A DNA stretch of 64,000 nucleotides from Cohnella cholangitidis. Lineage in GTDB: Bacteria; Bacillota; Bacilli; Paenibacillales; Paenibacillaceae. Positions 1 to 64,000 of this stretch are shown in pieces (within the stretch, counting starts at the first letter, position 1; every line of letters begins with the position of its first letter). The stretch spans positions 2,753,501 through 2,817,500 of the forward strand of contig NZ_CP041969.1 in NCBI RefSeq assembly GCF_014107495.1, written 5' to 3'. The notes beneath the pieces were generated by a model that was not told where the DNA came from, searched no databases, and saw nothing but the letters and a program-made list of their open reading frames with translations. A program made the translations under genes and the position numbers.

Positions 1-398
1 ACAGGGGATTCCGCCGCAAAATGCCGCCCGTAGCGTTGCTGAAATAAGACTTGATAGAGCTGACCGAGCACAAGGGCTTCCCGAACCCCTACCTTGTTGT
101 TCGACTCGGCTCCCAAATCCATGACGTCGTCCATTAAGAAGTAATGAAGCATGGCAAAGATGTTGCCGATGGCGAGATCCCTGCACAGGATATCCGATGA
201 CTCGGCAATCCGTTCTTTAAGCCAATAAGGCAAGAGAAAGGTAATGTAGTTCGTGCCTGCGCTGTTATCCTGCGGATTGGCCTTGGCGAGCAATGCAAGC
301 CCGATCTCGTTAAAGGGCTCGGGAAACCGCGCGGTCTCCGCAGCCGCTTCGGCGAATAGGAATGCCAACTCTTTCTCGTAGCGATCGCGCCATTTCAT
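1..398 (-). CDS. class-1 isoprenoid synthase-fold protein, 5' part (partial)
   Basis: The first 132 codons of a gene that runs off the left window edge. The ATG at 398-396 follows AGGAG with eight bases spacing. The reading begins MKWRDRYEKEL and contains LLPYWLKE and, near residue 90, HYFLMDDVMD, an Asp-rich DDxxD-like motif in a helical context. This resembles the first metal-binding motif of all-alpha class-1 isoprenoid/terpene enzymes. The assignment rests on that motif and the overall alpha-helical composition. The C-terminal half with the second metal-binding motif lies outside the window. A helical hypothetical protein with a chance acidic motif remains possible. Confidence 0.5.
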   Translation of the reverse strand, partial: MKWRDRYEKELAFLFAEAAAETARFPEPFNEIGLALLAKANPQDNSAGTNYITFLLPYWLKERIAESSDILCRDLAIGNIFAMLHYFLMDDVMDLGAESNNKVGVREALVLGQLYQVLFQQRYGRHFAAESP

Positions 399-525
399 AG
401 ACTCGGCTCCTATCCCATTCCTTGTATTTATCCATTTTTCTTATTTTCTACCATTATACCAGCGAGTCCGCTTCTCCGGTTCCCTAAATAGTTCGAAAGC
501 TTCTTGCTTTTTCTTAATTTTTACA

Positions 526-540
526 ATGCAAACGTTTGCA
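526..540. promoter_or_regulatory. cre-like CcpA site upstream of the chemoreceptor
   Basis: ATGCAAACGTTTGCA fits the catabolite-responsive element consensus WTGNAANCGNWNNCW at every defined position, and its inner 14 bases are a perfect palindrome. It lies 76 bp upstream of the chemoreceptor start and about 130 bp upstream of the divergent isoprenoid-type gene, so it could act on either. A different LacI-family protein could use it. Just downstream, 567-579 is a second small inverted repeat (TGAAC-ATA-GTTCA). Confidence 0.6.
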
Positions 541-615
541 CCAAACGAAAAACTGAGTTAAAATTGTGAACATAGTTCATATATCGCTATCCGAAAAACA
601 GAAAGGGCGGCTACT

Positions 616-2394
616 ATGAAACAGATAAACGCAAACGGGGTCAAAGTTAAATCCAGCGTTATGTCTAAATTCGGCTTCAGATTGTCGCAACTGAAAGTCA
701 CTCACCGCATGATCCTGCTCTTGGTGATGTTGACCGTCGTTAACATCGGGGCCGGCGGTTTCGTACTCTATCAGAATAACATCGTCCAGACGGAAATGGA
801 CAAATCGGACAAGCTTCAGAAGGTTCAAGAACAATACAGCTTGATTTCCAAGAAACTAGAAATGACTACGATAACGTTCGTCGAAATTCTGGAAACCTAT
901 ACCGCATCGAAAAAAGATACCGTACGAACCAACTTGGAAGAGGTATCCGTCTCGCTCCCGCAATTAGACAGCGATCTGAAAGAACTGGACGTCGAGTTCC
1001 CGGCGAAAGATTTCCGCGATTCGTTCGCCTCGTTGGCAGCCAGATTAACGCTGGGATATAACGCTTTGAAAAAACAACACGACGCCTACGAGATGATCAT
1101 GGAGAAAGCAGTCAAAGATAAAATGCGCCTGGATGTCCTTACTTCTTACTCGGATGTTCTAAGCAAAACCGACATTGATGCCCAGGCGAGATTCGCCAAG
1201 GCGTCGGAATCGCGGGACCAAGCGCTCTCCGAGGCCATCTCCTCATCGAATACAACCGTGCTGGTCAACATCATCGTCCTTGCGCTGTTGCCCGCTCTAG
1301 CGATGACGGGATTAATCTATCAGATCAGAAGAAGCCTAAGCGCCATTACAAAGCACATCGAAGCCTACAAGAACAGCGATTTTACATACGACCGCGTTCT
1401 AACGTCGAAAGACGAATTCGGCATGATCGACCGTTCGCTAACGGATATGGGGCAGGAATTGCGCGGCACCCTTGCTTCTACGGTGTCGGTCAGCGAACAG
1501 GTTCTCGCCGTAGCCGAGCTGATGTCCTCCAGTCTCGCCGATAATAAACAAGCTTCTCAAGCGGCCAGACAAGAGGTCGCCGTCAGTCAGACGCTCGTCT
1601 CTTCGCAGAGCCAATCGAATGCTTCCATATCGGCCGTCACGGAAGAAGTATCCGCCAGCTCCGAGCAAATATCCGCATCCAGCGAATCGATCAATAACGA
1701 TATGAAGAGAATGCGCCAATCTTCCTACGACGGCAAAGAGAAAATGAACGAGATCGCCCATCTCGTTACCGAAACGTCTAAAGAATTCGATCAGTTGTCC
1801 TCCATCCTTCATCTCATGACCGAACGTTACGGCAAAGTTACGCAATTGCTCTCCGGAATTAGCAATATTACTTATCAGACGAACTTGTTGTCGCTTAACG
1901 CCTCCATCGAGGCATCCAGGGCAGGCGCGCACGGCAGCGGATTCGCCGTCGTAGCGGGCGAGATCCGCAAGCTCTCCGGACAGACGGACGGATTATCCAA
2001 AGCCATCGCCGTGGACCTTAAACAGATTCATGCCGATCTGAAGCAATGCGAGAGCAGCCTGGATTCGTTCGCCGCTTTGATCGAGAAGACGAAATCGATT
2101 TCCGAGGCCTCCAATACTACGTTCGATCGGTTGGAAAATCAAAGCGGCGAATTAGCCATAAGAATGGACGAGATCACCCTCGCGATCCAGGAGATCGCAT
2201 TGGGCATGACAACGATCGTCGAGTCGGTAGAAACGCTGAACGAATCGTCCATCGACATTGACGGCAGAATGGATCAGGTAGCAACTCTATCGGAGGAGCA
2301 ACTTCGAATTTCCGATAAACTTCTCGAAATGGCCGGCAGCCTGAAAGACGCTTCCCGGTCGCTTCGCGAGAAGACATCCTCCTTCAAGCTCTAG
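616..2394 (+). CDS. methyl-accepting chemotaxis protein
   Basis: Membrane chemoreceptor of 592 residues that would signal to CheW/CheA. A first membrane helix lies at about 32-52. The extracellular region to about 212 is helical and probably four-helix-bundle type, since I see no PAS or Cache signature. A second helix (about 213-237) is followed by HAMP. The cytoplasmic coiled coil carries the highly conserved hairpin tip at about 416-455 ([18 protein letters not shown]). No C-terminal CheR-docking pentapeptide is visible; it ends SSFKL. The gene stands alone between a cre-like site and a strong terminator. A weak GGGCGG-type Shine-Dalgarno precedes the ATG. The ligand cannot be deduced. Confidence 0.93.
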
Positions 2395-2410
2395 CCGTGG
2401 CAACAAATAA

Positions 2411-2457
2411 ACGCCCTTCCGCGAGCCTTGGCTGCTCATGGAAGGGCGTTCTTTTTT
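2411..2457 (+). terminator. rho-independent terminator after the chemoreceptor
   Basis: A perfect 10-bp stem, ACGCCCTTCC at 2411-2420 with GGAAGGGCGT at 2440-2449, is followed by a T-rich tract. It also separates the gene from the converging ABC permease. Confidence 0.85.
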
Positions 2458-2471
2458 CCCTGCTTCGTCTT

Positions 2472-3263
2472 CTAATTCCCCGTGCTCGAGAACGCCCGCA
2501 GACCTCTGTTCCAGAATAAGTAGGCGATCGTCAGGCTTAACGCGGCGACCAGTGGAGTTAGCAACGCGAATTGGCGGAATCCGGACGGATCGATAAAGAC
2601 GGCCGCCGGATAGAACGCGGTGAACCCGTACGGAATGATCCAAGTGAGCACGAATTGAATTCCTTTGCCGTAGATTCCCATCGGGTATCTGGCGAAGTCG
2701 CTTGTTCCTTGCACCGCCACCATGACGGGCAAGCTGTCTAGCATCCAGAACGAGAAGGTGGCGAAGAACAAGTTAACGGCCAAGAAAATAGCCGCGCTGG
2801 ATACAATCATAAGAATCAGCAACAGGACATCGGTTATCGCCCAGTCCACTCCTAAGTGAGGCACTGCAGTGAATAGGACGATCAGGCCGATAAGAAAGCT
2901 GCCAACCCCATCCTGCTGCACCCGGTCCGCGATCAAGTGAAACAATACGTTCACCGGACGAATCATCAGTCTATCGAAATTCCCGGGGCGAATATATTGC
3001 CAACCTACCGTCCATAAGTTATCGAAAAAGATATGCTCGATCGATCTGCCCAGAAGCGCGATCGCATAGATAAACAGAATTTGATGGAACGTCCAGCCGT
3101 GCAACGAATCGATCTGCTGGAACACGATGCTGACGAACAGAATCGCGGTTCCCTGAATTAGAAACACGGAGAGAACGCCGATGAAGAAGTCGGCCCGATA
3201 TTCCATCATGACCTTCAAACGCGCCTTGAAAAACTGCCAATAGAGCTTGCTGTAATGCCTCAC
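2472..3263 (-). CDS. ABC-2 type exporter permease (COG4587/COG3694-like), third gene of operon
   Basis: Integral membrane permease of 263 residues with about six hydrophobic segments, including a long one near residues 22-50 and a C-terminal helix. It starts at GTG 3263 behind a strong AGAGGAGGAA site. It is the last gene of an operon ATPase-permease-permease and lies 22 bp after the preceding permease. The hydrophobic profile and the partner ATPase point to the uncharacterised COG4586/4587/3694 exporter group, in which two different permeases form the membrane channel. Substrate unknown; this group is often linked to drug or peptide export, which is inference here. Confidence 0.85.
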   Translation of the reverse strand: MRHYSKLYWQFFKARLKVMMEYRADFFIGVLSVFLIQGTAILFVSIVFQQIDSLHGWTFHQILFIYAIALLGRSIEHIFFDNLWTVGWQYIRPGNFDRLMIRPVNVLFHLIADRVQQDGVGSFLIGLIVLFTAVPHLGVDWAITDVLLLILMIVSSAAIFLAVNLFFATFSFWMLDSLPVMVAVQGTSDFARYPMGIYGKGIQFVLTWIIPYGFTAFYPAAVFIDPSGFRQFALLTPLVAALSLTIAYLFWNRGLRAFSSTGN

Positions 3264-3285
3264 GACGAGTTCCTCCTCTCTGTAA

Positions 3286-4074
3286 TTAACCCCCGAATAT
3301 CGTCACCTTGCGGATAGCGACAGACCATGCCAAACGAATGGCCGCGAAAATTCCGCACAGCCACAGCAATTGAATGAGAATCGCGTAAAAAATATCCGAT
3401 CCCGCTATCTGCCCCGTGTAGATGGATACGGGAACGTAAACCATGGACTGGAACGGCAGGAACCGGCTTAGCGTTTGGAGCCATTGCGGGAACATCGTAA
3501 TAGGCAGCAGCCCGCCGGAGAAGAACAGAAAGATCGCATTGCGAAGGACGCGCATCCCCCAAATATTAATAAGCCAGAAAGCCATAATTCCGACGACCAG
3601 ATCAAGCTGAGCTCCGATAAGAATTCCGAGAAGGGCGCTGAGTAAGAAGATGGGGAAATCAATCCATTGGCTCGGTGCGTTGATTCCAATGAAGAAGTAC
3701 GCGATAAGCATCAAGGGAAGCGCCTCCCGAACCGTCCCCGTGATTTTGTTGCCTAGATCAAGAGCCACTAATTTATCAAGCAGATTATAGGGGCGCATGA
3801 GCTCTATCGCCACGCTGCCGTCGCGAACGTTATTCGCCAATTGCGTGCCCACCCCCGCAGTGTAATTGCTAAGCGCGGCGGCCAGAATCACGTATGTGAT
3901 CATCATATCCAGCGGCATCCCGTCGAGCGTAGTCCGATTCTCGTACACCGCATGCCAAAAGGCATAGATAATCAGCATCCGCAGGATCATCGATGCCGTC
4001 CCCGCCCAATACCAAGCCGTATACGCGGTATCGATCTTAATCTGAGACTTCGTCATTTCCCAGTATTTTCTCAT
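3286..4074 (-). CDS. ABC-2 type exporter permease, second gene of operon
   Basis: Permease of 262 residues with six predicted membrane helices and an N-terminal cytosolic stretch (MRKYWEMTKSQIKIDTAY) typical of COG4587 permeases. The start lies three bases after the stop of the ATPase gene, so translation is probably coupled. It should pair with the downstream permease as a heterodimeric channel. No catalytic motif is expected. Confidence is high for the class and low for the substrate. Confidence 0.85.
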   Translation of the reverse strand: MRKYWEMTKSQIKIDTAYTAWYWAGTASMILRMLIIYAFWHAVYENRTTLDGMPLDMMITYVILAAALSNYTAGVGTQLANNVRDGSVAIELMRPYNLLDKLVALDLGNKITGTVREALPLMLIAYFFIGINAPSQWIDFPIFLLSALLGILIGAQLDLVVGIMAFWLINIWGMRVLRNAIFLFFSGGLLPITMFPQWLQTLSRFLPFQSMVYVPVSIYTGQIAGSDIFYAILIQLLWLCGIFAAIRLAWSVAIRKVTIFGG

Positions 4075-4077
4075 CGT

Positions 4078-5064
4078 CTATATACCCCGCTCGTATATTT
4101 CCTGCACGATCGTTTCGATCTTCGGATCGGCGATCGTCAGATCGCGGATCCGGTAATTTTTCATCATCTCGGTAATGACGTCGGCCGCCGTTATCTCGGT
4201 ATTGTTAAAGGAAACGCTAATGATGCCTTGTTCATCGCTGCTGGAATCCGCTATGCTCGAGAGCGAGCCGGGAAGTTCGAATTGCCCCTCCAAGTCCAGC
4301 TCGAAGTGAATGACCCGCTTATGCCCGAATTGATCCTTAATCGACTGCAAGCTTCCGTCATAGAGAACTTTGCCCTCGTCGATGATAATAATCCGATTGC
4401 AGATTTCCTCGATGTCCTGCATGTCGTGGGTCGTCAGAATGACCGTCGTTCCCTTGGCCTGATTCATCTTTCTGATAAACTCACGTATTTTCGCTTTGAC
4501 CGCAACGTCCAATCCGATCGTCGGTTCGTCGAGGAACACGACGGCGGGATTGTGCAGGAACGCCGCGGCCAACTCGCAACGCATCTTCTGCCCCAGCGAT
4601 AGCTGCCTAACCGGCACGCCCAGCAGCGGCTCTAGCTGGAGAACCTCCGTGAACGTCTTGATCGTCTCTTGATATTCATCCTCCGGAATCTGATAGATAT
4701 GCTTCAGCAGGTCGTAGGATTCACGCACGGCAATGTCCCAGAAGAGCTGCGAACGCTGCCCGAATACGGCTCCGATATTTTGGGCGTTTCGCTTCCGCTC
4801 CTTGTAAGGGATTACGCCGTTCACCATTACGTCGCCGCCGCTCGGGGTGAGAATTCCGCATAACATTTTGATCGTAGTCGACTTACCCGCTCCGTTGGCG
4901 CCGATATAACCGACCATTTCCCCTGGACGAATTCGCAAGTCGATCCCGTCCACCGCCTTCTTAACCTCATACTCCCGCCGGAAAAGCCCCTGGATTGCCC
5001 CCGTTAAACCAGGCTTTTTCTTGGCAATCCGATAATGCTTCGTCAATCCGCTAACTTCGATCAT
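4078..5064 (-). CDS. ABC exporter ATP-binding protein (COG4586-like)
   Basis: Nucleotide-binding subunit of 328 residues. Visible motifs are Walker A GANGAGKST near residue 56, signature LSLGQKMRCEL near 156, Walker B AVVFLDEPT near 176 and the H-loop TTHD. The insertion between the first strand and Walker A (KKKPGLTGAIQGLFRREYEV) is typical of COG4586 ATPases. A longer in-frame reading upstream exists, but ATG 5064 matches the family start MIEVSGLTKHY. The AGAGGGGG site is 12 bases away, further than usual. The start overlaps the end of a 38-codon leader ORF, suggesting coupling. The promoter, an operator-like palindrome and a terminator sit in the 180-bp leader. Confidence 0.92.
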   Translation of the reverse strand: MIEVSGLTKHYRIAKKKPGLTGAIQGLFRREYEVKKAVDGIDLRIRPGEMVGYIGANGAGKSTTIKMLCGILTPSGGDVMVNGVIPYKERKRNAQNIGAVFGQRSQLFWDIAVRESYDLLKHIYQIPEDEYQETIKTFTEVLQLEPLLGVPVRQLSLGQKMRCELAAAFLHNPAVVFLDEPTIGLDVAVKAKIREFIRKMNQAKGTTVILTTHDMQDIEEICNRIIIIDEGKVLYDGSLQSIKDQFGHKRVIHFELDLEGQFELPGSLSSIADSSSDEQGIISVSFNNTEITAADVITEMMKNYRIRDLTIADPKIETIVQEIYERGI

Positions 5065-5167
5065 GGCGTTGGTAATCCCCCTCTGTAGGTAAAAAAATAA
5101 AAAAACCCCCGACTTCTCTATACAGAGAAATCGGGGTTGATAACAAACCGACAAATCGGTTCGCCAT
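5051..5167 (-). CDS. leader ORF crossing the ABC-operon attenuator (38 codons)
   Basis: The ATG at 5167-5165 follows AAGGG with six bases spacing. The frame reads MANRFVGLLSTPISLYREVG, continues through the terminator stem and U-tract (giving GFFIFLP), and stops at TAG 5053-5051, just inside the ATPase gene and in another frame. The overlap would let ribosomes finishing the leader re-initiate on the ATPase. No homology is claimed. The arrangement recalls leader-peptide attenuation at drug-exporter operons such as bmrB-bmrCD of Bacillus subtilis. A second short frame (17 codons) begins four bases upstream but has poor spacing. It could still be an untranslated leader. Confidence 0.4.
   Translation of the reverse strand: MANRFVGLLSTPISLYREVGGFFIFLPTEGDYQRHDRS
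5091..5136 (-). terminator. attenuator-type terminator in the ABC-operon leader
   Basis: Read on the minus strand, CCCCGATTTCTCT, a GTAT loop and AGAGAAGTCGGGG form a 13-bp stem with one G-U pair, followed by a 15-base tract containing 14 T. It lies downstream of the operon promoter (5194-5222) and 27 bases before the ATPase start, so it interrupts the operon's own leader. A smaller hairpin, AACCGA-TTTG-TCGGTT at 5146-5161, precedes it and shares CCGA/TCGG segments, so alternative pairing is possible. Confidence 0.8.
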
Positions 5168-5193
5168 ACATTGCCCTTAATTTGTATAAACGG

Positions 5194-5222
5194 ATTGTAA
5201 ATGGTAACGGTTACCACGTCAA
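5194..5222 (-). promoter_or_regulatory. sigma-A promoter of the ABC operon with operator in the spacer
   Basis: On the minus strand TTGACG (5222-5217), a 17-base spacer and TACAAT (5199-5194) form a near-consensus promoter. The spacer holds an interrupted palindrome, TGGTAACCGTTACCA at 5202-5216 (seven-base arms around one base). A repressor bound here would block RNA polymerase directly. The promoter begins about 20 bp after the stop of the upstream glycosidase. The GTTACC half-site resembles GntR/GalR (LacI-family) operators, but no such regulator is encoded nearby. Confidence 0.75.
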
Positions 5223-5240
5223 TCCTTAATCTTATATCTG

Positions 5241-7744
5241 TTATTTTACGATTACGTTCCTCTCGGCTCCCGATTTGATCTTTATATAAGTAACGTCCCC
5301 ATACTGGTCCGTGCCGCGCGACCACTCTTCGCCCGACTGGCTTACGAGCGTATCGAGGTTCTTGGTTTCGGCTGATGCCTTTCCATTGACGGTGACGCTC
5401 CGTCCTGCGCGACCGTGAAGCTTAACCAAGTAATCTCTCACGTCCGGCACGAAATTTCCCTCGACGGAAGAAGCCGCGAACACGGATTCCCCGTCCTTAT
5501 CTTGCAAGGATAAGCGTTGCTTGAAATATTGCCCGTTCTCGTAGCCGTAAGATGACCCATCGTCATCATAATAATTAAACGATGTCTCCGTAACATCCGG
5601 GAAGACGTCGAGGGTTACGAGCTCGACCTTCTTCTCCCCGACATAGTTCATAACCGGCTGCGTGGGAATGATCGCTCCCTTCTTGATAAACAAGGGAATA
5701 TCGGACCAATTGTCCAAATCGACCTTATGGGGTACGGATTGCCCGCCCTCATGCACGCTGCCGTCCGCGTAATCTATCCATGTGCCTTGCGGCAAATAAA
5801 TCGACTTGGTCGCTTCCTCCCCGTTCACCACCGGAGATACGAGCAGCCAATCCCCGAACATCCAGGAGTCGACGTTGTTCTCGACTTGCGGATCTTGCGG
5901 ATAATCGAACACCAGCGGCCGGACAAGTCCGATTCCCGTCTCGTACGCATTCCTTTCATAAGAGTAAATGTACGGAAGAAGCCGATAGCGCAGTTCGATC
6001 GCCGCTTTCGCCGCAGCCTCGGCTTTGTCTCCGAATACCCATGGCTGGCGCTGTTCATCCATTTTGGCGTGTACCCGGAAGATCGGAGTAAAAGCGCTGA
6101 ATTGCATCCACCGCGCGTAGTTGTCGGGCTCCGGGTTGCCGTGGAAACCGCCCGTATCCATCCCCCACTTGAACTGCCCTACGTTAATCGAGGACAGCAT
6201 GCGTTCCCGCTGGCTTGCCATCGTATCGAATCCGGAGTTGATATCCCCCGACCATAATCCGTAAGCGTATTTCTGCGCGCCAAGATAATAATTCCGGTTA
6301 ATCGACCAGACTCTCTGCTCGGTGTTGCTGCGCTGACCCTCATAGAGTCCCTTCTGCATGTTAATGAACTGCATGGTCGTATAACCTTCATCCGCTTCAT
6401 CATTCCAATACCCGACGATTCCCGTGTCGAAGGCTTGCTTCGTATGTTCATAGTACCATTTGCGAACTTCCTCGCTGCCGAAGTCGAGATCGTTAACGGG
6501 AAGTCCCGAAAAATAATCCAAATAAACCTTTTTACCCGGCCACCAGAAACCGTGCTCCGTCGCATAGCGCCCTTGCTCCGTATCGACATGGAGGCGCGGC
6601 TTAAAAATGCCCGTTAACTTGATCCCCGCCTGATCCATCTTTCGTTTCAACTGTCCGGAAGCTCCGCTCGGGAACTTCTCCTCATTCCACCGGAACTCGC
6701 CGTAGTTGTCTTGGCTCCACGCCTTCCAATCGAAATCGAGCGTGAAGCGTCGATCGGAATTTGTTTCTCCCGGTAGGTGCTGACATGCTGCAGCAGTTCC
6801 TTCTCGTCGATTCCCCACTCGCTGTTCATGAAGCCCATCGACCATTTGGGAAACAGAGGCGGTTTGCCGCTTATATCGGCCACGGTTGCCATCATGTCCG
6901 CCGGACTGCCGACCAAGATAAAATACTGGGGACTCTTCTTCGATGTATTCGTAAAGGAAACGATTCCTTTGCTATTGTAGAACCTTGCGTTAATCGTATC
7001 CACCAACAAGCCGTATCCCGTGCTGCTCCATGCTAACGGCGCTCCCGGATGGCCTTGCTTCCCGCCCTGAACGAATTCCGCCGTGCCCAAGAGAATGCCA
7101 TCCGCCGAATTTTCCGACGCCTCGTACCCTCCGATGCCGTAGAACCGATCATCCTCGTCATGTTTAAATTCAATCTCGTCTTGTAACGTATTGAGCAGAT
7201 CAGGCTGTTCCAGCAAAAGCTTCTTCTTTGCATCATAGACCGTGAGGCTGCGCTTGTTTAGATCAATCGCCGCTTCCATCCGGTCCGTAGTGATTCGAAC
7301 AAGGTTTCCCGTCGCATCGATTGTCGCTCCCGCCGGATCGAACTCCGTGAACGCAATAACCTCCGTATCCGGCTCTGCCGCTCCGTTCGGGTTCACTCGT
7401 ACTCTAATCGCATCCGATTGAATAACGTCGAGTATAATGGCCGTCGTACCCGACTTCAGCTCCAGATGATCCCCTTCGGATTTTACGACGACGAACGGCT
7501 CCCCATCGGATACTCGCTTAGCCGCCGCCTCGGAAGTTTGCCGAGCCGTCGAGGAGGGGGCGGCGGCTTCGGTATCCTCGGCAGAGTCCTTGCTGAGAAG
7601 CGCGTTCCCACCCAGTATGATTAAGGCGACAATGACTAAAGTTATTCCGTACAACGCCCAGCTTTTCTTCTTCGATTGCGGCAATTCCATTCCCCCATTG
7701 AATAGGTTCGAGCGATCCTTTCCTGCTCTTCTATTTTTTGCCAC
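5241..7744 (-). pseudogene. membrane-anchored GH31 glycosidase, interrupted by one frameshift
   Basis: Two overlapping frames together spell one glycoside hydrolase family 31 protein of about 834 residues. The N-terminal part has a Lys-rich start and one membrane helix (WALYGITLVIVALIILGG), then the N-terminal beta domain and the barrel start (PLFPKWSMGFMNSEWGIDE). After IPID the correct frame resumes as FTLDFDWKAW; only two bases (6747-6748) stand where a codon is needed, so one base appears lost. The second frame has the GYWNDE region with the likely nucleophile Asp, MDTGGFHGN and C-terminal beta domains. Start uncertain: GTG 7744 or ATG 7690. An inverted repeat (AACACC/GGTGTT, 7773-7802) lies upstream. 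It is either a real pseudogene or a sequencing error. Confidence 0.8.
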
Positions 7745-7930
7745 CTATTTTATCAAGCGGGGGCGGCAACCGAACACCTAAATCATTAACCTGTTTGGTG
7801 TTAAATATTGTTGTTCAGGTTTCGCTTAGATTTCCTATTGTACCGGGAAACAGGGCACTTTTTTGGCCTTCATTCTTCATGTGCCGCTGTTTCCGCTCAA
7901 CGAAGCCGCTGCTTGATCCGTTCGGAACAA

Positions 7931-7958
7931 CAAACAACCCCGCTAGCGATTAGCGGGG
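7931..7958 (-). terminator. terminator of the phosphatase gene
   Basis: Stem CCCCGCTA (7938-7945) with TAGCGGGG (7951-7958); on the minus strand it is followed by TTGTTTGTTG. The stop codon of the phosphatase gene lies inside the stem. Confidence 0.65.
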
Positions 7959-8497
7959 TTGACTTCGTTCTCGTAAATATGCAGAACGCCGTTTTTCGGA
8001 ATTTTGAACTTGGGGCCTCGAAATCCCCTTCGCACCAGTTCTTTGCGCATATAGATCATCATTGCCGCATGGCTGACGATCAGTACGTTGTCCCCATCCG
8101 AAGATTGGGCATCATCCAGCACTTTCTTAATTCGTTCCTTCGCTTCGGCAATATCTTGTCGGGCTTGTCGGTTGAATAGCCATGAGGTGCGAATCAGAAT
8201 AGCCCACGCTAGGAACGGGAGCTTAAGGCCGGTAGTGAACGTAGGGGCCGGAATTTCCCTTAACTCCGATTTGGCGTGAACGGTTCCTTCGTAGATCAGC
8301 TCGGCGGTTCGTCTCGCTCTGGCCATATCGCTGGCAAGGCAACGATTCCACTCCGTGTCCCCTAGTTCGGTCGTTCCCGGTTCGATATCGGCGAGATCGT
8401 ATTCCCGAAACCATTGAGCTACCTCTGCCGCGCTGTAGCGACTTCCCTTGGGATACTCCTTCTTCACCTTAAAGTGTCTAACCAATCCGATTTTCAA
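7943..8497 (-). CDS. histidine phosphatase family protein (phosphoglycerate-mutase fold)
   Basis: Single-domain cytosolic protein of 184 residues. The start MKIGLVRHFKV contains the phospho-acceptor RH motif in the variant RHF, found in a Bacillales subgroup, instead of RHG. Further conserved points are LASDMARARRTAELIY and the second catalytic His in VLIVSHAAMM. I prefer TTG 8497, because AAAGGGTG sits at correct spacing and the family usually starts at MKIGLVRH; GTG 8506 is the alternative. It follows the HAD gene in the same transcript with almost no gap, so both may act on small phosphorylated metabolites. Substrate unknown. Confidence 0.85.
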   Translation of the reverse strand: MKIGLVRHFKVKKEYPKGSRYSAAEVAQWFREYDLADIEPGTTELGDTEWNRCLASDMARARRTAELIYEGTVHAKSELREIPAPTFTTGLKLPFLAWAILIRTSWLFNRQARQDIAEAKERIKKVLDDAQSSDGDNVLIVSHAAMMIYMRKELVRRGFRGPKFKIPKNGVLHIYENEVNPANR

Positions 8498-8509
8498 AAC
8501 CTTCACCCT

Positions 8510-9229
8510 TTACGTAACGTTAAGCAGTTCCGCCACCCGGCGGAATCGTCCGTCCCAAATTTGATATTTGCAATCGACCTTATCCGCTTCGGGCGAGCTA
8601 TTGGAGTGGATATAACAACCGTCGATCCCGGCACGGCGTGCGCCCTCGATATCGGTGGTCGAATCGTTGCCGATCATGATGGCCGAGGAAAGATCAGCCC
8701 CATACTCCTGGGCGAGGTACTCGTAAAACAACTTGTCCGGCTTGCAGATGCCCGCTTCCGAGGAAATCGCGATCCCATCGAAATAATCGTATATGCCTAA
8801 TAACCGAAGCTCCCCTTCTATGAAGGTTTTCTGTCCGTTGGAGAGCAAATACACTTTTTTGCGGTTAGCTTTCAACCTCTTCAGCAAATCTTCTACGCCG
8901 TCATACAATGCCAATCTTCTGATAGATAATAACCGGAACCACTTTACCGTTTCTTCCGCCCAGGCTGGCGTTGCCTTAATCCCTCTTCTGCGTGCCATCT
9001 CCGCGAAGGTCTCGTGCATGTCGAAGTCGGGATGCTCGCATTCGATTCGAGGAGCAGCCATCTGACGCTTAATCTCCTCCCCGAAATCTTTCGCCAGCTC
9101 CTCGGGCTCGGCCGGCATTCCGCTATATCGGAAATGCAAGCTAAGCCGATTCCAGAGCTCTGGCGAATCCTCATCCGTATGGATATCGATCAATGTTCCG
9201 TATAAATCGAATATGTAAGTATCGTACAT
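8510..9229 (-). CDS. HAD superfamily hydrolase (YjjG/pyrimidine-nucleotidase-like)
   Basis: Predicted HAD phosphatase of 239 residues. Motif I is FDLYGTLID (nucleophile Asp near residue 8). Motif II is the LLSNG segment and motif III the KPDKLFYEY Lys. Motif IV is MIGNDSTTDIEGARRAG, binding Mg2+. The long helical cap between motifs I and II marks subfamily IA, as in YjjG-type nucleotidases. Replacement of the usual second motif-I Asp by Tyr (DLYGT rather than DxDGT) is common in this subgroup. It is the first gene of a two-gene unit with the histidine phosphatase. The precise substrate is not deducible. Confidence 0.88.
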   Translation of the reverse strand: MYDTYIFDLYGTLIDIHTDEDSPELWNRLSLHFRYSGMPAEPEELAKDFGEEIKRQMAAPRIECEHPDFDMHETFAEMARRRGIKATPAWAEETVKWFRLLSIRRLALYDGVEDLLKRLKANRKKVYLLSNGQKTFIEGELRLLGIYDYFDGIAISSEAGICKPDKLFYEYLAQEYGADLSSAIMIGNDSTTDIEGARRAGIDGCYIHSNSSPEADKVDCKYQIWDGRFRRVAELLNVT

Positions 9230-9275
9230 CTCCTGCTTCTCTCCTTCGTGATTAAGTCGTTCATCGAGCGCAAAG

Positions 9276-12200
9276 CTATCTTCTCACGACAAAGGAAACG
9301 AGAGTTCCTTGGCCGGGAGAGCTGACCACCCGAAGTCCTTGACCGTATAACTGTCTTAAGCGGCGATCCGTGTTAGCGAGGCCGATTCCCGATCCGCGTC
9401 CGGCCTCCGGTTGTTTCCGGAGCACTTGATTCAACGTATCTCCGTCCATGCCTACGCCGTCATCTTGAACGGAAATCTCCGCATACTCATCGAATTCGCC
9501 AACTCGTATTTGAATTTTACCCCCGCGTGCGCGCTTTAACAAGCCGTGTCTAACGGCATTCTCCACAAGCGGCTGAATAGATAGCGGAGGGATATTCAAC
9601 TGCAGGCCTTCCTCTATGTCCCAAACGACTTGAATCCGATCTTCGAAACGTTCCTGTTCGATGAAGAGATAAGCGCGAACGAGCTCCAGCTCTCTATGCA
9701 ACGGAACAATCCGATCCGAATTGTCGAAATCGAAGCTCGCTCTTAAATAATCTCCGAATACCCGCAGCAAATTTCTCATTCTTACGATATCGATTTCACT
9801 GAGCGCGGCCAAGGAATTCAGCGTGTTAAATAGAAAATGCGGCTGGATCTGCGCCTGAAGCCATGCGGATTCCATTCTCGTCTGCTCGCGAACGGCACGG
9901 GTCACTTGCGTTAATGCCCCTACGCGCGACCTTAGTTCTAACGCATCTACCGGTTTGGTCACATAATCGTTAGCCCCGGACTTAAATCCGGCTTCGATAT
10001 CTTCCGCGCGGCTGCGTGCCGTAAGGAGCAGAATAGGCAGTTCCGAATGAGAGAATCGGGCCCTCACGGCTTGGGCGACTTCATAACCGGACATGCGGGG
10101 CATCATGACGTCGACGATGAGTAAATCCCACATTCTGGAGTCTAACAAGGATAAGGCTTCCGCCCCGCTCGTGGCCGTCACGATATCATAGTTGTTCGGA
10201 GAGAGCACGCTTGCCAATACGCTCAGATTTACCGGATCGTCATCAATGGCCAGAATGCTTGGCCTATCTACGGTAACATGATCGGCAATCGCGATCGTCG
10301 CTGCAGCCGCTTCGTCGGCGGCGGTCGTCTCTGGAAGGAAGAGGGGAACGACCGGCTCTGCCGCAGCTCCGTCCGCGAGCGATTCGCCCAAAGCGGATAT
10401 CGGCATGGAAAAGGCGAACACGGATCCTTGGTCTGGGATGGAGCGAACCGTAAGCGTGCCGTCATGGAGCTCCACCAGACGTTTGGTAATGGTTAATCCG
10501 AGCCCGAGGCCCGAAGCGGACGAATAAACGTCGCCTTGTTCGTAGGGCTCGAATATTCGGCTCTGCGTTTCTTCGTCCATTCCGATTCCCGTATCCGAGA
10601 TTTGAATAATGGCTTTGCCGTCCTTGACGTACGCATCGATCTTGATCTGACCTTCATCCGTGAATTTCGCCGCGTTATGAAGAAGATTGAATAGGATTTG
10701 AATAAGCCGATTCTCGTCCGCTCGGATCGGTGGAAACGAACTGGGGATATTCACGATAAGCCGGATCGGCTTCCCTTCCGTCATGAACCGGATCATATCC
10801 AACACTCCGGATACCACCGTCTGGATGCGGAGGTTCACCGGGTGCAATCTTATGCGATTATCCTTAAACCGGGCGAGATCCAGCAGGTCGTCCAGTAAAT
10901 GCGACATTCTCTTGCCGACGGATACGAGCAGCTTCATGCGGGTTTCGTTTCGGTCTTGGTCATACGGGCCATCGCTGTCTATTACGGTTTGCGCGATATT
11001 CAGAATGCCGTGCAGCGGATTTCTCAATTCATGGGACGTATTCACCAAGAACTCGTCTTTAAGCTTGTCCGCCGCTTGCAATTTCTCCGCGAGCCTAGCC
11101 GATTCGGCAGAGGCCCGGAAGTAACGTTTAAACCAATACAAGGCAAATGCAATGAAAGCCGCGAGCATATCAAAGGGGTAATAACCGCCCGTGATCGTAC
11201 CCGAGTTCTTGATGATCCCCCAGATTACGTTCATGATAATGGCTGTCGTCCCGAGCAGTAAATAAATGACGTCATGGCTTCCTCTTCGGACAGCCAGAAC
11301 GGACAGCACGGGAACGATTACAAACGGAATTACCGTCAAAAGCGTATGAAAGAGGTCGGAATAACTCAATATTTTAATCGGCAAGATCAAGACGAATAGG
11401 GCGTAGAGACCGCATACGGCCAAGTACCAACGAGATTTACGCAAGATGGAGAACGGAGGAAGCAGGCCCTTAAAATATTGCAAGTTAAATGCCGCGATAC
11501 CCAAAAAAGAAAGATAATACAGTTTATAGGTCCATTCGTAGTTAACCGGAAACCATGCCGGCAAAATACGGTCGTCATCGATAATAATCGTGACCGTCCC
11601 GCAGACGAACATGAGCGAGAAGTAAAGAAGCGACTTATGGCGGGCTCCGATAACATACAGAATAATCGTGTAAACGGCATGCATCAGCAAGAGGAGACAA
11701 ACTCCCAGCTGGTTACCTATCGAGAACCAAGTCGCACGCGTAACGGCAGCCTCCGTACCGAATTTGATCGGCTGCATCATTCCGCCCATCACCCGATCAT
11801 CGTAATTCGCGACGTGAACGACAATGTCGATGACGCTCCGGTCGGTCGTGAACGAAGCGGAATACGGTACGTTCGAAGCCGTATACTCCTCCGCGTTCTC
11901 GGCCGGTTGACCCGATTGGGCAAGCAGTTGCCCATTCACGAATACCGCGGAGGAAGACGAGATACCCGGTATGCGAATGCTATAAGATTGCGTGCTATTA
12001 GGTTCGATTAAGATCCGCAAACGATAGGAGCCATAGCCGAAGGTCGAATCCCGTTCCGAGGACAAATCCCGTTTCCAGTCGCTCGGGAGCGACACGATCT
12101 TGGCGTCGCCGTCCCACGCGTCCCCGTTTTTCGGGCTTTGCATGATCAGCTTGTACGGGAAAAACTCCCACTCGCCATTGAGTGAGAGAACGGAATCGGA

Positions 12201-12347
12201 GGATGAATCCCAACTTCGCAAATCCAGTTGGCCATTGTCGGCTTTGACGTCACTCGGAGAGTTTTGATTTTGAATCCATACTAGCCGAATTCCTGTCAGA
12301 ACCAGCATGAACAAAATGATAATCGCGGCGATTTTTCTTTTCTGCAT
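9276..12347 (-). CDS. 7TMR-DISM hybrid sensor kinase with REC and a second, LytS-type kinase module
   Basis: Membrane hybrid kinase of 1,023 residues. A signal-anchor helix (about 7-25) precedes an extracellular DISM-type beta domain (about 45-195, starting LNGEWEFFPYKL) and a seven-helix membrane block (about 205-400). HisKA follows with the acceptor His in NTSHELRNPLHG (about 435), then HATPase (about 540-650) and REC (about 695-815, Asp in LLIVDVMMPRMSG). A second kinase core of LytS/YesM type has IQPHFLFNTLNS and its own ATPase (NAVRHGLLKR, GIGLANTDRRL). Two kinase cores in one chain suggest an internal relay. No cognate response regulator is adjacent. No clear Shine-Dalgarno precedes the ATG. 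A paralogue lies at 28.9-32.0 kb. Confidence 0.92.
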   Translation of the reverse strand: MQKRKIAAIIILFMLVLTGIRLVWIQNQNSPSDVKADNGQLDLRSWDSSSDSVLSLNGEWEFFPYKLIMQSPKNGDAWDGDAKIVSLPSDWKRDLSSERDSTFGYGSYRLRILIEPNSTQSYSIRIPGISSSSAVFVNGQLLAQSGQPAENAEEYTASNVPYSASFTTDRSVIDIVVHVANYDDRVMGGMMQPIKFGTEAAVTRATWFSIGNQLGVCLLLLMHAVYTIILYVIGARHKSLLYFSLMFVCGTVTIIIDDDRILPAWFPVNYEWTYKLYYLSFLGIAAFNLQYFKGLLPPFSILRKSRWYLAVCGLYALFVLILPIKILSYSDLFHTLLTVIPFVIVPVLSVLAVRRGSHDVIYLLLGTTAIIMNVIWGIIKNSGTITGGYYPFDMLAAFIAFALYWFKRYFRASAESARLAEKLQAADKLKDEFLVNTSHELRNPLHGILNIAQTVIDSDGPYDQDRNETRMKLLVSVGKRMSHLLDDLLDLARFKDNRIRLHPVNLRIQTVVSGVLDMIRFMTEGKPIRLIVNIPSSFPPIRADENRLIQILFNLLHNAAKFTDEGQIKIDAYVKDGKAIIQISDTGIGMDEETQSRIFEPYEQGDVYSSASGLGLGLTITKRLVELHDGTLTVRSIPDQGSVFAFSMPISALGESLADGAAAEPVVPLFLPETTAADEAAAATIAIADHVTVDRPSILAIDDDPVNLSVLASVLSPNNYDIVTATSGAEALSLLDSRMWDLLIVDVMMPRMSGYEVAQAVRARFSHSELPILLLTARSRAEDIEAGFKSGANDYVTKPVDALELRSRVGALTQVTRAVREQTRMESAWLQAQIQPHFLFNTLNSLAALSEIDIVRMRNLLRVFGDYLRASFDFDNSDRIVPLHRELELVRAYLFIEQERFEDRIQVVWDIEEGLQLNIPPLSIQPLVENAVRHGLLKRARGGKIQIRVGEFDEYAEISVQDDGVGMDGDTLNQVLRKQPEAGRGSGIGLANTDRRLRQLYGQGLRVVSSPGQGTLVSFVVRR

Positions 12348-12494
12348 AATGAGCTATAAATTCGACAAAAAAAGCGGGAATCCTTTATCTTCCTTTTTCG
12401 TCCTGGTAGATATCCATCCGGTTTCTCGTCCGGTTAGCTGGCGGATTCCTAAATGATCAATTATCGCCGTTTCTTGCGCAATCGCCTATGAACG

Positions 12495-12528
12495 GAGAAA
12501 AAAACCACACTCCGGTAAGAGTGTGGTT
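12495..12528 (-). terminator. terminator of the sugar ABC/alpha-glucosidase operon
   Basis: Perfect 10-bp stem AACCACACTC (12503-12512) and GAGTGTGGTT (12519-12528), followed on the minus strand by seven T. It sits 14 bp after the glucosidase stop. Confidence 0.9.
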
Positions 12529-12541
12529 CGCCTTGCAAGGA

Positions 12542-14983
12542 TTATATCGTAATCACGAGCTTGCCGCCTTCGGCCCGATCGGCGACTTGAATCAGAAGCT
12601 CGTCCGTAGACGGATTATGCAACCAGCCTTCCGCACCGGCGGCTAACTCTTCAGCCGTAAGGCGTTGCAAGCCCTCAACTTGGCTCGCCGCGAAGCTGGC
12701 GCGACGGAACGAGAACCGAAGCTGCTTGCGCGCCTGCTTAAACCCGTTCGCCGCATCATAACTCCAATTCAACTCGACGGTTTTCAGGCCTCCAACCACA
12801 TTCAGGGATAATTCGGAATACGAACCCTGGCGATAGTCGAAGCTGACGCCGTCATCTTCATATAACGTATAAGCGGACTCGAAACCGGTCGACGCCGCGG
12901 CTCCGTATACGTGGAACGTTACCGGCTCCTCGGATACGTCGTCCGCGCTTTGCGCAAGCGGACCTTCGGCGAGAATCGCCCCTGCCCGAACGTACATCGG
13001 CATAATTTCCAAAGGCGCATGCGCAAGAATCGTGCGGCCTCCCTCGCGAACTTCCCCCGTCCAATAATCGATCCATGTTCCCGCAGGCAAATAGACGGAG
13101 CGGTGATCGGTATCCGGGCGGTACACGGGAGCGATCAAGAGATCTTTCCCCAGCAGGAACTGATCGCATAGGTTCGTGACTTTCGGGTCGGACGGATACT
13201 CGAGCAGCAGCGGACGCATGATCGGCAGGCCGGTCGTTGCGGCTTCCCGGAACAAATTATAGAGATAAGGCATAAAGCGATAGCGCAATCCGATGTAGTC
13301 GCGCACGATTTCCTCCGCCTTGTCGCCGAACGACCACGGCTCCTGGCGAACGGTTCCGATCGCGGAGTGGTTGCGGCAATACGGGAAGAACGCGCCCATC
13401 TGCGTCCAACGCACAAGCAATTCACCGGAAGCGTGATGCGCGAATCCGCCGATATCCGGCCCGGCGAACGGTATGCCGGACAAGCCCATGTTCAGCACCA
13501 TCGGCATGGCCATCGCCATATGCTCCCAGAAGCTGCGGTTATCGCCCGTCCACACCGCGGCATAACGTTGAATTCCGGAATAGCCGGCACGCGTAAGCAC
13601 GAACGGACGCTGTCCGTCCAAATGACGGCTAAGACCCTCATAGGTAGCCTTGGACATTAGCATCCCGTAAAGATTATGCAATTCTTCGTGGGTTCTCGGC
13701 TTGCCGTTGTTCCCATGCATCGCGTCGAGATCCATCGTCTTGCTCTCGTTGAACAGAGCCGGCTCGTTCATATCGTTCCAGATGCCTTGAATACCGAGTT
13801 CCGTGTAGTAACGATGTAAATCTCCCCACCATTCCGAAGTCCGGTCTTCCGTGAAATCCGGGAACGCGCTTATGCCCGGCCATACTTCGCCCAAGACGAT
13901 ATCGCCTTCCAGCTTCTTAACGAAGTGGTTGTCCCGAACGCCCTCTTGATACGCTTTATATTTCGGATCCTTCTTCACGCCCGGATCGACGATAGGGATA
14001 ATTCGCATGCCGAGCGACTTCAGCTCCGCCATCATTCCCTCGGGATCGGGGAAACGCACCGGATCGAAAGTAAACACGCGGTATTCGTCCATATAATGAA
14101 TGTCCAAGTAGATGACGTCGCAAGGGATTTTTTTCGCGCGGAATGACCGAGCCAATTCAAGAACCTCTTGCTGATTCATATAGCTGTAACGGGACTGATG
14201 GTACCCGATAGCCCATTTCGGAGGAAGATCGATCCGTCCGGTCAGTACCGTATACCGGGAAACGACGTCCTTTAATCGAGGACCGTTAATAAAGTAGATG
14301 TCGTAGGCTCCCGTTGCGCAAGAAATCGAGAAAGTCGTTTCCGACGACCTCATATCGAAATCGGAGCGTCCCGGGTTATCCAAGAACAACCCGTAGCTGT
14401 GCTCCCCGTGCATATGAATCAATAGAGGGATCGATTGATAGAGAGCTTCGATCTCCGGCACGTGAGGCGCGTATACGTCTGTATTCCAGTTCGTGTACCG
14501 CTCGCCGCGCTTGTCCAAGAACCCGGTCTTCTCGCCCAAGCCGTAGAAATGGGATTCCTTAGGCATCTCGTACGTGGCGCTTAATTGTCCGCGCGCATCC
14601 CAACTAACCGGATTTTGCTGCGCAATCGTTTGCGCTTTGAGATCTTCGATCAAGAAGCCGCAATTGCTCTTGTCTATGATCAAGCGAATCGTGGACGTAA
14701 CGAAGATGAATTGCGCGTCGTTCTCTTGCGTTTTAACTTCCGCTTCGCTTACTTGCGGCAATACCCCTGGCGTCGTGGAGAGATCCGCATGCGTACCTTG
14801 AAAAATTTTAATCCGAAACACATCGTCCGTCAGGAACACGATGGCCGCGTTGCCTTTGTTGCCTCGGCAAATATACGCGTCGCCTTCCTTCTCGAGCGAC
14901 TTGAAGAACCCAATGCTTTTGCGTAACGCTTGCTCGCCTTCGATCCCGTATTGCTCGGGACGAATCGCCGCGCTTCCCTCCAT
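12542..14983 (-). CDS. GH31 alpha-glucosidase, intracellular
   Basis: Glycoside hydrolase family 31 enzyme of 813 residues without signal peptide, expected to hydrolyse alpha-glucosides imported by the adjacent ABC system. The nucleophile Asp lies in GIWNDMNEPALF. The general acid/base region is AVWTGDNRSFWEHM, with GIPFAGPDIGGF further on. The N-terminal beta domain carries HFYGLGEKTG, and the DUF5110-type C-terminal region carries YEDDGVSFDYRQG. An in-frame ATG 18 bases upstream exists, but ATG 14983 follows GGAGGG at seven bases and is preferred. Last gene of the permease-permease-binding protein-hydrolase operon, ended by a strong terminator. Linkage specificity is not readable. Confidence 0.93.
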   Translation of the reverse strand: MEGSAAIRPEQYGIEGEQALRKSIGFFKSLEKEGDAYICRGNKGNAAIVFLTDDVFRIKIFQGTHADLSTTPGVLPQVSEAEVKTQENDAQFIFVTSTIRLIIDKSNCGFLIEDLKAQTIAQQNPVSWDARGQLSATYEMPKESHFYGLGEKTGFLDKRGERYTNWNTDVYAPHVPEIEALYQSIPLLIHMHGEHSYGLFLDNPGRSDFDMRSSETTFSISCATGAYDIYFINGPRLKDVVSRYTVLTGRIDLPPKWAIGYHQSRYSYMNQQEVLELARSFRAKKIPCDVIYLDIHYMDEYRVFTFDPVRFPDPEGMMAELKSLGMRIIPIVDPGVKKDPKYKAYQEGVRDNHFVKKLEGDIVLGEVWPGISAFPDFTEDRTSEWWGDLHRYYTELGIQGIWNDMNEPALFNESKTMDLDAMHGNNGKPRTHEELHNLYGMLMSKATYEGLSRHLDGQRPFVLTRAGYSGIQRYAAVWTGDNRSFWEHMAMAMPMVLNMGLSGIPFAGPDIGGFAHHASGELLVRWTQMGAFFPYCRNHSAIGTVRQEPWSFGDKAEEIVRDYIGLRYRFMPYLYNLFREAATTGLPIMRPLLLEYPSDPKVTNLCDQFLLGKDLLIAPVYRPDTDHRSVYLPAGTWIDYWTGEVREGGRTILAHAPLEIMPMYVRAGAILAEGPLAQSADDVSEEPVTFHVYGAAASTGFESAYTLYEDDGVSFDYRQGSYSELSLNVVGGLKTVELNWSYDAANGFKQARKQLRFSFRRASFAASQVEGLQRLTAEELAAGAEGWLHNPSTDELLIQVADRAEGGKLVITI

Positions 14984-15006
14984 ACTCTTTCCCTCCATCA
15001 TTTCAT

Positions 15007-15048
15007 GGAAAGAGGCGTCTACCGATAACCCGGCGCGCGCCCCTTTCC
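15007..15048 (-). other. intercistronic hairpin between binding protein and glucosidase
   Basis: GGAAAGAGGCG (15007-15017) pairs with CGCCCCTTTCC (15038-15048), giving 11 bp with one mismatch. It has no T-tract on the minus strand. It sits 29 bp after the binding-protein stop and 24 bp before the glucosidase start. Such a stem commonly protects an upstream mRNA 3' end, which would raise binding-protein levels over the hydrolase; that role is inferred. Confidence 0.6.
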
Positions 15049-15076
15049 ATAGTTTGCTATATTTGATTATACTTCT

Positions 15077-16375
15077 TTATTTTGTTTTTAGGCTATCCCA
15101 AGCTTTTTGCAATCCGTCGAACAGTGCCGTTTTATCGGATTTTCCCGCAATATAGGCTTGAATTTGATTCCCGAACTCGTTCATTCCGCCATCCGGGAAT
15201 TTATTGAAGTTCCAGCTGAGCGCTTTGCCCTCTTGGCTGTATTTCACGACCTCGGCGCCCAGATCTCCCAGATCCTCGCTAGTCGCTTCGATGCTCTTGA
15301 ACGCCGGGATGAATTTGAATTCCTTCGCGATATATTTTTTGCCGATATCGGAAGTCACGAGCCAGTTCAAAAATTCCTTCGCTTCGGGCTTCACCTTGGA
15401 GTTCTTGTTCACGACCCAGTTGTTCGGTACGCCGACGTACAGTTTATCGTTCTCTTCCGCATTGTCGTTGATCGGCATTGGCAAGATTCCAATATTCAGG
15501 TTCGGGTTAATGCCGTCGATTTGAACTTGCGTCCAGTTGCCTTGTTGCGTCATGGCCGCTTCGCCGTTGGCGAACAACGTCATTTCGGTATTGTAGTCCG
15601 TCGTCAAAGGATTTTTGTTGCCGTATTTCAGCGTCAGGTCAACGAGCTTAGTCCATTCTTCGAAAACAGCGTTGCCCGGGATTTTCTCGGTGCCCTCGTT
15701 CAATCCTTTAACGAAAGCATCGGGGTCCTTCTGATGAGCGAAAGCCACGTTCAGCGTGTGGTTCCCCAGAACCCACAGCTCTTGGTATCCGTTCGCGAAC
15801 GGCGTAACGCCGATGGCCTGCAATTTCTTAGCCGCTTCTTCAAGCTGAGCCAGCGTCTTCGGAGTTTCCGTAATGCCGGCTTTGGCGAACAGATCTTTGT
15901 TATAGACGAAACCGTACCCTTCGAGGTTCATCGGTTGGCCGTAAATTTTACCGTCCTTCGTCATCGGCTCTTTCGCAACGTCGACCGTATCCGCTACCCA
16001 AGGCTGATCGGACAGATCCTCGAGCTTGTCGAACCAGGTTCCGAGGTCTCTGTAACCGCCGTTGTTGAAAATATCCGGTTCTTCGCCGGAAGCGAATTTC
16101 GCTTTCAACGCCGCGCCGTAGTCCGCGCCGCCTCCGACCGTTTGAATATCGAGCTTGATGCCCGGGTGAGTGCTTTCATACTCTGCTTTAAGCCTGTTAA
16201 GCGCTTCGGCGATCTCGACTTTGAATTGGAAAATCTTGATCGTTTTCGTTGCCGCCGCGCCGCCGGATTCGGCATTATTGCCTTTGTTGTTGTCGGCTTC
16301 CTTCGATCCGCAAGCGGATAAAATCATCGAGAACGCGAGCATCATCACTAGTGTAAGCTTGGTGTATCTTTTCAT
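15077..16375 (-). CDS. carbohydrate ABC transporter substrate-binding lipoprotein
   Basis: Extracellular solute-binding protein (family 1) of 432 residues. The start MKRYTKLTLVMMLAFSMILSACGS is a lipoprotein signal, with lipobox LSAC placing the lipidated Cys at about residue 22. The mature domain has the usual family features (KFASGEEPDIFNNGG, a FVYNKDLFAKAGI-type segment, and GEAAMTQQGNW). It would capture an oligosaccharide, probably an alpha-glucoside given the GH31 enzyme behind it. GGGAGG precedes the ATG. Unlike most such operons, the permease genes come first and the binding protein third, and a cre-like site lies just upstream. This allows separate expression. Confidence 0.93.
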   Translation of the reverse strand: MKRYTKLTLVMMLAFSMILSACGSKEADNNKGNNAESGGAAATKTIKIFQFKVEIAEALNRLKAEYESTHPGIKLDIQTVGGGADYGAALKAKFASGEEPDIFNNGGYRDLGTWFDKLEDLSDQPWVADTVDVAKEPMTKDGKIYGQPMNLEGYGFVYNKDLFAKAGITETPKTLAQLEEAAKKLQAIGVTPFANGYQELWVLGNHTLNVAFAHQKDPDAFVKGLNEGTEKIPGNAVFEEWTKLVDLTLKYGNKNPLTTDYNTEMTLFANGEAAMTQQGNWTQVQIDGINPNLNIGILPMPINDNAEENDKLYVGVPNNWVVNKNSKVKPEAKEFLNWLVTSDIGKKYIAKEFKFIPAFKSIEATSEDLGDLGAEVVKYSQEGKALSWNFNKFPDGGMNEFGNQIQAYIAGKSDKTALFDGLQKAWDSLKTK

Positions 16376-16412
16376 GGTGGAGCCTCCCTATTCATCTGTA
16401 TATTTGCTTTTC

Positions 16413-16426
16413 TGAAATCGTTTACT
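16413..16426. promoter_or_regulatory. cre-like site ahead of the binding-protein gene
   Basis: TGAAATCGTTTACT matches the cre core TGNAANCGNWNNCW at all defined positions. It lies 37 bp upstream of the binding-protein ATG, in the 127-bp gap between the permease and binding-protein genes. CcpA bound here could repress an internal promoter or block read-through when glucose is present. I see no clear sigma-A promoter in the gap. Confidence 0.55.
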
Positions 16427-16502
16427 TCTTCATTGTAGAGAGTCTCAATCCGCAATTGTAGGCAGGATATTGATCAAACAGGTAGACGGAAGTGACCTCC
16501 TC

Positions 16503-17339
16503 TTAACCCTTCACCGCGCCAGCCGTAATGCCTTCGATGATATATCTTTGCATGAACAAGAAGAAGACGATGATCGGCAGAATCCCCATGACGAGCGCCG
16601 GCAGAGCCAGATCCCATTGCTTCGTATATTGTCCGAAGAAAGCGAAAGTAGCGATCGGAATCGTGCGTAGCTCTCCGGATTGCAGAATAAGCGACGGCAA
16701 CAAATAATCGTTCCAGATCCATAGCGTGTTCAGAATGAACACCGTAACGAGCATCGGCTTCATGAGCGGGAACACGACCCGGTAGAAGACGCCGTAGGCA
16801 TTCGAGCCATCTACCGTCGCCGCTTCCTCGATCTCGAGCGGAATCGATTTGACGAATCCGTGGAACAGGAAGACGGACATCGGCACGCCGAATCCCAGAT
16901 AACAGACGATCAACCCGGGGATGCTGTCCATGAGCCCAAGAGTGCTAGTAACCTTAACCAGCGGAATCATGATCGATTGGAAAGGAACGACCATCGCGGC
17001 TACGAATACGACGAACAGAAATCGATTGAATCGGCTGTTATTCCGCACCATGTAATACGCGGCCATCGCGCAAATGACGACTAACAAGACGTTGCTGACC
17101 ACCGTAATCAGAACGGAATTCCATAGCGCGGTCGGAAAATTCGTAATATCGAAAGCGCGGGAATAGTTGCCCCATTCCAAGGATTTCGGCAAGGCGGCCG
17201 CGCTGGTGAGCAATTCCCCGAACGACTTCACCGAGTTCACGAACAGAAAGTAAAACGGAACCAAGAAGAGGATTCCCAGCACGACCATGATGATTTCCGT
17301 CACGATCGTTCCCCCGCGATAGCGTTTCGTGATGTCCAT
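16503..17339 (-). CDS. carbohydrate ABC permease, MalG type
   Basis: Inner permease of 278 residues with six membrane helices. The ATPase-contacting EAA loop reads EIEEAATVDGSNAYGVFYRV (residues about 180-200), as in MalG/AraQ-type proteins. Its ATG overlaps the stop of the preceding permease (TAATG), so the two are translationally coupled. No ATPase gene is in the operon; CUT1 systems of this group usually borrow a shared MsmX-like ATPase encoded elsewhere (established for Bacillus). Confidence 0.93.
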   Translation of the reverse strand: MDITKRYRGGTIVTEIIMVVLGILFLVPFYFLFVNSVKSFGELLTSAAALPKSLEWGNYSRAFDITNFPTALWNSVLITVVSNVLLVVICAMAAYYMVRNNSRFNRFLFVVFVAAMVVPFQSIMIPLVKVTSTLGLMDSIPGLIVCYLGFGVPMSVFLFHGFVKSIPLEIEEAATVDGSNAYGVFYRVVFPLMKPMLVTVFILNTLWIWNDYLLPSLILQSGELRTIPIATFAFFGQYTKQWDLALPALVMGILPIIVFFLFMQRYIIEGITAGAVKG

Positions 17340-18220
17340 TAAGCTTCAACCTCCTTGCTTTTCGTAAACTTCACTTGAAGGCTCGTAATAACGGCGACGA
17401 TGACGAAGAAAATAATCGCTTTCGCCGTTCCCAGACCGTATCTGTTTCTCGAGAAAGCTTCATTGTAGATGTTCATCGCCACCGATTCGGTGGAACCGAA
17501 AGGTCCGCCTTTGGTTAAGGACAAGTTCAGATCGAACATCTTGAACGACCAAGAGATCGCCAGGAACAAGCAGACCGTGGCAGCCGGCATGATGAGAGGA
17601 ACAATGATCGAACGCAATACCTGCAACCGGCTGGCGCCGTCGATCTCGGCCGCTTCCAGTACGTCTTGGGGCACATTGTTAAGCGACGAAATATAGATGA
17701 CCATCAGATAACCGGCCGTCTGCCAGACGAAGACGATGACAAGCGCCCAGAAAGCCGTGTTCTCCGTTCCGAGCCAAGGGAGATTAAAAAAAGAAATTCC
17801 CGTCGCGCTCCCGATGGCGGAGAAACCTTTAACGAAAATAAACTGCCAGATAAAACCGAGCAATAACCCCCCGATTACGTTCGGCATGAAGAAAACCGTC
17901 CGCAGGAAATTCCGGGTCTTGAGCGGTTTCGTTAGAAAATACGCCAAGAAGAAGCCCGCTACGTTCGTAATCACGACGCCGAGGATCGTAAACTTGGCCG
18001 TAAACCAGAACGAGTCGCGGAACGCGCTGTCATGCATGAAAATTTGTTTATAGTTATCGAATCCGACTCCGGATGCCTTGCCCGATATTCCGTCCCAATC
18101 CGTGAAGGAATAATACAATCCCAATACGAACGGAATGGCGATGATCAGGATGAAGAATAGGATAGCCGGACCCACGAACACGATCTGCTGCGTCAGACGC
18201 GAAGTTTTTTTGCGATTCAT
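17339..18220 (-). CDS. carbohydrate ABC permease, MalF type
   Basis: Permease of 293 residues, first gene of the sugar operon. It has six membrane helices, with the first at about 12-35. The EAA motif is VLEAAEIDGASRLQVLRSI. The start MNRKKTSRLTQQIV has a GGGG-type ribosome site. The divergent kinase gene begins 138 bp away; the shared intergenic region (18221-18358) must carry the operon promoter and probably the target of the adjacent AraC-type regulator, although I could not identify a convincing box. Confidence 0.92.
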   Translation of the reverse strand: MNRKKTSRLTQQIVFVGPAILFFILIIAIPFVLGLYYSFTDWDGISGKASGVGFDNYKQIFMHDSAFRDSFWFTAKFTILGVVITNVAGFFLAYFLTKPLKTRNFLRTVFFMPNVIGGLLLGFIWQFIFVKGFSAIGSATGISFFNLPWLGTENTAFWALVIVFVWQTAGYLMVIYISSLNNVPQDVLEAAEIDGASRLQVLRSIIVPLIMPAATVCLFLAISWSFKMFDLNLSLTKGGPFGSTESVAMNIYNEAFSRNRYGLGTAKAIIFFVIVAVITSLQVKFTKSKEVEA

Positions 18221-18358
18221 CCCGTTTTTCCCCTTTGCTCATTTCGTTTTTTGCTTATAATAAGTATGCTTGAAAGGATTACCCCAAAAAACGGACGATC
18301 GTGAACCAATAGGAGTACGATATTGATCTATCACGAGCGAGATACGAGTTGATAACCG

Positions 18359-20149
18359 ATGAAATCCCATAGCATACGTCAAAGACTGATCAAATTCATG
18401 CTTATTATTACGGTGGTCCCGTTAGTGCTCTCCTTGGTCATCACGCTGATCCATACCCGTGAATCCGTCAAAGAGCAATCCGTAAACGAGAATGCCCGCC
18501 TTATCTTTCAAGGGAAAACGAATCTCGTCAACTATTTGGGCAACATTAACCGCGCGTCAATCGTTGTTTACTCCGATCCGCATTTCCTAAATAATTTGTC
18601 CAAAAGCTTGGACGATTACCAAGCCGTCGCCGAAATCTATACGACGTTGCAGAATCTTCAAGGTTCGCTGCCGGATATCCAGCAGGTGTATTTGCATTCC
18701 CGTCAGACAAACCAATCCACGTTGATAACGAACAGCATTCCAAGACGTGGATATCGCGACGCGCCTTATGCCAGCACGCTCCGATACGACACCGCGACGG
18801 CAAGCATCGAACCGCCGCATCCGGTTCACAGCTATGGATTCCCGCCCTCTCCGAACGATTATAAGGACAGGCAGGTGTTCACGTTCTACCGTCCGATCGT
18901 CCGCATTCCGTCCACGGCTCAGCTTGCGATTATGGCCATCGACGTGAATCTGGACGGCATTGCGGCGATCTGTAACCAGCTCTACGAGGCTGACGACGAA
19001 CAGTTGTACCTGGTGGACAAGAATGGCACGGTCATCTACAGCGGGAACCCCGAAGAGATCGGCCGACCGCTTGCCAGCGGGGATATCGCAGCTAGCGCAA
19101 CGAATAACCAGTCGGGTTATATTGACGGCAAGAACGCCATCCAAGTCTACGAGCAGCTTGAAGTTCCTTTCGCGGAATGGACCTTGGTCAAACGGATTCC
19201 CCATAGCGTCCTCTACCGCGCGTCGACCGAACTGATCACGATTAACGCCATCATCGCCGCGCTTGCGCTTCTTGCGGTTATCTTAGGCACGCTCTTTATT
19301 TCCTTCCGAATCACGAAACCGATCAAGCAGCTCGCCGCTTACATGAACCAAATTCAGACCGGACGCTTGAATGTCGATATCGAGGTGGACAGTCAAGACG
19401 AGATCGGTACGCTGTCGCGAAGATTCCGGCAAATGATGGATACGATCAACAATCTGATCCTACGCAAGTACCGGCTTGAATTAGCGAATAAGAACAATCA
19501 GCTTCGGGCCTTGCAAGCGCAAATCGACCCCCATTTTCTATATAACGCTCTTCAATCGATAGGTACGGTAGCTCTGCAGAATGACGGGCGTCGAGTCTAT
19601 AATCTTCTCGCTTCGCTGTCCGATATGATGCGTTACAAAATGCGCAGCGGCGAAGCGATGGTAACCCTGCAGGAGGAAATAGACCATCTTAAGCTCTACC
19701 TGGATTTACAGAAAGAACGGTTCGACGAGCAGTTCGATTTCGCATTGGACCTGGATCCGAACAGTTTGTCCGCGGCGATTCCCAAGATGACGCTTCAGCC
19801 CCTTATCGAGAACTATTTCAAACATGGACTGGAACCTAAGCTCGGCAAGGGGCAACTGTCCGTTCGCAGCCGGGTCCTTCCTTTCAATCGTCTCGTCATC
19901 GAGGTTGAAAACAACGGGACATCTATTCCGGAAACGGAGCTTCGGCAATTGCAAGAGGAGTTATCGACGTTGAAAGACGAGCTCGAGGAAAACGGCATCC
20001 GGGAGCACTCTTCGATCGGCTTGTACAACGTGCTTATGAGACTACAGCTATACTCCGCGGACACGGCCCGTCTCTTCATTGAGAACGTAGAACCGCACGG
20101 CGTGAGAATCACCTTAGAATACGCATGGGAATGGAGCGATCCAACATGA
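18359..20149 (+). CDS. YesM-like sensor histidine kinase
   Basis: Membrane kinase of 596 residues. Membrane helix 1 lies at about 13-33, followed by a dCache-like extracellular sensor (about 40-280) and helix 2 (about 287-312). HAMP comes next (KPIKQLAAYMNQIQTG), then the His_kinase domain with acceptor His in QAQIDPHFLYNALQSIG, and HATPase with NYFKHGLEPK and SIGLYNVLMRL. Divergent from the sugar transporter and overlapping its response regulator by four bases, it most likely senses the oligosaccharide or its binding protein. No good Shine-Dalgarno precedes the ATG; a nearby AGGAG (18311) is too far away. Confidence 0.92.
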   Translation: MKSHSIRQRLIKFMLIITVVPLVLSLVITLIHTRESVKEQSVNENARLIFQGKTNLVNYLGNINRASIVVYSDPHFLNNLSKSLDDYQAVAEIYTTLQNLQGSLPDIQQVYLHSRQTNQSTLITNSIPRRGYRDAPYASTLRYDTATASIEPPHPVHSYGFPPSPNDYKDRQVFTFYRPIVRIPSTAQLAIMAIDVNLDGIAAICNQLYEADDEQLYLVDKNGTVIYSGNPEEIGRPLASGDIAASATNNQSGYIDGKNAIQVYEQLEVPFAEWTLVKRIPHSVLYRASTELITINAIIAALALLAVILGTLFISFRITKPIKQLAAYMNQIQTGRLNVDIEVDSQDEIGTLSRRFRQMMDTINNLILRKYRLELANKNNQLRALQAQIDPHFLYNALQSIGTVALQNDGRRVYNLLASLSDMMRYKMRSGEAMVTLQEEIDHLKLYLDLQKERFDEQFDFALDLDPNSLSAAIPKMTLQPLIENYFKHGLEPKLGKGQLSVRSRVLPFNRLVIEVENNGTSIPETELRQLQEELSTLKDELEENGIREHSSIGLYNVLMRLQLYSADTARLFIENVEPHGVRITLEYAWEWSDPT

Positions 20150-21759
20150 AGGTCTTAATCGTGGACGATGAGAAGCACGTACGGAACGCCATTCATATGC
20201 TTGCGGATTGGGATCGGCATGGCATCACCGAAATTTTGCAGGCGGCGGACGGGGAAGACGCGGTCGCCCTCGTTCGGGAACAGGCGCCTCAGATCGTCCT
20301 TACCGATATGCGGATGCCCCGCAAAGACGGAGCCGAGCTGTTATCTTGGCTGCATACCCATGCTCCGCACATTAAAGTGATCGTAATCAGCGGGTACGAC
20401 GACTTTGAATTGGTCCGGCATGCGGTCCGTCACGGCGGAATGGACTATATTCTGAAGCCGGTCAAGGCCGATGCCTTAAACGAAGCGTTGGGCAAAGCAG
20501 CGGAATACTGGCGCAGGGAGGAAGAAAGCCGGCGGAAATTCACGCGGAAGAGCATCGAAGTGAACGAAATGAAGCCGCACTATGCGGACAAGCTGCTGAC
20601 CGAGTTTATTTCGGGACAAGGCCGAAGCGAGCTTCTCCATCAACTGCGCGAAGAGTTTCATTTTCCGTTATCCCTCTCTTCCTGCTCGATAGCCGTACTC
20701 TCGGTATCGCATCTGGACCGCCAACTGCTAGCCAAATTCAACAATCAGCTTCAGCTGGTCTTCTTCTCGCTGTGCAATATTTGCAACGAAGTGCTTAACT
20801 CGAAGGGAATCTCTTTCCGACACCTGAACAGCGCCGGGGAAATCGTCATCCTCTGCTGGGACGAGCGCAGTCCGTTCGCTGCCCTGCTAGAGGAAATCAA
20901 TAAGGGAATTTACATGACGCTTCATCGTCATGTTCATTTTGGCCTAGCCGCCAACCGGGATTTTCCGATTGACATGCCGCGCGCCTATCTCGAGGCGTCT
21001 AAGGCGCTGTGGAAACGGAATTTGCTCGACTCCCGGCGATTGCATCCTTATCTTGAAGAGGGAAACCCATCGACTCGCCAGCTTCGTCTTGCCGCCATAG
21101 AAGAACGGCTTCGCCTTACCGCCCTCAGCGGCAAGCGCGAGCAGATCGAGTCTATCGCCAAGCAGTGGCTCGAAGACGTCAGACGGTCGGGATCGGTAAC
21201 CCCGGAACAGCTCGTTCAATGGGATAAAGAGTGGGATTGGATGCAAACGCGATGGATCGAAGGCGATGCGGATTCGGGGGGAACTGCCGAAGAGAAAGAA
21301 CAATCCTATATGGAGATGCCCATGCGCATGCCATTGAACGAGGAGGGGCTGCTGGCTTGGGAAGAGCTTGGGACGGAGATGGTGCAACGGTTGGAAGCCG
21401 TCTCCAAAGTTCTGATCCAGCAGCATTCCAAAGATCATTTCTTCATTCATGACATCGCCAAGTACATAGAGGCTCATTATCAAGACGAGATATCGCTGCA
21501 AGATATCGCGGCCCGCTTCTTCCTAAGCCGGGAATACATCGCGCGCAAGTTCAAGCAGGAGTACGGCGTCACCTTGCTCGACTATTTAAGCCGCATACGG
21601 ATCGACAAAGCCAAGCTGTTGCTCCATAATCCCCATCTGCGGATTGCGCAAGTATCGGAGATGGTCGGATACCAGGACGAGAAATATTTCAGCCGTGTGT
21701 TCAAGAAGCTGGAAGGGATCAATCCCGGCGAATATCGCAAAGAGCAGACGCTTGGTTAA
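20146..21759 (+). CDS. YesN-like response regulator with AraC-type HTH
   Basis: Response regulator of 537 residues. REC spans about 1-120 (start MKVLIVDDEKHV; acceptor Asp in IVLTDMRMPRKDG; Lys in YILKPVKADAL). A long central linker follows. The C-terminal AraC/XylS domain (about 430-535) contains SLQDIAARFFLSREYIARKF and VGYQDEKYFSRVFKK. A longer in-frame start at 20125 exists, but ATG 20146 fits REC families and overlaps the kinase stop (ATGA). Expected to activate the divergent sugar operon upon phosphorylation. Confidence 0.93.
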   Translation: MKVLIVDDEKHVRNAIHMLADWDRHGITEILQAADGEDAVALVREQAPQIVLTDMRMPRKDGAELLSWLHTHAPHIKVIVISGYDDFELVRHAVRHGGMDYILKPVKADALNEALGKAAEYWRREEESRRKFTRKSIEVNEMKPHYADKLLTEFISGQGRSELLHQLREEFHFPLSLSSCSIAVLSVSHLDRQLLAKFNNQLQLVFFSLCNICNEVLNSKGISFRHLNSAGEIVILCWDERSPFAALLEEINKGIYMTLHRHVHFGLAANRDFPIDMPRAYLEASKALWKRNLLDSRRLHPYLEEGNPSTRQLRLAAIEERLRLTALSGKREQIESIAKQWLEDVRRSGSVTPEQLVQWDKEWDWMQTRWIEGDADSGGTAEEKEQSYMEMPMRMPLNEEGLLAWEELGTEMVQRLEAVSKVLIQQHSKDHFFIHDIAKYIEAHYQDEISLQDIAARFFLSREYIARKFKQEYGVTLLDYLSRIRIDKAKLLLHNPHLRIAQVSEMVGYQDEKYFSRVFKKLEGINPGEYRKEQTLG

Positions 21760-21785
21760 TCGGCTTAGCGTCCGCTCTTTGTATT
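21741..21785 (+). terminator. terminator at the end of the YesN-like gene
   Basis: AGAGCAGACGCT (21741-21752) pairs with AGCGTCCGCTCT (21767-21778) with one mismatch, followed by TTGTATT. The left arm lies within the last codons of the gene. Confidence 0.6.
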
Positions 21786-21790
21786 CGTAT

Positions 21791-22147
21791 TTACCGGAAC
21801 AATACTTTATCTACGTTATACTTAGCCTTGAATTCGTTAATGATGTAGGTCTCATAGATCTCTCTATGCACGGGATCCTCGACAACGCACACCTCGATTT
21901 TCGCGACTTCGTCCCGGTGCGCTTTGATCGGGGATACCGAATCCTCGAAATGCTTCTTGATCCTAGGTCTCAACTTTCTTGCTTTGCCTACGAACAACAG
22001 CTCGTCCTTGACGTTGTAGAACATGAAGATGCCGCCTAGTTCCCTGGTTATCAGGTGAAACTCCGTAAACCCGTAAATATTGCTTTCCTTAGGGTCGATT
22101 TTCTTAGTAATGCTCACGTCCGGCGCGGGGATCGTGATATTGATCAT
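21791..22147 (-). CDS. GIY-YIG nuclease-domain protein
   Basis: Protein of 118 residues whose second half resembles the UvrC N-terminal GIY-YIG fold: GGIFMFYNVKDELLFVG (strand pair with variant GIF/FVG motif), then KARKLRPRIKKHF, and a Glu in the EDPVHREIYETYIINEF helix. Free-standing proteins of this type are common in Bacillales and are described as putative nucleotide excision endonucleases without a proven role. GAGGAAGTGAGTAGTC precedes the ATG. Its canonical Tyr residues are partly replaced (Phe), so activity is uncertain. Confidence 0.82.
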   Translation of the reverse strand: MINITIPAPDVSITKKIDPKESNIYGFTEFHLITRELGGIFMFYNVKDELLFVGKARKLRPRIKKHFEDSVSPIKAHRDEVAKIEVCVVEDPVHREIYETYIINEFKAKYNVDKVLFR

Positions 22148-22214
22148 GACTACTCACTTCCTCTTCGTGTAAACGTTAATACGTGTATATGCGTATGCTA
22201 CCACATTACTCTAA

Positions 22215-23051
22215 TCATTTCGAAATATCCACGAAGCCTTCCCCGAACACGTCCCTAACGTCGTGAATCGTAATGAACGCGTCCTTGTCGATCGCTCTTA
22301 CGATTTTCTTGAGCATGCTTACTTCCTGTTTGCTAATGACGATGTAGAGCAGCTCTTTGGGTTCGTTCGTATAATAACCCCGTCCATAGATGACGGTAAC
22401 GCCCCTCTCCATGATCATCGTCACTTGTTCGGCGATTCGGTTCTGCTCCTTGGACACGATCGTAACCGCCTTCTTCGGGTTGACGCCTTCGATAATGAAG
22501 TCCATCACCTTCGTTGCGATATACAGCATCACGATCGTGAGCATGACGCTCTGCGCTCCGATAATGAAATACGAAGCGAATACGACGATCAAATCGAAAA
22601 ACAAAAGGGCGTAGCTAACGTTCCAGTCCAAGTATTTATTCATGATTCTAGCCAGAATGGTCGAACCCGCGGTCGTTCCGCCGACCCGGATGATCATTCC
22701 GATGCCGACTCCGGCGAACACGCCGCCGAATATCGCATTAATGACCACCTCGTCGGATTGGATGTGCCAGCTCTCGGTAAGATGCAGGAACAGGGAGTTA
22801 AACAGCACGGCTATGATCGTATACGCCGTCGTGGTCTTGTCCAGAAATCGATAACCTACGACCAGCAATATGGAGTTGAGAATCAGGCTTACGAGTCCGG
22901 GAGACCATTCGTACAAGTAATATAGAATGATCGTTATTCCCGTTACTCCCCCTTCTCCGAATTCGTTCGGAATGGCGTACAAGTTGACGGCCAGAGCGAA
23001 TAATAGCGCCCCTGCTAGGATGATTAGAATATCTATTATGCGTTTTTTCAT
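22215..23051 (-). CDS. YitT family membrane protein (DUF161/DUF2179)
   Basis: Integral membrane protein of 278 residues. Five to six hydrophobic segments fill residues 1-190, with the family motif FGEGGVTGITIILYYLYEWSPG near 30-50 and GVGIGMIIRVGGTTAGST near 115-135. A soluble DUF2179 domain forms the C-terminus (about 195-275). Transport function of YitT proteins is not established. It starts behind AAGGAAGGGC and lies 22 bp after the TetR gene on the same strand, so they may be cotranscribed. Confidence 0.92.
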   Translation of the reverse strand: MKKRIIDILIILAGALLFALAVNLYAIPNEFGEGGVTGITIILYYLYEWSPGLVSLILNSILLVVGYRFLDKTTTAYTIIAVLFNSLFLHLTESWHIQSDEVVINAIFGGVFAGVGIGMIIRVGGTTAGSTILARIMNKYLDWNVSYALLFFDLIVVFASYFIIGAQSVMLTIVMLYIATKVMDFIIEGVNPKKAVTIVSKEQNRIAEQVTMIMERGVTVIYGRGYYTNEPKELLYIVISKQEVSMLKKIVRAIDKDAFITIHDVRDVFGEGFVDISK

Positions 23052-23073
23052 AGCTGCCCTTCCTTACTTCGAA

Positions 23074-23667
23074 TTATCTCTTCCCGCATACTCCGTAGAA
23101 GAACATGTTAATTATGCCGTCCAGGAACTTGGCTTCGTCGCCGCTATTTTGCGCCATCTCCAGTATCGTTTCGTATTGGTTCATGTAGATTTGCATAAAC
23201 GCCATGACGCTCTCGATCGTGACATCCTCCGATATCTCCCCGCTCGCTTTCCCTTCCTCGATTATTCGAACGGTCAGGGGAATCGCCTTCTCCTTGTACT
23301 GCCCTTCGATATAACGGGTCAGCTCGTCGTCATCGGCCAGCAGTTCCTTAATTATTGTCGGCGGAAGCTCTTGATAAGCTTCTTTCTCCCGAAAAAGAAT
23401 ATACTCGATTTTCTCCTTTAGCGAATGGCCCGCGTTCATATACTCCTCGAAATCGTTAATGGCCTTGTCGGAGTAGCTTATAAAGGCTTCGCGAAGCAGA
23501 ACCTCTTTGCTTCCGAAATAATTGTATATCGTCACCTGCGACACTTTAGCCGTAGCGGCGATGTCGGCAATCCGAATTTTACTCGTGCTCGAAGTTCTCA
23601 GCATTTCCAAAGTCGTTTTTATGATTTTTTCTTTAATTCGGTTGGCTCTTTTCTCAAACCCGTTCAT
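23074..23667 (-). CDS. TetR family repressor of the adjacent ABC exporter
   Basis: Transcriptional regulator of 197 residues. The N-terminal HTH spans about 15-55 (IRIADIAATAKVSQVTIYNY), followed by an all-helical ligand-binding region. A longer in-frame reading to 23844 exists, but ATG 23667 has AGGGTGA at good spacing and is the natural family start. It is divergent from the ABC exporter genes at 23.8-25.5 kb. Two matching 26-bp operator candidates lie between the two genes, one close to each, so autoregulation and repression of the exporter are likely. Confidence 0.92.
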   Translation of the reverse strand: MNGFEKRANRIKEKIIKTTLEMLRTSSTSKIRIADIAATAKVSQVTIYNYFGSKEVLLREAFISYSDKAINDFEEYMNAGHSLKEKIEYILFREKEAYQELPPTIIKELLADDDELTRYIEGQYKEKAIPLTVRIIEEGKASGEISEDVTIESVMAFMQIYMNQYETILEMAQNSGDEAKFLDGIINMFFYGVCGKR

Positions 23668-23705
23668 TACGTTCACCCTAGCTTCATAGATTATGATGAA
23701 ATTTA

Positions 23706-23731
23706 TGAAATAAAAAGATAAATATATTTCA
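23706..23731. promoter_or_regulatory. TetR operator candidate 2 (tetR side)
   Basis: TGAAATA (23706-23712) and TATTTCA (23725-23731) with 12 bases between, the same 26-bp architecture as the site at 23776-23801. It lies 39 bp upstream of the tetR start and would cover its promoter. Confidence 0.6.
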
Positions 23732-23738
23732 CGAATCG

Positions 23739-23767
23739 TTGACGAGTGCAACTTCCGAGCATAGTAT
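23739..23767 (+). promoter_or_regulatory. promoter candidate for the ABC exporter
   Basis: TTGACG (23739-23744), a 17-base spacer and TAGTAT (23762-23767). The -35 is near consensus, the -10 weaker. It lies between the two TetR operator candidates. Confidence 0.5.
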
Positions 23768-23775
23768 AACATATA

Positions 23776-23801
23776 TGAAATATAACTCTTAATATATTTC
23801 A
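23776..23801. promoter_or_regulatory. TetR operator candidate 1 (ABC side)
   Basis: Perfect arms TGAAATATA (23776-23784) and TATATTTCA (23793-23801), extended by one A/T pair on the outside. It sits at the predicted transcription start of the ABC operon, between its -10 and the GGAGGT ribosome site. Confidence 0.7.
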
Positions 23802-23826
23802 TTTCTTTACGATCGGAGGTAACCGT

Positions 23827-24714
23827 ATGTTGACCGTTGATCACTTAACGAAGACATTTACTAACGGGAAAGGGATTTTCGACGTATCGTTCTCGGTGAA
23901 TAGAGGCGAGGTTTTCGGTTTTCTGGGTCCGAACGGAGCCGGGAAGTCCACGACAGTCCGTCATATAATGGGCTTCATGAAGCCGGACAAGGGATCCGTT
24001 AAGGTGAACGGGCTGGATAGTTGGAAGGACCAAGGCAAGGTGCAAGCTTGCATCGGCTACTTGCCGGGCGAAATTTCTTTTATCGAAGGGATGAGCGGTA
24101 AGACGTTCCTGGATTTCATGGCGGATATGAAAGGAGCTTCGGATCCGTCCAAGCGCATCCGCTTGATCGAACGACTACAATTCGACGTCAACACCCCCAT
24201 CCGGAAAATGTCCAAAGGCATGAAGCAAAAGGTAGCCATCGTAGCCGCGTTCATGCATGACCCCGAAGTGATTATTCTCGATGAACCGACATCCGGCCTA
24301 GACCCGCTTATGCAGAAGGTTTTTATCGAGATCGTGCTGGAAGAGAAAGCTCGGGGGAAGACGTTCCTGATGTCGTCGCACAGCTTTCCGGAAATCGAGA
24401 GAACGTGCGACCGGGCTGCCATTATCAAGGACGGCGTCCTTATAGCGGTGAAGGATATTCATGAACTGCAATCTATGCAGCGCAAACTGTTCGAAGTCAC
24501 TTTCGAAGAGTTAACCGCGGTCCAATCTTTCCTGAACTCCGGGCTGCCGATCGAATCGCGCGAAGGGAATCGGGTAAGAGTCGCCGTACAGGGCAATTAT
24601 GCGAAATTCCTGGAAGAGACGGCCAAACACAAGGTTCGCAACATCGATATTTTCACCCAGAACCTGGAGGACGTATTCATGAATTACTATGATCGGAAGG
24701 GGTCAACGCCATGA
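23827..24714 (+). CDS. ABC exporter ATP-binding protein
   Basis: Nucleotide-binding subunit of 295 residues. Walker A is GPNGAGKST (about 38), signature RKMSKGMKQKVAIVAAF (about 133), Walker B EVIILDEPTSGLDPL (about 152), and the H-loop is SSHSF. The C-terminal 80 residues form a soluble extension usual in CcmA/DrrA-type exporters. GGAGGT lies six bases before the ATG. The gene overlaps the following permease by four bases. TetR control suggests induction by the exported compound; substrate unknown. Confidence 0.93.
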   Translation: MLTVDHLTKTFTNGKGIFDVSFSVNRGEVFGFLGPNGAGKSTTVRHIMGFMKPDKGSVKVNGLDSWKDQGKVQACIGYLPGEISFIEGMSGKTFLDFMADMKGASDPSKRIRLIERLQFDVNTPIRKMSKGMKQKVAIVAAFMHDPEVIILDEPTSGLDPLMQKVFIEIVLEEKARGKTFLMSSHSFPEIERTCDRAAIIKDGVLIAVKDIHELQSMQRKLFEVTFEELTAVQSFLNSGLPIESREGNRVRVAVQGNYAKFLEETAKHKVRNIDIFTQNLEDVFMNYYDRKGSTP

Positions 24715-25520
24715 ATCCCGCTTTATATAAGCAAATGATGAAAGTGAATATGAAGGGCTTCCTGAATTACGCTTTCGGGTCCGCGTTCTATATCCTGCTC
24801 ATGTTCTGGTTATATCCCGGCATCGCGGAAAACTCGCAAGCTATCGACGCGTTGGTCCAATCCATGCCGGAAGGCGTCGGAAGAGCGTTCGGGCTGAATG
24901 GCTTCAATAGCGCCGAAGCCTTTATCTCCGGGGAGTATTACGGATTGATTCTGGTACTCATCCTGGCGATCGTATGCGTCCAGTTATCGACCCAGCTTAT
25001 GGCCAAACTTGTGGATCGCGGGTCTATGGCCTATTTGCTGTCTACCCCGACAACAAGAGGCAAAGTCGCTTTCACGCAAGCGACGGTCCTAGTGACAGGT
25101 CTATTCCTGATCATAGCCGTCACGACTTTAGCCGGGATTGTCGGAGACGCCTGGTTTCTGGGATCCGACTATGCATTCGATACGTTGAGATTCTTGTTAA
25201 TGAACGCATCGGCGTTCTTGCTCTTCTTTGCGGTCGGCGGCATTTCCTTCCTCGTGTCCTCTCTGTCCAACGACGAGAAAAAGGCGATCGGCATATCCGG
25301 TTTGATTACGTTCGGATTTTTCAGCCTCGATCTTGTAGGTAAATTCAGCGAGAAGATCGACTGGATGCGAGCTGTATCCCTCTTCTCCTTATATAAGCCC
25401 GGTGAGATCGTAAACGGGAACGTCAATCTAGGCATGACCTTCGCCGTTCTCTTCGTCATCGGATTGGTTTCCTTTGCCCTTGCCATAGTCCTGTTTCGAA
25501 AGCGCGACCTTCCTTTATAG
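24711..25520 (+). CDS. ABC-2 type exporter permease
   Basis: Permease of 269 residues with six membrane helices (first at about 18-40). It shows the LSTPTTRGKVAFTQATVL segment typical of ABC-2/YwbM-like exporters, where a cytosolic loop precedes the third helix. ATG overlaps the ATPase stop (ATGA), implying coupled translation and a 1:1 partner. No soluble accessory protein is encoded. Confidence 0.88.
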   Translation: MNPALYKQMMKVNMKGFLNYAFGSAFYILLMFWLYPGIAENSQAIDALVQSMPEGVGRAFGLNGFNSAEAFISGEYYGLILVLILAIVCVQLSTQLMAKLVDRGSMAYLLSTPTTRGKVAFTQATVLVTGLFLIIAVTTLAGIVGDAWFLGSDYAFDTLRFLLMNASAFLLFFAVGGISFLVSSLSNDEKKAIGISGLITFGFFSLDLVGKFSEKIDWMRAVSLFSLYKPGEIVNGNVNLGMTFAVLFVIGLVSFALAIVLFRKRDLPL

Positions 25521-25557
25521 CTCTTAACCCTACCGCAAAAAGCTAGTGCTATAACCT

Positions 25558-25583
25558 AAGATATACAAATAAAAATATATCTT
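25558..25583. repeat. inverted repeat after the ABC exporter
   Basis: AAGATATA (25558-25565) and TATATCTT (25576-25583), perfect 8-bp arms around 10 bases in an AT-rich gap. It could be a weak terminator or an operator for the next gene; nothing decides between them. Confidence 0.35.
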
Positions 25584-25697
25584 GTAACTATAGTCTCGAT
25601 TTATTATGATAGCTTTGTCGTAATATTCATATATTTGTCGCATTTGGGAATAATCCCCCAAGCGGCGAATAGAAAAATTTATTCAGGACGGTGCGCG

Positions 25698-26054
25698 ATG
25701 ATTATTCAAAGAAGTGTTGGCTTGGCAATCGTTTTATCGATTATCACATGTGGGATTTACGGGATTTACTGGTTCATTGTGATGACCAATGACGTTGGCA
25801 AGCTGAGCGGCGACTCCTCGTTCACGGGAGGCAAGCACTTCCTATTAACCTTAGTAACATGCGGAATTTGGAGTTTCGTCTGGGCTTATCAAGTAGGCAA
25901 GCAAATCGCGGAAGCGCAAAGACAACGCGGATTGACTATCACGGACAACTCTACGCTTTATATTATTTTCAACCTGTTCGGTTTGTCTATCGTAACTTAC
26001 GCTTTGGTACAATCCGATATTAACAAGCTTGGCAATGTCCGCATTCACGCTTAA
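25698..26054 (+). CDS. DUF4234 membrane protein
   Basis: Small membrane protein of 118 residues with three hydrophobic segments. The family pattern is IITCGIYGIYWFIVMTNDV followed by a second LVTCGIWSFVWAYQVGK repeat. Function unknown. A longer in-frame start exists at 25635; ATG 25698 with AGGACGG upstream gives the usual family length. It overlaps the next gene by 20 bases. Confidence 0.82.
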   Translation: MIIQRSVGLAIVLSIITCGIYGIYWFIVMTNDVGKLSGDSSFTGGKHFLLTLVTCGIWSFVWAYQVGKQIAEAQRQRGLTITDNSTLYIIFNLFGLSIVTYALVQSDINKLGNVRIHA

Positions 26055-26427
26055 GAACCGGCCTGCAATATTATGGGGCTCCTTGCTTGGCGTTGGAGGC
26101 GCGCTATACTTAACCGTATGGTTGCCTGCGACGGGGATCGGAATTCCTTGCGTGTTTCATGAGCTAACCGGCCTTTATTGTCCGGGGTGCGGAATCACGA
26201 GGGCAGCCCTTTCCTTGCTACGATTGGATTTTACTCAAGCTTATCGCTATAACGCTTTGGTTTTTGGTCTAGCTCCTATCTATCTGATGTACGTCATGAC
26301 CCGGAAAAAGCGGATGCCCCGAACAAGCAACGTTCTTATGGCGGCCATGTTAGTCCTCACCGTTGGATTCGGACTTGCGAGAAACTTGCCTATGTTTGAT
26401 TGGCTGGCTCCAACCCTTATTCGTTAA
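26035..26427 (+). CDS. DUF2752 membrane protein
   Basis: Protein of 130 residues with three membrane helices and the DUF2752 hallmark LTGLYCPGCGITRAALSLL (residues about 44-62), whose CPxCG pair could bind metal or form a disulfide. Its pairing with DUF4234 is recurrent in Firmicutes, but no function is established. The start (ATG 26035; TTG 26029 possible) lies inside the end of the DUF4234 gene, so translation is probably coupled. Confidence 0.85.
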   Translation: MSAFTLKNRPAILWGSLLGVGGALYLTVWLPATGIGIPCVFHELTGLYCPGCGITRAALSLLRLDFTQAYRYNALVFGLAPIYLMYVMTRKKRMPRTSNVLMAAMLVLTVGFGLARNLPMFDWLAPTLIR

Positions 26428-26429
26428 TT

Positions 26430-26470
26430 GCAAAGGACATCCTCAAAGGAGGGTGTCCTTTGCTTTATAC
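26430..26470 (+). terminator. terminator after the DUF2752 gene
   Basis: GCAAAGGACA (26430-26439) pairs with TGTCCTTTGC (26454-26463), with an inner CCT/AGG pairing. The following tract is only moderately T-rich. Confidence 0.6.
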
Positions 26471-26609
26471 TGAAGTCTTCTATCGTACTTTCAGAAAACT
26501 CTCAGCCCGCTTTAACCTTCTATTCACTTTGATCCTTCATGATAGGGATAACGCTGGCAACGATGACAACAAGCTGTCGTTATCCTGCACTCATCCCGGA
26601 GGGTCGTTT

Positions 26610-27056
26610 ATGAAAAAAACGCGTACTTTGCACTTATGGATCGGATTGATCTGCTCGGTCTTCATCTTGCTTCAATCCATCACCGGATTGCTATTATTGA
26701 ATGAGAGTTGGTTTACCGGCGGTCGCGACGGAGGCGGGCCTCCCGGCTTCGCTCGGATGGAGCAATCGCAATCCTATAACTCGGGCGATGCCGGCGCGGA
26801 GTCCATTGGCGAACCTAACGACCCTCAAGGCAGAATGCCTATGGGTCAGGGCGGTGAAGGGAGCAATAGCGGCATAGCCTTCATTAAAAATCTGCACAAG
26901 GGTCAAATCGGCGGTACCGACATTACGATACTTCTCGATATAACGGCTATCGGCATGATCGTTCTGACGCTGACCGGCATCGCACTGTCTATCAAAACGC
27001 TCAGGGCGCAAAGCAAAAGCCGACAAAAGCGGCGACAGGCGGAAAATGCGGCTTAA
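26610..27056 (+). CDS. PepSY-associated membrane protein
   Basis: Protein of 148 residues. The N-terminal RTLHLWIGLICSVFILLQSI is the PepSY_TM-type helix, also seen in siderophore-associated reductases. A Gly/Pro/Gln-rich extracellular linker (about 45-90) follows, then FIKNLHKGQIGG, and a second membrane helix (about 112-130) with a basic C-terminal tail. The pattern is helix-PepSY-like-helix but much shorter than the four-helix family. GGAGGG precedes ATG 26610 by six bases. An inverted repeat (GGATAACG/CGTTATCC) lies in the leader. Function unknown. Confidence 0.7.
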   Translation: MKKTRTLHLWIGLICSVFILLQSITGLLLLNESWFTGGRDGGGPPGFARMEQSQSYNSGDAGAESIGEPNDPQGRMPMGQGGEGSNSGIAFIKNLHKGQIGGTDITILLDITAIGMIVLTLTGIALSIKTLRAQSKSRQKRRQAENAA

Positions 27057-27089
27057 CGTGTTCCATCAACGAATATCATGGCAAACTTG

Positions 27090-27118
27090 AAGGGCACCCG
27101 ATGATCCCAGGTGCCCTT
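27090..27118. terminator. hairpin between converging genes
   Basis: AAGGGCACC (27090-27098) and GGTGCCCTT (27110-27118) form a perfect 9-bp stem. T-tracts are weak on both strands. It separates the PepSY-like gene from the converging MFS gene. Confidence 0.55.
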
Positions 27119-27197
27119 CTACGTGAAAATTAGTGACCGCGATGCTTGTCTTTCGCTTTCCGCAACTTCAATTCCCATCTGCGCGGGCCGAAAAAGC

Positions 27198-28355
27198 TTA
27201 ACCGGTTGCCTTGCGGCCCGACGAAAAACTGACGATGGCGGATGCTAGCCCTAGCAGAACGACGACGCAAGCCAACCATGGATTGTACTGTGGGGTGGCA
27301 GCGGCATTGATCATCGCTCCGCCCGCTCCGGCCCCTGCCGCCAATCCCAAATGAATAATGGATGTATTTATACTGAGCACGAGATTAGCCGATCGAGGCG
27401 CCTGTTGAATAAAGTAAGTTTGGATAGCCGGACCGGCCACGAACATAGAAAAAATCATGAGAGCGATTAACGCTAATCCGACCCCTAGAAATTCAGAGAA
27501 CAAGGGCAGTAAGGCAAGCGTTGCGGCGTGGACGATGATGCTGAAAGCGATCAAGCGGGAAGCCCCCCATCTATCGACGCCATAACCGCCCAATCGCGCG
27601 CCAACCGCGCCGAAAATCCCGAAAACCAGCATAACGACACTAATGTTCGAGGCTTTCATTTGCAGGATGTCCGTTATATAGGGGGTTAAATACGTAAATA
27701 AGACCGAGTTGCCCGATTCCCTAAAGAAAGTCAGCAGCAGTCCGCTTACGATAACCGCGCTGCCAAGCACTTTGAACTGTTGTCGGTAAGTGACCGGTTC
27801 GTCCCCCTCGATCTCCGGAAGACGGCGCATGACCACAAGCGTAATCAATAGGCTGAGTAGACCTAGTATCATGAATATGGCATGCCAATTTAACCATTTG
27901 GTAATCACGATCCCGATCGGTACCCCCAAGATCATCGCGCTGCTGAATCCAAGAACGATCGTTCCGATCGCGCCGCCCAACTTCTCGGCGGGTACGATTT
28001 TGGCGGCCGTACCGAACGCTACGACAAGATAGACGCCCGAGCTCACCCCTAGCAGCATTCGCGAAATCATCAAGACCGTGATGTCCGAGCTAACCGAACA
28101 AGCTAAGCAACCTAGGATGAAAGCAACCAATGATCCTACCAACACTTTTCTGCGTTCCATGCGAGACGTCAGCGACACGATAATAGGAGTCCCAACCGCA
28201 AAAGCAAGTGAGTATGCCGTTACCAATTGCCCCGCCAAGGCGATGGAGACGTTTAAGTCCTCGGCAATCATTCGAAGAATCCCGGATACGACCAACTCGG
28301 CGGTCGCCGTCACAAATACCCCTAGGGCAAGAACGTATATAGACAGTCTATTCAT
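27198..28355 (-). CDS. MFS transporter (AraJ/YdhP-like efflux)
   Basis: Twelve-helix major facilitator of 385 residues starting MNRLSIYVLALGVFVTATAE; the AAGGAAGGA site favours ATG 28355 over the in-frame ATG at 28373. The loop 2-3 motif SLTSRMERRKVLVG is the MFS signature. GIVITKWLNWHAIF and similar segments place it with DHA1 AraJ/YdhP-type exporters. Divergent from an HxlR-type regulator that presumably controls it. Substrate unknown. Confidence 0.9.
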   Translation of the reverse strand: MNRLSIYVLALGVFVTATAELVVSGILRMIAEDLNVSIALAGQLVTAYSLAFAVGTPIIVSLTSRMERRKVLVGSLVAFILGCLACSVSSDITVLMISRMLLGVSSGVYLVVAFGTAAKIVPAEKLGGAIGTIVLGFSSAMILGVPIGIVITKWLNWHAIFMILGLLSLLITLVVMRRLPEIEGDEPVTYRQQFKVLGSAVIVSGLLLTFFRESGNSVLFTYLTPYITDILQMKASNISVVMLVFGIFGAVGARLGGYGVDRWGASRLIAFSIIVHAATLALLPLFSEFLGVGLALIALMIFSMFVAGPAIQTYFIQQAPRSANLVLSINTSIIHLGLAAGAGAGGAMINAAATPQYNPWLACVVVLLGLASAIVSFSSGRKATG

Positions 28356-28398
28356 GGCATTCCTTCCTTTCATGATCTATGCGAAAGCTCTTGCCTGA

Positions 28399-28427
28399 AT
28401 TATAATTACGTTACGATATTTATGTAA
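28399..28427 (-). promoter_or_regulatory. promoter of the MFS gene
   Basis: On the minus strand TTACAT (28427-28422), 17 bases, TATAAT (28404-28399). The consensus -10 lies 43 bp before the MFS start. Confidence 0.6.
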
Positions 28428-28440
28428 GAAGGCAAACGAT

Positions 28441-28455
28441 TTGGATATTATCCAA
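28441..28455. promoter_or_regulatory. operator candidate for the HxlR-type regulator
   Basis: TTGGATATTATCCAA is a palindrome of seven-base arms around one T, placed between the divergent MFS and HxlR genes. A second imperfect repeat (ACTTT at 28464-28468, AAAGT at 28476-28480) lies nearer the regulator start. Which of them the regulator binds cannot be told. Confidence 0.45.
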
Positions 28456-28496
28456 TTGTTTTGACTTTCTAACTAAAAGTAAGTAGGTGAAGACAA

Positions 28497-28829
28497 ATGG
28501 AACCTAAGCAGGAAGAAACCCAGGATTTCTCCAACATCTGTTCGGTGTTGCAGATCCTTGGCGCGAAGTGGGCGTTCTTGGTGATCGCCGAGCTATCTAA
28601 AGGACCGAAGCGATTTAAACAACTCCATAGAGACTTAGCCATCATTAAAACGCAATCTTTAACGGATGCGCTTCGCCACTTAGAGCAGAACGGGATTGTT
28701 CTGCGCAAAGTATTTCCTACCGTGCCGGTGTCGGTCGAATATTCACTAACGGAAAAAGGGATGGATTTTCGGATTGCCCTTAAGGAAATGGATAAATGGG
28801 CGGCGCGTTGGGCAAACGCGACCCCGTGA
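28497..28829 (+). CDS. HxlR family winged-helix regulator
   Basis: Regulator of 110 residues. LQILGAKWAFLVIAELSKGPKRFKQL is the HxlR entry helix, with the recognition region at KTQSLTDALRHLEQNGIV and wing KVFPTVPVSVEYSLTEKG. An N-terminal Cys (FSNICSVL) sits where redox-sensing family members (YodB, HypR) carry their sensory Cys. Divergent from the MFS exporter. A stress- or electrophile-responsive repressor is a reasonable inference. Confidence 0.9.
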   Translation: MEPKQEETQDFSNICSVLQILGAKWAFLVIAELSKGPKRFKQLHRDLAIIKTQSLTDALRHLEQNGIVLRKVFPTVPVSVEYSLTEKGMDFRIALKEMDKWAARWANATP

Positions 28830-28910
28830 AGATATACAAACCAAGCCGATTCTATGCTTTTACGCGGGGGAATAAAGGGATTACCGCAAACTCTATCGAA
28901 TTCCACAGGT

Positions 28911-31900
28911 ATGATGAAGCCAATATTAAACAAAATCCCTCTCAAAAATATAGTCGCGATACTATTATTCCTTAGCGTCCTCCAAGGGCTGCGGTTGAGC
29001 TGGTCCGAGGTTTTCCCTACCGCGAAGCACCCAGGTCCTGTCGCCGGCGTACTCGACATGCGCGGTTGGGACTTAAACCTGTCTCCTTCCGTCGCGCTAA
29101 ACGGCGAATGGCAATTTGCTCCCGGAAAATTAGTATCCCAAAGGGATATGCAGTCGGAGGATCGCGCTTTCCGTAATATTCAAGTGCCGGGAGACTGGCG
29201 CGACGCGATGACGAACGAATCCGGTTCTTCGTACGGGTTCGGAACGTATCGGCTGCGCATTCTCGTCGATCCTTTGACCGCGCTATCTCTTTCTGGCTTA
29301 AAGACATTCAAGCCTCCTCTTCCGTGGAAATCAATGGGCGGGTTTCGGGCCGGCTCGGCAAACCTGCCGCGAACGCCGAAGAGTACGTTCCCCAGAATGT
29401 CTCCTACACGGCATCCTATACGGTAGAAGGCGCGACGGAAATTGAAGTGCTTATTCAAGTGGCCAACTACGATAACTATTTTGAAGGCGGGATCGTTCGC
29501 TCCATCCATTTCGGCTCACTGGCCGCGATCGACTACGTGCGCTGGTACTCTATCGGATCCCAACTGGTTACGTTCGTTATTTTGCTGTTGCACGGGTTAT
29601 ATGCTTCTATCCTCTATATGTTTAATCCTAAAGAACGGGCATTGCTCACGACGGGTCTGCTAACGCTATCGGTCGGAATCGCGATTCTGATCGGTCACGA
29701 TAACGTGCTTTTATTGTGGTTGCCGATCAACTATTCATGGGCGATCAAGATCAGACTGATTTCGCTCCTGTGGCAAAATCTTTTTATTCTGCTTCTGTTT
29801 AGAAGATTCACTTCGGCACTCCCGTGGAACGCTTGGCTGAAGGCTTATACCGCCGCGCTCGTCGCTTTTTCGGGAATCTTGGCGTTCGCGCCCGCTTCCT
29901 GGGCGAACGGAATAATCGACTTGAAAATTTTTATCACCTTCTATTTAATTCCGTTCTCCTGGTTCATCTATATCGTAGGAACGATGATCTTCAAGAAACA
30001 AACCGACAAAGACTTCACCTTCTTGCTGCTGACCGCGGCGGGGATCATATCCAACGTGTTATGGAGTATCGTGGAATCCGCTATAGACGTTACTACCGTT
30101 TACTATCCGATCGATATAACCGCCGCGATCGTCGGCTTCTCTGCTTATTGGTTTAAGAAATACTTCCGCCATTCCAGGGAAAACTCTCAACTTAACGAAC
30201 AGTTGAGACAAGCCGACAAGCTGAAGGACCAATTTCTCGCCAATACTTCGCATGAACTAAGAACGCCGTTGCACGGGATTATGAATATCGCCCAGACCGT
30301 CGTAACCAAAGAAAGAGCGAAGTTGAACGAGAACAGCCTTAAGGATATGGAGCTATTGATTACGATAAGCCGCCGAATGTCCCATATGCTTGGAGATCTG
30401 CTCGACGTGGCGCGCCTCCGGGAGCATCGCATTGCGCTGCAGCAAGAGCCTTTGCTTATCCAATCGATCGTCCCGGGTGTTATCGGCATGCTTAAGTTCA
30501 TGATCGAGGGCAAGCCTATTCGGCTAAATATGGATATCAAGGAATCGATGCCGCCGGTCATGGCCGACGAGAAAAGGCTCGTGCAAATTTTGTATAACTT
30601 ATTGCATAATGCCCTCAAATTCACGGAAGAAGGGACGATTACCGTGTCCGCCGACACTCGGAACGGACAAGCCCTCATTCGCGTTTCCGACACCGGGGTC
30701 GGCATGAACGAAGAGACGCTGGCGCGCGTATTTCTCCCTTACGAGCAAGGCTCATACGGAATGAGCGATGGAAGAGGAGTCGGGCTCGGGCTCAGCATTT
30801 GCAAACAGTTAGTAGAATTGCACGGCGGCGAGTTGACCGCTCGCTCCGATCCCGGTAAAGGCTCGGTATTCCGCTTTAACTTGCCGTTAGCAGACTCGTC
30901 GGTCGTTCCCTTACCGCAACGCCCGCTTCATCATGGCCAACCGACGGTAAGCATGGAAGCCGGGACTGCCGGGTTGATTTTCCCGGATACGGCAATCAGC
31001 CAAATCGCAGTCTCCGAGCTTGCCCCGCCGCTATTAAATGCCGGGAAAGCGAATATTCTCGCCGTCGATGACGACCCCGTCAACTTGAACGTGCTTGTCG
31101 GAATTCTGTCGACTGAGCAATATAACATTACGACTGCCCAATCGGGCCGAGAGGCGCTGGAACTGCTAAGCACCGGGCAATGGGATTTGCTCATCGCCGA
31201 TGTCATGATGCCGCATATGTCCGGCTACGAGTTAACGCAGAGAGTACGGGAGCATTACTCCGTCTCCGAACTTCCGGTGTTGCTGCTGACCGCGCGCAGT
31301 CAACCCGCCGACATCTACACCGGATTCATGTCCGGAGCGAGCGATTACGTGACCAAGCCCGTAGACGCTCTGGAGCTGCAGTACCGAATTCGCGCTTTAA
31401 CGACGCTGAAGCAATCCATTAATGAGCGTTTGCGCATGGAAGCCGCCTATTTGCAGGCGCAAATCCATCCTCATTTTCTATTCAACACGCTGACTTCCAT
31501 CATGGCGCTTAGCGACATAGACACGGATAAAATGCGCAAGCTGGGAGATGCCTTTGCGTCCTATTTACGGATTAGCTTCGACTTTCTCAATTCGGGGCAA
31601 CTGGTCGAGCTTTCCCATGAACTACAGCTTGTCGAAGCCTATTTGTATATTGAGCAGGAACGGTTCGAAGACAGGTTGTCCGTCGTATGGGAAGTTGAGC
31701 CGGACATCGAGTTGCTTCTTCCTCCGCTTTCGATACAGCCGCTGATCGAAAATGCGGTTAAGCACGGTCTTCTCAGCCGGAACAAGGGCGGAACGGTGTA
31801 TATTCGAATTATGCGCCAAGGCGGCTCTACGCTTATCGAAGTAGAAGACAACGGAAAGGGCATGGAACAAGAGAAGGTTAATCAACTGTTGCATCCGACA

Positions 31901-32038
31901 GTGACGGGGAGACGCGGAATCGGGCTTTCCAATACGAACCGCCGATTAACTCAGTTGTATGGTCAAGGCTTGTCTATTCGCAGCAAGCCCAATGAAGGAA
32001 CAACCGTTTCATTTGCTATTCCGGATAACGCTACTTAA
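28911..32038 (+). pseudogene. second DISM hybrid kinase with LytS-type module, one frameshift
   Basis: Paralogue of the 9.3-12.3 kb kinase with the same order: signal-anchor helix, DISM beta domain (LNGEWQFAPGKL), seven-helix block, HisKA (NTSHELRTPLHG, about 445), HATPase, REC (LLIADVMMPHMSG, about 714-830), and LytS-type kinase with IHPHFLFNTLTS and its own ATPase. The frame breaks within the DISM domain: after LRILVDP the correct frame continues DRAISFWLKDIQAS, and only two bases stand at 29274-29275 where a codon is needed. One base loss in a TTT run explains it. Start: ATG 28911 or 28914, weak AGG site. It lies downstream of the HxlR gene on the same strand. Confidence 0.85.
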
Positions 32039-32056
32039 CAAAGGGTGGGACGAAGC

Positions 32057-33103
32057 TCACCGTTGCACGGAGCGCGTTCGATGCCCCGGTTGCCCGCATT
32101 CCGAGAGCATGCGCCCAATCAACTCGTACTCCTCCGCTTGCAATTTCCGAAGACGCTCCTGAACGTCTTCCGCATAACGGGCTTCCATACTCATTAAATA
32201 CTTAAACATCTGATTACGCATCGTGAACGCCGCTTTCTCGATCCGTTCGTATTCGGAACGAATATCGGCGTCAAAGCGAAAGAAATTATGCTCTTCCATG
32301 TAATTCATGCGCCGATTCATCATCTTTTTGTGTTCCCAGAGCAGGTAGAACGGCCGGTGGTCGACAATCGCCTCGCGGCGCATGAACATGTTTAGCTTCT
32401 CCCTCAGCACGTCCATGATGCCGATCCCCCAGATCCACTCTTCCGTACCCGCTCCCTCCAATGCGATCCATCGGTCGGCGGTATTGCGCGAATTCGCGTA
32501 ATCCGCCAACTGCTCGGCAAACCACGTCATGGAAAATTCGTTGCGGATGCCCTCGTTAATTCGGAACAAATGGATATAATCCGTATAGGAAAGCGGCTCG
32601 CTATTGCAATTGTTGTAAGCGTCCTTGAGCGCGGCATACGGAATTTCGACCGTTCCGTAGCTCTGGTTGTGGAAATAACCCGCGGCGTTGAGCGTTTCCG
32701 CCCCGTCGTCGTACCCGTACAGCATAATGCTATGCGGGTTCGAGATATTGCGGTAGGCCCGCGTGCCCGGAATGTCGTATTCGTCCACGAACGTCCAGAC
32801 GTAATAGCCCTGATCGATCTGGAACCGGACGAAATCAATGAAATCGGGCGCGAACCGCGTTACCGTTGCCCGATCCATCCTAACGGTAGGGCTGATGGAC
32901 GGAATACGGTTTACTTCGATGCTCGGAGAATAGTATTGAACGAATACCTTGGGTCCTTCGTCGACCAGGAAAATCTGAACGTAATTATTGTATACCCAGC
33001 GGGTAGCCTCAGGAGATGTTTGAAGAACGGATAACACGAATGCGTTGTTCGGAAGCGAGTCAAGCTCCGGTACGACCAGTGGTAGCTTGCATGCCGAATT
33101 CAC
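32057..33103 (-). CDS. BtrH-like (papain-fold) hypothetical protein
   Basis: Soluble protein of 348 residues that I only partly recognise. The middle (about 95-150) reads YYVWTFVDEYDIPGTRAY, HSIMLYGYDD and AGYFHN, a pattern like the BtrH_N acyl-transfer/papain-like fold, in which a conserved His precedes a strand and turn. The C-terminal third is helical with many Arg/Glu and may form a coiled coil. A Cys at residue 5 is the only Cys in the N-terminal region and could be catalytic, but this is speculative. GGAGGGG precedes GTG 33103. No natural-product genes are adjacent, which is unusual for BtrH-type proteins. Confidence 0.45.
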   Translation of the reverse strand: MNSACKLPLVVPELDSLPNNAFVLSVLQTSPEATRWVYNNYVQIFLVDEGPKVFVQYYSPSIEVNRIPSISPTVRMDRATVTRFAPDFIDFVRFQIDQGYYVWTFVDEYDIPGTRAYRNISNPHSIMLYGYDDGAETLNAAGYFHNQSYGTVEIPYAALKDAYNNCNSEPLSYTDYIHLFRINEGIRNEFSMTWFAEQLADYANSRNTADRWIALEGAGTEEWIWGIGIMDVLREKLNMFMRREAIVDHRPFYLLWEHKKMMNRRMNYMEEHNFFRFDADIRSEYERIEKAAFTMRNQMFKYLMSMEARYAEDVQERLRKLQAEEYELIGRMLSECGQPGHRTRSVQR

Positions 33104-33184
33104 GAATACCCCTCCAATTCATAATGGATTATTATAAAATTTTCCTTATTTGCATTATTCGTCTTTCTTTCGCGTAATCCTCCT

Positions 33185-34135
33185 TCAGGGCTCCCGGTAG
33201 CGAACCAACATCTTGGAGAGCCTCCTCCGTATTGAATCCTTTAACTCCGCTGGCTCCTCCAGCTCGGCTTCGTTTCCTAATCCGATGAAGAACTCCGTAT
33301 AAAAAGGAATGTCCCCGCGGGACACGTCGTTATCGATCGCGCCGCTTCCGTCTTCGCGCACGTGCAGCATCGGAGCAAGCCATAACTCGGATTCGCAGCG
33401 CTGAACGCCGGCCCGGCTTAGCAGCGCGCGAAGGCGGACAGGCTCCCTCGGTCCGGCAACCTCCCTCCGGCTAAGGCGAATGTCGCCTAGATCAAGCGGC
33501 TCCATGCCGGAAGCATCGTATGCAGCCTCGCGGATGCGGTCGCAGCGAAACACGCGAAAGCCCTCGCGCAGGAAGCAGTAAGCGGTGCAATACCAGAAAC
33601 CGTTGTTCGCGTAAATGCAGACCGGCTGAATTCGGCGGTTGCTCGCCCCCTCCTCCTTAGACTCATACTCGACGGCGAGCACCTTCTGATGCACGGCCGC
33701 ATCGAGCAGAATAGCCAAGCAGGGCGCTTCGCCCCGCCTTGTCGGCGTAATGAAGTCTACGCGGTTTTTCATTCCGTCGATTCGGTCCCGGACGTCTCCG
33801 GGCATATGAAGGTAGAACTTGCTCAGCGCCGATGCGGATTCAGCTGCGAACGGCAGCGAGGAGTAATGGCGCAGGGCGTGCACCGCAAAGAACATCGCCG
33901 CGGCTTCTTCCTCCGTGAATGCGATCGGAGGCAGAACCCTCTCCCTAACCACCTGATAACCGCCATGCGGCCCTACTTCCGAATACAGCGGCACCCCCAG
34001 CTCGCTCAGCTCCTGCAAATCCCTAAGAATCGTGCGCTTGGAGACGCCGAATTCGTCGGCAAGCTCCTGAACCTTGAACCGCCGCTTCCGGTTGACGGTC
34101 ATCATCAGCTCCATCAAGCGTTTGGACTTGGGCAT
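33185..34135 (-). CDS. YafY-type WYL-domain regulator, divergent from MFS
   Basis: Regulator of 316 residues. The N-terminal HTH_11 (FKVQELADEFGVSKRTILRD) is followed by a linker helix region and a WYL domain, where GFWYCTAYCFLREGFRVFRCD forms the ligand-binding core. The start MPKSKRLMELMMTV at 34135 has GAGGG spacing and is preferred to 34156. It is divergent from an MFS gene with a promoter-embedded palindrome between them. A paralogue is at 50.9 kb. WYL domains are known to bind small ligands or nucleic acid; this one's ligand is unknown. Confidence 0.9.
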   Translation of the reverse strand: MPKSKRLMELMMTVNRKRRFKVQELADEFGVSKRTILRDLQELSELGVPLYSEVGPHGGYQVVRERVLPPIAFTEEEAAAMFFAVHALRHYSSLPFAAESASALSKFYLHMPGDVRDRIDGMKNRVDFITPTRRGEAPCLAILLDAAVHQKVLAVEYESKEEGASNRRIQPVCIYANNGFWYCTAYCFLREGFRVFRCDRIREAAYDASGMEPLDLGDIRLSRREVAGPREPVRLRALLSRAGVQRCESELWLAPMLHVREDGSGAIDNDVSRGDIPFYTEFFIGLGNEAELEEPAELKDSIRRRLSKMLVRYREP

Positions 34136-34156
34136 CCCGATCCCTCTTTTCAACAA

Positions 34157-34184
34157 TCTATAAGTTCATGACAAGTTTTGTCAC
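34157..34184 (-). promoter_or_regulatory. WYL-regulator promoter with overlapping palindrome
   Basis: On the minus strand GTGACA (34184-34179), 16 bases, TATAGA (34162-34157). The palindrome TGACAA-GTT-TTGTCA (34169-34183) covers the -35 and half of the spacer, as expected for autoregulation. Confidence 0.55.
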
Positions 34185-34242
34185 CATTATGCCTTAAGAT
34201 AAGCGCAGCAAGCAATACTATACCTTTAGGAGTGATTTGCCA

Positions 34243-35433
34243 GTGCGTAAATATACCTCGCTGTTCTTCCTCATTATGTTCATGATCGGAACCGATACGT
34301 TCCTTATCTCGCCCTTGCTCCCGACGCTGCAAACGGAATTCGGCGTCTCGACGGACAACGCCGGATGGATGCTTGGCGCCTATACGCTCGGCTCGGCCGT
34401 CTTCGCCTTGATCGCCGGACCTCTATCCGACGGATGGAATCGAAGGATCGTCTTGCTCGGCGGCCTGCTCGGGTTCTCGGTCTCGACGATACTATGCGGC
34501 TTCGCGGACGGATTCTGGACGATGTGTTTGTTTCGTTTCCTTGCCGGCGTCAGCGCGGCGTTCACGGCTCCTCAAGTATGGGCGTCCATTCCCGCCGTCA
34601 TGCCTGCATCGAGAAATTCGAAGACGATGGGCATCGCCTTCGCGGGACTCGCCGCTTCCCAAGCGCTTGGCGTGCCGATCGGAAGCTGGCTCGCCGCGGC
34701 CCATTGGTCCGTTCCGTTCTGGACGATCGGCGGCGCTTCGTTACTACTCGCCGCAATCGCCTTTTGCTTGCTGCCGGACATGAAACCTAGCTTGCGCAAG
34801 ACCGAGCGGACATCGATCTTTCGCCGTTATGTTCCGCTGATCGCGAGCAGTAAAGCAAGGAGCGGCTTCCTCGCCTACTTGCTCCTTCACTTAGGGAGCG
34901 GTACCGCATTCGCCTTCGTGGGCAAGTGGATGGCCGACGGCTTCGGGCTTCCCATCGGCCGGATCGGCATCGTGATGATGTTCCTCGGATTCGGCACTCT
35001 GCTGGGAAGCATGGTCAGCTCTTATGCGACTCGCAAAGTCGGCCCTGCGATCGCGGTCGCGGCGGGAATGACGTTGCTCGTCATCTTGTACCCGGTTATG
35101 CCTTTCCTGACCTACCTCCCTATCGTGACAATAGTTTATTTGATCATTTTCACGACGCTAGGAGTAATCTTCCCGGTTGTTATGGAGGCGCTCACGTCGC
35201 TCAACTCCTCCATCCGGGGAACGATCTCCAGTCTGGCCAACTCTACGATGAACGGCGCGAACACGCTCGGCGCATGGGCGGCCGGCCTGCTCTATGTCCA
35301 GTTCGGCGGTTATTCGTCGATCGGCATCTTCGCGGCGGCCAGCTTGGCGCTCTCGCTGGGGACGTTCCTGCTCGGCGGCGTATTAGGGAGGAATGAGGAA
35401 CGAGCAGGGCAGGAATCGGCATCCGCTTCCTGA
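34243..35433 (+). CDS. MFS transporter under WYL control
   Basis: Major facilitator of 396 residues with twelve helices, starting VRKYTSLFFLIMFMIGTDTF. GPLSDGWNRRIVLLGG is the loop 2-3 signature, and FIREST-type motif C lies in GVPIGSWLAAAHW. GTG 34243 or TTG 34237 can serve as start behind AGGAGTGA. The gene is divergent from the WYL regulator and ended by a strong terminator. Probably a DHA1 drug-type exporter; substrate unknown. Confidence 0.9.
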   Translation: MRKYTSLFFLIMFMIGTDTFLISPLLPTLQTEFGVSTDNAGWMLGAYTLGSAVFALIAGPLSDGWNRRIVLLGGLLGFSVSTILCGFADGFWTMCLFRFLAGVSAAFTAPQVWASIPAVMPASRNSKTMGIAFAGLAASQALGVPIGSWLAAAHWSVPFWTIGGASLLLAAIAFCLLPDMKPSLRKTERTSIFRRYVPLIASSKARSGFLAYLLLHLGSGTAFAFVGKWMADGFGLPIGRIGIVMMFLGFGTLLGSMVSSYATRKVGPAIAVAAGMTLLVILYPVMPFLTYLPIVTIVYLIIFTTLGVIFPVVMEALTSLNSSIRGTISSLANSTMNGANTLGAWAAGLLYVQFGGYSSIGIFAAASLALSLGTFLLGGVLGRNEERAGQESASAS

Positions 35434-35443
35434 CTCGACGTAA

Positions 35444-35480
35444 CAAGCTCCTCGCGGTGACCGCGAGGAGCTTGTTTGTC
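35444..35480 (+). terminator. terminator after the MFS gene
   Basis: CAAGCTCCTCGCGG (35444-35457) and CCGCGAGGAGCTTG (35461-35474) form a perfect 14-bp stem with a 3-base loop, followed by TTTGTC. Confidence 0.85.
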
Positions 35481-35625
35481 GTCGTATTCATACGGTTAAT
35501 CTAACGTCCATTAGCTTTGCGACAACTCATTCCCTATTAGATTTTCCGAAATAACAGATATGTAAAAATGCAGTTATTAGCTATACTGTTATGGGAATAG
35601 ATTAGGTTTGAAGGGAGAGTCGCGA

Positions 35626-36018
35626 ATGCGCACTAAAATATTATTGACGTCGAGCGCCATATTTATGGCCGTTCTCGGGATGTTATCTACCTTTATGCCC
35701 CAAGAAATATTGGAGTATTACGGGTCTTACCGCGAAGGCGAGAAGTTCGTGGTTCCGGCAGTTCAGATCGCCGGGGCTCTCTATTTGGGTTTCGCGATTC
35801 TCAACTGGACGGCTCGTGCAAGTCTTATCGGGGGGATCTATAACCGTCCGATCGCGCTTGGAAACTTCCTTCATTTTGCTATGATCGCACTCGTGCTATT
35901 GAAAGAACTAAAGAGTAACCATGGCGTCGAGATCGTTGCGGGAGCGCTCATTTACTCTGCATTTGCCGTTTGGTTCGGGCTGGTTCTGTTTGCCCGCGCG
36001 AGACAGACCGGAAAGTGA
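35626..36018 (+). CDS. four-helix small membrane protein, unknown
   Basis: Hypothetical membrane protein of 130 residues with four hydrophobic helices (about 5-22, 45-62, 72-90 and 105-125), starting MRTKILLTSSAIFMAVLG. AAGGGAGAG lies six bases upstream of ATG 35626. DoxX-like size and topology, but I cannot name the family. It ends five bases from the converging sigma-VOC gene. Confidence 0.65.
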   Translation: MRTKILLTSSAIFMAVLGMLSTFMPQEILEYYGSYREGEKFVVPAVQIAGALYLGFAILNWTARASLIGGIYNRPIALGNFLHFAMIALVLLKELKSNHGVEIVAGALIYSAFAVWFGLVLFARARQTGK

Positions 36019-36023
36019 CGGCG

Positions 36024-37466
36024 TTATTTATTTCCTTCCTTGTCTCTCGCCTGTCCCCGATGTACCGCGTCGCATACGGCCAACGAATTGCCGTCGGGGT
36101 CGAAAAATCCGCTTTGTCCGTTCATCGGTATTTTACGGTTGCGCAATCCCGTTAGAAACGTATCCACATCCGCGGAGTAAAAGTCGATTACGCTATGGGT
36201 TACGTTAGTGTATGTGTTCTTGAACGTTAACCTTTGTTCGTCCTTCGTCTCCACCAAATAAAAATTCGGTACGCCAAGCCGCTCTCCTCCGTCCAAATAA
36301 AGCATGGCCGCCTCCCATTCCCCCACCGGCTCGCCGAGTACCTTCATGCCGAAGACGGCCGTATACCACTCAACCGCTTGTTTCAAGCGGTTCACCGGAA
36401 TTTCGACGCCTGCAACTCTCCATACGAACGAGTGAGCATCGGGAATTTCTTGATTTCCTAAGCCGCCTTGACCGGTCAGCTCGATATTGCAAACCCCGAA
36501 CGAATTACCGTCGCAATCCCGGAACCCGAAACCCGGACGATGGGGTTCTCTCTCCCAATCCATCTCGTTTACGTCAACCCCGCGTTCCCTTAGGAAATCA
36601 TAGTATCCCCTGAGATCGTGAGTGTATAGATCGATGACGCTTTGAACGTAGCCATGCCGCGTGTTCTTGAACGTTAACCGTTGGGTATCCTCCGTTTTAA
36701 CCAGATAGATCGAGGGTACGCCGATAGCGCCTGATCCGCCCTGGAAGTGCAACATCGCCGTTGTCCCTTCGCCGCTCCAATCCCCTTGCGGCTTCGCTCC
36801 CAGCATTTTGCCGTACCATTCGACCGCTCTGCACAAATCGGATACGGGAATCTCGATCGTTGCAATGCGCGGCACGATCGACCGCAACACCTCTCGTTCG
36901 ACATCCTGTCCGAAGCCGATCTGCTTGCCGATATCCTCCATGAGGACGAACAACTCCTTTTTGAGCAATTCTCTTGACCTTCTAATTCGGCTTTCTGCCG
37001 CATCGACGGAAATCTCCAACATCTCGGCCGTTTCTTTAATCGTAAATCCCCCAAAATAAAATAGCGTAGCCGCCAGGCGTTGCGGTTCATTCAGAGAGTT
37101 TAGAGCATCCAGCACCTGCCTTCTCACGTCGCTCCGCATCACCGTTTCCTCGACTGACTGATCGTGCGGAAGATCGGAAGTTTCTTCGAGCGAAGTATGT
37201 CTCCCCGCCGTTCTCCGCGCATTTAGACTTAAGCGTCTTGCAATCGAATATAGCCAGCTCCCGAGTTTCTCCGGCTTTTGTAACGTATGCAGGTTCATGT
37301 AGGCTTTAAGAAACGTTTCCTGGGCGATATCCTGCGCTTGGTGATAGTCCCGGACGACTTCGTAGGCGACGGCATGCAAGACGTTCGCATACTTGCGGAC
37401 GATGGCGCCGAAAGCTTCCCAATCCCCGGCCAGCGCCGCTCGTACCCATTCCTTCTCAGTGCTCAC
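36024..37466 (-). CDS. ECF sigma factor fused to two VOC (glyoxalase-fold) domains
   Basis: Single reading frame of 480 residues. Residues 1-175 are an ECF sigma factor: region 2 (VVRDYHQAQDIAQETFLKAY, then LGSWLYSIARRLSLNARR) and region 4 (LNEPQRLAATLFYFGGFTI, KETAEMLEISVDAAESRIRR). Residues about 195-330 and 345-465 are two VOC domains that repeat each other (GVPSIYLVKTEDTQRLTFKN and GVPNFYLVETKDEQRLTFKN). There is no membrane helix and no anti-sigma gene nearby. GTG 37466 follows GGAGG by eight bases. By analogy with ECFs that carry C-terminal SnoaL-like domains, the VOC pair may sense a ligand; this is inference. No frameshift is involved in the fusion. Confidence 0.88.
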   Translation of the reverse strand: MSTEKEWVRAALAGDWEAFGAIVRKYANVLHAVAYEVVRDYHQAQDIAQETFLKAYMNLHTLQKPEKLGSWLYSIARRLSLNARRTAGRHTSLEETSDLPHDQSVEETVMRSDVRRQVLDALNSLNEPQRLAATLFYFGGFTIKETAEMLEISVDAAESRIRRSRELLKKELFVLMEDIGKQIGFGQDVEREVLRSIVPRIATIEIPVSDLCRAVEWYGKMLGAKPQGDWSGEGTTAMLHFQGGSGAIGVPSIYLVKTEDTQRLTFKNTRHGYVQSVIDLYTHDLRGYYDFLRERGVDVNEMDWEREPHRPGFGFRDCDGNSFGVCNIELTGQGGLGNQEIPDAHSFVWRVAGVEIPVNRLKQAVEWYTAVFGMKVLGEPVGEWEAAMLYLDGGERLGVPNFYLVETKDEQRLTFKNTYTNVTHSVIDFYSADVDTFLTGLRNRKIPMNGQSGFFDPDGNSLAVCDAVHRGQARDKEGNK

Positions 37467-37540
37467 CTATTTTCCTCCTTTCCATAAGCAGACACGCTGC
37501 GCGGTTCATTTCCGTCGGCCTCGCGCAAATAATTTGCATA

Positions 37541-37570
37541 CGAAAAAACTTCGACGCAAAGGGTCGAAGT
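37541..37570 (-). terminator. terminator in the leader of the sigma-VOC gene
   Basis: ACTTCGAC (37548-37555) pairs with GTCGAAGT (37563-37570), followed on the minus strand by six T. It lies 75 bp upstream of the sigma-VOC start with no minus-strand gene behind it, so it is either an attenuator of that gene or ends antisense transcription. Confidence 0.6.
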
Positions 37571-37711
37571 CCTTATCTAATCCTTAAATTTCGCCGGCTC
37601 GGCGGATAATCGGATTGCCTATCCGGTTAAATCTGTCATGTCCCGATTGCCGCGTTCGTAAAATAAACGGATGACGCTCGTACGATGACCATTTGCCCTG
37701 GGGGGATGAAC

Positions 37712-38080
37712 ATGAAAATTACGTCCGGAGGGTTCGAAGCCGTCTACCACGGCAGGGTTTTCGCATATGGAATGAACCCGATTGAAATTACGCTGTCCGA
37801 AGAGAACGATCCTTTAACGTTCGTGTTTTGCATCGAGCAGGAAGCGGAGCGCGACGACTTCATGACGGATATTCGGCTTGTTCGATACAACGAGGTCCGG
37901 ATCGCGTGCATCAACTTTCCCAGGGGCAAGCCTATCGGCAACGAGGACATGATCCACCTCGGCGTGCTGAACAATCGCAAGCTGTCTCTCCGTTATGAAG
38001 TGACCATCAGCTTCGATTTGGCGGCATGGGTGCTAACCTTTACTTTCTATGCGGGGGAAGGGGTTGCCGACCATGAATAA
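37712..38080 (+). CDS. hypothetical protein (DUF6864-like)
   Basis: Soluble beta-rich protein of 122 residues starting MKITSGGFEAVYHGRVFAYG, with LSEENDPLTFVFCIEQEAER in the middle. It resembles the short DUF6864 group found in Bacillus, a tentative match. ATG 37712 is preferred because GGGGGG lies six bases upstream. Overlaps the next small gene by eight bases. Function unknown. Confidence 0.55.
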   Translation: MKITSGGFEAVYHGRVFAYGMNPIEITLSEENDPLTFVFCIEQEAERDDFMTDIRLVRYNEVRIACINFPRGKPIGNEDMIHLGVLNNRKLSLRYEVTISFDLAAWVLTFTFYAGEGVADHE

Positions 38081-38387
38081 AATCGAGATCCAAGATCCCA
38101 AAGTCGCCAGCAAGATCATCGCCGCCAACGCGGAGAGCGAGAAGCGCAAAGCCGAGCTCGGCTTCCTTGGCAAATTCTTCGGCTCGGGGGACAACGTCCG
38201 TCTGTACATCGTGGGCACGATCGCGCTCGGCGTTCTCTTTATCGCATTGGCCTATACCTTAACGCCCGATAAGTACCGTTCGGCCGATTTCGGGTTAAAG
38301 GAGCTATGGACGCTCGTGGTGCTTCCGGTCGAATCGACGATTATCGGCTACTTGATCGGGTCGCGGTCCAAGGATACGGACGGCTGA
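38073..38387 (+). CDS. small two-helix membrane protein
   Basis: Hypothetical protein of 104 residues. A charged N-terminal helix (KIIAANAESEKRKAELGFLG) precedes two membrane segments (about 50-68 and 82-100). ATG 38073 with AAGGGG upstream. Translationally coupled to the preceding beta-rich protein, so the two probably work as a membrane-associated pair. No family recognised. Confidence 0.55.
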   Translation: MNKIEIQDPKVASKIIAANAESEKRKAELGFLGKFFGSGDNVRLYIVGTIALGVLFIALAYTLTPDKYRSADFGLKELWTLVVLPVESTIIGYLIGSRSKDTDG

Positions 38388-38418
38388 AGGGGCAAGGGGC
38401 AAGAGGAAGTCAACAACA

Positions 38419-38447
38419 AAGGCCGCCGACTCGTTATCGGCAACCTT
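38419..38447. terminator. hairpin between converging genes
   Basis: AAGG and GCCGA (38419-38429) pair with TCGGC and CCTT (38437-38447) around a small bulge. A tract of T and G follows on the minus strand. Moderate support. Confidence 0.45.
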
Positions 38448-38453
38448 GTCGCG

Positions 38454-38891
38454 TTATTCCACTTCCTTCAGCAGCTGGCCCAGCCGGTCGAAGTTCTGTT
38501 CATTCCCCTCGACGCAATACGCCTTGGCTTCTTCGAATTCCTCCGCGATCTTAAATCGCTGGCGGAAGACCACCTTCGTGCGGCCTCCAAGGTCCTCGAA
38601 GGCTGCCGTTACCCGAAATTCGTGACCGGATAAATGATCGAACACGATCCGCTCGTTAGGTACAATCTCGACAAAGACGCTGTAATTGGGGTAATCCACG
38701 CCGTTCGGCCCGTGCATGGTGAACCGCCAAGAACCTCCCGGTCTCATATCGAATTCGTGAAACGTATTCGTGAAGGCCTTCGGTCCCCACCACCGGGCTA
38801 ACCATTCCGGGTTTGTCCAAGCCCGAAACACGAGCTCCCGCGGGAAATCGAACTCGCGCGACGAAATAATTTCATTTTCCCCTATTACCAT
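38454..38891 (-). CDS. SRPBCC/AHSA1-type protein
   Basis: Polyketide-cyclase/AHSA1-fold protein of 145 residues. The family entry is FDFPRELVFRAWTNPEWLAR, followed by WWGPKAFTNTFHEFDMRPGG and the C-terminal helix. Typical length. Such proteins bind hydrophobic ligands in a helix-grip cavity; no catalytic role can be assigned. Convergent with the two small genes. No obvious partner. Confidence 0.88.
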   Translation of the reverse strand: MVIGENEIISSREFDFPRELVFRAWTNPEWLARWWGPKAFTNTFHEFDMRPGGSWRFTMHGPNGVDYPNYSVFVEIVPNERIVFDHLSGHEFRVTAAFEDLGGRTKVVFRQRFKIAEEFEEAKAYCVEGNEQNFDRLGQLLKEVE

Positions 38892-39022
38892 GATCCTACC
38901 TCCCTTTAATGCCTGGTACGTTCTTAATGTCGTCTACTTCGCTGCGCTAGTCCGTACCGGTAGCCTCATTGTAGAACCTGACGTTACGTAAGGTGCAAGA
39001 GAAATATTCGCAATTTTACTCA

Positions 39023-39628
39023 TTAAAGCTCCTTGTCGCGTAGGCACATCCCTTTCAAGTACGAAGACAGGCTTTCGATATTCATACGGACATGCCGGTT
39101 GTCGCCCTCTAGCTTGCTGAGCATAATGCCGCCTTCCATGACGGATAAAGTGAAGGTCGCTAATGCATCGATGTCAAGGTTCGCCTTGAACTCGCCGGAT
39201 TGAACGCCTTCCGAGATAATCCTTTTCATCGTGTCCAACGTGTTGTCCATCCCCTGGCGGGCTTTCCCGCGCAGAACGGGATGGCCGTCGTCGCTCTCGG
39301 TAGCGAGGTTAAGCAAGGGGCACCCGCCTACAAAAGGAGGATCTTCGACTACGTTCCCATACACCTTCAGGTAGACGAGCAGCTTGCCCATCGCGGTCGA
39401 CTCCCGATCGAGCGCCTCTTTGATTTTGCCACCCACGATACTGCCCGCATATTGGTAAGCCTCGATGGCGATTTCGTCCTTGCTGGCGAAATAGCGGTAA
39501 ATACCGCCTTTTTTAATGCCCGTTAACTCCGTAATGTCCGACAAGGACGAGCCTGCATAGCCTTTTTGGTTAAACAGCTCGGCGGACTTCGCGATTATAT
39601 TTTTGCGGGTGTTTTCTCCCTTTTGCAT
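39023..39628 (-). CDS. TetR family repressor (AcrR/YxaF-like)
   Basis: Regulator of 201 residues. HTH is at about 24-52 (SSLSDITELTGIKKGGIYRY), and the C-terminal region contains DPPFVGGCPLLNLATESDD, characteristic of the YxaF/TetR_C group. The in-frame extension to 39784 is rejected, as ATG 39628 has AAGGGGG and a family-like start. Divergent from the MFS gene, with a perfect 14-bp palindrome between them. Confidence 0.92.
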   Translation of the reverse strand: MQKGENTRKNIIAKSAELFNQKGYAGSSLSDITELTGIKKGGIYRYFASKDEIAIEAYQYAGSIVGGKIKEALDRESTAMGKLLVYLKVYGNVVEDPPFVGGCPLLNLATESDDGHPVLRGKARQGMDNTLDTMKRIISEGVQSGEFKANLDIDALATFTLSVMEGGIMLSKLEGDNRHVRMNIESLSSYLKGMCLRDKEL

Positions 39629-39722
39629 GTCGATTCCCCCTTGCGAGCGCGTGGAATGATTCCTTTCATTATACCAAACGAAATTTTGCTTTCGATAAGG
39701 GATTTCATGTGCTATATTAAAA

Positions 39723-39736
39723 ATACCGATCGGTAT
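39723..39736. promoter_or_regulatory. TetR operator (perfect palindrome)
   Basis: ATACCGATCGGTAT is a perfect 14-bp palindrome of the ACCGAcCGGT type commonly bound by AcrR-like TetR proteins. It lies between the divergent TetR and MFS genes, just after a TATATT sequence that could be the MFS -10. Confidence 0.75.
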
Positions 39737-39777
39737 CTTTTTTTGCAAACTGTTTTTCGGGAGGACGAATAAAGGAG

Positions 39778-41025
39778 ATGACATGGTTTAAGGAACCGAA
39801 GCACGCGTGGATTGGATTGGGTTCTCTGTGGATCGTTGGATTTATAGGCGCGTTAATGCGGTTTATTATGGCTTTTTTTCAAGCTCAAATTTCGGAGGAT
39901 TTAGGAATCAGCAGGGGCTTTATCTCGATGGCTTGGTCTACGAACCTGCTGATCGCCGCCTTATGCGCGCCGCTGGGAGGATGGCTCGCGGATCGATACG
40001 GCCCTAAGAAAATCTTGCTGGCCAGCATGGCCATGGGGACTGTCGGTACGGGTATCGTCGTGTTCGGAGGGCATCAAGACATCGTCTTTTTCGTCGGATA
40101 CGGGATTATATCCGGCTTCGCCGGCATTGGAACAACTACGACCTACATGTTGATCTTTGAATGGTTTAAGCATCACCGGGCCAAAGCGACCGGACTGCTC
40201 GCGAGCGCGTCCTCCTTGGGGCTGGCGATAAGCACGCCGATCTTCGTCTCCGCAAGCTCGCTGACTTGGAAAGACGCTTTCCTCGCTTCCTTCGTTCTTA
40301 GCATCATCGTGGCGTTCCCTGTTCTTTTCTTTGGCATCAAAGCAACTAAGCAGCGAAGCAATCAAGCAACGGAAATTCCGAAGGAAGAGCAAGAAGAGCG
40401 GCCGATAGCGCAAGCCCCGCTCCGCCGGAAAGCCGTCCATCTGCCGATCTTCATCGTAGTCGCAATCGCTTTGTTCACCTGCGGCTTTAATATGGGGACG
40501 GTGGAAATGAATTTGGTCGCGATTCACCAGTTGGCGAACGTCTCGCCTCGTATGATAGCGATATCCATGAGCGTACTTGGCATTATGGAAATTACCGGGT
40601 CGCTTATTATCGGTTATGGGTTGGACAGAATCAACAAGCTGGTCGTGATGACACTCTTGTACGGCATTCGGATTATCGGGTTCTGCCTGCTATTCCTGCA
40701 TCTCGGGCCGTCTCCTATCGTCTTCGCCGTAGCATTCGGCATTACTTACTTAAGCGCGATACCGGGCGGGTTGCTGGTCGTCAACGACTATATGAAAGGA
40801 AAAGGCAAACAAACGGGCTGGCTGTTGCTGTTCCATCAAGGAGGAGGCATACTTGGAACGCTGTTCGGCGGCATCTCCTACGACTATTTTCAAGATTATC
40901 AAGTGTTGATCGGCGCCGACGTTCTGATATGTACGCTCGCGGCGCTCGGATATTTCTTCTTATACGCAACCCGCAAACGAGCTTTACGACCGGGTTTAAC
41001 GCGCGGTCTGAATGTGTCCCAATAG
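39778..41025 (+). CDS. MFS transporter under TetR control
   Basis: Twelve-helix major facilitator of 415 residues of the OFA/MCT-like type, starting MTWFKEPKHAWIGLGSLWIV. The loop 2-3 motif is GGWLADRYGPKKILLASM, with a long charged central loop (about 195-220). The ribosome site is unusual: GGGAGG is 13 bases away and a closer AAAGGAG abuts the ATG. The peroxiredoxin gene follows after 17 bp, so the two are probably cotranscribed and jointly repressed. Confidence 0.88.
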   Translation: MTWFKEPKHAWIGLGSLWIVGFIGALMRFIMAFFQAQISEDLGISRGFISMAWSTNLLIAALCAPLGGWLADRYGPKKILLASMAMGTVGTGIVVFGGHQDIVFFVGYGIISGFAGIGTTTTYMLIFEWFKHHRAKATGLLASASSLGLAISTPIFVSASSLTWKDAFLASFVLSIIVAFPVLFFGIKATKQRSNQATEIPKEEQEERPIAQAPLRRKAVHLPIFIVVAIALFTCGFNMGTVEMNLVAIHQLANVSPRMIAISMSVLGIMEITGSLIIGYGLDRINKLVVMTLLYGIRIIGFCLLFLHLGPSPIVFAVAFGITYLSAIPGGLLVVNDYMKGKGKQTGWLLLFHQGGGILGTLFGGISYDYFQDYQVLIGADVLICTLAALGYFFLYATRKRALRPGLTRGLNVSQ

Positions 41026-41042
41026 AAGGAGGAGAATGGCTT

Positions 41043-41687
41043 ATGTTATTGAATGAGATCTTGGACGAAGCGAAGAAGCAATTTGTTGCCAAAGTACCGG
41101 AGGAAGTCCATACCGCAATATTCCGATTGATTCGCGAGCAGGAGCAATCGGAAATCGTATACGGTTTGCAGGAAGGGCAGCCAGCGCCGGACTTTACCCT
41201 GAATAATTCGGCAGGCGTTCCCGTGAATCTGTTTGAACAGCTATCCAAAGGCCCTGTCGTGTTAACCTTTTATCGCGGCGGGTGGTGCCCCTTCTGCAAT
41301 ATGCAGCTGCGGGCTTACCAGAGCATCTTGCCGGAAATCGAAGCGCTGGGCGGTCAGTTGATTGCCTTAAGCCCGCAAAACCCGGACAATGCGCTCTCCC
41401 AACAAGAGAAAGAAAACCTTCGCTACCATGTCCTTAGCGACACTCATGGCGCGGCGGCCGCCTTATATGAGGTGCTGTTCGATGTCCCGTCTTATATCCA
41501 AGAGGTCATGACGAACAAACTGAAAATCAACCTTGCCGAATACAATGCCGCCGACCGCTGGATTCTTCCCGTTCCTTCGACCTTCATCATCGACAAGTCC
41601 GGCGTAATCCGTTCAGCTTACGTTAACCCCGATTTTATGGTTCGGTTGGAGCCTCTGGACATTGTTGATCGATTGAAAAAGCTGTAA
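41043..41687 (+). CDS. peroxiredoxin-like (AhpC/TSA) protein
   Basis: Thioredoxin-fold protein of 214 residues. Helical N-terminus (1-50), then PAPDFTLNN and the active site FYRGGWCPFCNMQLRAY, a CPFC pair instead of the single peroxidatic Cys of 2-Cys peroxiredoxins. The rest follows the AhpC/TSA fold (VPSTFIIDKSGVIRSAYVNP). The start ATG 41043 has AAGGAGGAG. It is likely a thiol-dependent peroxidase or reductase, transcribed with the MFS gene under the TetR repressor. Confidence 0.9.
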   Translation: MLLNEILDEAKKQFVAKVPEEVHTAIFRLIREQEQSEIVYGLQEGQPAPDFTLNNSAGVPVNLFEQLSKGPVVLTFYRGGWCPFCNMQLRAYQSILPEIEALGGQLIALSPQNPDNALSQQEKENLRYHVLSDTHGAAAALYEVLFDVPSYIQEVMTNKLKINLAEYNAADRWILPVPSTFIIDKSGVIRSAYVNPDFMVRLEPLDIVDRLKKL

Positions 41688-41735
41688 GCAAGCAAAAATG
41701 AATTTCATCTGTCTGAATGCAGTTTAAACAAGGGT

Positions 41736-41775
41736 AAGCCCGGTCACATGACAAGCGTGACCGGGCTTTGCCCTT
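41736..41775. terminator. bidirectional terminator between converging genes
   Basis: AAGCCCGGTCAC (41736-41747) and GTGACCGGGCTT (41757-41768) form a perfect 12-bp stem, extended by AAGGG/CCCTT further out. It is shared by the peroxiredoxin gene (+) and the DHA2 exporter (-). Confidence 0.8.
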
Positions 41776-41793
41776 TGCGGCGGTTCGAGTCAG

Positions 41794-43383
41794 CTATCTT
41801 GATTCTTCGACGGCGCCTGGTACTGCTTCTGAAATACTGACGGTTTGGTTAGACTGAGTCTCTCCGATTGGCCGTACGTACCGGAGCCGCGTTACGACAA
41901 GGATGATGATACCTAGCATAATAGCTCCGCTGGCTGCCGCAACGGTGTGCATCCCTCCGGTAAAAGCTTCGCGGGCGCCGGCGAGAAGTGACGTCCCGAT
42001 CTGCTCGGGGAGGCCTTCCGCTACGGTTACGGCGCCGGCCAAGCTGTCGCGGGAAGCTTGTACCGCGGTCGCCGGCAAATCGGCAGGAATGGAGACCGCG
42101 ACTTGATCGCGGTAAATGACCGTGCCGATGCTGCCCATGACCGCGATGCCCAGCGCGAAGGCGAATTCGCCGCTGGTCTGCAACATGGAGGCCGCCGATC
42201 CCGCCTTCTCGGGCGGGGCTGAGCCGATGACTAAGTCGCTTGACAGACTCGGAAGCGGAGCTGATCCTACGTTGAAGAAGATGTACCCGACCACCAGAAT
42301 CGCGAGACCGGACTCCACCCCCACTTGGGTCAGCAGCAGACAGCCAATTGCCGAGATCAAGAGACCCGTTCCGATAAGGCGGGCCGGGCGGATTCGGCGC
42401 GCGATGAGCGGCGATAGGAACATCCCGGCCATCGACGCAATGACTCCGGGGAGCATGTACAACCCTGCCTCAAACGGCGACATTCCTTGCACGAATTGGA
42501 GGTACTGCGCGACGAAGAGCATAGTCGCGCCTGTCAGCGTAATCCCGAACATGCCCCCCAATGCGGCGCTGAATCCAGGGCTCGCAAACAAGCGCAGGTC
42601 CAGCAAAGGGGTAGTCAGACTGCGCTGCCGCATCACGAACACCACGCCGAGGACTGCACCTGCCAAAATGAACAGCAATGGCGCTATTTGCAGACCGTAC
42701 TTGGCGATTTCCTTAAGTCCGTATATGACCGGTAGAATGGTGCCCAGCGATAATAAGACGCTCGTCAAATCTAACCGACCGGATTCGGGGTGACGGTATT
42801 CTGGCAGTAGCAGCGGCCCGGTTATGATCAGAAGCAACATGACCGGGACGCCCAATAGGAATACCGCCCCCCACCGGAAGTGATCCAACATGATCCCTCC
42901 AACTACCGGACCAAGCGCCATGCCGCCCATGGAACACATTAACCAAATGCCAACGGCTAGGGATCGCTGCTTGTGGTCGCGAAACATGTTGCTTATCAAG
43001 GCTAGCGTAGAGGGCGATACAGTCGCCCCGGCGATACCAAGCAATGCGCGGGCCAGAATAAGCATTTCAGCGCTTCGGGAGAATGCTGCCAATATCGAGG
43101 CGATTACAAAGGCCGCCCCGCCGAACAGCAGCAGCTTGCGGCGGCCGATCCGGTCTCCCAGCGTGCCCATAGTGATTAAAAATCCTGCGAGCATAAAGCC
43201 GTAGATGTCGATAATCCACAACTGCTGGGCGCTGTCGGCGCCGAGGTCGGCGCCAATATGCGGCAGCGCGAGAATCATAACGGAGAGGTCGATCGAGACA
43301 AGAAGCGCGGGCAGGGCTAGTACCGCGAGCCCTGTCCATTCCCGAATGCCGGCTTGCAGCTCATTCCCGTTCACGGCGCTCAT
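41794..43383 (-). CDS. DHA2 (EmrB/QacA-type) MFS exporter
   Basis: Fourteen-helix drug/H+ antiporter of 529 residues. LPALLVSIDLSVMILALPHI is motif D1 of the family, with GTLGDRIGRRKLLLFGG as motif A. ATG 43383 is chosen because it overlaps the stop of a coupled 34-codon ORF; a longer in-frame reading to 43461 lacks a ribosome site. The promoter upstream has the 19-bp spacer of MerR-activated genes. Expected to export lipophilic cations, as QacA-type proteins do, but the ligand is not evident. Confidence 0.9.
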   Translation of the reverse strand: MSAVNGNELQAGIREWTGLAVLALPALLVSIDLSVMILALPHIGADLGADSAQQLWIIDIYGFMLAGFLITMGTLGDRIGRRKLLLFGGAAFVIASILAAFSRSAEMLILARALLGIAGATVSPSTLALISNMFRDHKQRSLAVGIWLMCSMGGMALGPVVGGIMLDHFRWGAVFLLGVPVMLLLIITGPLLLPEYRHPESGRLDLTSVLLSLGTILPVIYGLKEIAKYGLQIAPLLFILAGAVLGVVFVMRQRSLTTPLLDLRLFASPGFSAALGGMFGITLTGATMLFVAQYLQFVQGMSPFEAGLYMLPGVIASMAGMFLSPLIARRIRPARLIGTGLLISAIGCLLLTQVGVESGLAILVVGYIFFNVGSAPLPSLSSDLVIGSAPPEKAGSAASMLQTSGEFAFALGIAVMGSIGTVIYRDQVAVSIPADLPATAVQASRDSLAGAVTVAEGLPEQIGTSLLAGAREAFTGGMHTVAAASGAIMLGIIILVVTRLRYVRPIGETQSNQTVSISEAVPGAVEESR

Positions 43384-43484
43384 CGTTCGTTCTTCAATTG
43401 CTTGCCCAGTCTGTCCGGCATCAAATTTGCCACCTGTTCGCGCCATTCTAAGATAGCGCACTTTAAGGATCGTTCGTTCATCAT
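43380..43484 (-). CDS. upstream small ORF coupled to the DHA2 exporter
   Basis: A 34-codon frame starting at ATG 43484 with an excellent AGGAGG seven bases upstream. It reads MMNERSLKCAILEWREQVAN and ends at TGA overlapping the exporter's ATG (ATGA). The exporter has no ribosome site of its own, so ribosomes likely reach it from this ORF. The peptide is basic and resembles nothing I know. It may be purely a translational lead-in, or a remnant of a longer gene. Confidence 0.5.
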   Translation of the reverse strand: MMNERSLKCAILEWREQVANLMPDRLGKQLKNER

Positions 43485-43561
43485 CTTTTGTCCTCCTTGG
43501 ATCGTCTCCTCATAGCTCAGATCAACCCCTTTTCTACGCGAGGTATTTACCGGCGTGTTTG

Positions 43562-43592
43562 ATTATAGGACATTACGCTGCGTAAGCTTCAA
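43562..43592 (-). promoter_or_regulatory. MerR-geometry promoter of the DHA2 exporter
   Basis: On the minus strand TTGAAG (43592-43587), a 19-base spacer and a consensus TATAAT (43567-43562). The spacer holds the palindrome TTACGC-T-GCGTAA (43573-43585), close to its middle. A 19-bp spacer is too long for sigma-A alone and is the hallmark of MerR-family activation. No merR gene is adjacent. Confidence 0.65.
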
Positions 43593-43660
43593 GCGTTAAA
43601 ATACGATTTTTCCTCGTTTGGTCGGGAGATGGGCGAAATGACCGATAGAATCACAGCTGA

Positions 43661-43702
43661 AAGCAAAACGGCCCCCGTCCCATGGGTAGAGAACGAAGGC
43701 CG
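43661..43702 (-). terminator. terminator of mqo
   Basis: GGCCG (43698-43702) pairs with CGGCC (43669-43673) around a long G/C-containing loop that can pair further. On the minus strand it is followed by TTTTGCTTTC. Confidence 0.5.
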
Positions 43703-43718
43703 ATTAAACAACTTTTTA

Positions 43719-45227
43719 TTATCTGCTTGCGACGAGCTCCCGTTCACGGTTCAGTCCGAGCGTCCGCGCCGTTGAAGTATGAACTTCTTGGATAAGCTCC
43801 GGGTTTTTCAACAGCGACACGCCATAAGAAGGAATCATTTCTTTGATTTTCGGCTCCCACGCTTTAATATGCTGCGGGAAGCATTTATTTATTACCTCGA
43901 GCATGACGGAAACGGCGGTAGAAGCACCCGGAGAAGCGCCGAGCAATGCGGCGATCGAACCATCGGCGGCATTAATGACTTCCGTACCGAATTGAAGCGT
44001 TCCTTTGCCGCCGGCAACGGTATCCTTGATCACTTGCACTCGTTGGCCCGCTACCACGATATCCCAATCCTCGCTTTTGGCGTTAGGGATAAACTCCCGC
44101 AACTCTTCCATGCGCTTTTCTTTCGATAACATGACTTGCTCGATCAAATATTTGGTCAATGGAACGTTTTTAGCGCCTGCCGCCAACAAGGTCAAGACGT
44201 TATTCGGTTTCACGGAACCTAACAAATCGAACATCGAACCGGTTTTCAGAAACTTCGGCGAGAAGCCCGCGAACGGTCCGAAGAGCAACGATTTTTTGTT
44301 GTCGATAAATCTTGTGTCAAGATGCGGTACGGACATCGGGGGAGCTCCGACCTTCGCCTTGCCGTATACTTTGGCATGATGCTGGGCTACAACGTTCGGA
44401 TTGTTGCACACCATGAATAGTCCGCTTACCGGGAATCCTCCGATCCGTTTTCCTTCGGGAATACCGGATTTTTGCAGCAAATGCAGGCTTCCGCCGCCGC
44501 CGCCGATAAAGACGAACGGTGCAGTATGGCGTTCGACGGTGCCGCTATCGATATTCCGTACTTTCAATTCCCACGATCCGTCGTTAGTACGTTTAATACC
44601 GTCTACCTGGTGTTTGTATTTCAATTCGACGTTTTTACTCTTCAAGTGGTCAAATAATATGCGCGTTAAAGCGCCAAAATTGACGTCCGTTCCGGAGTCG
44701 ATTTTGGTTGCCGCTACCGGTTCCTTCGATCCGCGGTCTTTCATCATAAGCGGAATCCATTCCATTAGTTTGGCCGGATCGTCGGAAAATTCCATCCCTT
44801 CGAACAGAGGATTGTCCGCCATCGCTTCGAAACGTTTCTTTAAGAACGTTACGTTTTTCTCCCCTTCTACATAACTCATATGGGGAAGCGGCATAATAAA
44901 GTCCTGCGGATTGCGTATCAGTTTGCTCTCTACAAGATAAGACCAAAACTGTCTTGAAACCTGAAACTCTTCGTTCACTTTAATAGCTTTGCTGATATCT
45001 ACGGATCCGTCCGGTTTTTCGACGGTGTAGTTAAGCTCGCACAGCGCCGCATGCCCAGTTCCCGCGTTATTCCATTCGTTAGAGCTTTCCTCTCCCGCAT
45101 TCGAGAGCTTCTCGAACACCGTAATTTTCCAATCCGGCGCTAATTCTTTCAACAGTGACCCCAAGGTCGCGCTCATGATTCCGGCACCAATTAAGATAAC
45201 GTCTGTATTCGTTTGTTTATAGCTCAT
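43719..45227 (-). CDS. mqo: malate:quinone oxidoreductase
   Basis: FAD-dependent membrane-associated enzyme of 502 residues that oxidises malate and passes electrons to the quinone pool. The N-terminal dinucleotide-binding motif is [18 protein letters not shown]. The family stretch [20 protein letters not shown] spans about 48-67, with [20 protein letters not shown] in the middle and [20 protein letters not shown] near the end. Length equals the family standard (about 490-510). A GGACGG-like site precedes the ATG. It is a standalone gene, flanked by a terminator and a 346-bp upstream gap. Confidence 0.97.
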
Positions 45228-45573
45228 TTCTACCGTCCTTACATGCTATTATTTGAAGGAAAGATTCGGGCGCTCCCGCTTAAAGTCCATAGCAAGACAG
45301 GCCACGACCTAGTCACGCATCGTTTCCGAAACATTTATAACCTGTTTATAGTTTATCATTAATATAAATAGATTATAATATGAATTTGCTATCTGTATGA
45401 TAGATATAAGTTATTAAAAAACTGGTAAATCCCCTTACTGACATGCAATCGTGGTCATGGGCATGCGAATCGGCGGCAGCCCCTAACCGAAACTCCGGCA
45501 TTTTTCCTCGTCTTTTTTTCTTCCTGCTATTATGATATTGGAAAAAGGCAGAACTTGGCGGAGAGTGGTTAAG
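45228..45573. other. intergenic gap between mqo and the OmpR-type regulator
   Basis: No ORF with coding support. It is AT-rich around 45340-45420, as expected for promoters of both divergent genes, and contains a short inverted repeat CTATC-TGTAT-GATAG (45389-45403). A further CATGC/GCATG pair lies around 45441-45465. No riboswitch motif is recognised. Confidence 0.5.
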
Positions 45574-46263
45574 ATGCAACGAATTTTAGTAGTCGACGAC
45601 GAGCACGATATTCGCGCGTTAATCCGTATTCATTTGGAGCGTGCGGGCCTGCAGATCATCGAAGCCGAGTCGGGGCGTCAAGCGATCGAAAGGTTGCAAG
45701 AGCATCCCATCGAATTAATGATTTTGGACTTAATGATGGACGATGGAAACGGCTTCGAGGTGCTGCAATATTTGCGCGGAGACCATTCCGAAACGCTAGT
45801 GATCGCGCTTAGTGCCAGAAGAGAAGTGCAGGACAAAGTAGACACGCTCGGCTTGGGCGCGGACGATTATGTGACAAAGCCGTTCAGTCCGATAGAACTG
45901 CTCGCCCGGGTACAAGCCCTATTAAGAAGACATCGCTCCCCTTCGCCGCATCAGTCCGAGATTATACGGTTGAATAAAATAATTCTCGATATAGACAATT
46001 TAGAGCTGGACAATGACGGGCAACGGCACTTTTTAACCCAATTCGAATGCGATTTGCTGCAATTTTTTATGCAAAACCCGGACCGCGTGTTGACCAAGAG
46101 AGACATCTACCAACAGGTGTGGAAGCACGAAAATTATGACGGCAACAACTTAAGCGTGTTTATTAACCGGCTCCGCGCCATACTCGAAAATACGCCCGAA
46201 GCCCCGCGCCATATTCACACCGTGCGAGGCGTCGGATATCGATTTTCGGGAGACGGATTATGA
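45574..46263 (+). CDS. OmpR/PhoB-type response regulator
   Basis: Response regulator of 229 residues. REC (1-115) starts MQRILVVDDEHDIRALIRIH, with the acceptor Asp in LMILDLMMDDGNG and Lys in DYVTKPFSPIEL. The winged-helix Trans_reg_C domain (about 130-225) ends IHTVRGVGYRF. ATG 45574 follows GGAGAG, which is better than the in-frame start at 45532. It overlaps the kinase gene by four bases. Confidence 0.95.
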   Translation: MQRILVVDDEHDIRALIRIHLERAGLQIIEAESGRQAIERLQEHPIELMILDLMMDDGNGFEVLQYLRGDHSETLVIALSARREVQDKVDTLGLGADDYVTKPFSPIELLARVQALLRRHRSPSPHQSEIIRLNKIILDIDNLELDNDGQRHFLTQFECDLLQFFMQNPDRVLTKRDIYQQVWKHENYDGNNLSVFINRLRAILENTPEAPRHIHTVRGVGYRFSGDGL

Positions 46264-47681
46264 AAAATCGTACGAAGTTGTGGCTTATTATGCTGATCGG
46301 CGCCGTGGGCAGCGTGTTCTTGTTTGTTTTTCTTTCCTCGTTCGTAGGCAGCTTTTGGATCAAGGGCTACAATTTGAAAACGTTGAATTCGATTTCGCGC
46401 GAGACGCTGCGTTCCATCGAGCGGCAAAGCGCATTCGGCAAGGAATACGTTGCGCCGTTGCTGGATTCGGTTCATGCCCGGAATCCGGATCTGCGCCTGG
46501 AATGGATCGCATCGGATGGTTCGGTCATCTATGATACTTCAGGCGAACAACAACGCTACGGCTTCCAACAATTAGCGGATCGCGTCGTGAATATGCCCGA
46601 CAACCTTTGGAGCGAGGACGAATCTGTAACGCTTACTTATTCCCTTAACCGCAACGAACAGTCTTATTATTTAATGTTAAGCCTGCCGAGCGAAGCGATG
46701 AAAGCTGGTCAGTTCCTATTCTATGCACGCACGTTCGAGGTTCTGTATTCTTTAGTTTTGCCCCTGCTGGCGGCCGCTCTGGTACCCTACTTTCTGTCCT
46801 TATGGTTCTTCTCCTCGATCAATCGACGCATTGGCAAACTGAACAAGGCCCTCAATGAAGTCAGTTTCGGAAGCGATTTAATCGTGCTGGCCGTCAAATC
46901 GAAGGATGAAATCGGCCAGCTTACCCGGCATTATAATGAGATGGCGCATCGAATTCAAAGCCAATCGCTTCAAATCGAACAACTGGAAGACCGGCGCAAG
47001 ATTCTGCTGTCCAATCTTTCCCACGATTTGCGAACTCCTCTGACCATGATTCTGGGCTACGCCGAAACGATCCGTACAGGCACGTATCAAGACGAGAACG
47101 AACTGCAAGCCGGAGCGAGAATCATTCTGCAGCGATCCCGCTACATGGACAAGTTGCTGGATCAACTGCTGGACATCTCGCGGCAGGAAGCCGGTGCGTT
47201 CGAGCTTCATCCCGCTCCGACTAACTTGTCCGAATTGCTGCGGAAAATCGTGTCCGAGTACCTGCTGTTTTTGGATGGGCAAAACTTCGCCGTCGACGTA
47301 GACATACCCGAGAAAGATATCGAAGCTTCGATCGATGCCTCTCTCGTTGAGCGCGCCTTAAGTAATTTGCTAGACAACGCAATTCGTTATGGAAGCGAAG
47401 GACAATTTATTGGGATTCGGCTCTTTGAAGAAGAAAACGAGGTATGCATAACAATCATGGATCGGGGCAAAGGCGTCTCCCCTGAGGATCGCGAACGCAT
47501 CTTTGAACGCTTCTATCGCGCCGACGAAGGAAGAAAAGGCGCCGGGCTCGGCATCGGGCTTGCGATCGTTAAGGAAATCGTTGAATCCCATCATGGCCGT
47601 ATTCAGGTCATGAGTACTCCTTACGTGGAAACCTTGTTCCTGGTAAGGCTCCCGAAGCGTTACGCAGCAAAGGGACCCTGA
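46260..47681 (+). CDS. HAMP sensor histidine kinase (OmpR partner)
   Basis: Kinase of 473 residues with two membrane helices (about 8-30 and 158-185) bracketing an extracellular sensor of about 125 residues. HAMP follows (about 185-240), then HisKA with acceptor His in LSNLSHDLRTPLTMILGYAE (about 258) and HATPase with N box NLLDNAIRYG and G boxes RGKGVSPEDRERIFERFYR. Forms a pair with the preceding regulator; signal unknown. A strong terminator follows. Confidence 0.95.
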   Translation: MKNRTKLWLIMLIGAVGSVFLFVFLSSFVGSFWIKGYNLKTLNSISRETLRSIERQSAFGKEYVAPLLDSVHARNPDLRLEWIASDGSVIYDTSGEQQRYGFQQLADRVVNMPDNLWSEDESVTLTYSLNRNEQSYYLMLSLPSEAMKAGQFLFYARTFEVLYSLVLPLLAAALVPYFLSLWFFSSINRRIGKLNKALNEVSFGSDLIVLAVKSKDEIGQLTRHYNEMAHRIQSQSLQIEQLEDRRKILLSNLSHDLRTPLTMILGYAETIRTGTYQDENELQAGARIILQRSRYMDKLLDQLLDISRQEAGAFELHPAPTNLSELLRKIVSEYLLFLDGQNFAVDVDIPEKDIEASIDASLVERALSNLLDNAIRYGSEGQFIGIRLFEEENEVCITIMDRGKGVSPEDRERIFERFYRADEGRKGAGLGIGLAIVKEIVESHHGRIQVMSTPYVETLFLVRLPKRYAAKGP

Positions 47682-47696
47682 GGATCCCTTTTTGCC
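47669..47696 (+). terminator. terminator of the OmpR/HK operon
   Basis: AAAGGGA (47669-47675) and TCCCTTT (47685-47691) form the stem, followed by TT. The left arm lies in the last kinase codons. Confidence 0.6.
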
Positions 47697-47700
47697 CGAG

Positions 47701-48477
47701 TCAGACATTCCCTGACGACTTAGAAGGTTTGTTGCCGGGCGCAAACCATCCAAGAAGAGCTATCGCAACCAAGACGCTATAGAAAGTAAGGGTCCAGCCT
47801 GTGCTATGCGGGAAATGATGATCTAACACGCCAATATCTTCATGGGCAAGGGTAATTACAGCGAGCTTCACGCCGACCCATGCCACGATCGCATAAGCCG
47901 TGGTTTCGAGTGCCGGCCGTTGAACAAGCAGCTTTACGAACCATGCGGCCGCAAATTTGATCAGAACGAGCCCGGCGATTCCGCCAAGCACGACAATCAA
48001 GAACTTTCCTCCGTCCATACCGCCGAAAGTACCAAGCGGTGAATCCGGTAGACCGAGCGCTAAAGCTACTGCGGCAAGAATGGAATCGATCGCGAAGGCG
48101 AGATCCGCAAGAGCGATTTTTCCAACGGTTGGCCAGAAGCCTTTTCCTGAAGCATCTTTCTTTATGTCCTCGCGAACGTCCTCGTTTTTCTTACCGAAAC
48201 GCGCTTTGATGATGTGCTTTAACCCGAGGTACAGAAGGTACGCGGCTCCGATAGCCTGTATTTGCCAGACATTCGCAATAAACGATATCCCAAACAAAGC
48301 GGCGAAGCGGAAAACAAAAGCCATAATGATCCCATAGTTGATGGCTTTCTTCTTCTGGTCCTCCGGTAAGTGCTTCGCGATGACCGCCAATACGAGCGCA
48401 TTATCCGCCGACAGCAATCCTTCCAAACCGATAAGAATCAGAAGTGCCCACGCATACTCCAACCATATTGACTCCAA
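47701..48477 (-). CDS. TerC family membrane protein (YkoY/YceF-like)
   Basis: Integral membrane protein of 258 residues with seven helices. It carries the two family acidic motifs, LEGLLSADNALVLAVIAKHL (about 18-37) and LADLAFAIDSILAAVALALG (about 130-150), thought to coordinate metal ions. YkoY/MeeF-type TerC proteins export manganese and load exoenzymes in Bacillus. No yybP-ykoY riboswitch is visible upstream, but a sigma-W-like sequence is. Confidence 0.93.
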   Translation of the reverse strand: MESIWLEYAWALLILIGLEGLLSADNALVLAVIAKHLPEDQKKKAINYGIIMAFVFRFAALFGISFIANVWQIQAIGAAYLLYLGLKHIIKARFGKKNEDVREDIKKDASGKGFWPTVGKIALADLAFAIDSILAAVALALGLPDSPLGTFGGMDGGKFLIVVLGGIAGLVLIKFAAAWFVKLLVQRPALETTAYAIVAWVGVKLAVITLAHEDIGVLDHHFPHSTGWTLTFYSVLVAIALLGWFAPGNKPSKSSGNV

Positions 48478-48553
48478 CCTGGATTCTCCTTTCTAACCTG
48501 GTAAGTACCCAGTCGAGACATATTTAGATAATATTGACTTTCCCGGCAATAGG

Positions 48554-48582
48554 TATACGAATGAGGTCGCCGATGGATTTCA
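48554..48582 (-). promoter_or_regulatory. candidate sigma-W-type promoter of the TerC gene
   Basis: On the minus strand TGAAAT (48582-48577), 17 bases, CGTATA (48559-48554). Compare the Bacillus sigma-W consensus TGAAAC-N16-CGTA. The spacing is one base long and the last -35 base differs. The TerC-containing yce operon of B. subtilis is sigma-W controlled. Confidence 0.35.
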
Positions 48583-48633
48583 ACTTTTCCCGGATTTTTT
48601 TGCCTTATCTCGGCTTGGCCGACTATCCGTAAC

Positions 48634-48669
48634 GAAAAAAAGAGCTATCGGATCAATTCCGGCAGCTCT
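48634..48669 (-). terminator. terminator of the DUF6199 gene
   Basis: AGAGCT (48641-48646) and AGCTCT (48664-48669) with an inner CGG/CCG pair, followed on the minus strand by seven T. Confidence 0.75.
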
Positions 48670-48792
48670 CTTCTTTTGGCAGCAAGACGACCATGAATAG
48701 CGAAGCTATTGTGAAACAAAGAATGTATACGAATATTTGGCTAATACTCGCACTTAATACACTGCCCCGTAAAGGATGGCCCTTCTTTGAAA

Positions 48793-49011
48793 TTAACTTG
48801 GAAGAATACCGGAAGCAAGAAGGAAAATACCTACAATAATAGCTAAGATACCGCCTATTCGTGCCGATATAAGGGCCGCCGTGCTGGGCTCGGCATTCTT
48901 GAATTGCCAACCGACGCCCATGTACCAAGAAACTCTGGGAAAAAATACTCCAATAGCTCCCAAAATAATAAAAAGAATTGGGATCAACGTGAACAGGATC
49001 ATCGCTTTCAC
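48793..49011 (-). CDS. DUF6199 membrane protein
   Basis: Small membrane protein of 72 residues with two helices (about 5-22 and 48-68) around the soluble motif PRVSWYMGVGWQFKNAEPS, matching the DUF6199 group. GTG 49011 start; the ribosome site is weak. Function unknown. Followed by a strong terminator after 124 bp. Confidence 0.7.
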   Translation of the reverse strand: MKAMILFTLIPILFIILGAIGVFFPRVSWYMGVGWQFKNAEPSTAALISARIGGILAIIVGIFLLASGILPS

Positions 49012-49084
49012 CGCCCCATCATACTTTCATACAAAATGTTCCAATATTTAAACGTAAAAAGATAAGCAATAGTTTCAATATATA

Positions 49085-49115
49085 AAGTAAAGGCACCTGC
49101 GATTTGCAGGTGCCT
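49085..49115 (-). terminator. terminator of the acetyltransferase gene
   Basis: AGGCACCTGC (49091-49100) and GCAGGTGCCT (49106-49115) form a perfect 10-bp stem, followed on the minus strand by TTTACTTTATA. Confidence 0.8.
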
Positions 49116-49126
49116 CCAGCCGAAGA

Positions 49127-49693
49127 TTAAATGTCAATGTTCTTAATGACTTTCGCAGGATTTCCTCCTACGACAACATTGTCCGGAACGTCTTTGGTTA
49201 CTACTGCTCCGGAAGCTATTACTACATTATCCCCGATAGTAACGCCTGGATTGATTACCGCTCTTCCTCCTATCCAAACATTGTTTCCAATCGTTACGGG
49301 TTTTCCGAATTCCGCCCCGGAGACTCGTTCGAACGGATTTAATGGATGAGTGGCCGTATAGATATGTACGCCAGGCGCAACAAAACAATTATCCCCGATG
49401 CGGACTTCGCATACATCCAAAATCACGCAGTCGAAGTTAGCATAAAAATGGTTGCCTACATGGATGTTGTAGCCGTAATCACAACGAAACGTCGGTTCGA
49501 TATATACGTTTTCTTCCGTCGAACCGAAAAGTTGTTTGAGGAGTTCCACCCGTTTGTCGTAATCCGTCTCTATGGTTTGATTGAACAATCGGGTCAATTT
49601 CCTGGCATTTTCTCTGTCTTTGGTCAATTGAGGGTCGGAAGCAAGGTACAATTCTCCAGCCAACATTTTATCTTTCTCTGTTTTAACAATCAC
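49127..49693 (-). CDS. sugar O-acetyltransferase (maltose acetyltransferase-like)
   Basis: Left-handed beta-helix acyltransferase of 188 residues. The N-terminal Mac domain ([20 protein letters not shown]) marks the maltose/galactoside O-acetyltransferase family. Hexapeptide repeats then carry the catalytic His in [14 protein letters not shown], and the family end reads [11 protein letters not shown]. The GTG at 49693 follows AAAGGA and gives the standard length; a longer in-frame reading to 49759 is rejected. Acetyl-CoA-dependent sugar acetylation, exact acceptor unknown. Confidence 0.92.
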
Positions 49694-49778
49694 ATTCAAA
49701 CATCCTTTCATATGGCATTCGCTTATTTGATCACCATCGGCGGCTGTGAAAGCCGGCAATGCCGACGGTTTCTCTATT

Positions 49779-50234
49779 TCACAATTCCTTTGTCATAAAC
49801 GCGCTATAAGGATCCTCTATGTAATCCGAAAATGGCTCGCAATATTGGAAACCAAGTCTTTCATAAAGTTTCCTTGCAGGTTCGAAAGCTTCCATCGACC
49901 CCGTCTCCAGACTGAGCCTTCGATAACCGCGCTCCTTGGAAATGGCAATGATATGCTCAAGAATTCTTCTGGCGACGCCTCTTCTAAGATGAGATGAAAC
50001 CGTCCGCATGGATTTAACTTCGCCGTGCGTAACATCGAGCTCCTTCAGCGCCCCGATACCAAGCAACTCATCTTGTTCCCATGCGCTCCAAAATGTAATA
50101 TCGGCTTTCTTTAATTTTTCAAGTCCTAGAGCATGCACGCTTTCGGGCGGGGAGTTTTCGAACATCCCTTGCAAATGCTCATTAATCAAGGTTATTACTT
50201 TAGCATCCGTTAATTCATCGGTTCTGATTTCCAC
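49779..50234 (-). CDS. GNAT N-acetyltransferase
   Basis: Protein of 151 residues with the GNAT fold. Motif A is [20 protein letters not shown] (acetyl-CoA pyrophosphate loop RRGVAR), and motif B ends in [18 protein letters not shown]. Close to the YafP/PaiA-like group acting on amines or amino acids. It lies 85 bp upstream of the sugar acetyltransferase on the same strand. Substrate unknown. Confidence 0.92.
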
Positions 50235-50439
50235 AACGACGCCTCCCGCACAACTATTTTTTTCTAACTGTATTGTACCTCAAATTCCCAATAGTTCGCG
50301 CGTTTCCTCTCCTATTCCTTCTGCGGGATATGCGAAATCAAAAGGCAGGAACCTTCGCTTTCGACCATCGAGTTTTCGGACACCAGCGGGGATAGTTGTT
50401 ATCTTCGGGAATGCAAAATTCCATCCAACGAACGGCAAG

Positions 50440-50466
50440 TTAAAAGGCACCCCGTCGGGGTGCCTT
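50440..50466 (-). terminator. terminator of the monooxygenase-like gene
   Basis: AAGGCACCCC (50444-50453) and GGGGTGCCTT (50457-50466) form a perfect 10-bp stem with a 3-base loop, followed on the minus strand by TTAACTT. Confidence 0.75.
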
Positions 50467-50476
50467 CGAATCGGCA

Positions 50477-50773
50477 TTAGATAACCTGTTTCACAAAATG
50501 CATTTGCAGCGTGGATTCATCAAGAAGCCCCATTGCTTCGGCCATAAAAGGCTCTTGCATGATTTTAGATTCGCACTGTTTGGCTGCCTCGGCACTTTCC
50601 CATTCCGCTATCTCTACCCAAACGCCGCTCTCCGCATTATAGAAAACCTCCCGTTTGATAAAGCCGGTTGACTTGCTTAGTGCTTCTTGCAGGTAGTTGG
50701 CATGCTTACGATACGTTTCTTCGCTCACACACTCCTTTAACTTGTACGATACAACTTCCAGACATGGCTTCAT
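50477..50773 (-). CDS. ABM/NIPSNAP-like ferredoxin-fold protein
   Basis: Protein of 98 residues with the dimeric alpha-beta barrel pattern: strand LEVVSYKLKE, helix with HANYLQEALS, strand WVEIAEWESAEAAKQ. This resembles the antibiotic-biosynthesis monooxygenase/NIPSNAP superfamily. No cofactor site is identifiable and the role is unknown. It is divergent from the second WYL regulator, 115 bp away. Confidence 0.65.
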   Translation of the reverse strand: MKPCLEVVSYKLKECVSEETYRKHANYLQEALSKSTGFIKREVFYNAESGVWVEIAEWESAEAAKQCESKIMQEPFMAEAMGLLDESTLQMHFVKQVI

Positions 50774-50888
50774 GATTCATGCATCTCCCTTTAGGCAGTA
50801 GATTCTTAGTCTTGCTTTTCAAATGTATCGCTTAATATAGTCAATTAATGTCACCTTTAAATGCTATACTTTTTTGCAGGTGATGCTA

Positions 50889-51866
50889 ATGAACAAAACG
50901 CAAAGACTCGTCGAGTTGCTGCTTACGATGAATACCAGACAGAGGTTCACTTTAAGGGAGCTTGCCGAACGGTTCGGCGTCTCCAGAAGAACCGTTCTCC
51001 GCGACATAAACGAACTCAGCGCCTTGGGAGTCCCTCTATACGCAGAAATGGGAGCCCATGGAGGATATCGGATTTTGAAGGAGAGAACTTTGCCTCCCAT
51101 TACGTTCTTGGAACAAGAGGCGGTTGCGCTCTTTTTTGTCAGCCAGTCGCTGAAGTTTTACCGTTCCTTACCGATGGAATCCGATTGGCATTCCGCGCTG
51201 GCCAAGTTCTATCATGTGCTGCCGGAAGACGTCAAAGAACGCATCGACCAACTTCAGCGCCGTTTGCTATTCTGGGTGCCGGTACAGGGGCGGGAAGCGG
51301 CGCATCTGTCTGCCTTGCTTGAAGGAGCCGTGGAGCAACAAATCCTCCATATCTCTTATGAATCGGAGAGGACCATAACTGAAAGAGATATTCAATTGGT
51401 GGGGCTCTACTCGATGAGTGGCAAATGGTACTGTCCCGCTTACGACTTTCACAGCGCCGAGTACCGTCTGTTTCGTGCAGACCGCATCCAGACGGCATCC
51501 GTCAGTCCCGACCAGACTAGGAAAAAAAACCACGACAAGCTGCTTATCACGGATTGGTTCGATCGAGAGCGGCAACGCGAGGAAAATCAAGAGGAGTATA
51601 AATTTCGAGTTCGATTGACAAGGCGCGGTGTCCTCCTATGCAGAAACGACGCTTGGTTGGGAAGCGCATTAACTGTTTTGGAGGACGGCACCGGTTACAT
51701 ATCCAGAAAAATTTCTCCCAATTATATGACTTGGGCAGCTTCCTTTTTTATCGGTTGCCAATCGGATGCGGTCGTCGAAGAGCCGAAGGAACTACGGGAA
51801 ATGATTGTAGAGCAGCTCCGCGAGACGCTTTCTGTATATGAAGAGGGGGGATCGTATATCAGATGA
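50889..51866 (+). CDS. YafY-type WYL-domain regulator 2
   Basis: Paralogue (325 residues) of the WYL regulator at 33.2 kb, with the same HTH (FTLRELAERFGVSRRTVLRD) and WYL core (GKWYCPAYDFHSAEYRLFRAD). ATG 50889 follows AGGTGATG; a TATACT -10 sits so close upstream that the leader is only about 13 bases. The last codon overlaps the start of a TfoX-C gene (ATGA), suggesting that the regulator and the TfoX-C protein act together. Confidence 0.88.
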   Translation: MNKTQRLVELLLTMNTRQRFTLRELAERFGVSRRTVLRDINELSALGVPLYAEMGAHGGYRILKERTLPPITFLEQEAVALFFVSQSLKFYRSLPMESDWHSALAKFYHVLPEDVKERIDQLQRRLLFWVPVQGREAAHLSALLEGAVEQQILHISYESERTITERDIQLVGLYSMSGKWYCPAYDFHSAEYRLFRADRIQTASVSPDQTRKKNHDKLLITDWFDRERQREENQEEYKFRVRLTRRGVLLCRNDAWLGSALTVLEDGTGYISRKISPNYMTWAASFFIGCQSDAVVEEPKELREMIVEQLRETLSVYEEGGSYIR

Positions 51867-52117
51867 AAAAAACAATGAAGCTGAAAAATATTGGAGCGAA
51901 AACGGAACCTTGGCTACGACAAATTGGCGTGAATGGTTATGAAGATCTCCACCGCATCGGATCGGTTGAAGCTTACAGAAGGCTTAAATCGATGTATCCG
52001 AATAAGATTAACTTGCTAGCTCTCTACGCCCTTGAAGCCGCTCTATGGAACATTCATTGGCTGGAGCTTGCTCCTGAAATCAAAGACGAATTGAAACGCA
52101 AAGCCCATCGAAAATAG
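51863..52117 (+). CDS. TfoX C-terminal domain protein
   Basis: Protein of 84 residues matching the TfoX_C helix-hairpin module (LKNIGAKTEPWLRQIGVNGY, then YALEAALWNIHWLEL). In proteobacteria the full-length protein is the competence regulator Sxy/TfoX, but Firmicutes carry the C-terminal module alone with unknown role. It is coupled to the WYL regulator by a 4-base overlap. Confidence 0.88.
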   Translation: MKKTMKLKNIGAKTEPWLRQIGVNGYEDLHRIGSVEAYRRLKSMYPNKINLLALYALEAALWNIHWLELAPEIKDELKRKAHRK

Positions 52118-52140
52118 TAGCCGTTATGAAACGCATCCCT

Positions 52141-53532
52141 CTAAGCCTGCGCCTCCAGGCCCGTTTCCGAAGACGAAACCGGCTTCACGAGCGCTTTGTT
52201 CTCCCACGCCCGGCTTCTCCAGCGAAGCAGCATGATTAACCCGCGCAACCATTCATCCACCGTGAACGCGATCCATACGCCGAGCAGCCCGAACCCGAAA
52301 TGAACGCCGAGCGCATAAGCGAGCGGCACCGAAACTCCCCACATCGAGAGCACGCCCATTAAGACGGGAAACCTCGCATCCCCGGCCGCGCGCAACGAAT
52401 TGATGATGACGATATTGAAAGTCCGGCCGGGCTCAAGCACGATGGAAAGCAAAAAAATACTCGCGCCGACGGCAATAATGTCCGCGTCTTGCGTGAACAT
52501 GCCGATCAACTCATGCCGGAATATCGATGCCGCGGCGACGATGGCCAACGTCAATACGAAGCTGATCTTCACGCTTCTCATCAGCCTCCGATAAGCCGCG
52601 TTCATCTCCCCCGCGCCGACCATTTGCCCGACGATAATTTCCGTACCCGTGCCGATCGCCAGCGCAAGCGCCATAAAATAGTTCGACACGTTCATGACGT
52701 ATACATGGGTGCTTAGCGCCGTGACGCCGATCATATTGACGAAGCTTACGACCATGAGGTACTGCGACTGCCAGGACAGGTGCTCGCCCGCCGCAGGCAA
52801 GCCGACGCTCATGATCTTCTTCACATAGGAACCGTTCCAGGTCACGTAATCCTTAAGCCTAATCGGGGAGGGAACGTAGCGGTACAAAATCACGATAAGA
52901 ACGACGATTCCTAGCAAGCGGCTGACGACCGTCGATACGGCCGCGCCCGTAACGCCCCATTCCGGAAAGCCGTAATTACCGAAGATAAGCAAATAATTTC
53001 CCGCTATGTGGATCACATTCACGCCTAAGGTGACAAACATAACGCTCTTCGTATGTCCGTTGGCCCGGATAATCGACGAAATCGCGTACGAGAGCGCTTC
53101 GATCCAAATAAAACCGCCAATGATCTCTAAATAGCGGCTAGCGATCCCGATCTGCTCGGGACTTAAGTTCATTAGCCGCATGAGAGGTTCTCCGAACCCG
53201 AGGAGCACGATGCTGACGATAATCCCGAAAATCAGATTAATCGTAATGGCGAGCGCCGAGATGCGGCTCGCTTCCTGCTCTCGTCCGGCGCCGATATATT
53301 GGGAGACCGCGACGCTCGTTCCGATTCCGACGAAACCGAACATCAGAATGCAGAAGAAAATAATTTCGTTGGCTAATCCGACTGCCCCCGTTGCCGTATC
53401 CGAAATGCGGCTTAACATAAACACGTCCACCGTGCCCAGCAGCATCCGTAGCACGGAATCTACGAAAATGGGCCACGTAACGGCAAAGAGACTGAGTTTC
53501 TTCCATGATGGAATGCGATTTGATGTCGTCAC
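52141..53532 (-). CDS. MATE family efflux transporter
   Basis: Twelve-helix multidrug transporter of 463 residues (DinF/NorM type) exchanging drugs for Na+ or H+. Recognisable segments are LLGTVDVFMLSRISDTATGA (first half) and MNVSNYFMALALAIGTGTEI (second half). GTG 53532 with AGGAG ten bases upstream gives the family length; the longer frame to 53655 has no ribosome site. Confidence 0.9.
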   Translation of the reverse strand: MTTSNRIPSWKKLSLFAVTWPIFVDSVLRMLLGTVDVFMLSRISDTATGAVGLANEIIFFCILMFGFVGIGTSVAVSQYIGAGREQEASRISALAITINLIFGIIVSIVLLGFGEPLMRLMNLSPEQIGIASRYLEIIGGFIWIEALSYAISSIIRANGHTKSVMFVTLGVNVIHIAGNYLLIFGNYGFPEWGVTGAAVSTVVSRLLGIVVLIVILYRYVPSPIRLKDYVTWNGSYVKKIMSVGLPAAGEHLSWQSQYLMVVSFVNMIGVTALSTHVYVMNVSNYFMALALAIGTGTEIIVGQMVGAGEMNAAYRRLMRSVKISFVLTLAIVAAASIFRHELIGMFTQDADIIAVGASIFLLSIVLEPGRTFNIVIINSLRAAGDARFPVLMGVLSMWGVSVPLAYALGVHFGFGLLGVWIAFTVDEWLRGLIMLLRWRSRAWENKALVKPVSSSETGLEAQA

Positions 53533-53654
53533 TTCAATAATGCTCCTACTATGCCAATGCACTTCGTTTTCCTTAGTGTAGTGCCTGTTAGCGAAATCGT
53601 CTATGGGGTATCGGAATCGAAGAAATTGTAGTCCTCCTAAAGATATATGCCGCA

Positions 53655-53692
53655 AAAAGCGAAAGGAAGCGACCGTTAAGGCTCGCTTCCTT
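53655..53692 (-). terminator. terminator of the large LuxR-type regulator
   Basis: AAGGAAGCGA (53663-53672) and TCGCTTCCTT (53683-53692) form the stem, followed on the minus strand by TCGCTTTTTGC. Confidence 0.65.
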
Positions 53693-53697
53693 GTTCG

Positions 53698-56600
53698 TTA
53701 TTCGATCAAACGCAGCTCTCTGGCCCGGACGACGGCTTGCCCTCGACGCTTCACGCCCAGCTTGCCGATGATTCTGGACGCATGCGTCTTGACCGTCGTC
53801 TCGGCAATGCCGAACCGTTCGGCAATATCCCTATTGGATAAGCCTTCCGCGATCGCCGTTAAAATTTCGATTTCCCGTTCGGTGAGCGGCTCGGTCACTC
53901 CCGGTTGAACGGAGCTTGGAGCGGATGACGTGCGACCTCCCGCGGCATTGATCATCTCCGAGGCCGCGGCTTCGTCTTCCAGCAGCTTATAATAAATCAT
54001 TCGCGTCGCCAACAGCTCCAGTACTTTCACGTCCCGATCCGTAAACACGCCCGGCATCTGCCGATTTTCCAAGTAGAGCACGAAGGAATCCCGCTCTCCC
54101 GGAACCGCGATCGGCATGCACAGGATCGATCGGGGTCGCCATGCCTCAATATAAGCATCCTTCACCCAATAACTCCGGATCGCGTCATGGAGGACAAGCG
54201 GTTCATTCGTCATCGACGCATGGCGCAAGACGCTCTCCGCGTACAGCTCGGACGCCGATTCCTTCTCGGCCATGCCCGAACCGCCTGCTTCGATGGCGTA
54301 GCCCTCGTCTCGGCAGCTCAACACAAGGCCCCGATCGGCGCCCGCTTGTCGAAGCGCCGCCTCCAGGAGACTGGCAGTCCAGCCGCTCTTCATCGGCTTG
54401 CCTGATTCATCGACGATCCGTCGAACAAGCTCGTATTCGTCTTCGCTCGCCGAAGACCCGCCTTCCGCCGGACCGTTCTGCCGTGGCAAGTCGATGCGGG
54501 TACGATCGCTATCGATCTCCCCCTCCAAGACCGGACCGCCGTACCTCTTGGAAGCCGGACTTAACAGCTCGGCATATCGGCTTCTGATCCGATTCGCTTT
54601 GGAGGTGACGCCCCATTCGGAATAAGCGGCGCAGGCATCCATCATGGCGATCGCCGCCCCCGACTGGCTGATCATATCGTTCCGATAGCAGATCGCAAGC
54701 CGTTCGCAAGCGATTCCTTCCATTAAACCGTATTTTTCGGTTCTCGCCTGCCCAATCGCGGCCATATATTCGCGCAGCGCGCCCATCGGGTTTCCGGCAA
54801 TTCGTTCCCATTCCGCTTTCATCAGCAGATACGCGGAAGACCGGTAGCCGAGAAATCCCCGCCAGCTCTTCATCCTTCGCAATAGCGCGCGTATCGCTTT
54901 CCGGATCCTCTTGCGTTCCTCCGCGTTCGTCCCGGCATATATAGCCGCTAACGACAAGGTTTCATACAAGCGTTGTTTCCGGATTCGCGTCCAATCCAAT
55001 GGCAGTTCGTTGGCCCTTCCCCGCATCGCCCAGTACAACGCCTCCCGGTACTTGCCCGACAAGTAAGCCGCTTCTAGCCTGCAACCGCAGCTGTAGTTGT
55101 CCTCGTCCCGTTGTTCAGAGTCCCCGTTCGACGAAGCCTGCGGGATGGCAACGAAACCTTCCGTTAGAGACTCGTCTTGCAACGCCGCTGCATAACTGCC
55201 GGCTATCCGCACCATTTCGAGCATCTTGCCGTCGGCGCTTTGCCGCATATGATCCGCAAAGTAATCGAGCAGCTCCCGTAAAGCATACAGGTCTCCGTTG
55301 TGCGTAACGAGACAAGTGACCATGGTCAGATGGGCAAAGTCTTTATCCCCGGATTCCAACCCTTGGCGCATCGCCTTGTACAGCGCCGCGGAGGCTTCCG
55401 AAGGCTTGTCCAATTGCTTCGCCATCCCGCTCACGAAAGTAAACAGATGCCGATTCCCGGACTTGGAGGCGTCCGCGATTTGCAGGAACGCCCGTTCGGC
55501 GGCCGGAGGCGCTTGAGCATAACTCGGAAGCACCCTTTGCAAGATCAACTCGTATGCGCCGATCATGACGGCCAGCGATTCGTTCACCCCTTTCCGAAGC
55601 CCATAACGAATAAAGCGGGCATACAGTTCAAGCAATGCCCCCGTATCGTGCATAAGCAGCGGAAAAAAAAGCTTCGCCATCAGCCCGCATAATGACGCAT
55701 ACTCTTCATCGAGAGGGTCGGGCAACGGATAGGGCATCTCGCGCTTCCGGTACAATAGAAGCTGAGTCTGCATCACTTCCTTGGCGATGGACAACAGGGA
55801 ACTTTTCTCTCGAAGCTTCCAACCGTAAGCCGCCAGTGCCTCTCTTCCATATTGGATCGCCGTCTCGTTTTCCACGATCACGTGAAATTGAATCAATGGC
55901 GCCCAGATGCGCGAACGCTCCGCCAGGCTCAGGTTTCCGTCGCTTTTTTTCAAGTCCAGCAATAGCTCTCTCGCCCGTTCGAGACGGCCGCCCATGTACT
56001 CCGTCCATGCCAGTACCAACCGAAGCCGAACGTCGAGCGAGCCCGATTCCTTTTCTTCCGCCGTCAGGCGCAGCCCGTTCTCTGCGTATTGTTTCCCTTT
56101 CGCGAAGCGCCCTTCGGCCAAAGCCTTCTGTCCCGCTTCAAGATTATGCTCTGCCAGTTGCCGCGTTTCTTGCGCCGTCAGGACCGACGCGCCCAGATTC
56201 AAATGATCGACCGCCGCCAGCATCGTATCGTCGCTCCAATCCGGAGAACGCCGTTGCAGCAATTGCCCGATCATCCGGTGCCGCTGCGCGTTGCGTCCCG
56301 AATCGAAGGCATACGCCATTCTATGCATGGAAGCATGCACGAACAGGTAGATTCTCTCCTGTCCGTTCCCGTGCTCCGCTTCATCTTCCCGATAGACCAT
56401 CCCTTCTAACTCCGCCTCTTGAAGCCTGCGGAACGCGGCGTCCGGCGCCAGGTCGCACGCTTCTGCCAGGATCGACAGGCGAAAAGCCGGACCGATGGCG
56501 GCGGCCATGGCCAGAAGCTCCTTCCTGTCGTCCGGGAGCTTGGCGAAGCTCATCTCCATCAGGCGGAGATTGGCTTCCGAGTCGCTTAATTGCCGGATAA

Positions 56601-58051
56601 CCTCCGGGTCCCACGTCCACTGGCGCCTTTTCTCGTCGAAGCCGAGCCTTTTCTCCTTTAGCCAGCTATCCAACAATAGACGTATCGCCCGGGGATAGCC
56701 CCCGGTCTGATCATAAACGGATCGGGCCAGCAGACGAATGCGAGCCGAGTCTTCGTGCAAGGCATTGGAGACATATTGCCTTACGTCTTCATAAGCCAGA
56801 GGCGGAAGGGCTACGCGTTCCTCAGGATTCGCGCGCCATCTCTCGGCCAGCCAGGGGATTTCCGCCCTTCCGTCCGGCAAGCTCCGATCAGGAGCAACCC
56901 GGGCACCGTTTCCTCCCGCGCCAAAGAACGAATTACCGCATGAGTGCCATCGTCGGCCCATTCCAGGTTATCGATAGTCAAGACGAGCGGAGGTTTGCTT
57001 TCGGCCATGCAACGAATCAAGCCCGGCAGCAGCTCCCCGAAACGATCCCAACCCTTCACATCGTCCGAGACGGACGTCCCCTCAGCCTCGCTTCCGAACA
57101 GCCGCTTAGCCTCGGGCCATAAAGAGACGATCGTCCGCGCTTCTTGTCCGAACTCGGCTTGCAGATTTGCCTTCAGCCGCGTAATGACGTCCGCCGGCTC
57201 GCTCCATAGCTGATAAACCCACTGCCTCATAGCTTGAAGAAGAGGCTCGTATCGCTCGGCTTGTCGGAAAGGTTCGCATTTCCCTGCCACAAACCGGCCT
57301 CCTTGCCGAACGACGCTCGATTGGAGCTTATGAACGAGCGACGTTTTGCCGACTCCCTCCGGCCCCGTCACCCATCGGAACGCGTTCGAGCCTTGAACGG
57401 CCTGCTCCAGCCCGGCCTCTAATTGCTCTACTGCGGAGATGCGCCCGTACCACGAATCGGATAGCGCAGCGAACGGATTTTGTCCAAGCGGCCAACTTCG
57501 AAAGCCGTTAGCGACCCGCTGCTATCCAGCATTTCCCGGCACTGCTTCAGATCGTCAAGCAACCCGTAAGCGCTCTGGTAGCGGTCCTCCGGACATTTGG
57601 CCAGCAGCTTCATCAGGATGGCTTGCGGCGATCCGTCCCCTTCCGGCCGGATATCGAACAGAGGGCGCGGCGTCCTATGGATATGCGCGGCATCCCAGTC
57701 CTCTTCGCTTTCAGGAAAAAAAGGCAATCGGCCGGTTAACAATTCATAGAGAATGACGCCTAATACGTAAAGATCGCTCCGTCCATCCGGCACGCGATTG
57801 ATTCGCCCCGATTGCTCGGGAGACCGGTAAGCCGTGCGTCCTTCCCCGCTCTCGGTCAGTCGCGCCGTTTTTTCCTCCCACCGAACGCTAATGTTCAAGG
57901 GGCTCAAGCATCCGATCACCGCATTCTGTTGATGCTCGCGGCACACCATTTCCGTCAGTATAATGGAGAGTTCAAAGAAAACCGCAAGCTCTAAAGGGGG
58001 GTCCGTAACATAATCTTCCAATTTCTTATCATTGCCGATAATCATGCACAC
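53698..58051 (-). pseudogene. kinase-remnant/AAA/GAF/LuxR giant regulator, two frameshifts
   Basis: Three overlapping frames form one protein of about 1,450 residues. N-terminus: the C-lobe of a Ser/Thr-kinase fold without N-lobe, with HRD replaced by IGCLSPLNIS and no DFG, but intact YRSPEQ and DGRSDLYVLGVILYELLTGR. Then an AAA_16 ATPase (Walker A TGPEGVGKTSLV, Walker B LVLTIDNLEWAD), a long TPR-like helical region, a GAF domain and a LuxR HTH (PLTEREIEILTAIAEGLSNR). Frame breaks: near 57453 (SLRYP to DSWYGR) and near 56875 (ACRTE to AEIPWLAERW), each explained by one missing base in CC and GGG runs. The order is that of PknK-like LuxR regulators. Start GTG 58051 or ATG 58045. If the breaks are real, the LuxR part is not translated. 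Confidence 0.75.
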
Positions 58052-58325
58052 CTATCTGAGTTGTATTTATCGTTTCGGGATATGAATTGTTCGGAATATA
58101 ATATTAATTTCGGTTAACTGAGATCAGTTTTTGAACCTATTTAAATCTTAATCCCTGTTGTTTCCCGAGTCCACATGCCGAGAGCTTATATAATCTAGCA
58201 AAGGCGAGGTTCAGATAGGCCGTCAAGTATGTTCCTTTGGAAGCCGTACTGTCATATTCGCAGAGAGGCTCTTCATACCTTTTAATATATCTTAACGACT
58301 GGCATCCGGCATGGGAGGTAGAGAA

Positions 58326-59687
58326 ATGAACGAGAACAATGGAAATCGCCCCAACCAACGGTCGGGAGATGCTCCTGCTGCTTTTCATTCGCAGACGGTT
58401 GGAGAACGAGGCCCCGTATTGGAACAGGACAACGTTCTGCATGAAACGCTGGAGACGTTCATCCATGCGAAATTGATGGAAAGGCCCGTGCATGTCAAAG
58501 GCTATGGCGCATTCGGCTACTTTCAGACCGTTAATGCCATGACGCCTTACACGCAGCTCTGTTTCTTGCAAAATCCGGGCCAGCAAGTCCCCGTCGCGGT
58601 AAGATTCTCCTTGGCCGTCAGCAACAAAGGCACGCCGGATACTTCCCGCAACGTGCGCGGATTCGCCACCAAGTTCTATACGGATCATGGAGTATTCGAT
58701 CTTGTCTGCAACCATATCCCCGTTTTCTCCGTCCGGGACGCCATCCGCTTTCCGGAGTCTATCAAGGCCTTCCTGCCGTCGCCCGTCAACAACCTCATCG
58801 ATCCCGAACGATTCTGGAGCTTCGTCGCCCGAGCGCCGGAATCCACTCACTTTCTCGTCTGGCTATACTCCGACGCGGGTACCGTCAACAGTTTTCGCCG
58901 CATTCCGGGCCACGGCGTCAATACATACGTCTGGAAAAACGCGCAAGGCGTCCGCACTTACGTAAAGTACCATTGGATGCCTCTTGCGGGCGTGCAGTAC
59001 ATTGACCGTCAGGAAGCTGCCCGGCTCGCCTGCGAGAATCCGGATTATGCCGGCAAGGACTTATTCGATACGTTAGCCGCGGGCAAGACCGTCGAATACG
59101 GGCTTTACGTGCAGCTGATGAACCCCCAAGACGAGTCCTCTCTCCCGTACGATCCGTTGGACGATACCAAGATATGGGATGAGCGCCAATATCCCTTGAT
59201 CCCGGTCGGGAGGTTGGTATTAACCCGCAATCCGGATAATTATATGGAGCAAGTAGAGAAGTTGGCTTTCTCCCCTTCCAACCTGCTGGAAGGCGCGGAG
59301 TTGTCGGACGACAAGATGCTGCAGGGGCGCGCTAATATTTACTGGGATTCGCAGCGCCGGCGGCTCGGTCCGGACTTCCGCAAGATTCCGATCAATCATC
59401 AGCAGAATTGGACGCCCGAATCCCTTGTGACCAGCGGCAACGGGAGATTCGTGGAAGGACGCCTCGTTCGGTCAGACTTGCCCAAGCAAGACGACTTCGC
59501 GCAAGCCGGTCAGTATTATCGCGCTCTTCCGCCGTTGCAGCAAGATCGCTTGGCAGATAACTTGGCCGCCGATCTTGCCGGCATATCCCCCGAGACGCAA
59601 ACGATCGTGCTCGGCTACCTGTATCAGGCATCCGCCGAGCTTGGGGAACGGGTGGCTCGAATGATCCGCACGCAAGCCAAGGAATAA
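58326..59687 (+). CDS. catalase (heme)
   Basis: Heme catalase of 453 residues converting H2O2 to water and oxygen. The distal His is in RPVHVKGYGAFGYF, the Ser/Arg stretch in VRFSLAVSNKGTPDTSRNVR, and the distal Asn in LVCNHIPVFSVRD (usual GNNTP varied to CNHIP, with FF reduced to FS). The proximal heme ligand Tyr lies in ANIYWDSQRRRLGPDF. It is somewhat shorter than large-subunit catalases and ends near the small-subunit length. GGGAGG precedes ATG 58326. Standalone gene. Confidence 0.93.
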   Translation: MNENNGNRPNQRSGDAPAAFHSQTVGERGPVLEQDNVLHETLETFIHAKLMERPVHVKGYGAFGYFQTVNAMTPYTQLCFLQNPGQQVPVAVRFSLAVSNKGTPDTSRNVRGFATKFYTDHGVFDLVCNHIPVFSVRDAIRFPESIKAFLPSPVNNLIDPERFWSFVARAPESTHFLVWLYSDAGTVNSFRRIPGHGVNTYVWKNAQGVRTYVKYHWMPLAGVQYIDRQEAARLACENPDYAGKDLFDTLAAGKTVEYGLYVQLMNPQDESSLPYDPLDDTKIWDERQYPLIPVGRLVLTRNPDNYMEQVEKLAFSPSNLLEGAELSDDKMLQGRANIYWDSQRRRLGPDFRKIPINHQQNWTPESLVTSGNGRFVEGRLVRSDLPKQDDFAQAGQYYRALPPLQQDRLADNLAADLAGISPETQTIVLGYLYQASAELGERVARMIRTQAKE

Positions 59688-59777
59688 GACAACCGCTTTT
59701 TCCAAGCATCCCCTCATTCGCCTACAACAGCGGACGGGGGATTTGCTTTGTCTATAAAGGTAAGTTTCTCACCGCAC

Positions 59778-59804
59778 GAAAAAAGACCGCCAAAATGGCG
59801 GTCT
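59778..59804 (-). terminator. terminator of the MFS gene
   Basis: AGACCGCCA (59784-59792) and TGGCGGTCT (59796-59804) form a perfect 9-bp stem with a 3-base loop, followed on the minus strand by six T. Confidence 0.85.
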
Positions 59805-59814
59805 AACCTAATCA

Positions 59815-61026
59815 TTATTTCCCATTGCGGGCAGCCGACCGGCGCTCCGATAGCAAGCTGCCTACTCCAACCGTTAGAGCCAGGCCTACTAGAATTGCCC
59901 CTACCCAAGGAAGCGAAGAAAGCGACAGATGGGTAATGACCCACCCGCCGACAAAAGCGCCGACGGCATTGCCGAGATTGCCCGCGGAATGGCTGGATGT
60001 GGACGCTAAAGCGGGAGCGCCCTTGGCGATGCTCATGATGCGAACCTGCAAACCCGGCATGACGGCAAAAGAACCCGCTCCCCAGATGAATATCGTAACG
60101 ATGGCGGCGAACTCGCTGCGAATCGTAAACGTTAGCGCCGTTAGAGCCACGACGATGACGACGTAAGTGCCAAGAATCGAAGGCATCAGCTTCCAATCCG
60201 CCAATTTGCCGCCGATGATATTGCCGACGGTAACGCCTATGCCGAATAGAATCAGGATCCAGGTAACGCTGTGCTCAGCAAAGCCCGTAATATCGACAAG
60301 CAGCGGCGTAATGTACGTAAAGACAGCGAACAACCCCGCGTTGCCTAGCGCGCATATGAGCAGGAACACCATCAATTTAGGATTAACCAGCGCCGCGACC
60401 TGCTGCCGGATGCCGGTCGCCTTCTCCTGCGTTAAGCGCGGAATCAAGAGGACAATGCCGATCAAGGCGATAACGCCCATCAGCGCGATGGCTCCGAAGG
60501 AAGCGCGCCATCCCATATTCTGCCCGATGTAGGTGCCGAGCGGCACGCCTAGAATATTAGCGATGGTGAGTCCGGCCATCATAACGGATACGGCGCCCGC
60601 CCGTTTGTCGGGACGTACTAAGTTGGCCGCGATCACCGCTCCGACCCCGAAGAAGGTGCCGTGAGTTAGGGCGGTGAGCACCCGCGCGCCCATAAGAACG
60701 GCGTAGTTCGGAGCGATCACGGATACGCCGTTGCCCGCAATAAACAGCAGCATGAGTAAGATCAGCAGCTTCTTCTGCGGAATCCGATGCGTCAGCACGG
60801 TTAGAATAGGCGCTCCCACGGCTACGCCAAGCGCATACATCGTGATTAGCTGTCCGGCCGCGGAAATGGTTACGTTCAAATCTTCAGCTACATTAGGTAG
60901 AATGCCCATAATAACGAATTCGGTCATGCCGATGGCGAAGGCACCGACCGTTAACGAGAGCAGCGAGACGGGGAAGCTTGTCTTAGCCGTTCCCGGACGA
61001 CGATTGGCATGTTGCGTAAATTCCAT
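59815..61026 (-). CDS. MFS transporter (AraJ/YdhL-like)
   Basis: Twelve-helix major facilitator of 403 residues, starting MEFTQHANRRPG and continuing FPVSLLSLTVGAFAIGMTEF. The loop 2-3 motif THRIPQKKLLILL is a weak form of motif A. FIG-type segments place it in the DHA1 AraJ/PucK/YdhL group. ATG 61026 has only a distant AAAGG; TTG 61050 is the alternative. The gene is divergent from the norspermidine region. Substrate unknown. Confidence 0.9.
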   Translation of the reverse strand: MEFTQHANRRPGTAKTSFPVSLLSLTVGAFAIGMTEFVIMGILPNVAEDLNVTISAAGQLITMYALGVAVGAPILTVLTHRIPQKKLLILLMLLFIAGNGVSVIAPNYAVLMGARVLTALTHGTFFGVGAVIAANLVRPDKRAGAVSVMMAGLTIANILGVPLGTYIGQNMGWRASFGAIALMGVIALIGIVLLIPRLTQEKATGIRQQVAALVNPKLMVFLLICALGNAGLFAVFTYITPLLVDITGFAEHSVTWILILFGIGVTVGNIIGGKLADWKLMPSILGTYVVIVVALTALTFTIRSEFAAIVTIFIWGAGSFAVMPGLQVRIMSIAKGAPALASTSSHSAGNLGNAVGAFVGGWVITHLSLSSLPWVGAILVGLALTVGVGSLLSERRSAARNGK

Positions 61027-61181
61027 GATGCTAAGCTTCAATCCTTTCAATCTGACGAGTCATGTAAAGGCGCAGGTTAATCTTGCAGCAATTCCACTAA
61101 GTGCATTCTACTAGAAGAACCGCAAATCGTCTCAAAGAAATATCATCATCCTAGCCTCAAAAAATAAATTGGGATTTCCTA

Positions 61182-61209
61182 TTGCAATATGTGAACATTG
61201 TGCTAATAT
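61182..61209 (+). promoter_or_regulatory. promoter of the candidate structured RNA
   Basis: TTGCAA (61182-61187), 16 bases, then TAATAT (61204-61209), with the extended -10 TG (TGCTAATAT). It points into the multi-stem region upstream of the norspermidine genes. Confidence 0.5.
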
Positions 61210-61214
61210 AGGTA

Positions 61215-61557
61215 CGTGGTAAGTGAGAAAGCCGATATTCAATATATCTGGATCTTTGAAGCAGATAATTTTTGACCACATCTCATCCGGGATGTTAAGG
61301 CCATACGGACAGCCGGGTCAAATGCCGATTGGCAACTTTAGTTGCCTTATTGATTGAGTTAAAAGCTCAAATTTTATAAGTTGGTTACTTTACAACCGGT
61401 GCATCCGCACACAACTTGTGAAACGGTCAATAAGAGTGGTAAAAGTGATTATTTGCTATATAGACTCTGATCCTTCAATGGTATATTCCGAATATTAAAG
61501 AGCTTTCTTGCAGAAGTATGTCCACTACTTTTGTAACAGGGTCTGCCTGTGCTTTTT
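61215..61557 (+). ncRNA. candidate structured RNA / leader upstream of the norspermidine genes
   Basis: About 340 bases without coding support but rich in short stems. These are TATCTG/CAGATA (61246-61266), TTTGACC/GGTCAAA (61271-61322) enclosing CATC/GATG and GGC/GCC, GGCAAC-TTTA-GTTGCC (61331-61346), TTGAG/CTCAA (61354-61370), ACCG/CGGT (61395-61427) enclosing GTGC/GCAC and CACAA/TTGTG, AGAGT/ACTCT, and AAGTA/TACTT. It ends in ACAGG-GTCTG-CCTGT followed by GCTTTTT. GGTCAA occurs twice (61316, 61425) and could pair alternatively with the single TTGACC. It may be a free RNA or the regulatory leader of the genes at 61.7 kb. I cannot match it to a known class. Confidence 0.45.
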
Positions 61558-61574
61558 AATATGTGATTATATCT

Positions 61575-61620
61575 AAAGCAAGTGTGATGCGCGAACAAGC
61601 GTATTTGCATTTGCTTTTTT
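61575..61620 (+). terminator. second terminator before the norspermidine genes
   Basis: AAAGCAA (61575-61581) pairs with TTGCTTT (61611-61617), with an inner TGCGC/GCGTA pairing and six T at 61615-61620. It leaves 112 bp to the start of the carboxynorspermidine synthase gene, in which I found no clear promoter. Read-through control is therefore plausible. Confidence 0.7.
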
Positions 61621-61732
61621 GCGTATAGGACGTTTCCTGCAAATAATTGCGAGTGATGGATACTTAGCGCGTCAGGTTGTTACGGAATTCTTCTTACTCT
61701 TCAAAAAACCACTAGGTTAGGGGCTAAAAACA

Positions 61733-62971
61733 ATGAGCAAAGCACTAATTATCGGTTGCGGCGGCGTAGCATCGGTAACCATCCACAAATGCGTTCAAAA
61801 CAGCGACGTATTCGAAGAAATTTGTATCGCAAGTCGTACGAAGTCTAAATGCGACGAATTGAAAGCCAAACTCGATGGCGGTAAAACGAAAATTACCACG
61901 GCACAAGTCGATGCCAACAATGTGGACGAGCTCATCGCGTTGATTGAAGAAGTAAAACCGGATATCGTCATGAACCTCGCGCTGCCCTACCAGGATCTCA
62001 CCATCATGGATGCCTGCCTGGCAACGAAAACCCATTACATGGATACGGCTAACTATGAGCCGGAAGACACGGCGAAATTCGAATACAAATGGCAGTGGGA
62101 CTACCGCGAGCGCTTCGAAAAAGCGGGAATCACGGCTCTTCTGGGCAGCGGATTCGACCCTGGCGTAACAGGCGTATTCTCCGCCTACGCTCTCAAGCAC
62201 TACTTCGATGAAATCGAATATATCGACATTCTGGACTGCAATGGCGGCGACCATGGTTATCCGTTCGCAACGAACTTCAACCCTGAAATCAACATCCGCG
62301 AGGTTTCGGCTAACGGAAGATATTGGGAGAACGGCGAATGGATCGAAACCAAGCCAATGGAAATCAAGCGCGTGTATAACTTCGCCGAAGTCGGCGAGAA
62401 GGACATGTACCTGCTCTACCATGAAGAACTTGAATCCCTTGCGGTAAACATGCCGGGACTGAAGCGCATTCGCTTCTTCATGACCTTCGGCCAAAGCTAT
62501 CTGACACACCTCAAGGCGTTGGAGAACGTAGGAATGACTTCGATCGAACCGATCGAATTCGAAGGAAAGAAAATCATTCCACTCCAGTTCTTGAAGGCCG
62601 TATTGCCGGATCCGGCGTCGCTCGGACCGCGCACGGTGGGCAAAACGAACATCGGCTGCATTTTCCAAGGCAAAAAAGACGGTCAAGCTAAAACGTACTA
62701 TGTCTACAACGTTTGCGACCACCAAGAGTGCTATAAAGAAGTGGGCTCCCAAGCGATCTCCTATACGACAGGCGTTCCTGCCATGATCGGAGCTGCTATG
62801 GTTCTGACCGGAAAATGGAATAAGCCAGGCGTATACAATGTTGAAGAGTTCGATCCGGATCCGTTCATGGAAGAGTTGAACAAATGGGGCCTTCCATGGG
62901 TAGAAGACTTTAACCCGGTGCTTGTCGACGAAGAGCACGCACACACTAAACAGCCGGCGTTGGTTCGATAA
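61733..62971 (+). CDS. carboxynorspermidine synthase (saccharopine dehydrogenase-like)
   Basis: NADPH-dependent enzyme of 412 residues that condenses aspartate semialdehyde with diaminopropane or putrescine to carboxynorspermidine or carboxyspermidine. The Rossmann entry is LIIGCGGVASVTIHKCV. Family features are GSGFDPGVTGVFSAYALKHY, YPFATNFNPEINIREVS and the C-terminal SYTTGVPAMIGAAMVLTGKW. AGGGG lies nine bases before ATG 61733. nspC follows directly, so the pair makes norspermidine/spermidine by the aspartate-semialdehyde route instead of S-adenosylmethionine decarboxylase. Regulation may come from the structured leader. Confidence 0.94.
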   Translation: MSKALIIGCGGVASVTIHKCVQNSDVFEEICIASRTKSKCDELKAKLDGGKTKITTAQVDANNVDELIALIEEVKPDIVMNLALPYQDLTIMDACLATKTHYMDTANYEPEDTAKFEYKWQWDYRERFEKAGITALLGSGFDPGVTGVFSAYALKHYFDEIEYIDILDCNGGDHGYPFATNFNPEINIREVSANGRYWENGEWIETKPMEIKRVYNFAEVGEKDMYLLYHEELESLAVNMPGLKRIRFFMTFGQSYLTHLKALENVGMTSIEPIEFEGKKIIPLQFLKAVLPDPASLGPRTVGKTNIGCIFQGKKDGQAKTYYVYNVCDHQECYKEVGSQAISYTTGVPAMIGAAMVLTGKWNKPGVYNVEEFDPDPFMEELNKWGLPWVEDFNPVLVDEEHAHTKQPALVR

Positions 62972-62972
62972 G

Positions 62973-64000
62973 ATGCGCTTTGACGAATTACCCACGCCTT
63001 GTTTCGTCGTCGATGAAGCACTCATCGAGAACAATCTGAAAATCCTCGGCGGCGTCATGCAGCGTACAGGGGCAAAGATTGTATTAGCCCAAAAGGCATT
63101 CTCTATGACAGCGATGTATCCCCTTATTGGAAAATATCTTAACGGCACGACGGCCAGCGGCTTATTCGAAGCTCGCTTGGGTTACGAGGAAATGGGCAAA
63201 GAAACTCATGTCTTTGCCCCTGCCTATCGTGAAGACGAAATCGACGAAATTATTTCGATCTGCGATCACATTATCTTTAACTCGTTTTCCCAATTGGAAA
63301 AGTTCAAAGATAAAGCCCTTCTAGCCGGCAGGAAAGTCGGCCTCCGCATCAACCCGGAGTGCTCCACCCAGGTCGGGCATGAAATTTATGATCCATGCTC
63401 GCCAGGTTCACGTTTCGGCGCAAAACGCGACCAAGTGCGTCCGGAGCTGCTGGAAGGCGTGACCGGCCTGCACTTCCATACGCTTTGCCAGCAAAACTCG
63501 GACGACTTAGAAACTACGCTGAATGCCGTGGAAGAAAAGTTCGGCGAGTGGCTGCCGCGGATGGAGTGGATTAACTTTGGCGGCGGGCACCACATCACAA
63601 GAGAAGATTACGATTTAGCAACACTCGAGGCATGCATCAACAGAATGCAGGATAAGTACGGTCTCGAAGTGTATCTAGAGCCGGGCGAAGCCATTGCGCT
63701 CAACGCAGGCTATCTGATCACCTCTGTCCTTGATATTCATCAGAACGGAATGGAGATTGCCATACTCGACACGTCGGCTACCTGCCATATGCCGGATGTG
63801 CTCGAAATGCCTTATCGTCCGCCGCTTCTTGGTTCAGGCGAGCCTGGCGAGAAGCCCTTCACGTACCGCCTTGGCGGGCAAACCTGCCTGACAGGCGACG
63901 TGATCGGCGATTATTCGTTCGATCAACCGTTAAAGAGCGGCGATAGACTCGTTTTTGGCGATATGGCGATTTACTCCATGGTCAAAACCAACACCTTCAA
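62973..64000 (+). CDS. nspC: carboxynorspermidine decarboxylase, 5' part (partial)
   Basis: First 342 codons of a PLP-dependent fold-III decarboxylase cut by the window end. It starts MRFDELPTPCFVVDE one base after the previous stop, with no separate ribosome site, so translation is coupled. The PLP Lys is in VLAQKAFSM, the glycine loop is WINFGGGHHIT, EPGEAIALNAG holds the Glu-Pro-Gly motif, and LDTSATCHMPDV precedes the substrate loop. The second active-site Cys/Asp region falls in GGQTCLTGDVIG. Removes CO2 from carboxynorspermidine to yield norspermidine, or spermidine from the carboxyspermidine form. Confidence 0.95.
   Translation, partial: MRFDELPTPCFVVDEALIENNLKILGGVMQRTGAKIVLAQKAFSMTAMYPLIGKYLNGTTASGLFEARLGYEEMGKETHVFAPAYREDEIDEIISICDHIIFNSFSQLEKFKDKALLAGRKVGLRINPECSTQVGHEIYDPCSPGSRFGAKRDQVRPELLEGVTGLHFHTLCQQNSDDLETTLNAVEEKFGEWLPRMEWINFGGGHHITREDYDLATLEACINRMQDKYGLEVYLEPGEAIALNAGYLITSVLDIHQNGMEIAILDTSATCHMPDVLEMPYRPPLLGSGEPGEKPFTYRLGGQTCLTGDVIGDYSFDQPLKSGDRLVFGDMAIYSMVKTNTF

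Follow-up and report, generated by a model that had tools for sequence, protein, structure and literature searches.

The stretch of DNA analysed here, called the window throughout, covers 64,000 nucleotides of the Cohnella cholangitidis genome and ends in two polyamine genes, one for a carboxynorspermidine synthase and the other nspC, which runs off the window (Table 1). The synthase also matches the NCBIfam equivalog model NF043000 with 414 bits, below the cutoff of 800. No further polyamine gene was evident in the next 9 kb of the genome upon inspection by eye of open reading frames of at least 120 amino acids. Upstream of the leader lie two genes whose products we take, from their protein sequences, to be an MFS efflux transporter (59815-61050, minus strand) and a catalase (58311-59687, plus strand); a link of these neighbours to polyamines is not evident.

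The leader extends from an extended -10 promoter (61199-61209) through to the start codon at 61733. The original prediction had described this promoter together with many perfect stems and duplicated GGTCAA segments facing a single TTGACC, and all of these are present. The extended -10 element TGTGCTAATAT can be read directly, preceded by a 16-nt spacer and a weak -35 element (TTGCAA, 61182-61187), many perfect stems follow, GGTCAA occurs at 61316-61321 and 61425-61430, and TTGACC at 61272-61277. Transcription is expected to start near 61216. A consensus promoter scan of the window did not list the element at 61199-61209, because its -35 hexamer is weak. Among the related loci described below, a pair resembling -35 and -10 elements was found upstream in 127 of the 172 tested, with 53.4 expected from letter shuffles.

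Table 1. Features of the leader and of the genes that follow it, in window coordinates
Feature	Position	Strand	Evidence
Promoter: -35 TTGCAA, extended -10 TGTGCTAATAT	61182-61209	+	sequence read directly
P0 5' arm AGAAAGCCGATATTC; can pair with 61490-61507 (Bacilli-type members)	61226-61240	+	duplex energies
P1 5' arm GCAGATAAU	61261-61269	+	covaries with 61448-61456; present in 4 of 5 window folds
SpF59/ldcC domain (RF02440), peripheral and optional	61273-61328	+	71.5 bits, E 6.7e-11
Hairpin GGCAAC-UUUA-GUUGCC	61331-61346	+	covariation in 69 sequences
Main 3' domain	61347-61433	+	alignment pairing; window folds
Predicted antiterminator strand CAACUUGU, in aptamer helix, complementary to terminator 5' arm	61412-61419	+	duplex energies, two locus sets
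H-type pseudoknot P1/P13	61433-61468	+	pairing and covariation tests
Switching hairpin of Bacilli-type members, GAAUAUUAAAGAGC ... GCUUUUUAAUAU	61490-61562	+	-24.9 kcal/mol; terminator-like in two scans
Intrinsic terminator, 5' arm AGCAAGUGUGAUGCG complementary to antiterminator strand	61576-61619	+	-21.4 kcal/mol
Carboxynorspermidine synthase gene (saccharopine-dehydrogenase fold)	61733-62971	+	Pfam PF03435, PF16653 above cutoffs
nspC, carboxynorspermidine decarboxylase, runs off window	62973-64000	+	TIGR01047, 448.8 bits, cutoff 409

RF02440 as part of a larger RNA

The search of Rfam that had been proposed for this leader was run with cmscan over the whole window. A single model of Rfam 15, RF02440 (SpF59_sRNA), exceeded its cutoff (37.2 bits), and no housekeeping RNA was returned. 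The match takes in model positions 1-54 and agrees with the core of the family almost letter for letter, so that the earlier view of an RNA outside any known family does not hold for this segment. The leader outside 61273-61328, the 3' core included, had no cmscan match over cutoff. The covariance models of T-box, FMN, lysine and other Rfam cis-regulators likewise gave no over-cutoff match in the window, which speaks against a known riboswitch, T-box or FMN element, and a ClpQY_promoter match was disregarded as it was below cutoff (18.7 bits against 42).

RF02440 was found in 16 of 60 relatives and in 31 of 398 Bacilli genomes; the resulting set of 45 loci comprises the window's own, those of 15 further genomes of the genus or order and those of the Bacilli sample. 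All 45 contain a 3' pattern, TATTGAT...ATTTTATRAGTT, that played no role in their collection. Because of this agreement and of the E value of 6.7e-11, the window match goes beyond chance. In a species collection the 3' pattern was found in at least 120 records, the hosts among the matches listed being Paenibacillus, Neobacillus, Heyndrickxia coagulans, Streptococcus suis, Blautia wexlerae, Roseburia inulinivorans, Faecalibacterium prausnitzii, Acetobacterium and Phascolarctobacterium. Those hosts among the matches listed that carry a named group all presumably belong to Bacillota, and the core occurs in Bacilli, Clostridia and Phascolarctobacterium. Viral contigs gave no match to the 3' pattern, and a viral origin was therefore rejected.

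Nineteen of the loci with the 3' pattern were scanned against Rfam. Sixteen match RF02440, and three (L046, L087 and L113) carry the RNA without any Rfam match. The CGGACAG loop is missing in 33 of the 161 loci with room for it, and the whole SpF59 domain, judged by eye, in about 20 of these 161, where the P1 arm directly precedes the next hairpin. Loci without the domain keep the core and, where the contig is long enough, the association with a polyamine gene. Since about 20 loci lack the entire SpF59 domain, we conclude that RF02440 models a 54-nt peripheral, optional domain of an RNA of roughly 200 nt. Several Bacillaceae possess the domain with a replaced loop (by eye). CGGU-type loops instead of the CAUACGGACA loop were seen in L054, L079, L099, L107, L110, L118, L138 and L164, the named hosts being Bacillaceae-like. 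Direct reading of L079 revealed a change from CGGACA/UGCCG to CGGUA/UACCG, hinting at a pseudoknot between the loop and the 3' flank within RF02440.

A covariance model of the 3' domain, R1, was built from 71 of 156 parsed loci picked by redundancy, of which 69 were aligned and L069 and L087 left out. In the Bacilli sample R1 recovered the domain in 39 of 398 genomes, among them each of the 31 that have RF02440 as well as additional members of the genus to which L044 and L045 belong, and in a phylum sample in 25 of 398 genomes, with one match per genome; some of these matches, the window copy included, are members of R1 and match by construction. Some columns of the core are fixed by the pattern through which part of the loci had been found, and the locus set holds duplicates, such as L038 and L149, which probably stem from one genome.

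Four proteins encoded at these loci served as references for a same-strand search of the downstream sequence, which reached at most 2.85 kb (some 1.5 kb in the case of L001-L045); the identities of the four were verified by profile matches. A polyamine gene follows in 159 of 165 loci and in 159 of the 160 with enough downstream sequence. The nearest one encodes carboxynorspermidine synthase (70 loci), an Orn/Lys/Arg decarboxylase (61), SpeD (20) or PotA (8), and thus four different entries to polyamine supply share the RNA. Five of the six loci without a match have at most 113 bases left, and the sixth is L165. This is the sole locus with room for a polyamine gene that is not followed by one, and the reading frame behind it presumably encodes a peptidase. 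R1 does not require the search pattern used for the earlier loci, and those fetched with it from the phylum sample (L197-L217) are followed by a polyamine gene in 21 of 21 cases, the five weakest (L213-L217, E 1.8e-9 to 2.6e-5) included; at least two of the 21 (L197 and L203) may repeat earlier loci (L076 and L131). The comparison of homologous operons called for at the outset thus places the region upstream of polyamine operons. We conclude that the leader is a real and widespread cis-regulatory RNA of polyamine genes. As is expected of a riboswitch, it forms a conserved structured domain in the 5' untranslated region of metabolically coherent genes.

Fold of the core and the closing pseudoknot

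The main 3' domain consists of a helix between UUAUUGAU (61347-61354) and GUCAAUAA (61426-61433), the hairpin UGAG/CUCA, and a helix between UUUUAUAAGUUG (61372-61383) and CAACUUGUGAAA (61412-61423) with two inner hairpins. In the alignment of 69 sequences, 93.8% of the cells are paired in the proposed structure, compared with 90.8% after shuffling and at most 45.1% in slid versions. Thirteen pairs are changed on both sides versus 8.3 in shuffled alignments, none of 500 reaching 13, and the covariation score amounts to 0.131 versus 0.086 for shuffled and at most 0.055 for slid versions. In the hairpin at 61331-61346 all six pairs are changed on both sides and 85.5% of the cells are paired. The two long AU-rich helices have pairing support and, because they are almost invariant, hardly any covariation; the search pattern and the parsing had already set part of their columns. 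Covariation, the absence of which was to count against the original prediction, is present. Together with the homologues upstream of polyamine genes, it bears out the proposal that a structured leader precedes a norspermidine/spermidine operon and controls it by way of a terminator.

The RNA is closed by helix P1 (61261-61269 with 61448-61456). At positions 4-9 of P1, 220 of 318 cells were paired, whereas 2000 shuffles of the partners averaged 184.6 and never exceeded 206. This test drew on 53 distinct arm combinations from 114 of the 138 loci that have a recognised 3' end among 179 loci; 24 were dropped due to an unrecognisable arm, and some of the arms used are misplaced. An unanchored search, in which the longest run anywhere upstream was taken as the partner, often led to wrong places (mean run 8.5 versus 5.8 shuffled) and was given up for the anchored test. 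Around the 3' strand of P1 the sequence continues in the order P13 5' strand AGAGU (61433-61437), loop GGUAAAAGU, P1 3' strand AUUAUUUGC (61448-61456), loop UAUAUAG and P13 3' strand ACUCU (61464-61468). P13 crosses P1, resulting in an H-type pseudoknot with the conserved loops (G/A)GUAAAAGU and UAUAUAG. Compensated variants of P13 were read directly in L085 (AGAGC/GCUCU) and L214 (UGAGC/GCUCA).

When the window sequence was folded by itself at five transcript lengths, P1, both long helices and the SpF59 closing helix appeared in four. In the fifth (61213-61462), TTGACC pairs with the second GGTCAA, P1 is absent and the aptamer fold differs. Competition of the two GGTCAA copies for TTGACC had been part of the original prediction and is seen in this one fold. 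In the relatives the two copies reside in coexisting helices, the first closing the Rfam domain with TTGACC and the second pairing with UUAUUGAU, and the four other folds of the window show these same pairs. The alternative pairing means that competition could occur during transcription, yet not as the conserved state, and it may be a co-transcriptional folding intermediate.

The shortest members, L215 (1501-1667) and L216 (1501-1643), keep the pseudoknot strands, the CUUGUGAA segment and the SpeD gene and lack the UUAUUGAU and UUUUAUAAG strands; a terminator is predicted for L215 and none for L216. Since the pseudoknot strands persist in these loci when the others are gone, the comparison suggests that the pseudoknot is the functional heart of the RNA. 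L113, from Streptococcus gallinaceus, is followed by a decarboxylase gene, yet CUUGUGAA and a portion of the main helix are missing from its 3' domain; this RNA is possibly degenerate or a variant. A leader-peptide attenuator would contain a conserved, translated short reading frame with a ribosome binding site. One such short frame, from TTG at 61350 to TAA, is kept in 156 of 165 loci with a recognised segment, in sequence that is conserved anyway. It is lost in nine loci through changes in loop length, and a Shine-Dalgarno sequence before it was not visible by eye.

Proteins such as PyrR and TRAP drive termination through RNA binding in other systems, and since the core described here is larger than many aptamers, an RNA-binding protein instead of a small molecule might stabilise the fold and drive termination. 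We regard this as improbable, because the strong invariance and the conserved unpaired loops of the pseudoknot are in keeping with an aptamer, although this argument is indirect.

Terminators and alternative pairing

Two successive terminators had been predicted ahead of the synthase gene. The downstream one is a strong terminator (61576-61619), though absent from the listing of a simple terminator scan. The upstream one (61536-61550) needs qualification: it scores terminator-like in two scans and is, together with its U run, contained in a larger hairpin (61492-61562, -24.9 kcal/mol) in which the U run is paired. A terminator, defined as a stem of at least six pairs, below -6 kcal/mol and followed by a T run, is predicted for 81 of 86 non-redundant loci in the interval from the RNA to the gene; where gene coordinates were lacking, in about ten loci, the search covered the first 330 nt. 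None is predicted in L077, which ends early, L132, L135, L150 and L216. The terminator 5' arm contains CAAGT in 48 of the 86 loci, and the motif occurs anywhere in the spacer in 52, against 15.8 expected.

CAAGT is complementary to a strand of the aptamer, and duplex energies were calculated for the 14 nt of the aptamer ending in CUUGUG and the terminator 5' arm in 80 of 87 loci, namely those with CTTGTGAA and a terminator below -10 kcal/mol. The mean was -11.94 kcal/mol with the locus' own arm and -9.93 after exchange of arms between loci (best of 60 shuffles -10.43); arms with shuffled letters gave -4.79, and four other aptamer segments -1.4 to -6.6. A second set, 36 usable loci of 41 without a recognised 3' end and not thinned for redundancy, gave -9.56 for own arms and -7.10 for others' arms (best of 300 shuffles -8.39). 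Examples of such pairings are GCAGACUUG with CAAGUCUGC (L146), CAUCAUCU with AGAUGAUG (L106) and CAUCUUGU with GCAGGAUG (L045). Because the aptamer segments pair better with their own than with others' terminator arms, the predicted aptamer/terminator pairing covaries beyond the fixed CUUGU, and at the level of sequence comparison such a preference is the signature of mutually exclusive antiterminator and terminator. In L046, L058, L066 and L104, CGUC or GGUC stands just before ACUUG, and the terminator 5' arms carry GACG or GACC, not CAAG; here the terminator follows the variable strand of the aptamer. Pairing is weak in L129 (-1.7), L047 (-2.8), L131 (-3.0), L050 (-4.5), L103 and L143 (-5.0 each).

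In the window, forcing the 6-bp antiterminator pairing in a nested fold gave -112.1 kcal/mol versus -124.2 for the minimum-energy structure. Given this cost of 12.1 kcal/mol, the ON state could be reached only kinetically or with the aid of something outside the fold model. An expression platform with mutually exclusive pairings, the second hallmark of a riboswitch, is found by comparison of loci, whereas the energetics of the window alone disfavour the antiterminator. A further long-range pairing, P0 (61226-61240 with 61490-61507), was evaluated in 32 non-redundant loci of 38 of the Bacilli type and amounted to -18.7 kcal/mol for own and -16.5 for others' partners (best of 100 shuffles -17.5). 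In Bacilli-type members P0 competes with the hairpin 61490-61562.

Proposed attenuation and comparison with known systems

Cis-attenuation of the polyamine genes is well supported by these comparisons, and the leader is a likely candidate for riboswitch function. We consider it probable that it attenuates transcription in cis, in the most likely case as a riboswitch through which an abundant polyamine, with spermidine as first choice, shuts the operon off. Polymerase would first make the aptamer, consisting of the optional SpF59 domain, the multibranched 3' domain and the closing H-type pseudoknot. In a stable aptamer, CAACUUGUGAAA would stay paired with UUUUAUAAGUUG and CUUGUGAAA would be held in the helix, the downstream terminator would fold, and transcription would stop ahead of the gene. 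If the aptamer is not stabilised, the freed segment, a hairpin strand plus ACUUGU, would take the terminator 5' arm (GCAAGU...), no terminator could form and the operon would be transcribed.

Sensing of a polyamine is inferred from the association with polyamine genes and from the architecture of the RNA, which by the same reasoning would bind its ligand directly and respond by switching off. Spermidine is the common product of synthesis by way of carboxy(nor)spermidine, of synthesis through SpeD and of uptake by PotABCD. Because the different routes of the controlled genes converge on it, spermidine or a close analogue would be the simplest ligand, acting as an end-product repressor. Alternatively, the same attenuator might respond to a different pathway metabolite, be it putrescine, agmatine, cadaverine, lysine, arginine or a SAM derivative, or it might switch the operon on in the presence of a precursor, for instance putrescine. 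As a diamine is a substrate of carboxynorspermidine synthase, activation by a precursor is conceivable, yet the aptamer helix that holds the antiterminator strand points to an OFF response. As to other metabolites, the nearest polyamine gene varies among the loci, and SP_0916, an arginine decarboxylase of Streptococcus pneumoniae according to the part of PMC7531197 covered, makes agmatine; spermidine, in contrast, is the product that the synthesis routes and import have in common. All in all, we deem these alternatives unlikely, albeit worth keeping in mind, and retain spermidine-dependent attenuation as the preferred reading.

Polyamines bind RNA everywhere, and their selective sensing by RNA in cells has been disputed. 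If the proposed function is true, polyamine homeostasis would become directly testable in the bacteria that carry this class, which range over Bacilli, gut Clostridia and Phascolarctobacterium, a pneumococcal 'sRNA' would have to be reinterpreted as a regulatory leader, and structural biology would gain a new pseudoknotted, polyamine-responsive candidate, for which the L215 and L216 RNAs would be useful as a minimal construct. Known already is the 54-nt piece, as the streptococcal sRNA RF02440; the 3' core of the larger RNA is without an Rfam match over cutoff. It is full agreement over these 54 nt (71.5 bits) that ties the window RNA to RF02440, which also matches Streptococcus suis L124 and the similar L044 and L045 upstream of a decarboxylase gene. 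The family differs in covering the peripheral domain only and in being typed as an sRNA gene, and a riboswitch class of the kind proposed would have stayed hidden because Rfam models just this optional domain, as a streptococcal sRNA. The Rfam label 'ldcC RNA' indicates that a link to ldcC was drawn by someone earlier.

In S. pneumoniae TIGR4, the part of PMC2887815 covered describes SN20 between SP0915 and SP0916 (869478-869791, 318 nt), with promoter and terminator called and an FMN-switch-like function suggested from a short motif. The region is listed as F59, an 82-nt entry, in PMC3395615 and also appears in the review PMC4387999. SN20/F59/srn235 occupies the same intergenic place upstream of SP0916 and is likened here by position and published description; in the portions covered, that account is of an FMN-like switch and mentions neither polyamines nor attenuation. 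With its promoter and terminator, the 318-nt transcript fits a terminated leader. The name SpF59 sRNA implies a small RNA that acts in trans, and such an RNA would agree with the sRNA typing in Rfam and with the place of F59 among pneumococcal sRNAs (PMC3395615; entry 'Lung' in a table of PMC4387999, as far as covered). We judge it very improbable, as 159 of 160 loci preserve the placement and orientation towards a polyamine gene and the terminator covaries with its aptamer, constraints that a trans-acting RNA would not need; a short pneumococcal RNA is what a terminated leader would leave. The odc1 and potE motifs (PMC8632094) and the speF motif (told in PMC11477304) are likewise located near polyamine-related genes and, in the parts of these sources covered, are set apart from the window RNA by their descriptions, not by sequence comparison.

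The literature covered, in part through excerpts and with Weinberg et al. 2017 (doi 10.1093/nar/gkx699) outside it, contained no account of the full RNA or its function. One convincing spermidine riboswitch was found there, a SAM-I variant with a consensus from 13 representatives (Salvail et al. 2023, PMC10853860), which according to the sections covered turns transcription off by terminator/antiterminator exchange upstream of ldcC, speE and speB. Its mechanism resembles the one inferred for the window RNA, whereas fold, sequence and size differ. SAM-I models gave no match over gathering thresholds in the window or in the 19 relatives scanned; with the SAM-I fold and sequence core unmatched there, membership in that variant is ruled out. 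The leader may thus represent a second natural class of polyamine (spermidine) riboswitch, a reading to which we tentatively give not quite an even chance. Such a class would have a fold of its own, distinct from that of the SAM-I variant, and a far wider distribution. It would consist of a multibranched core within an H-type pseudoknot, joined to its terminator by way of a strand of the main helix, and would serve several synthesis routes as well as import across Bacillota.
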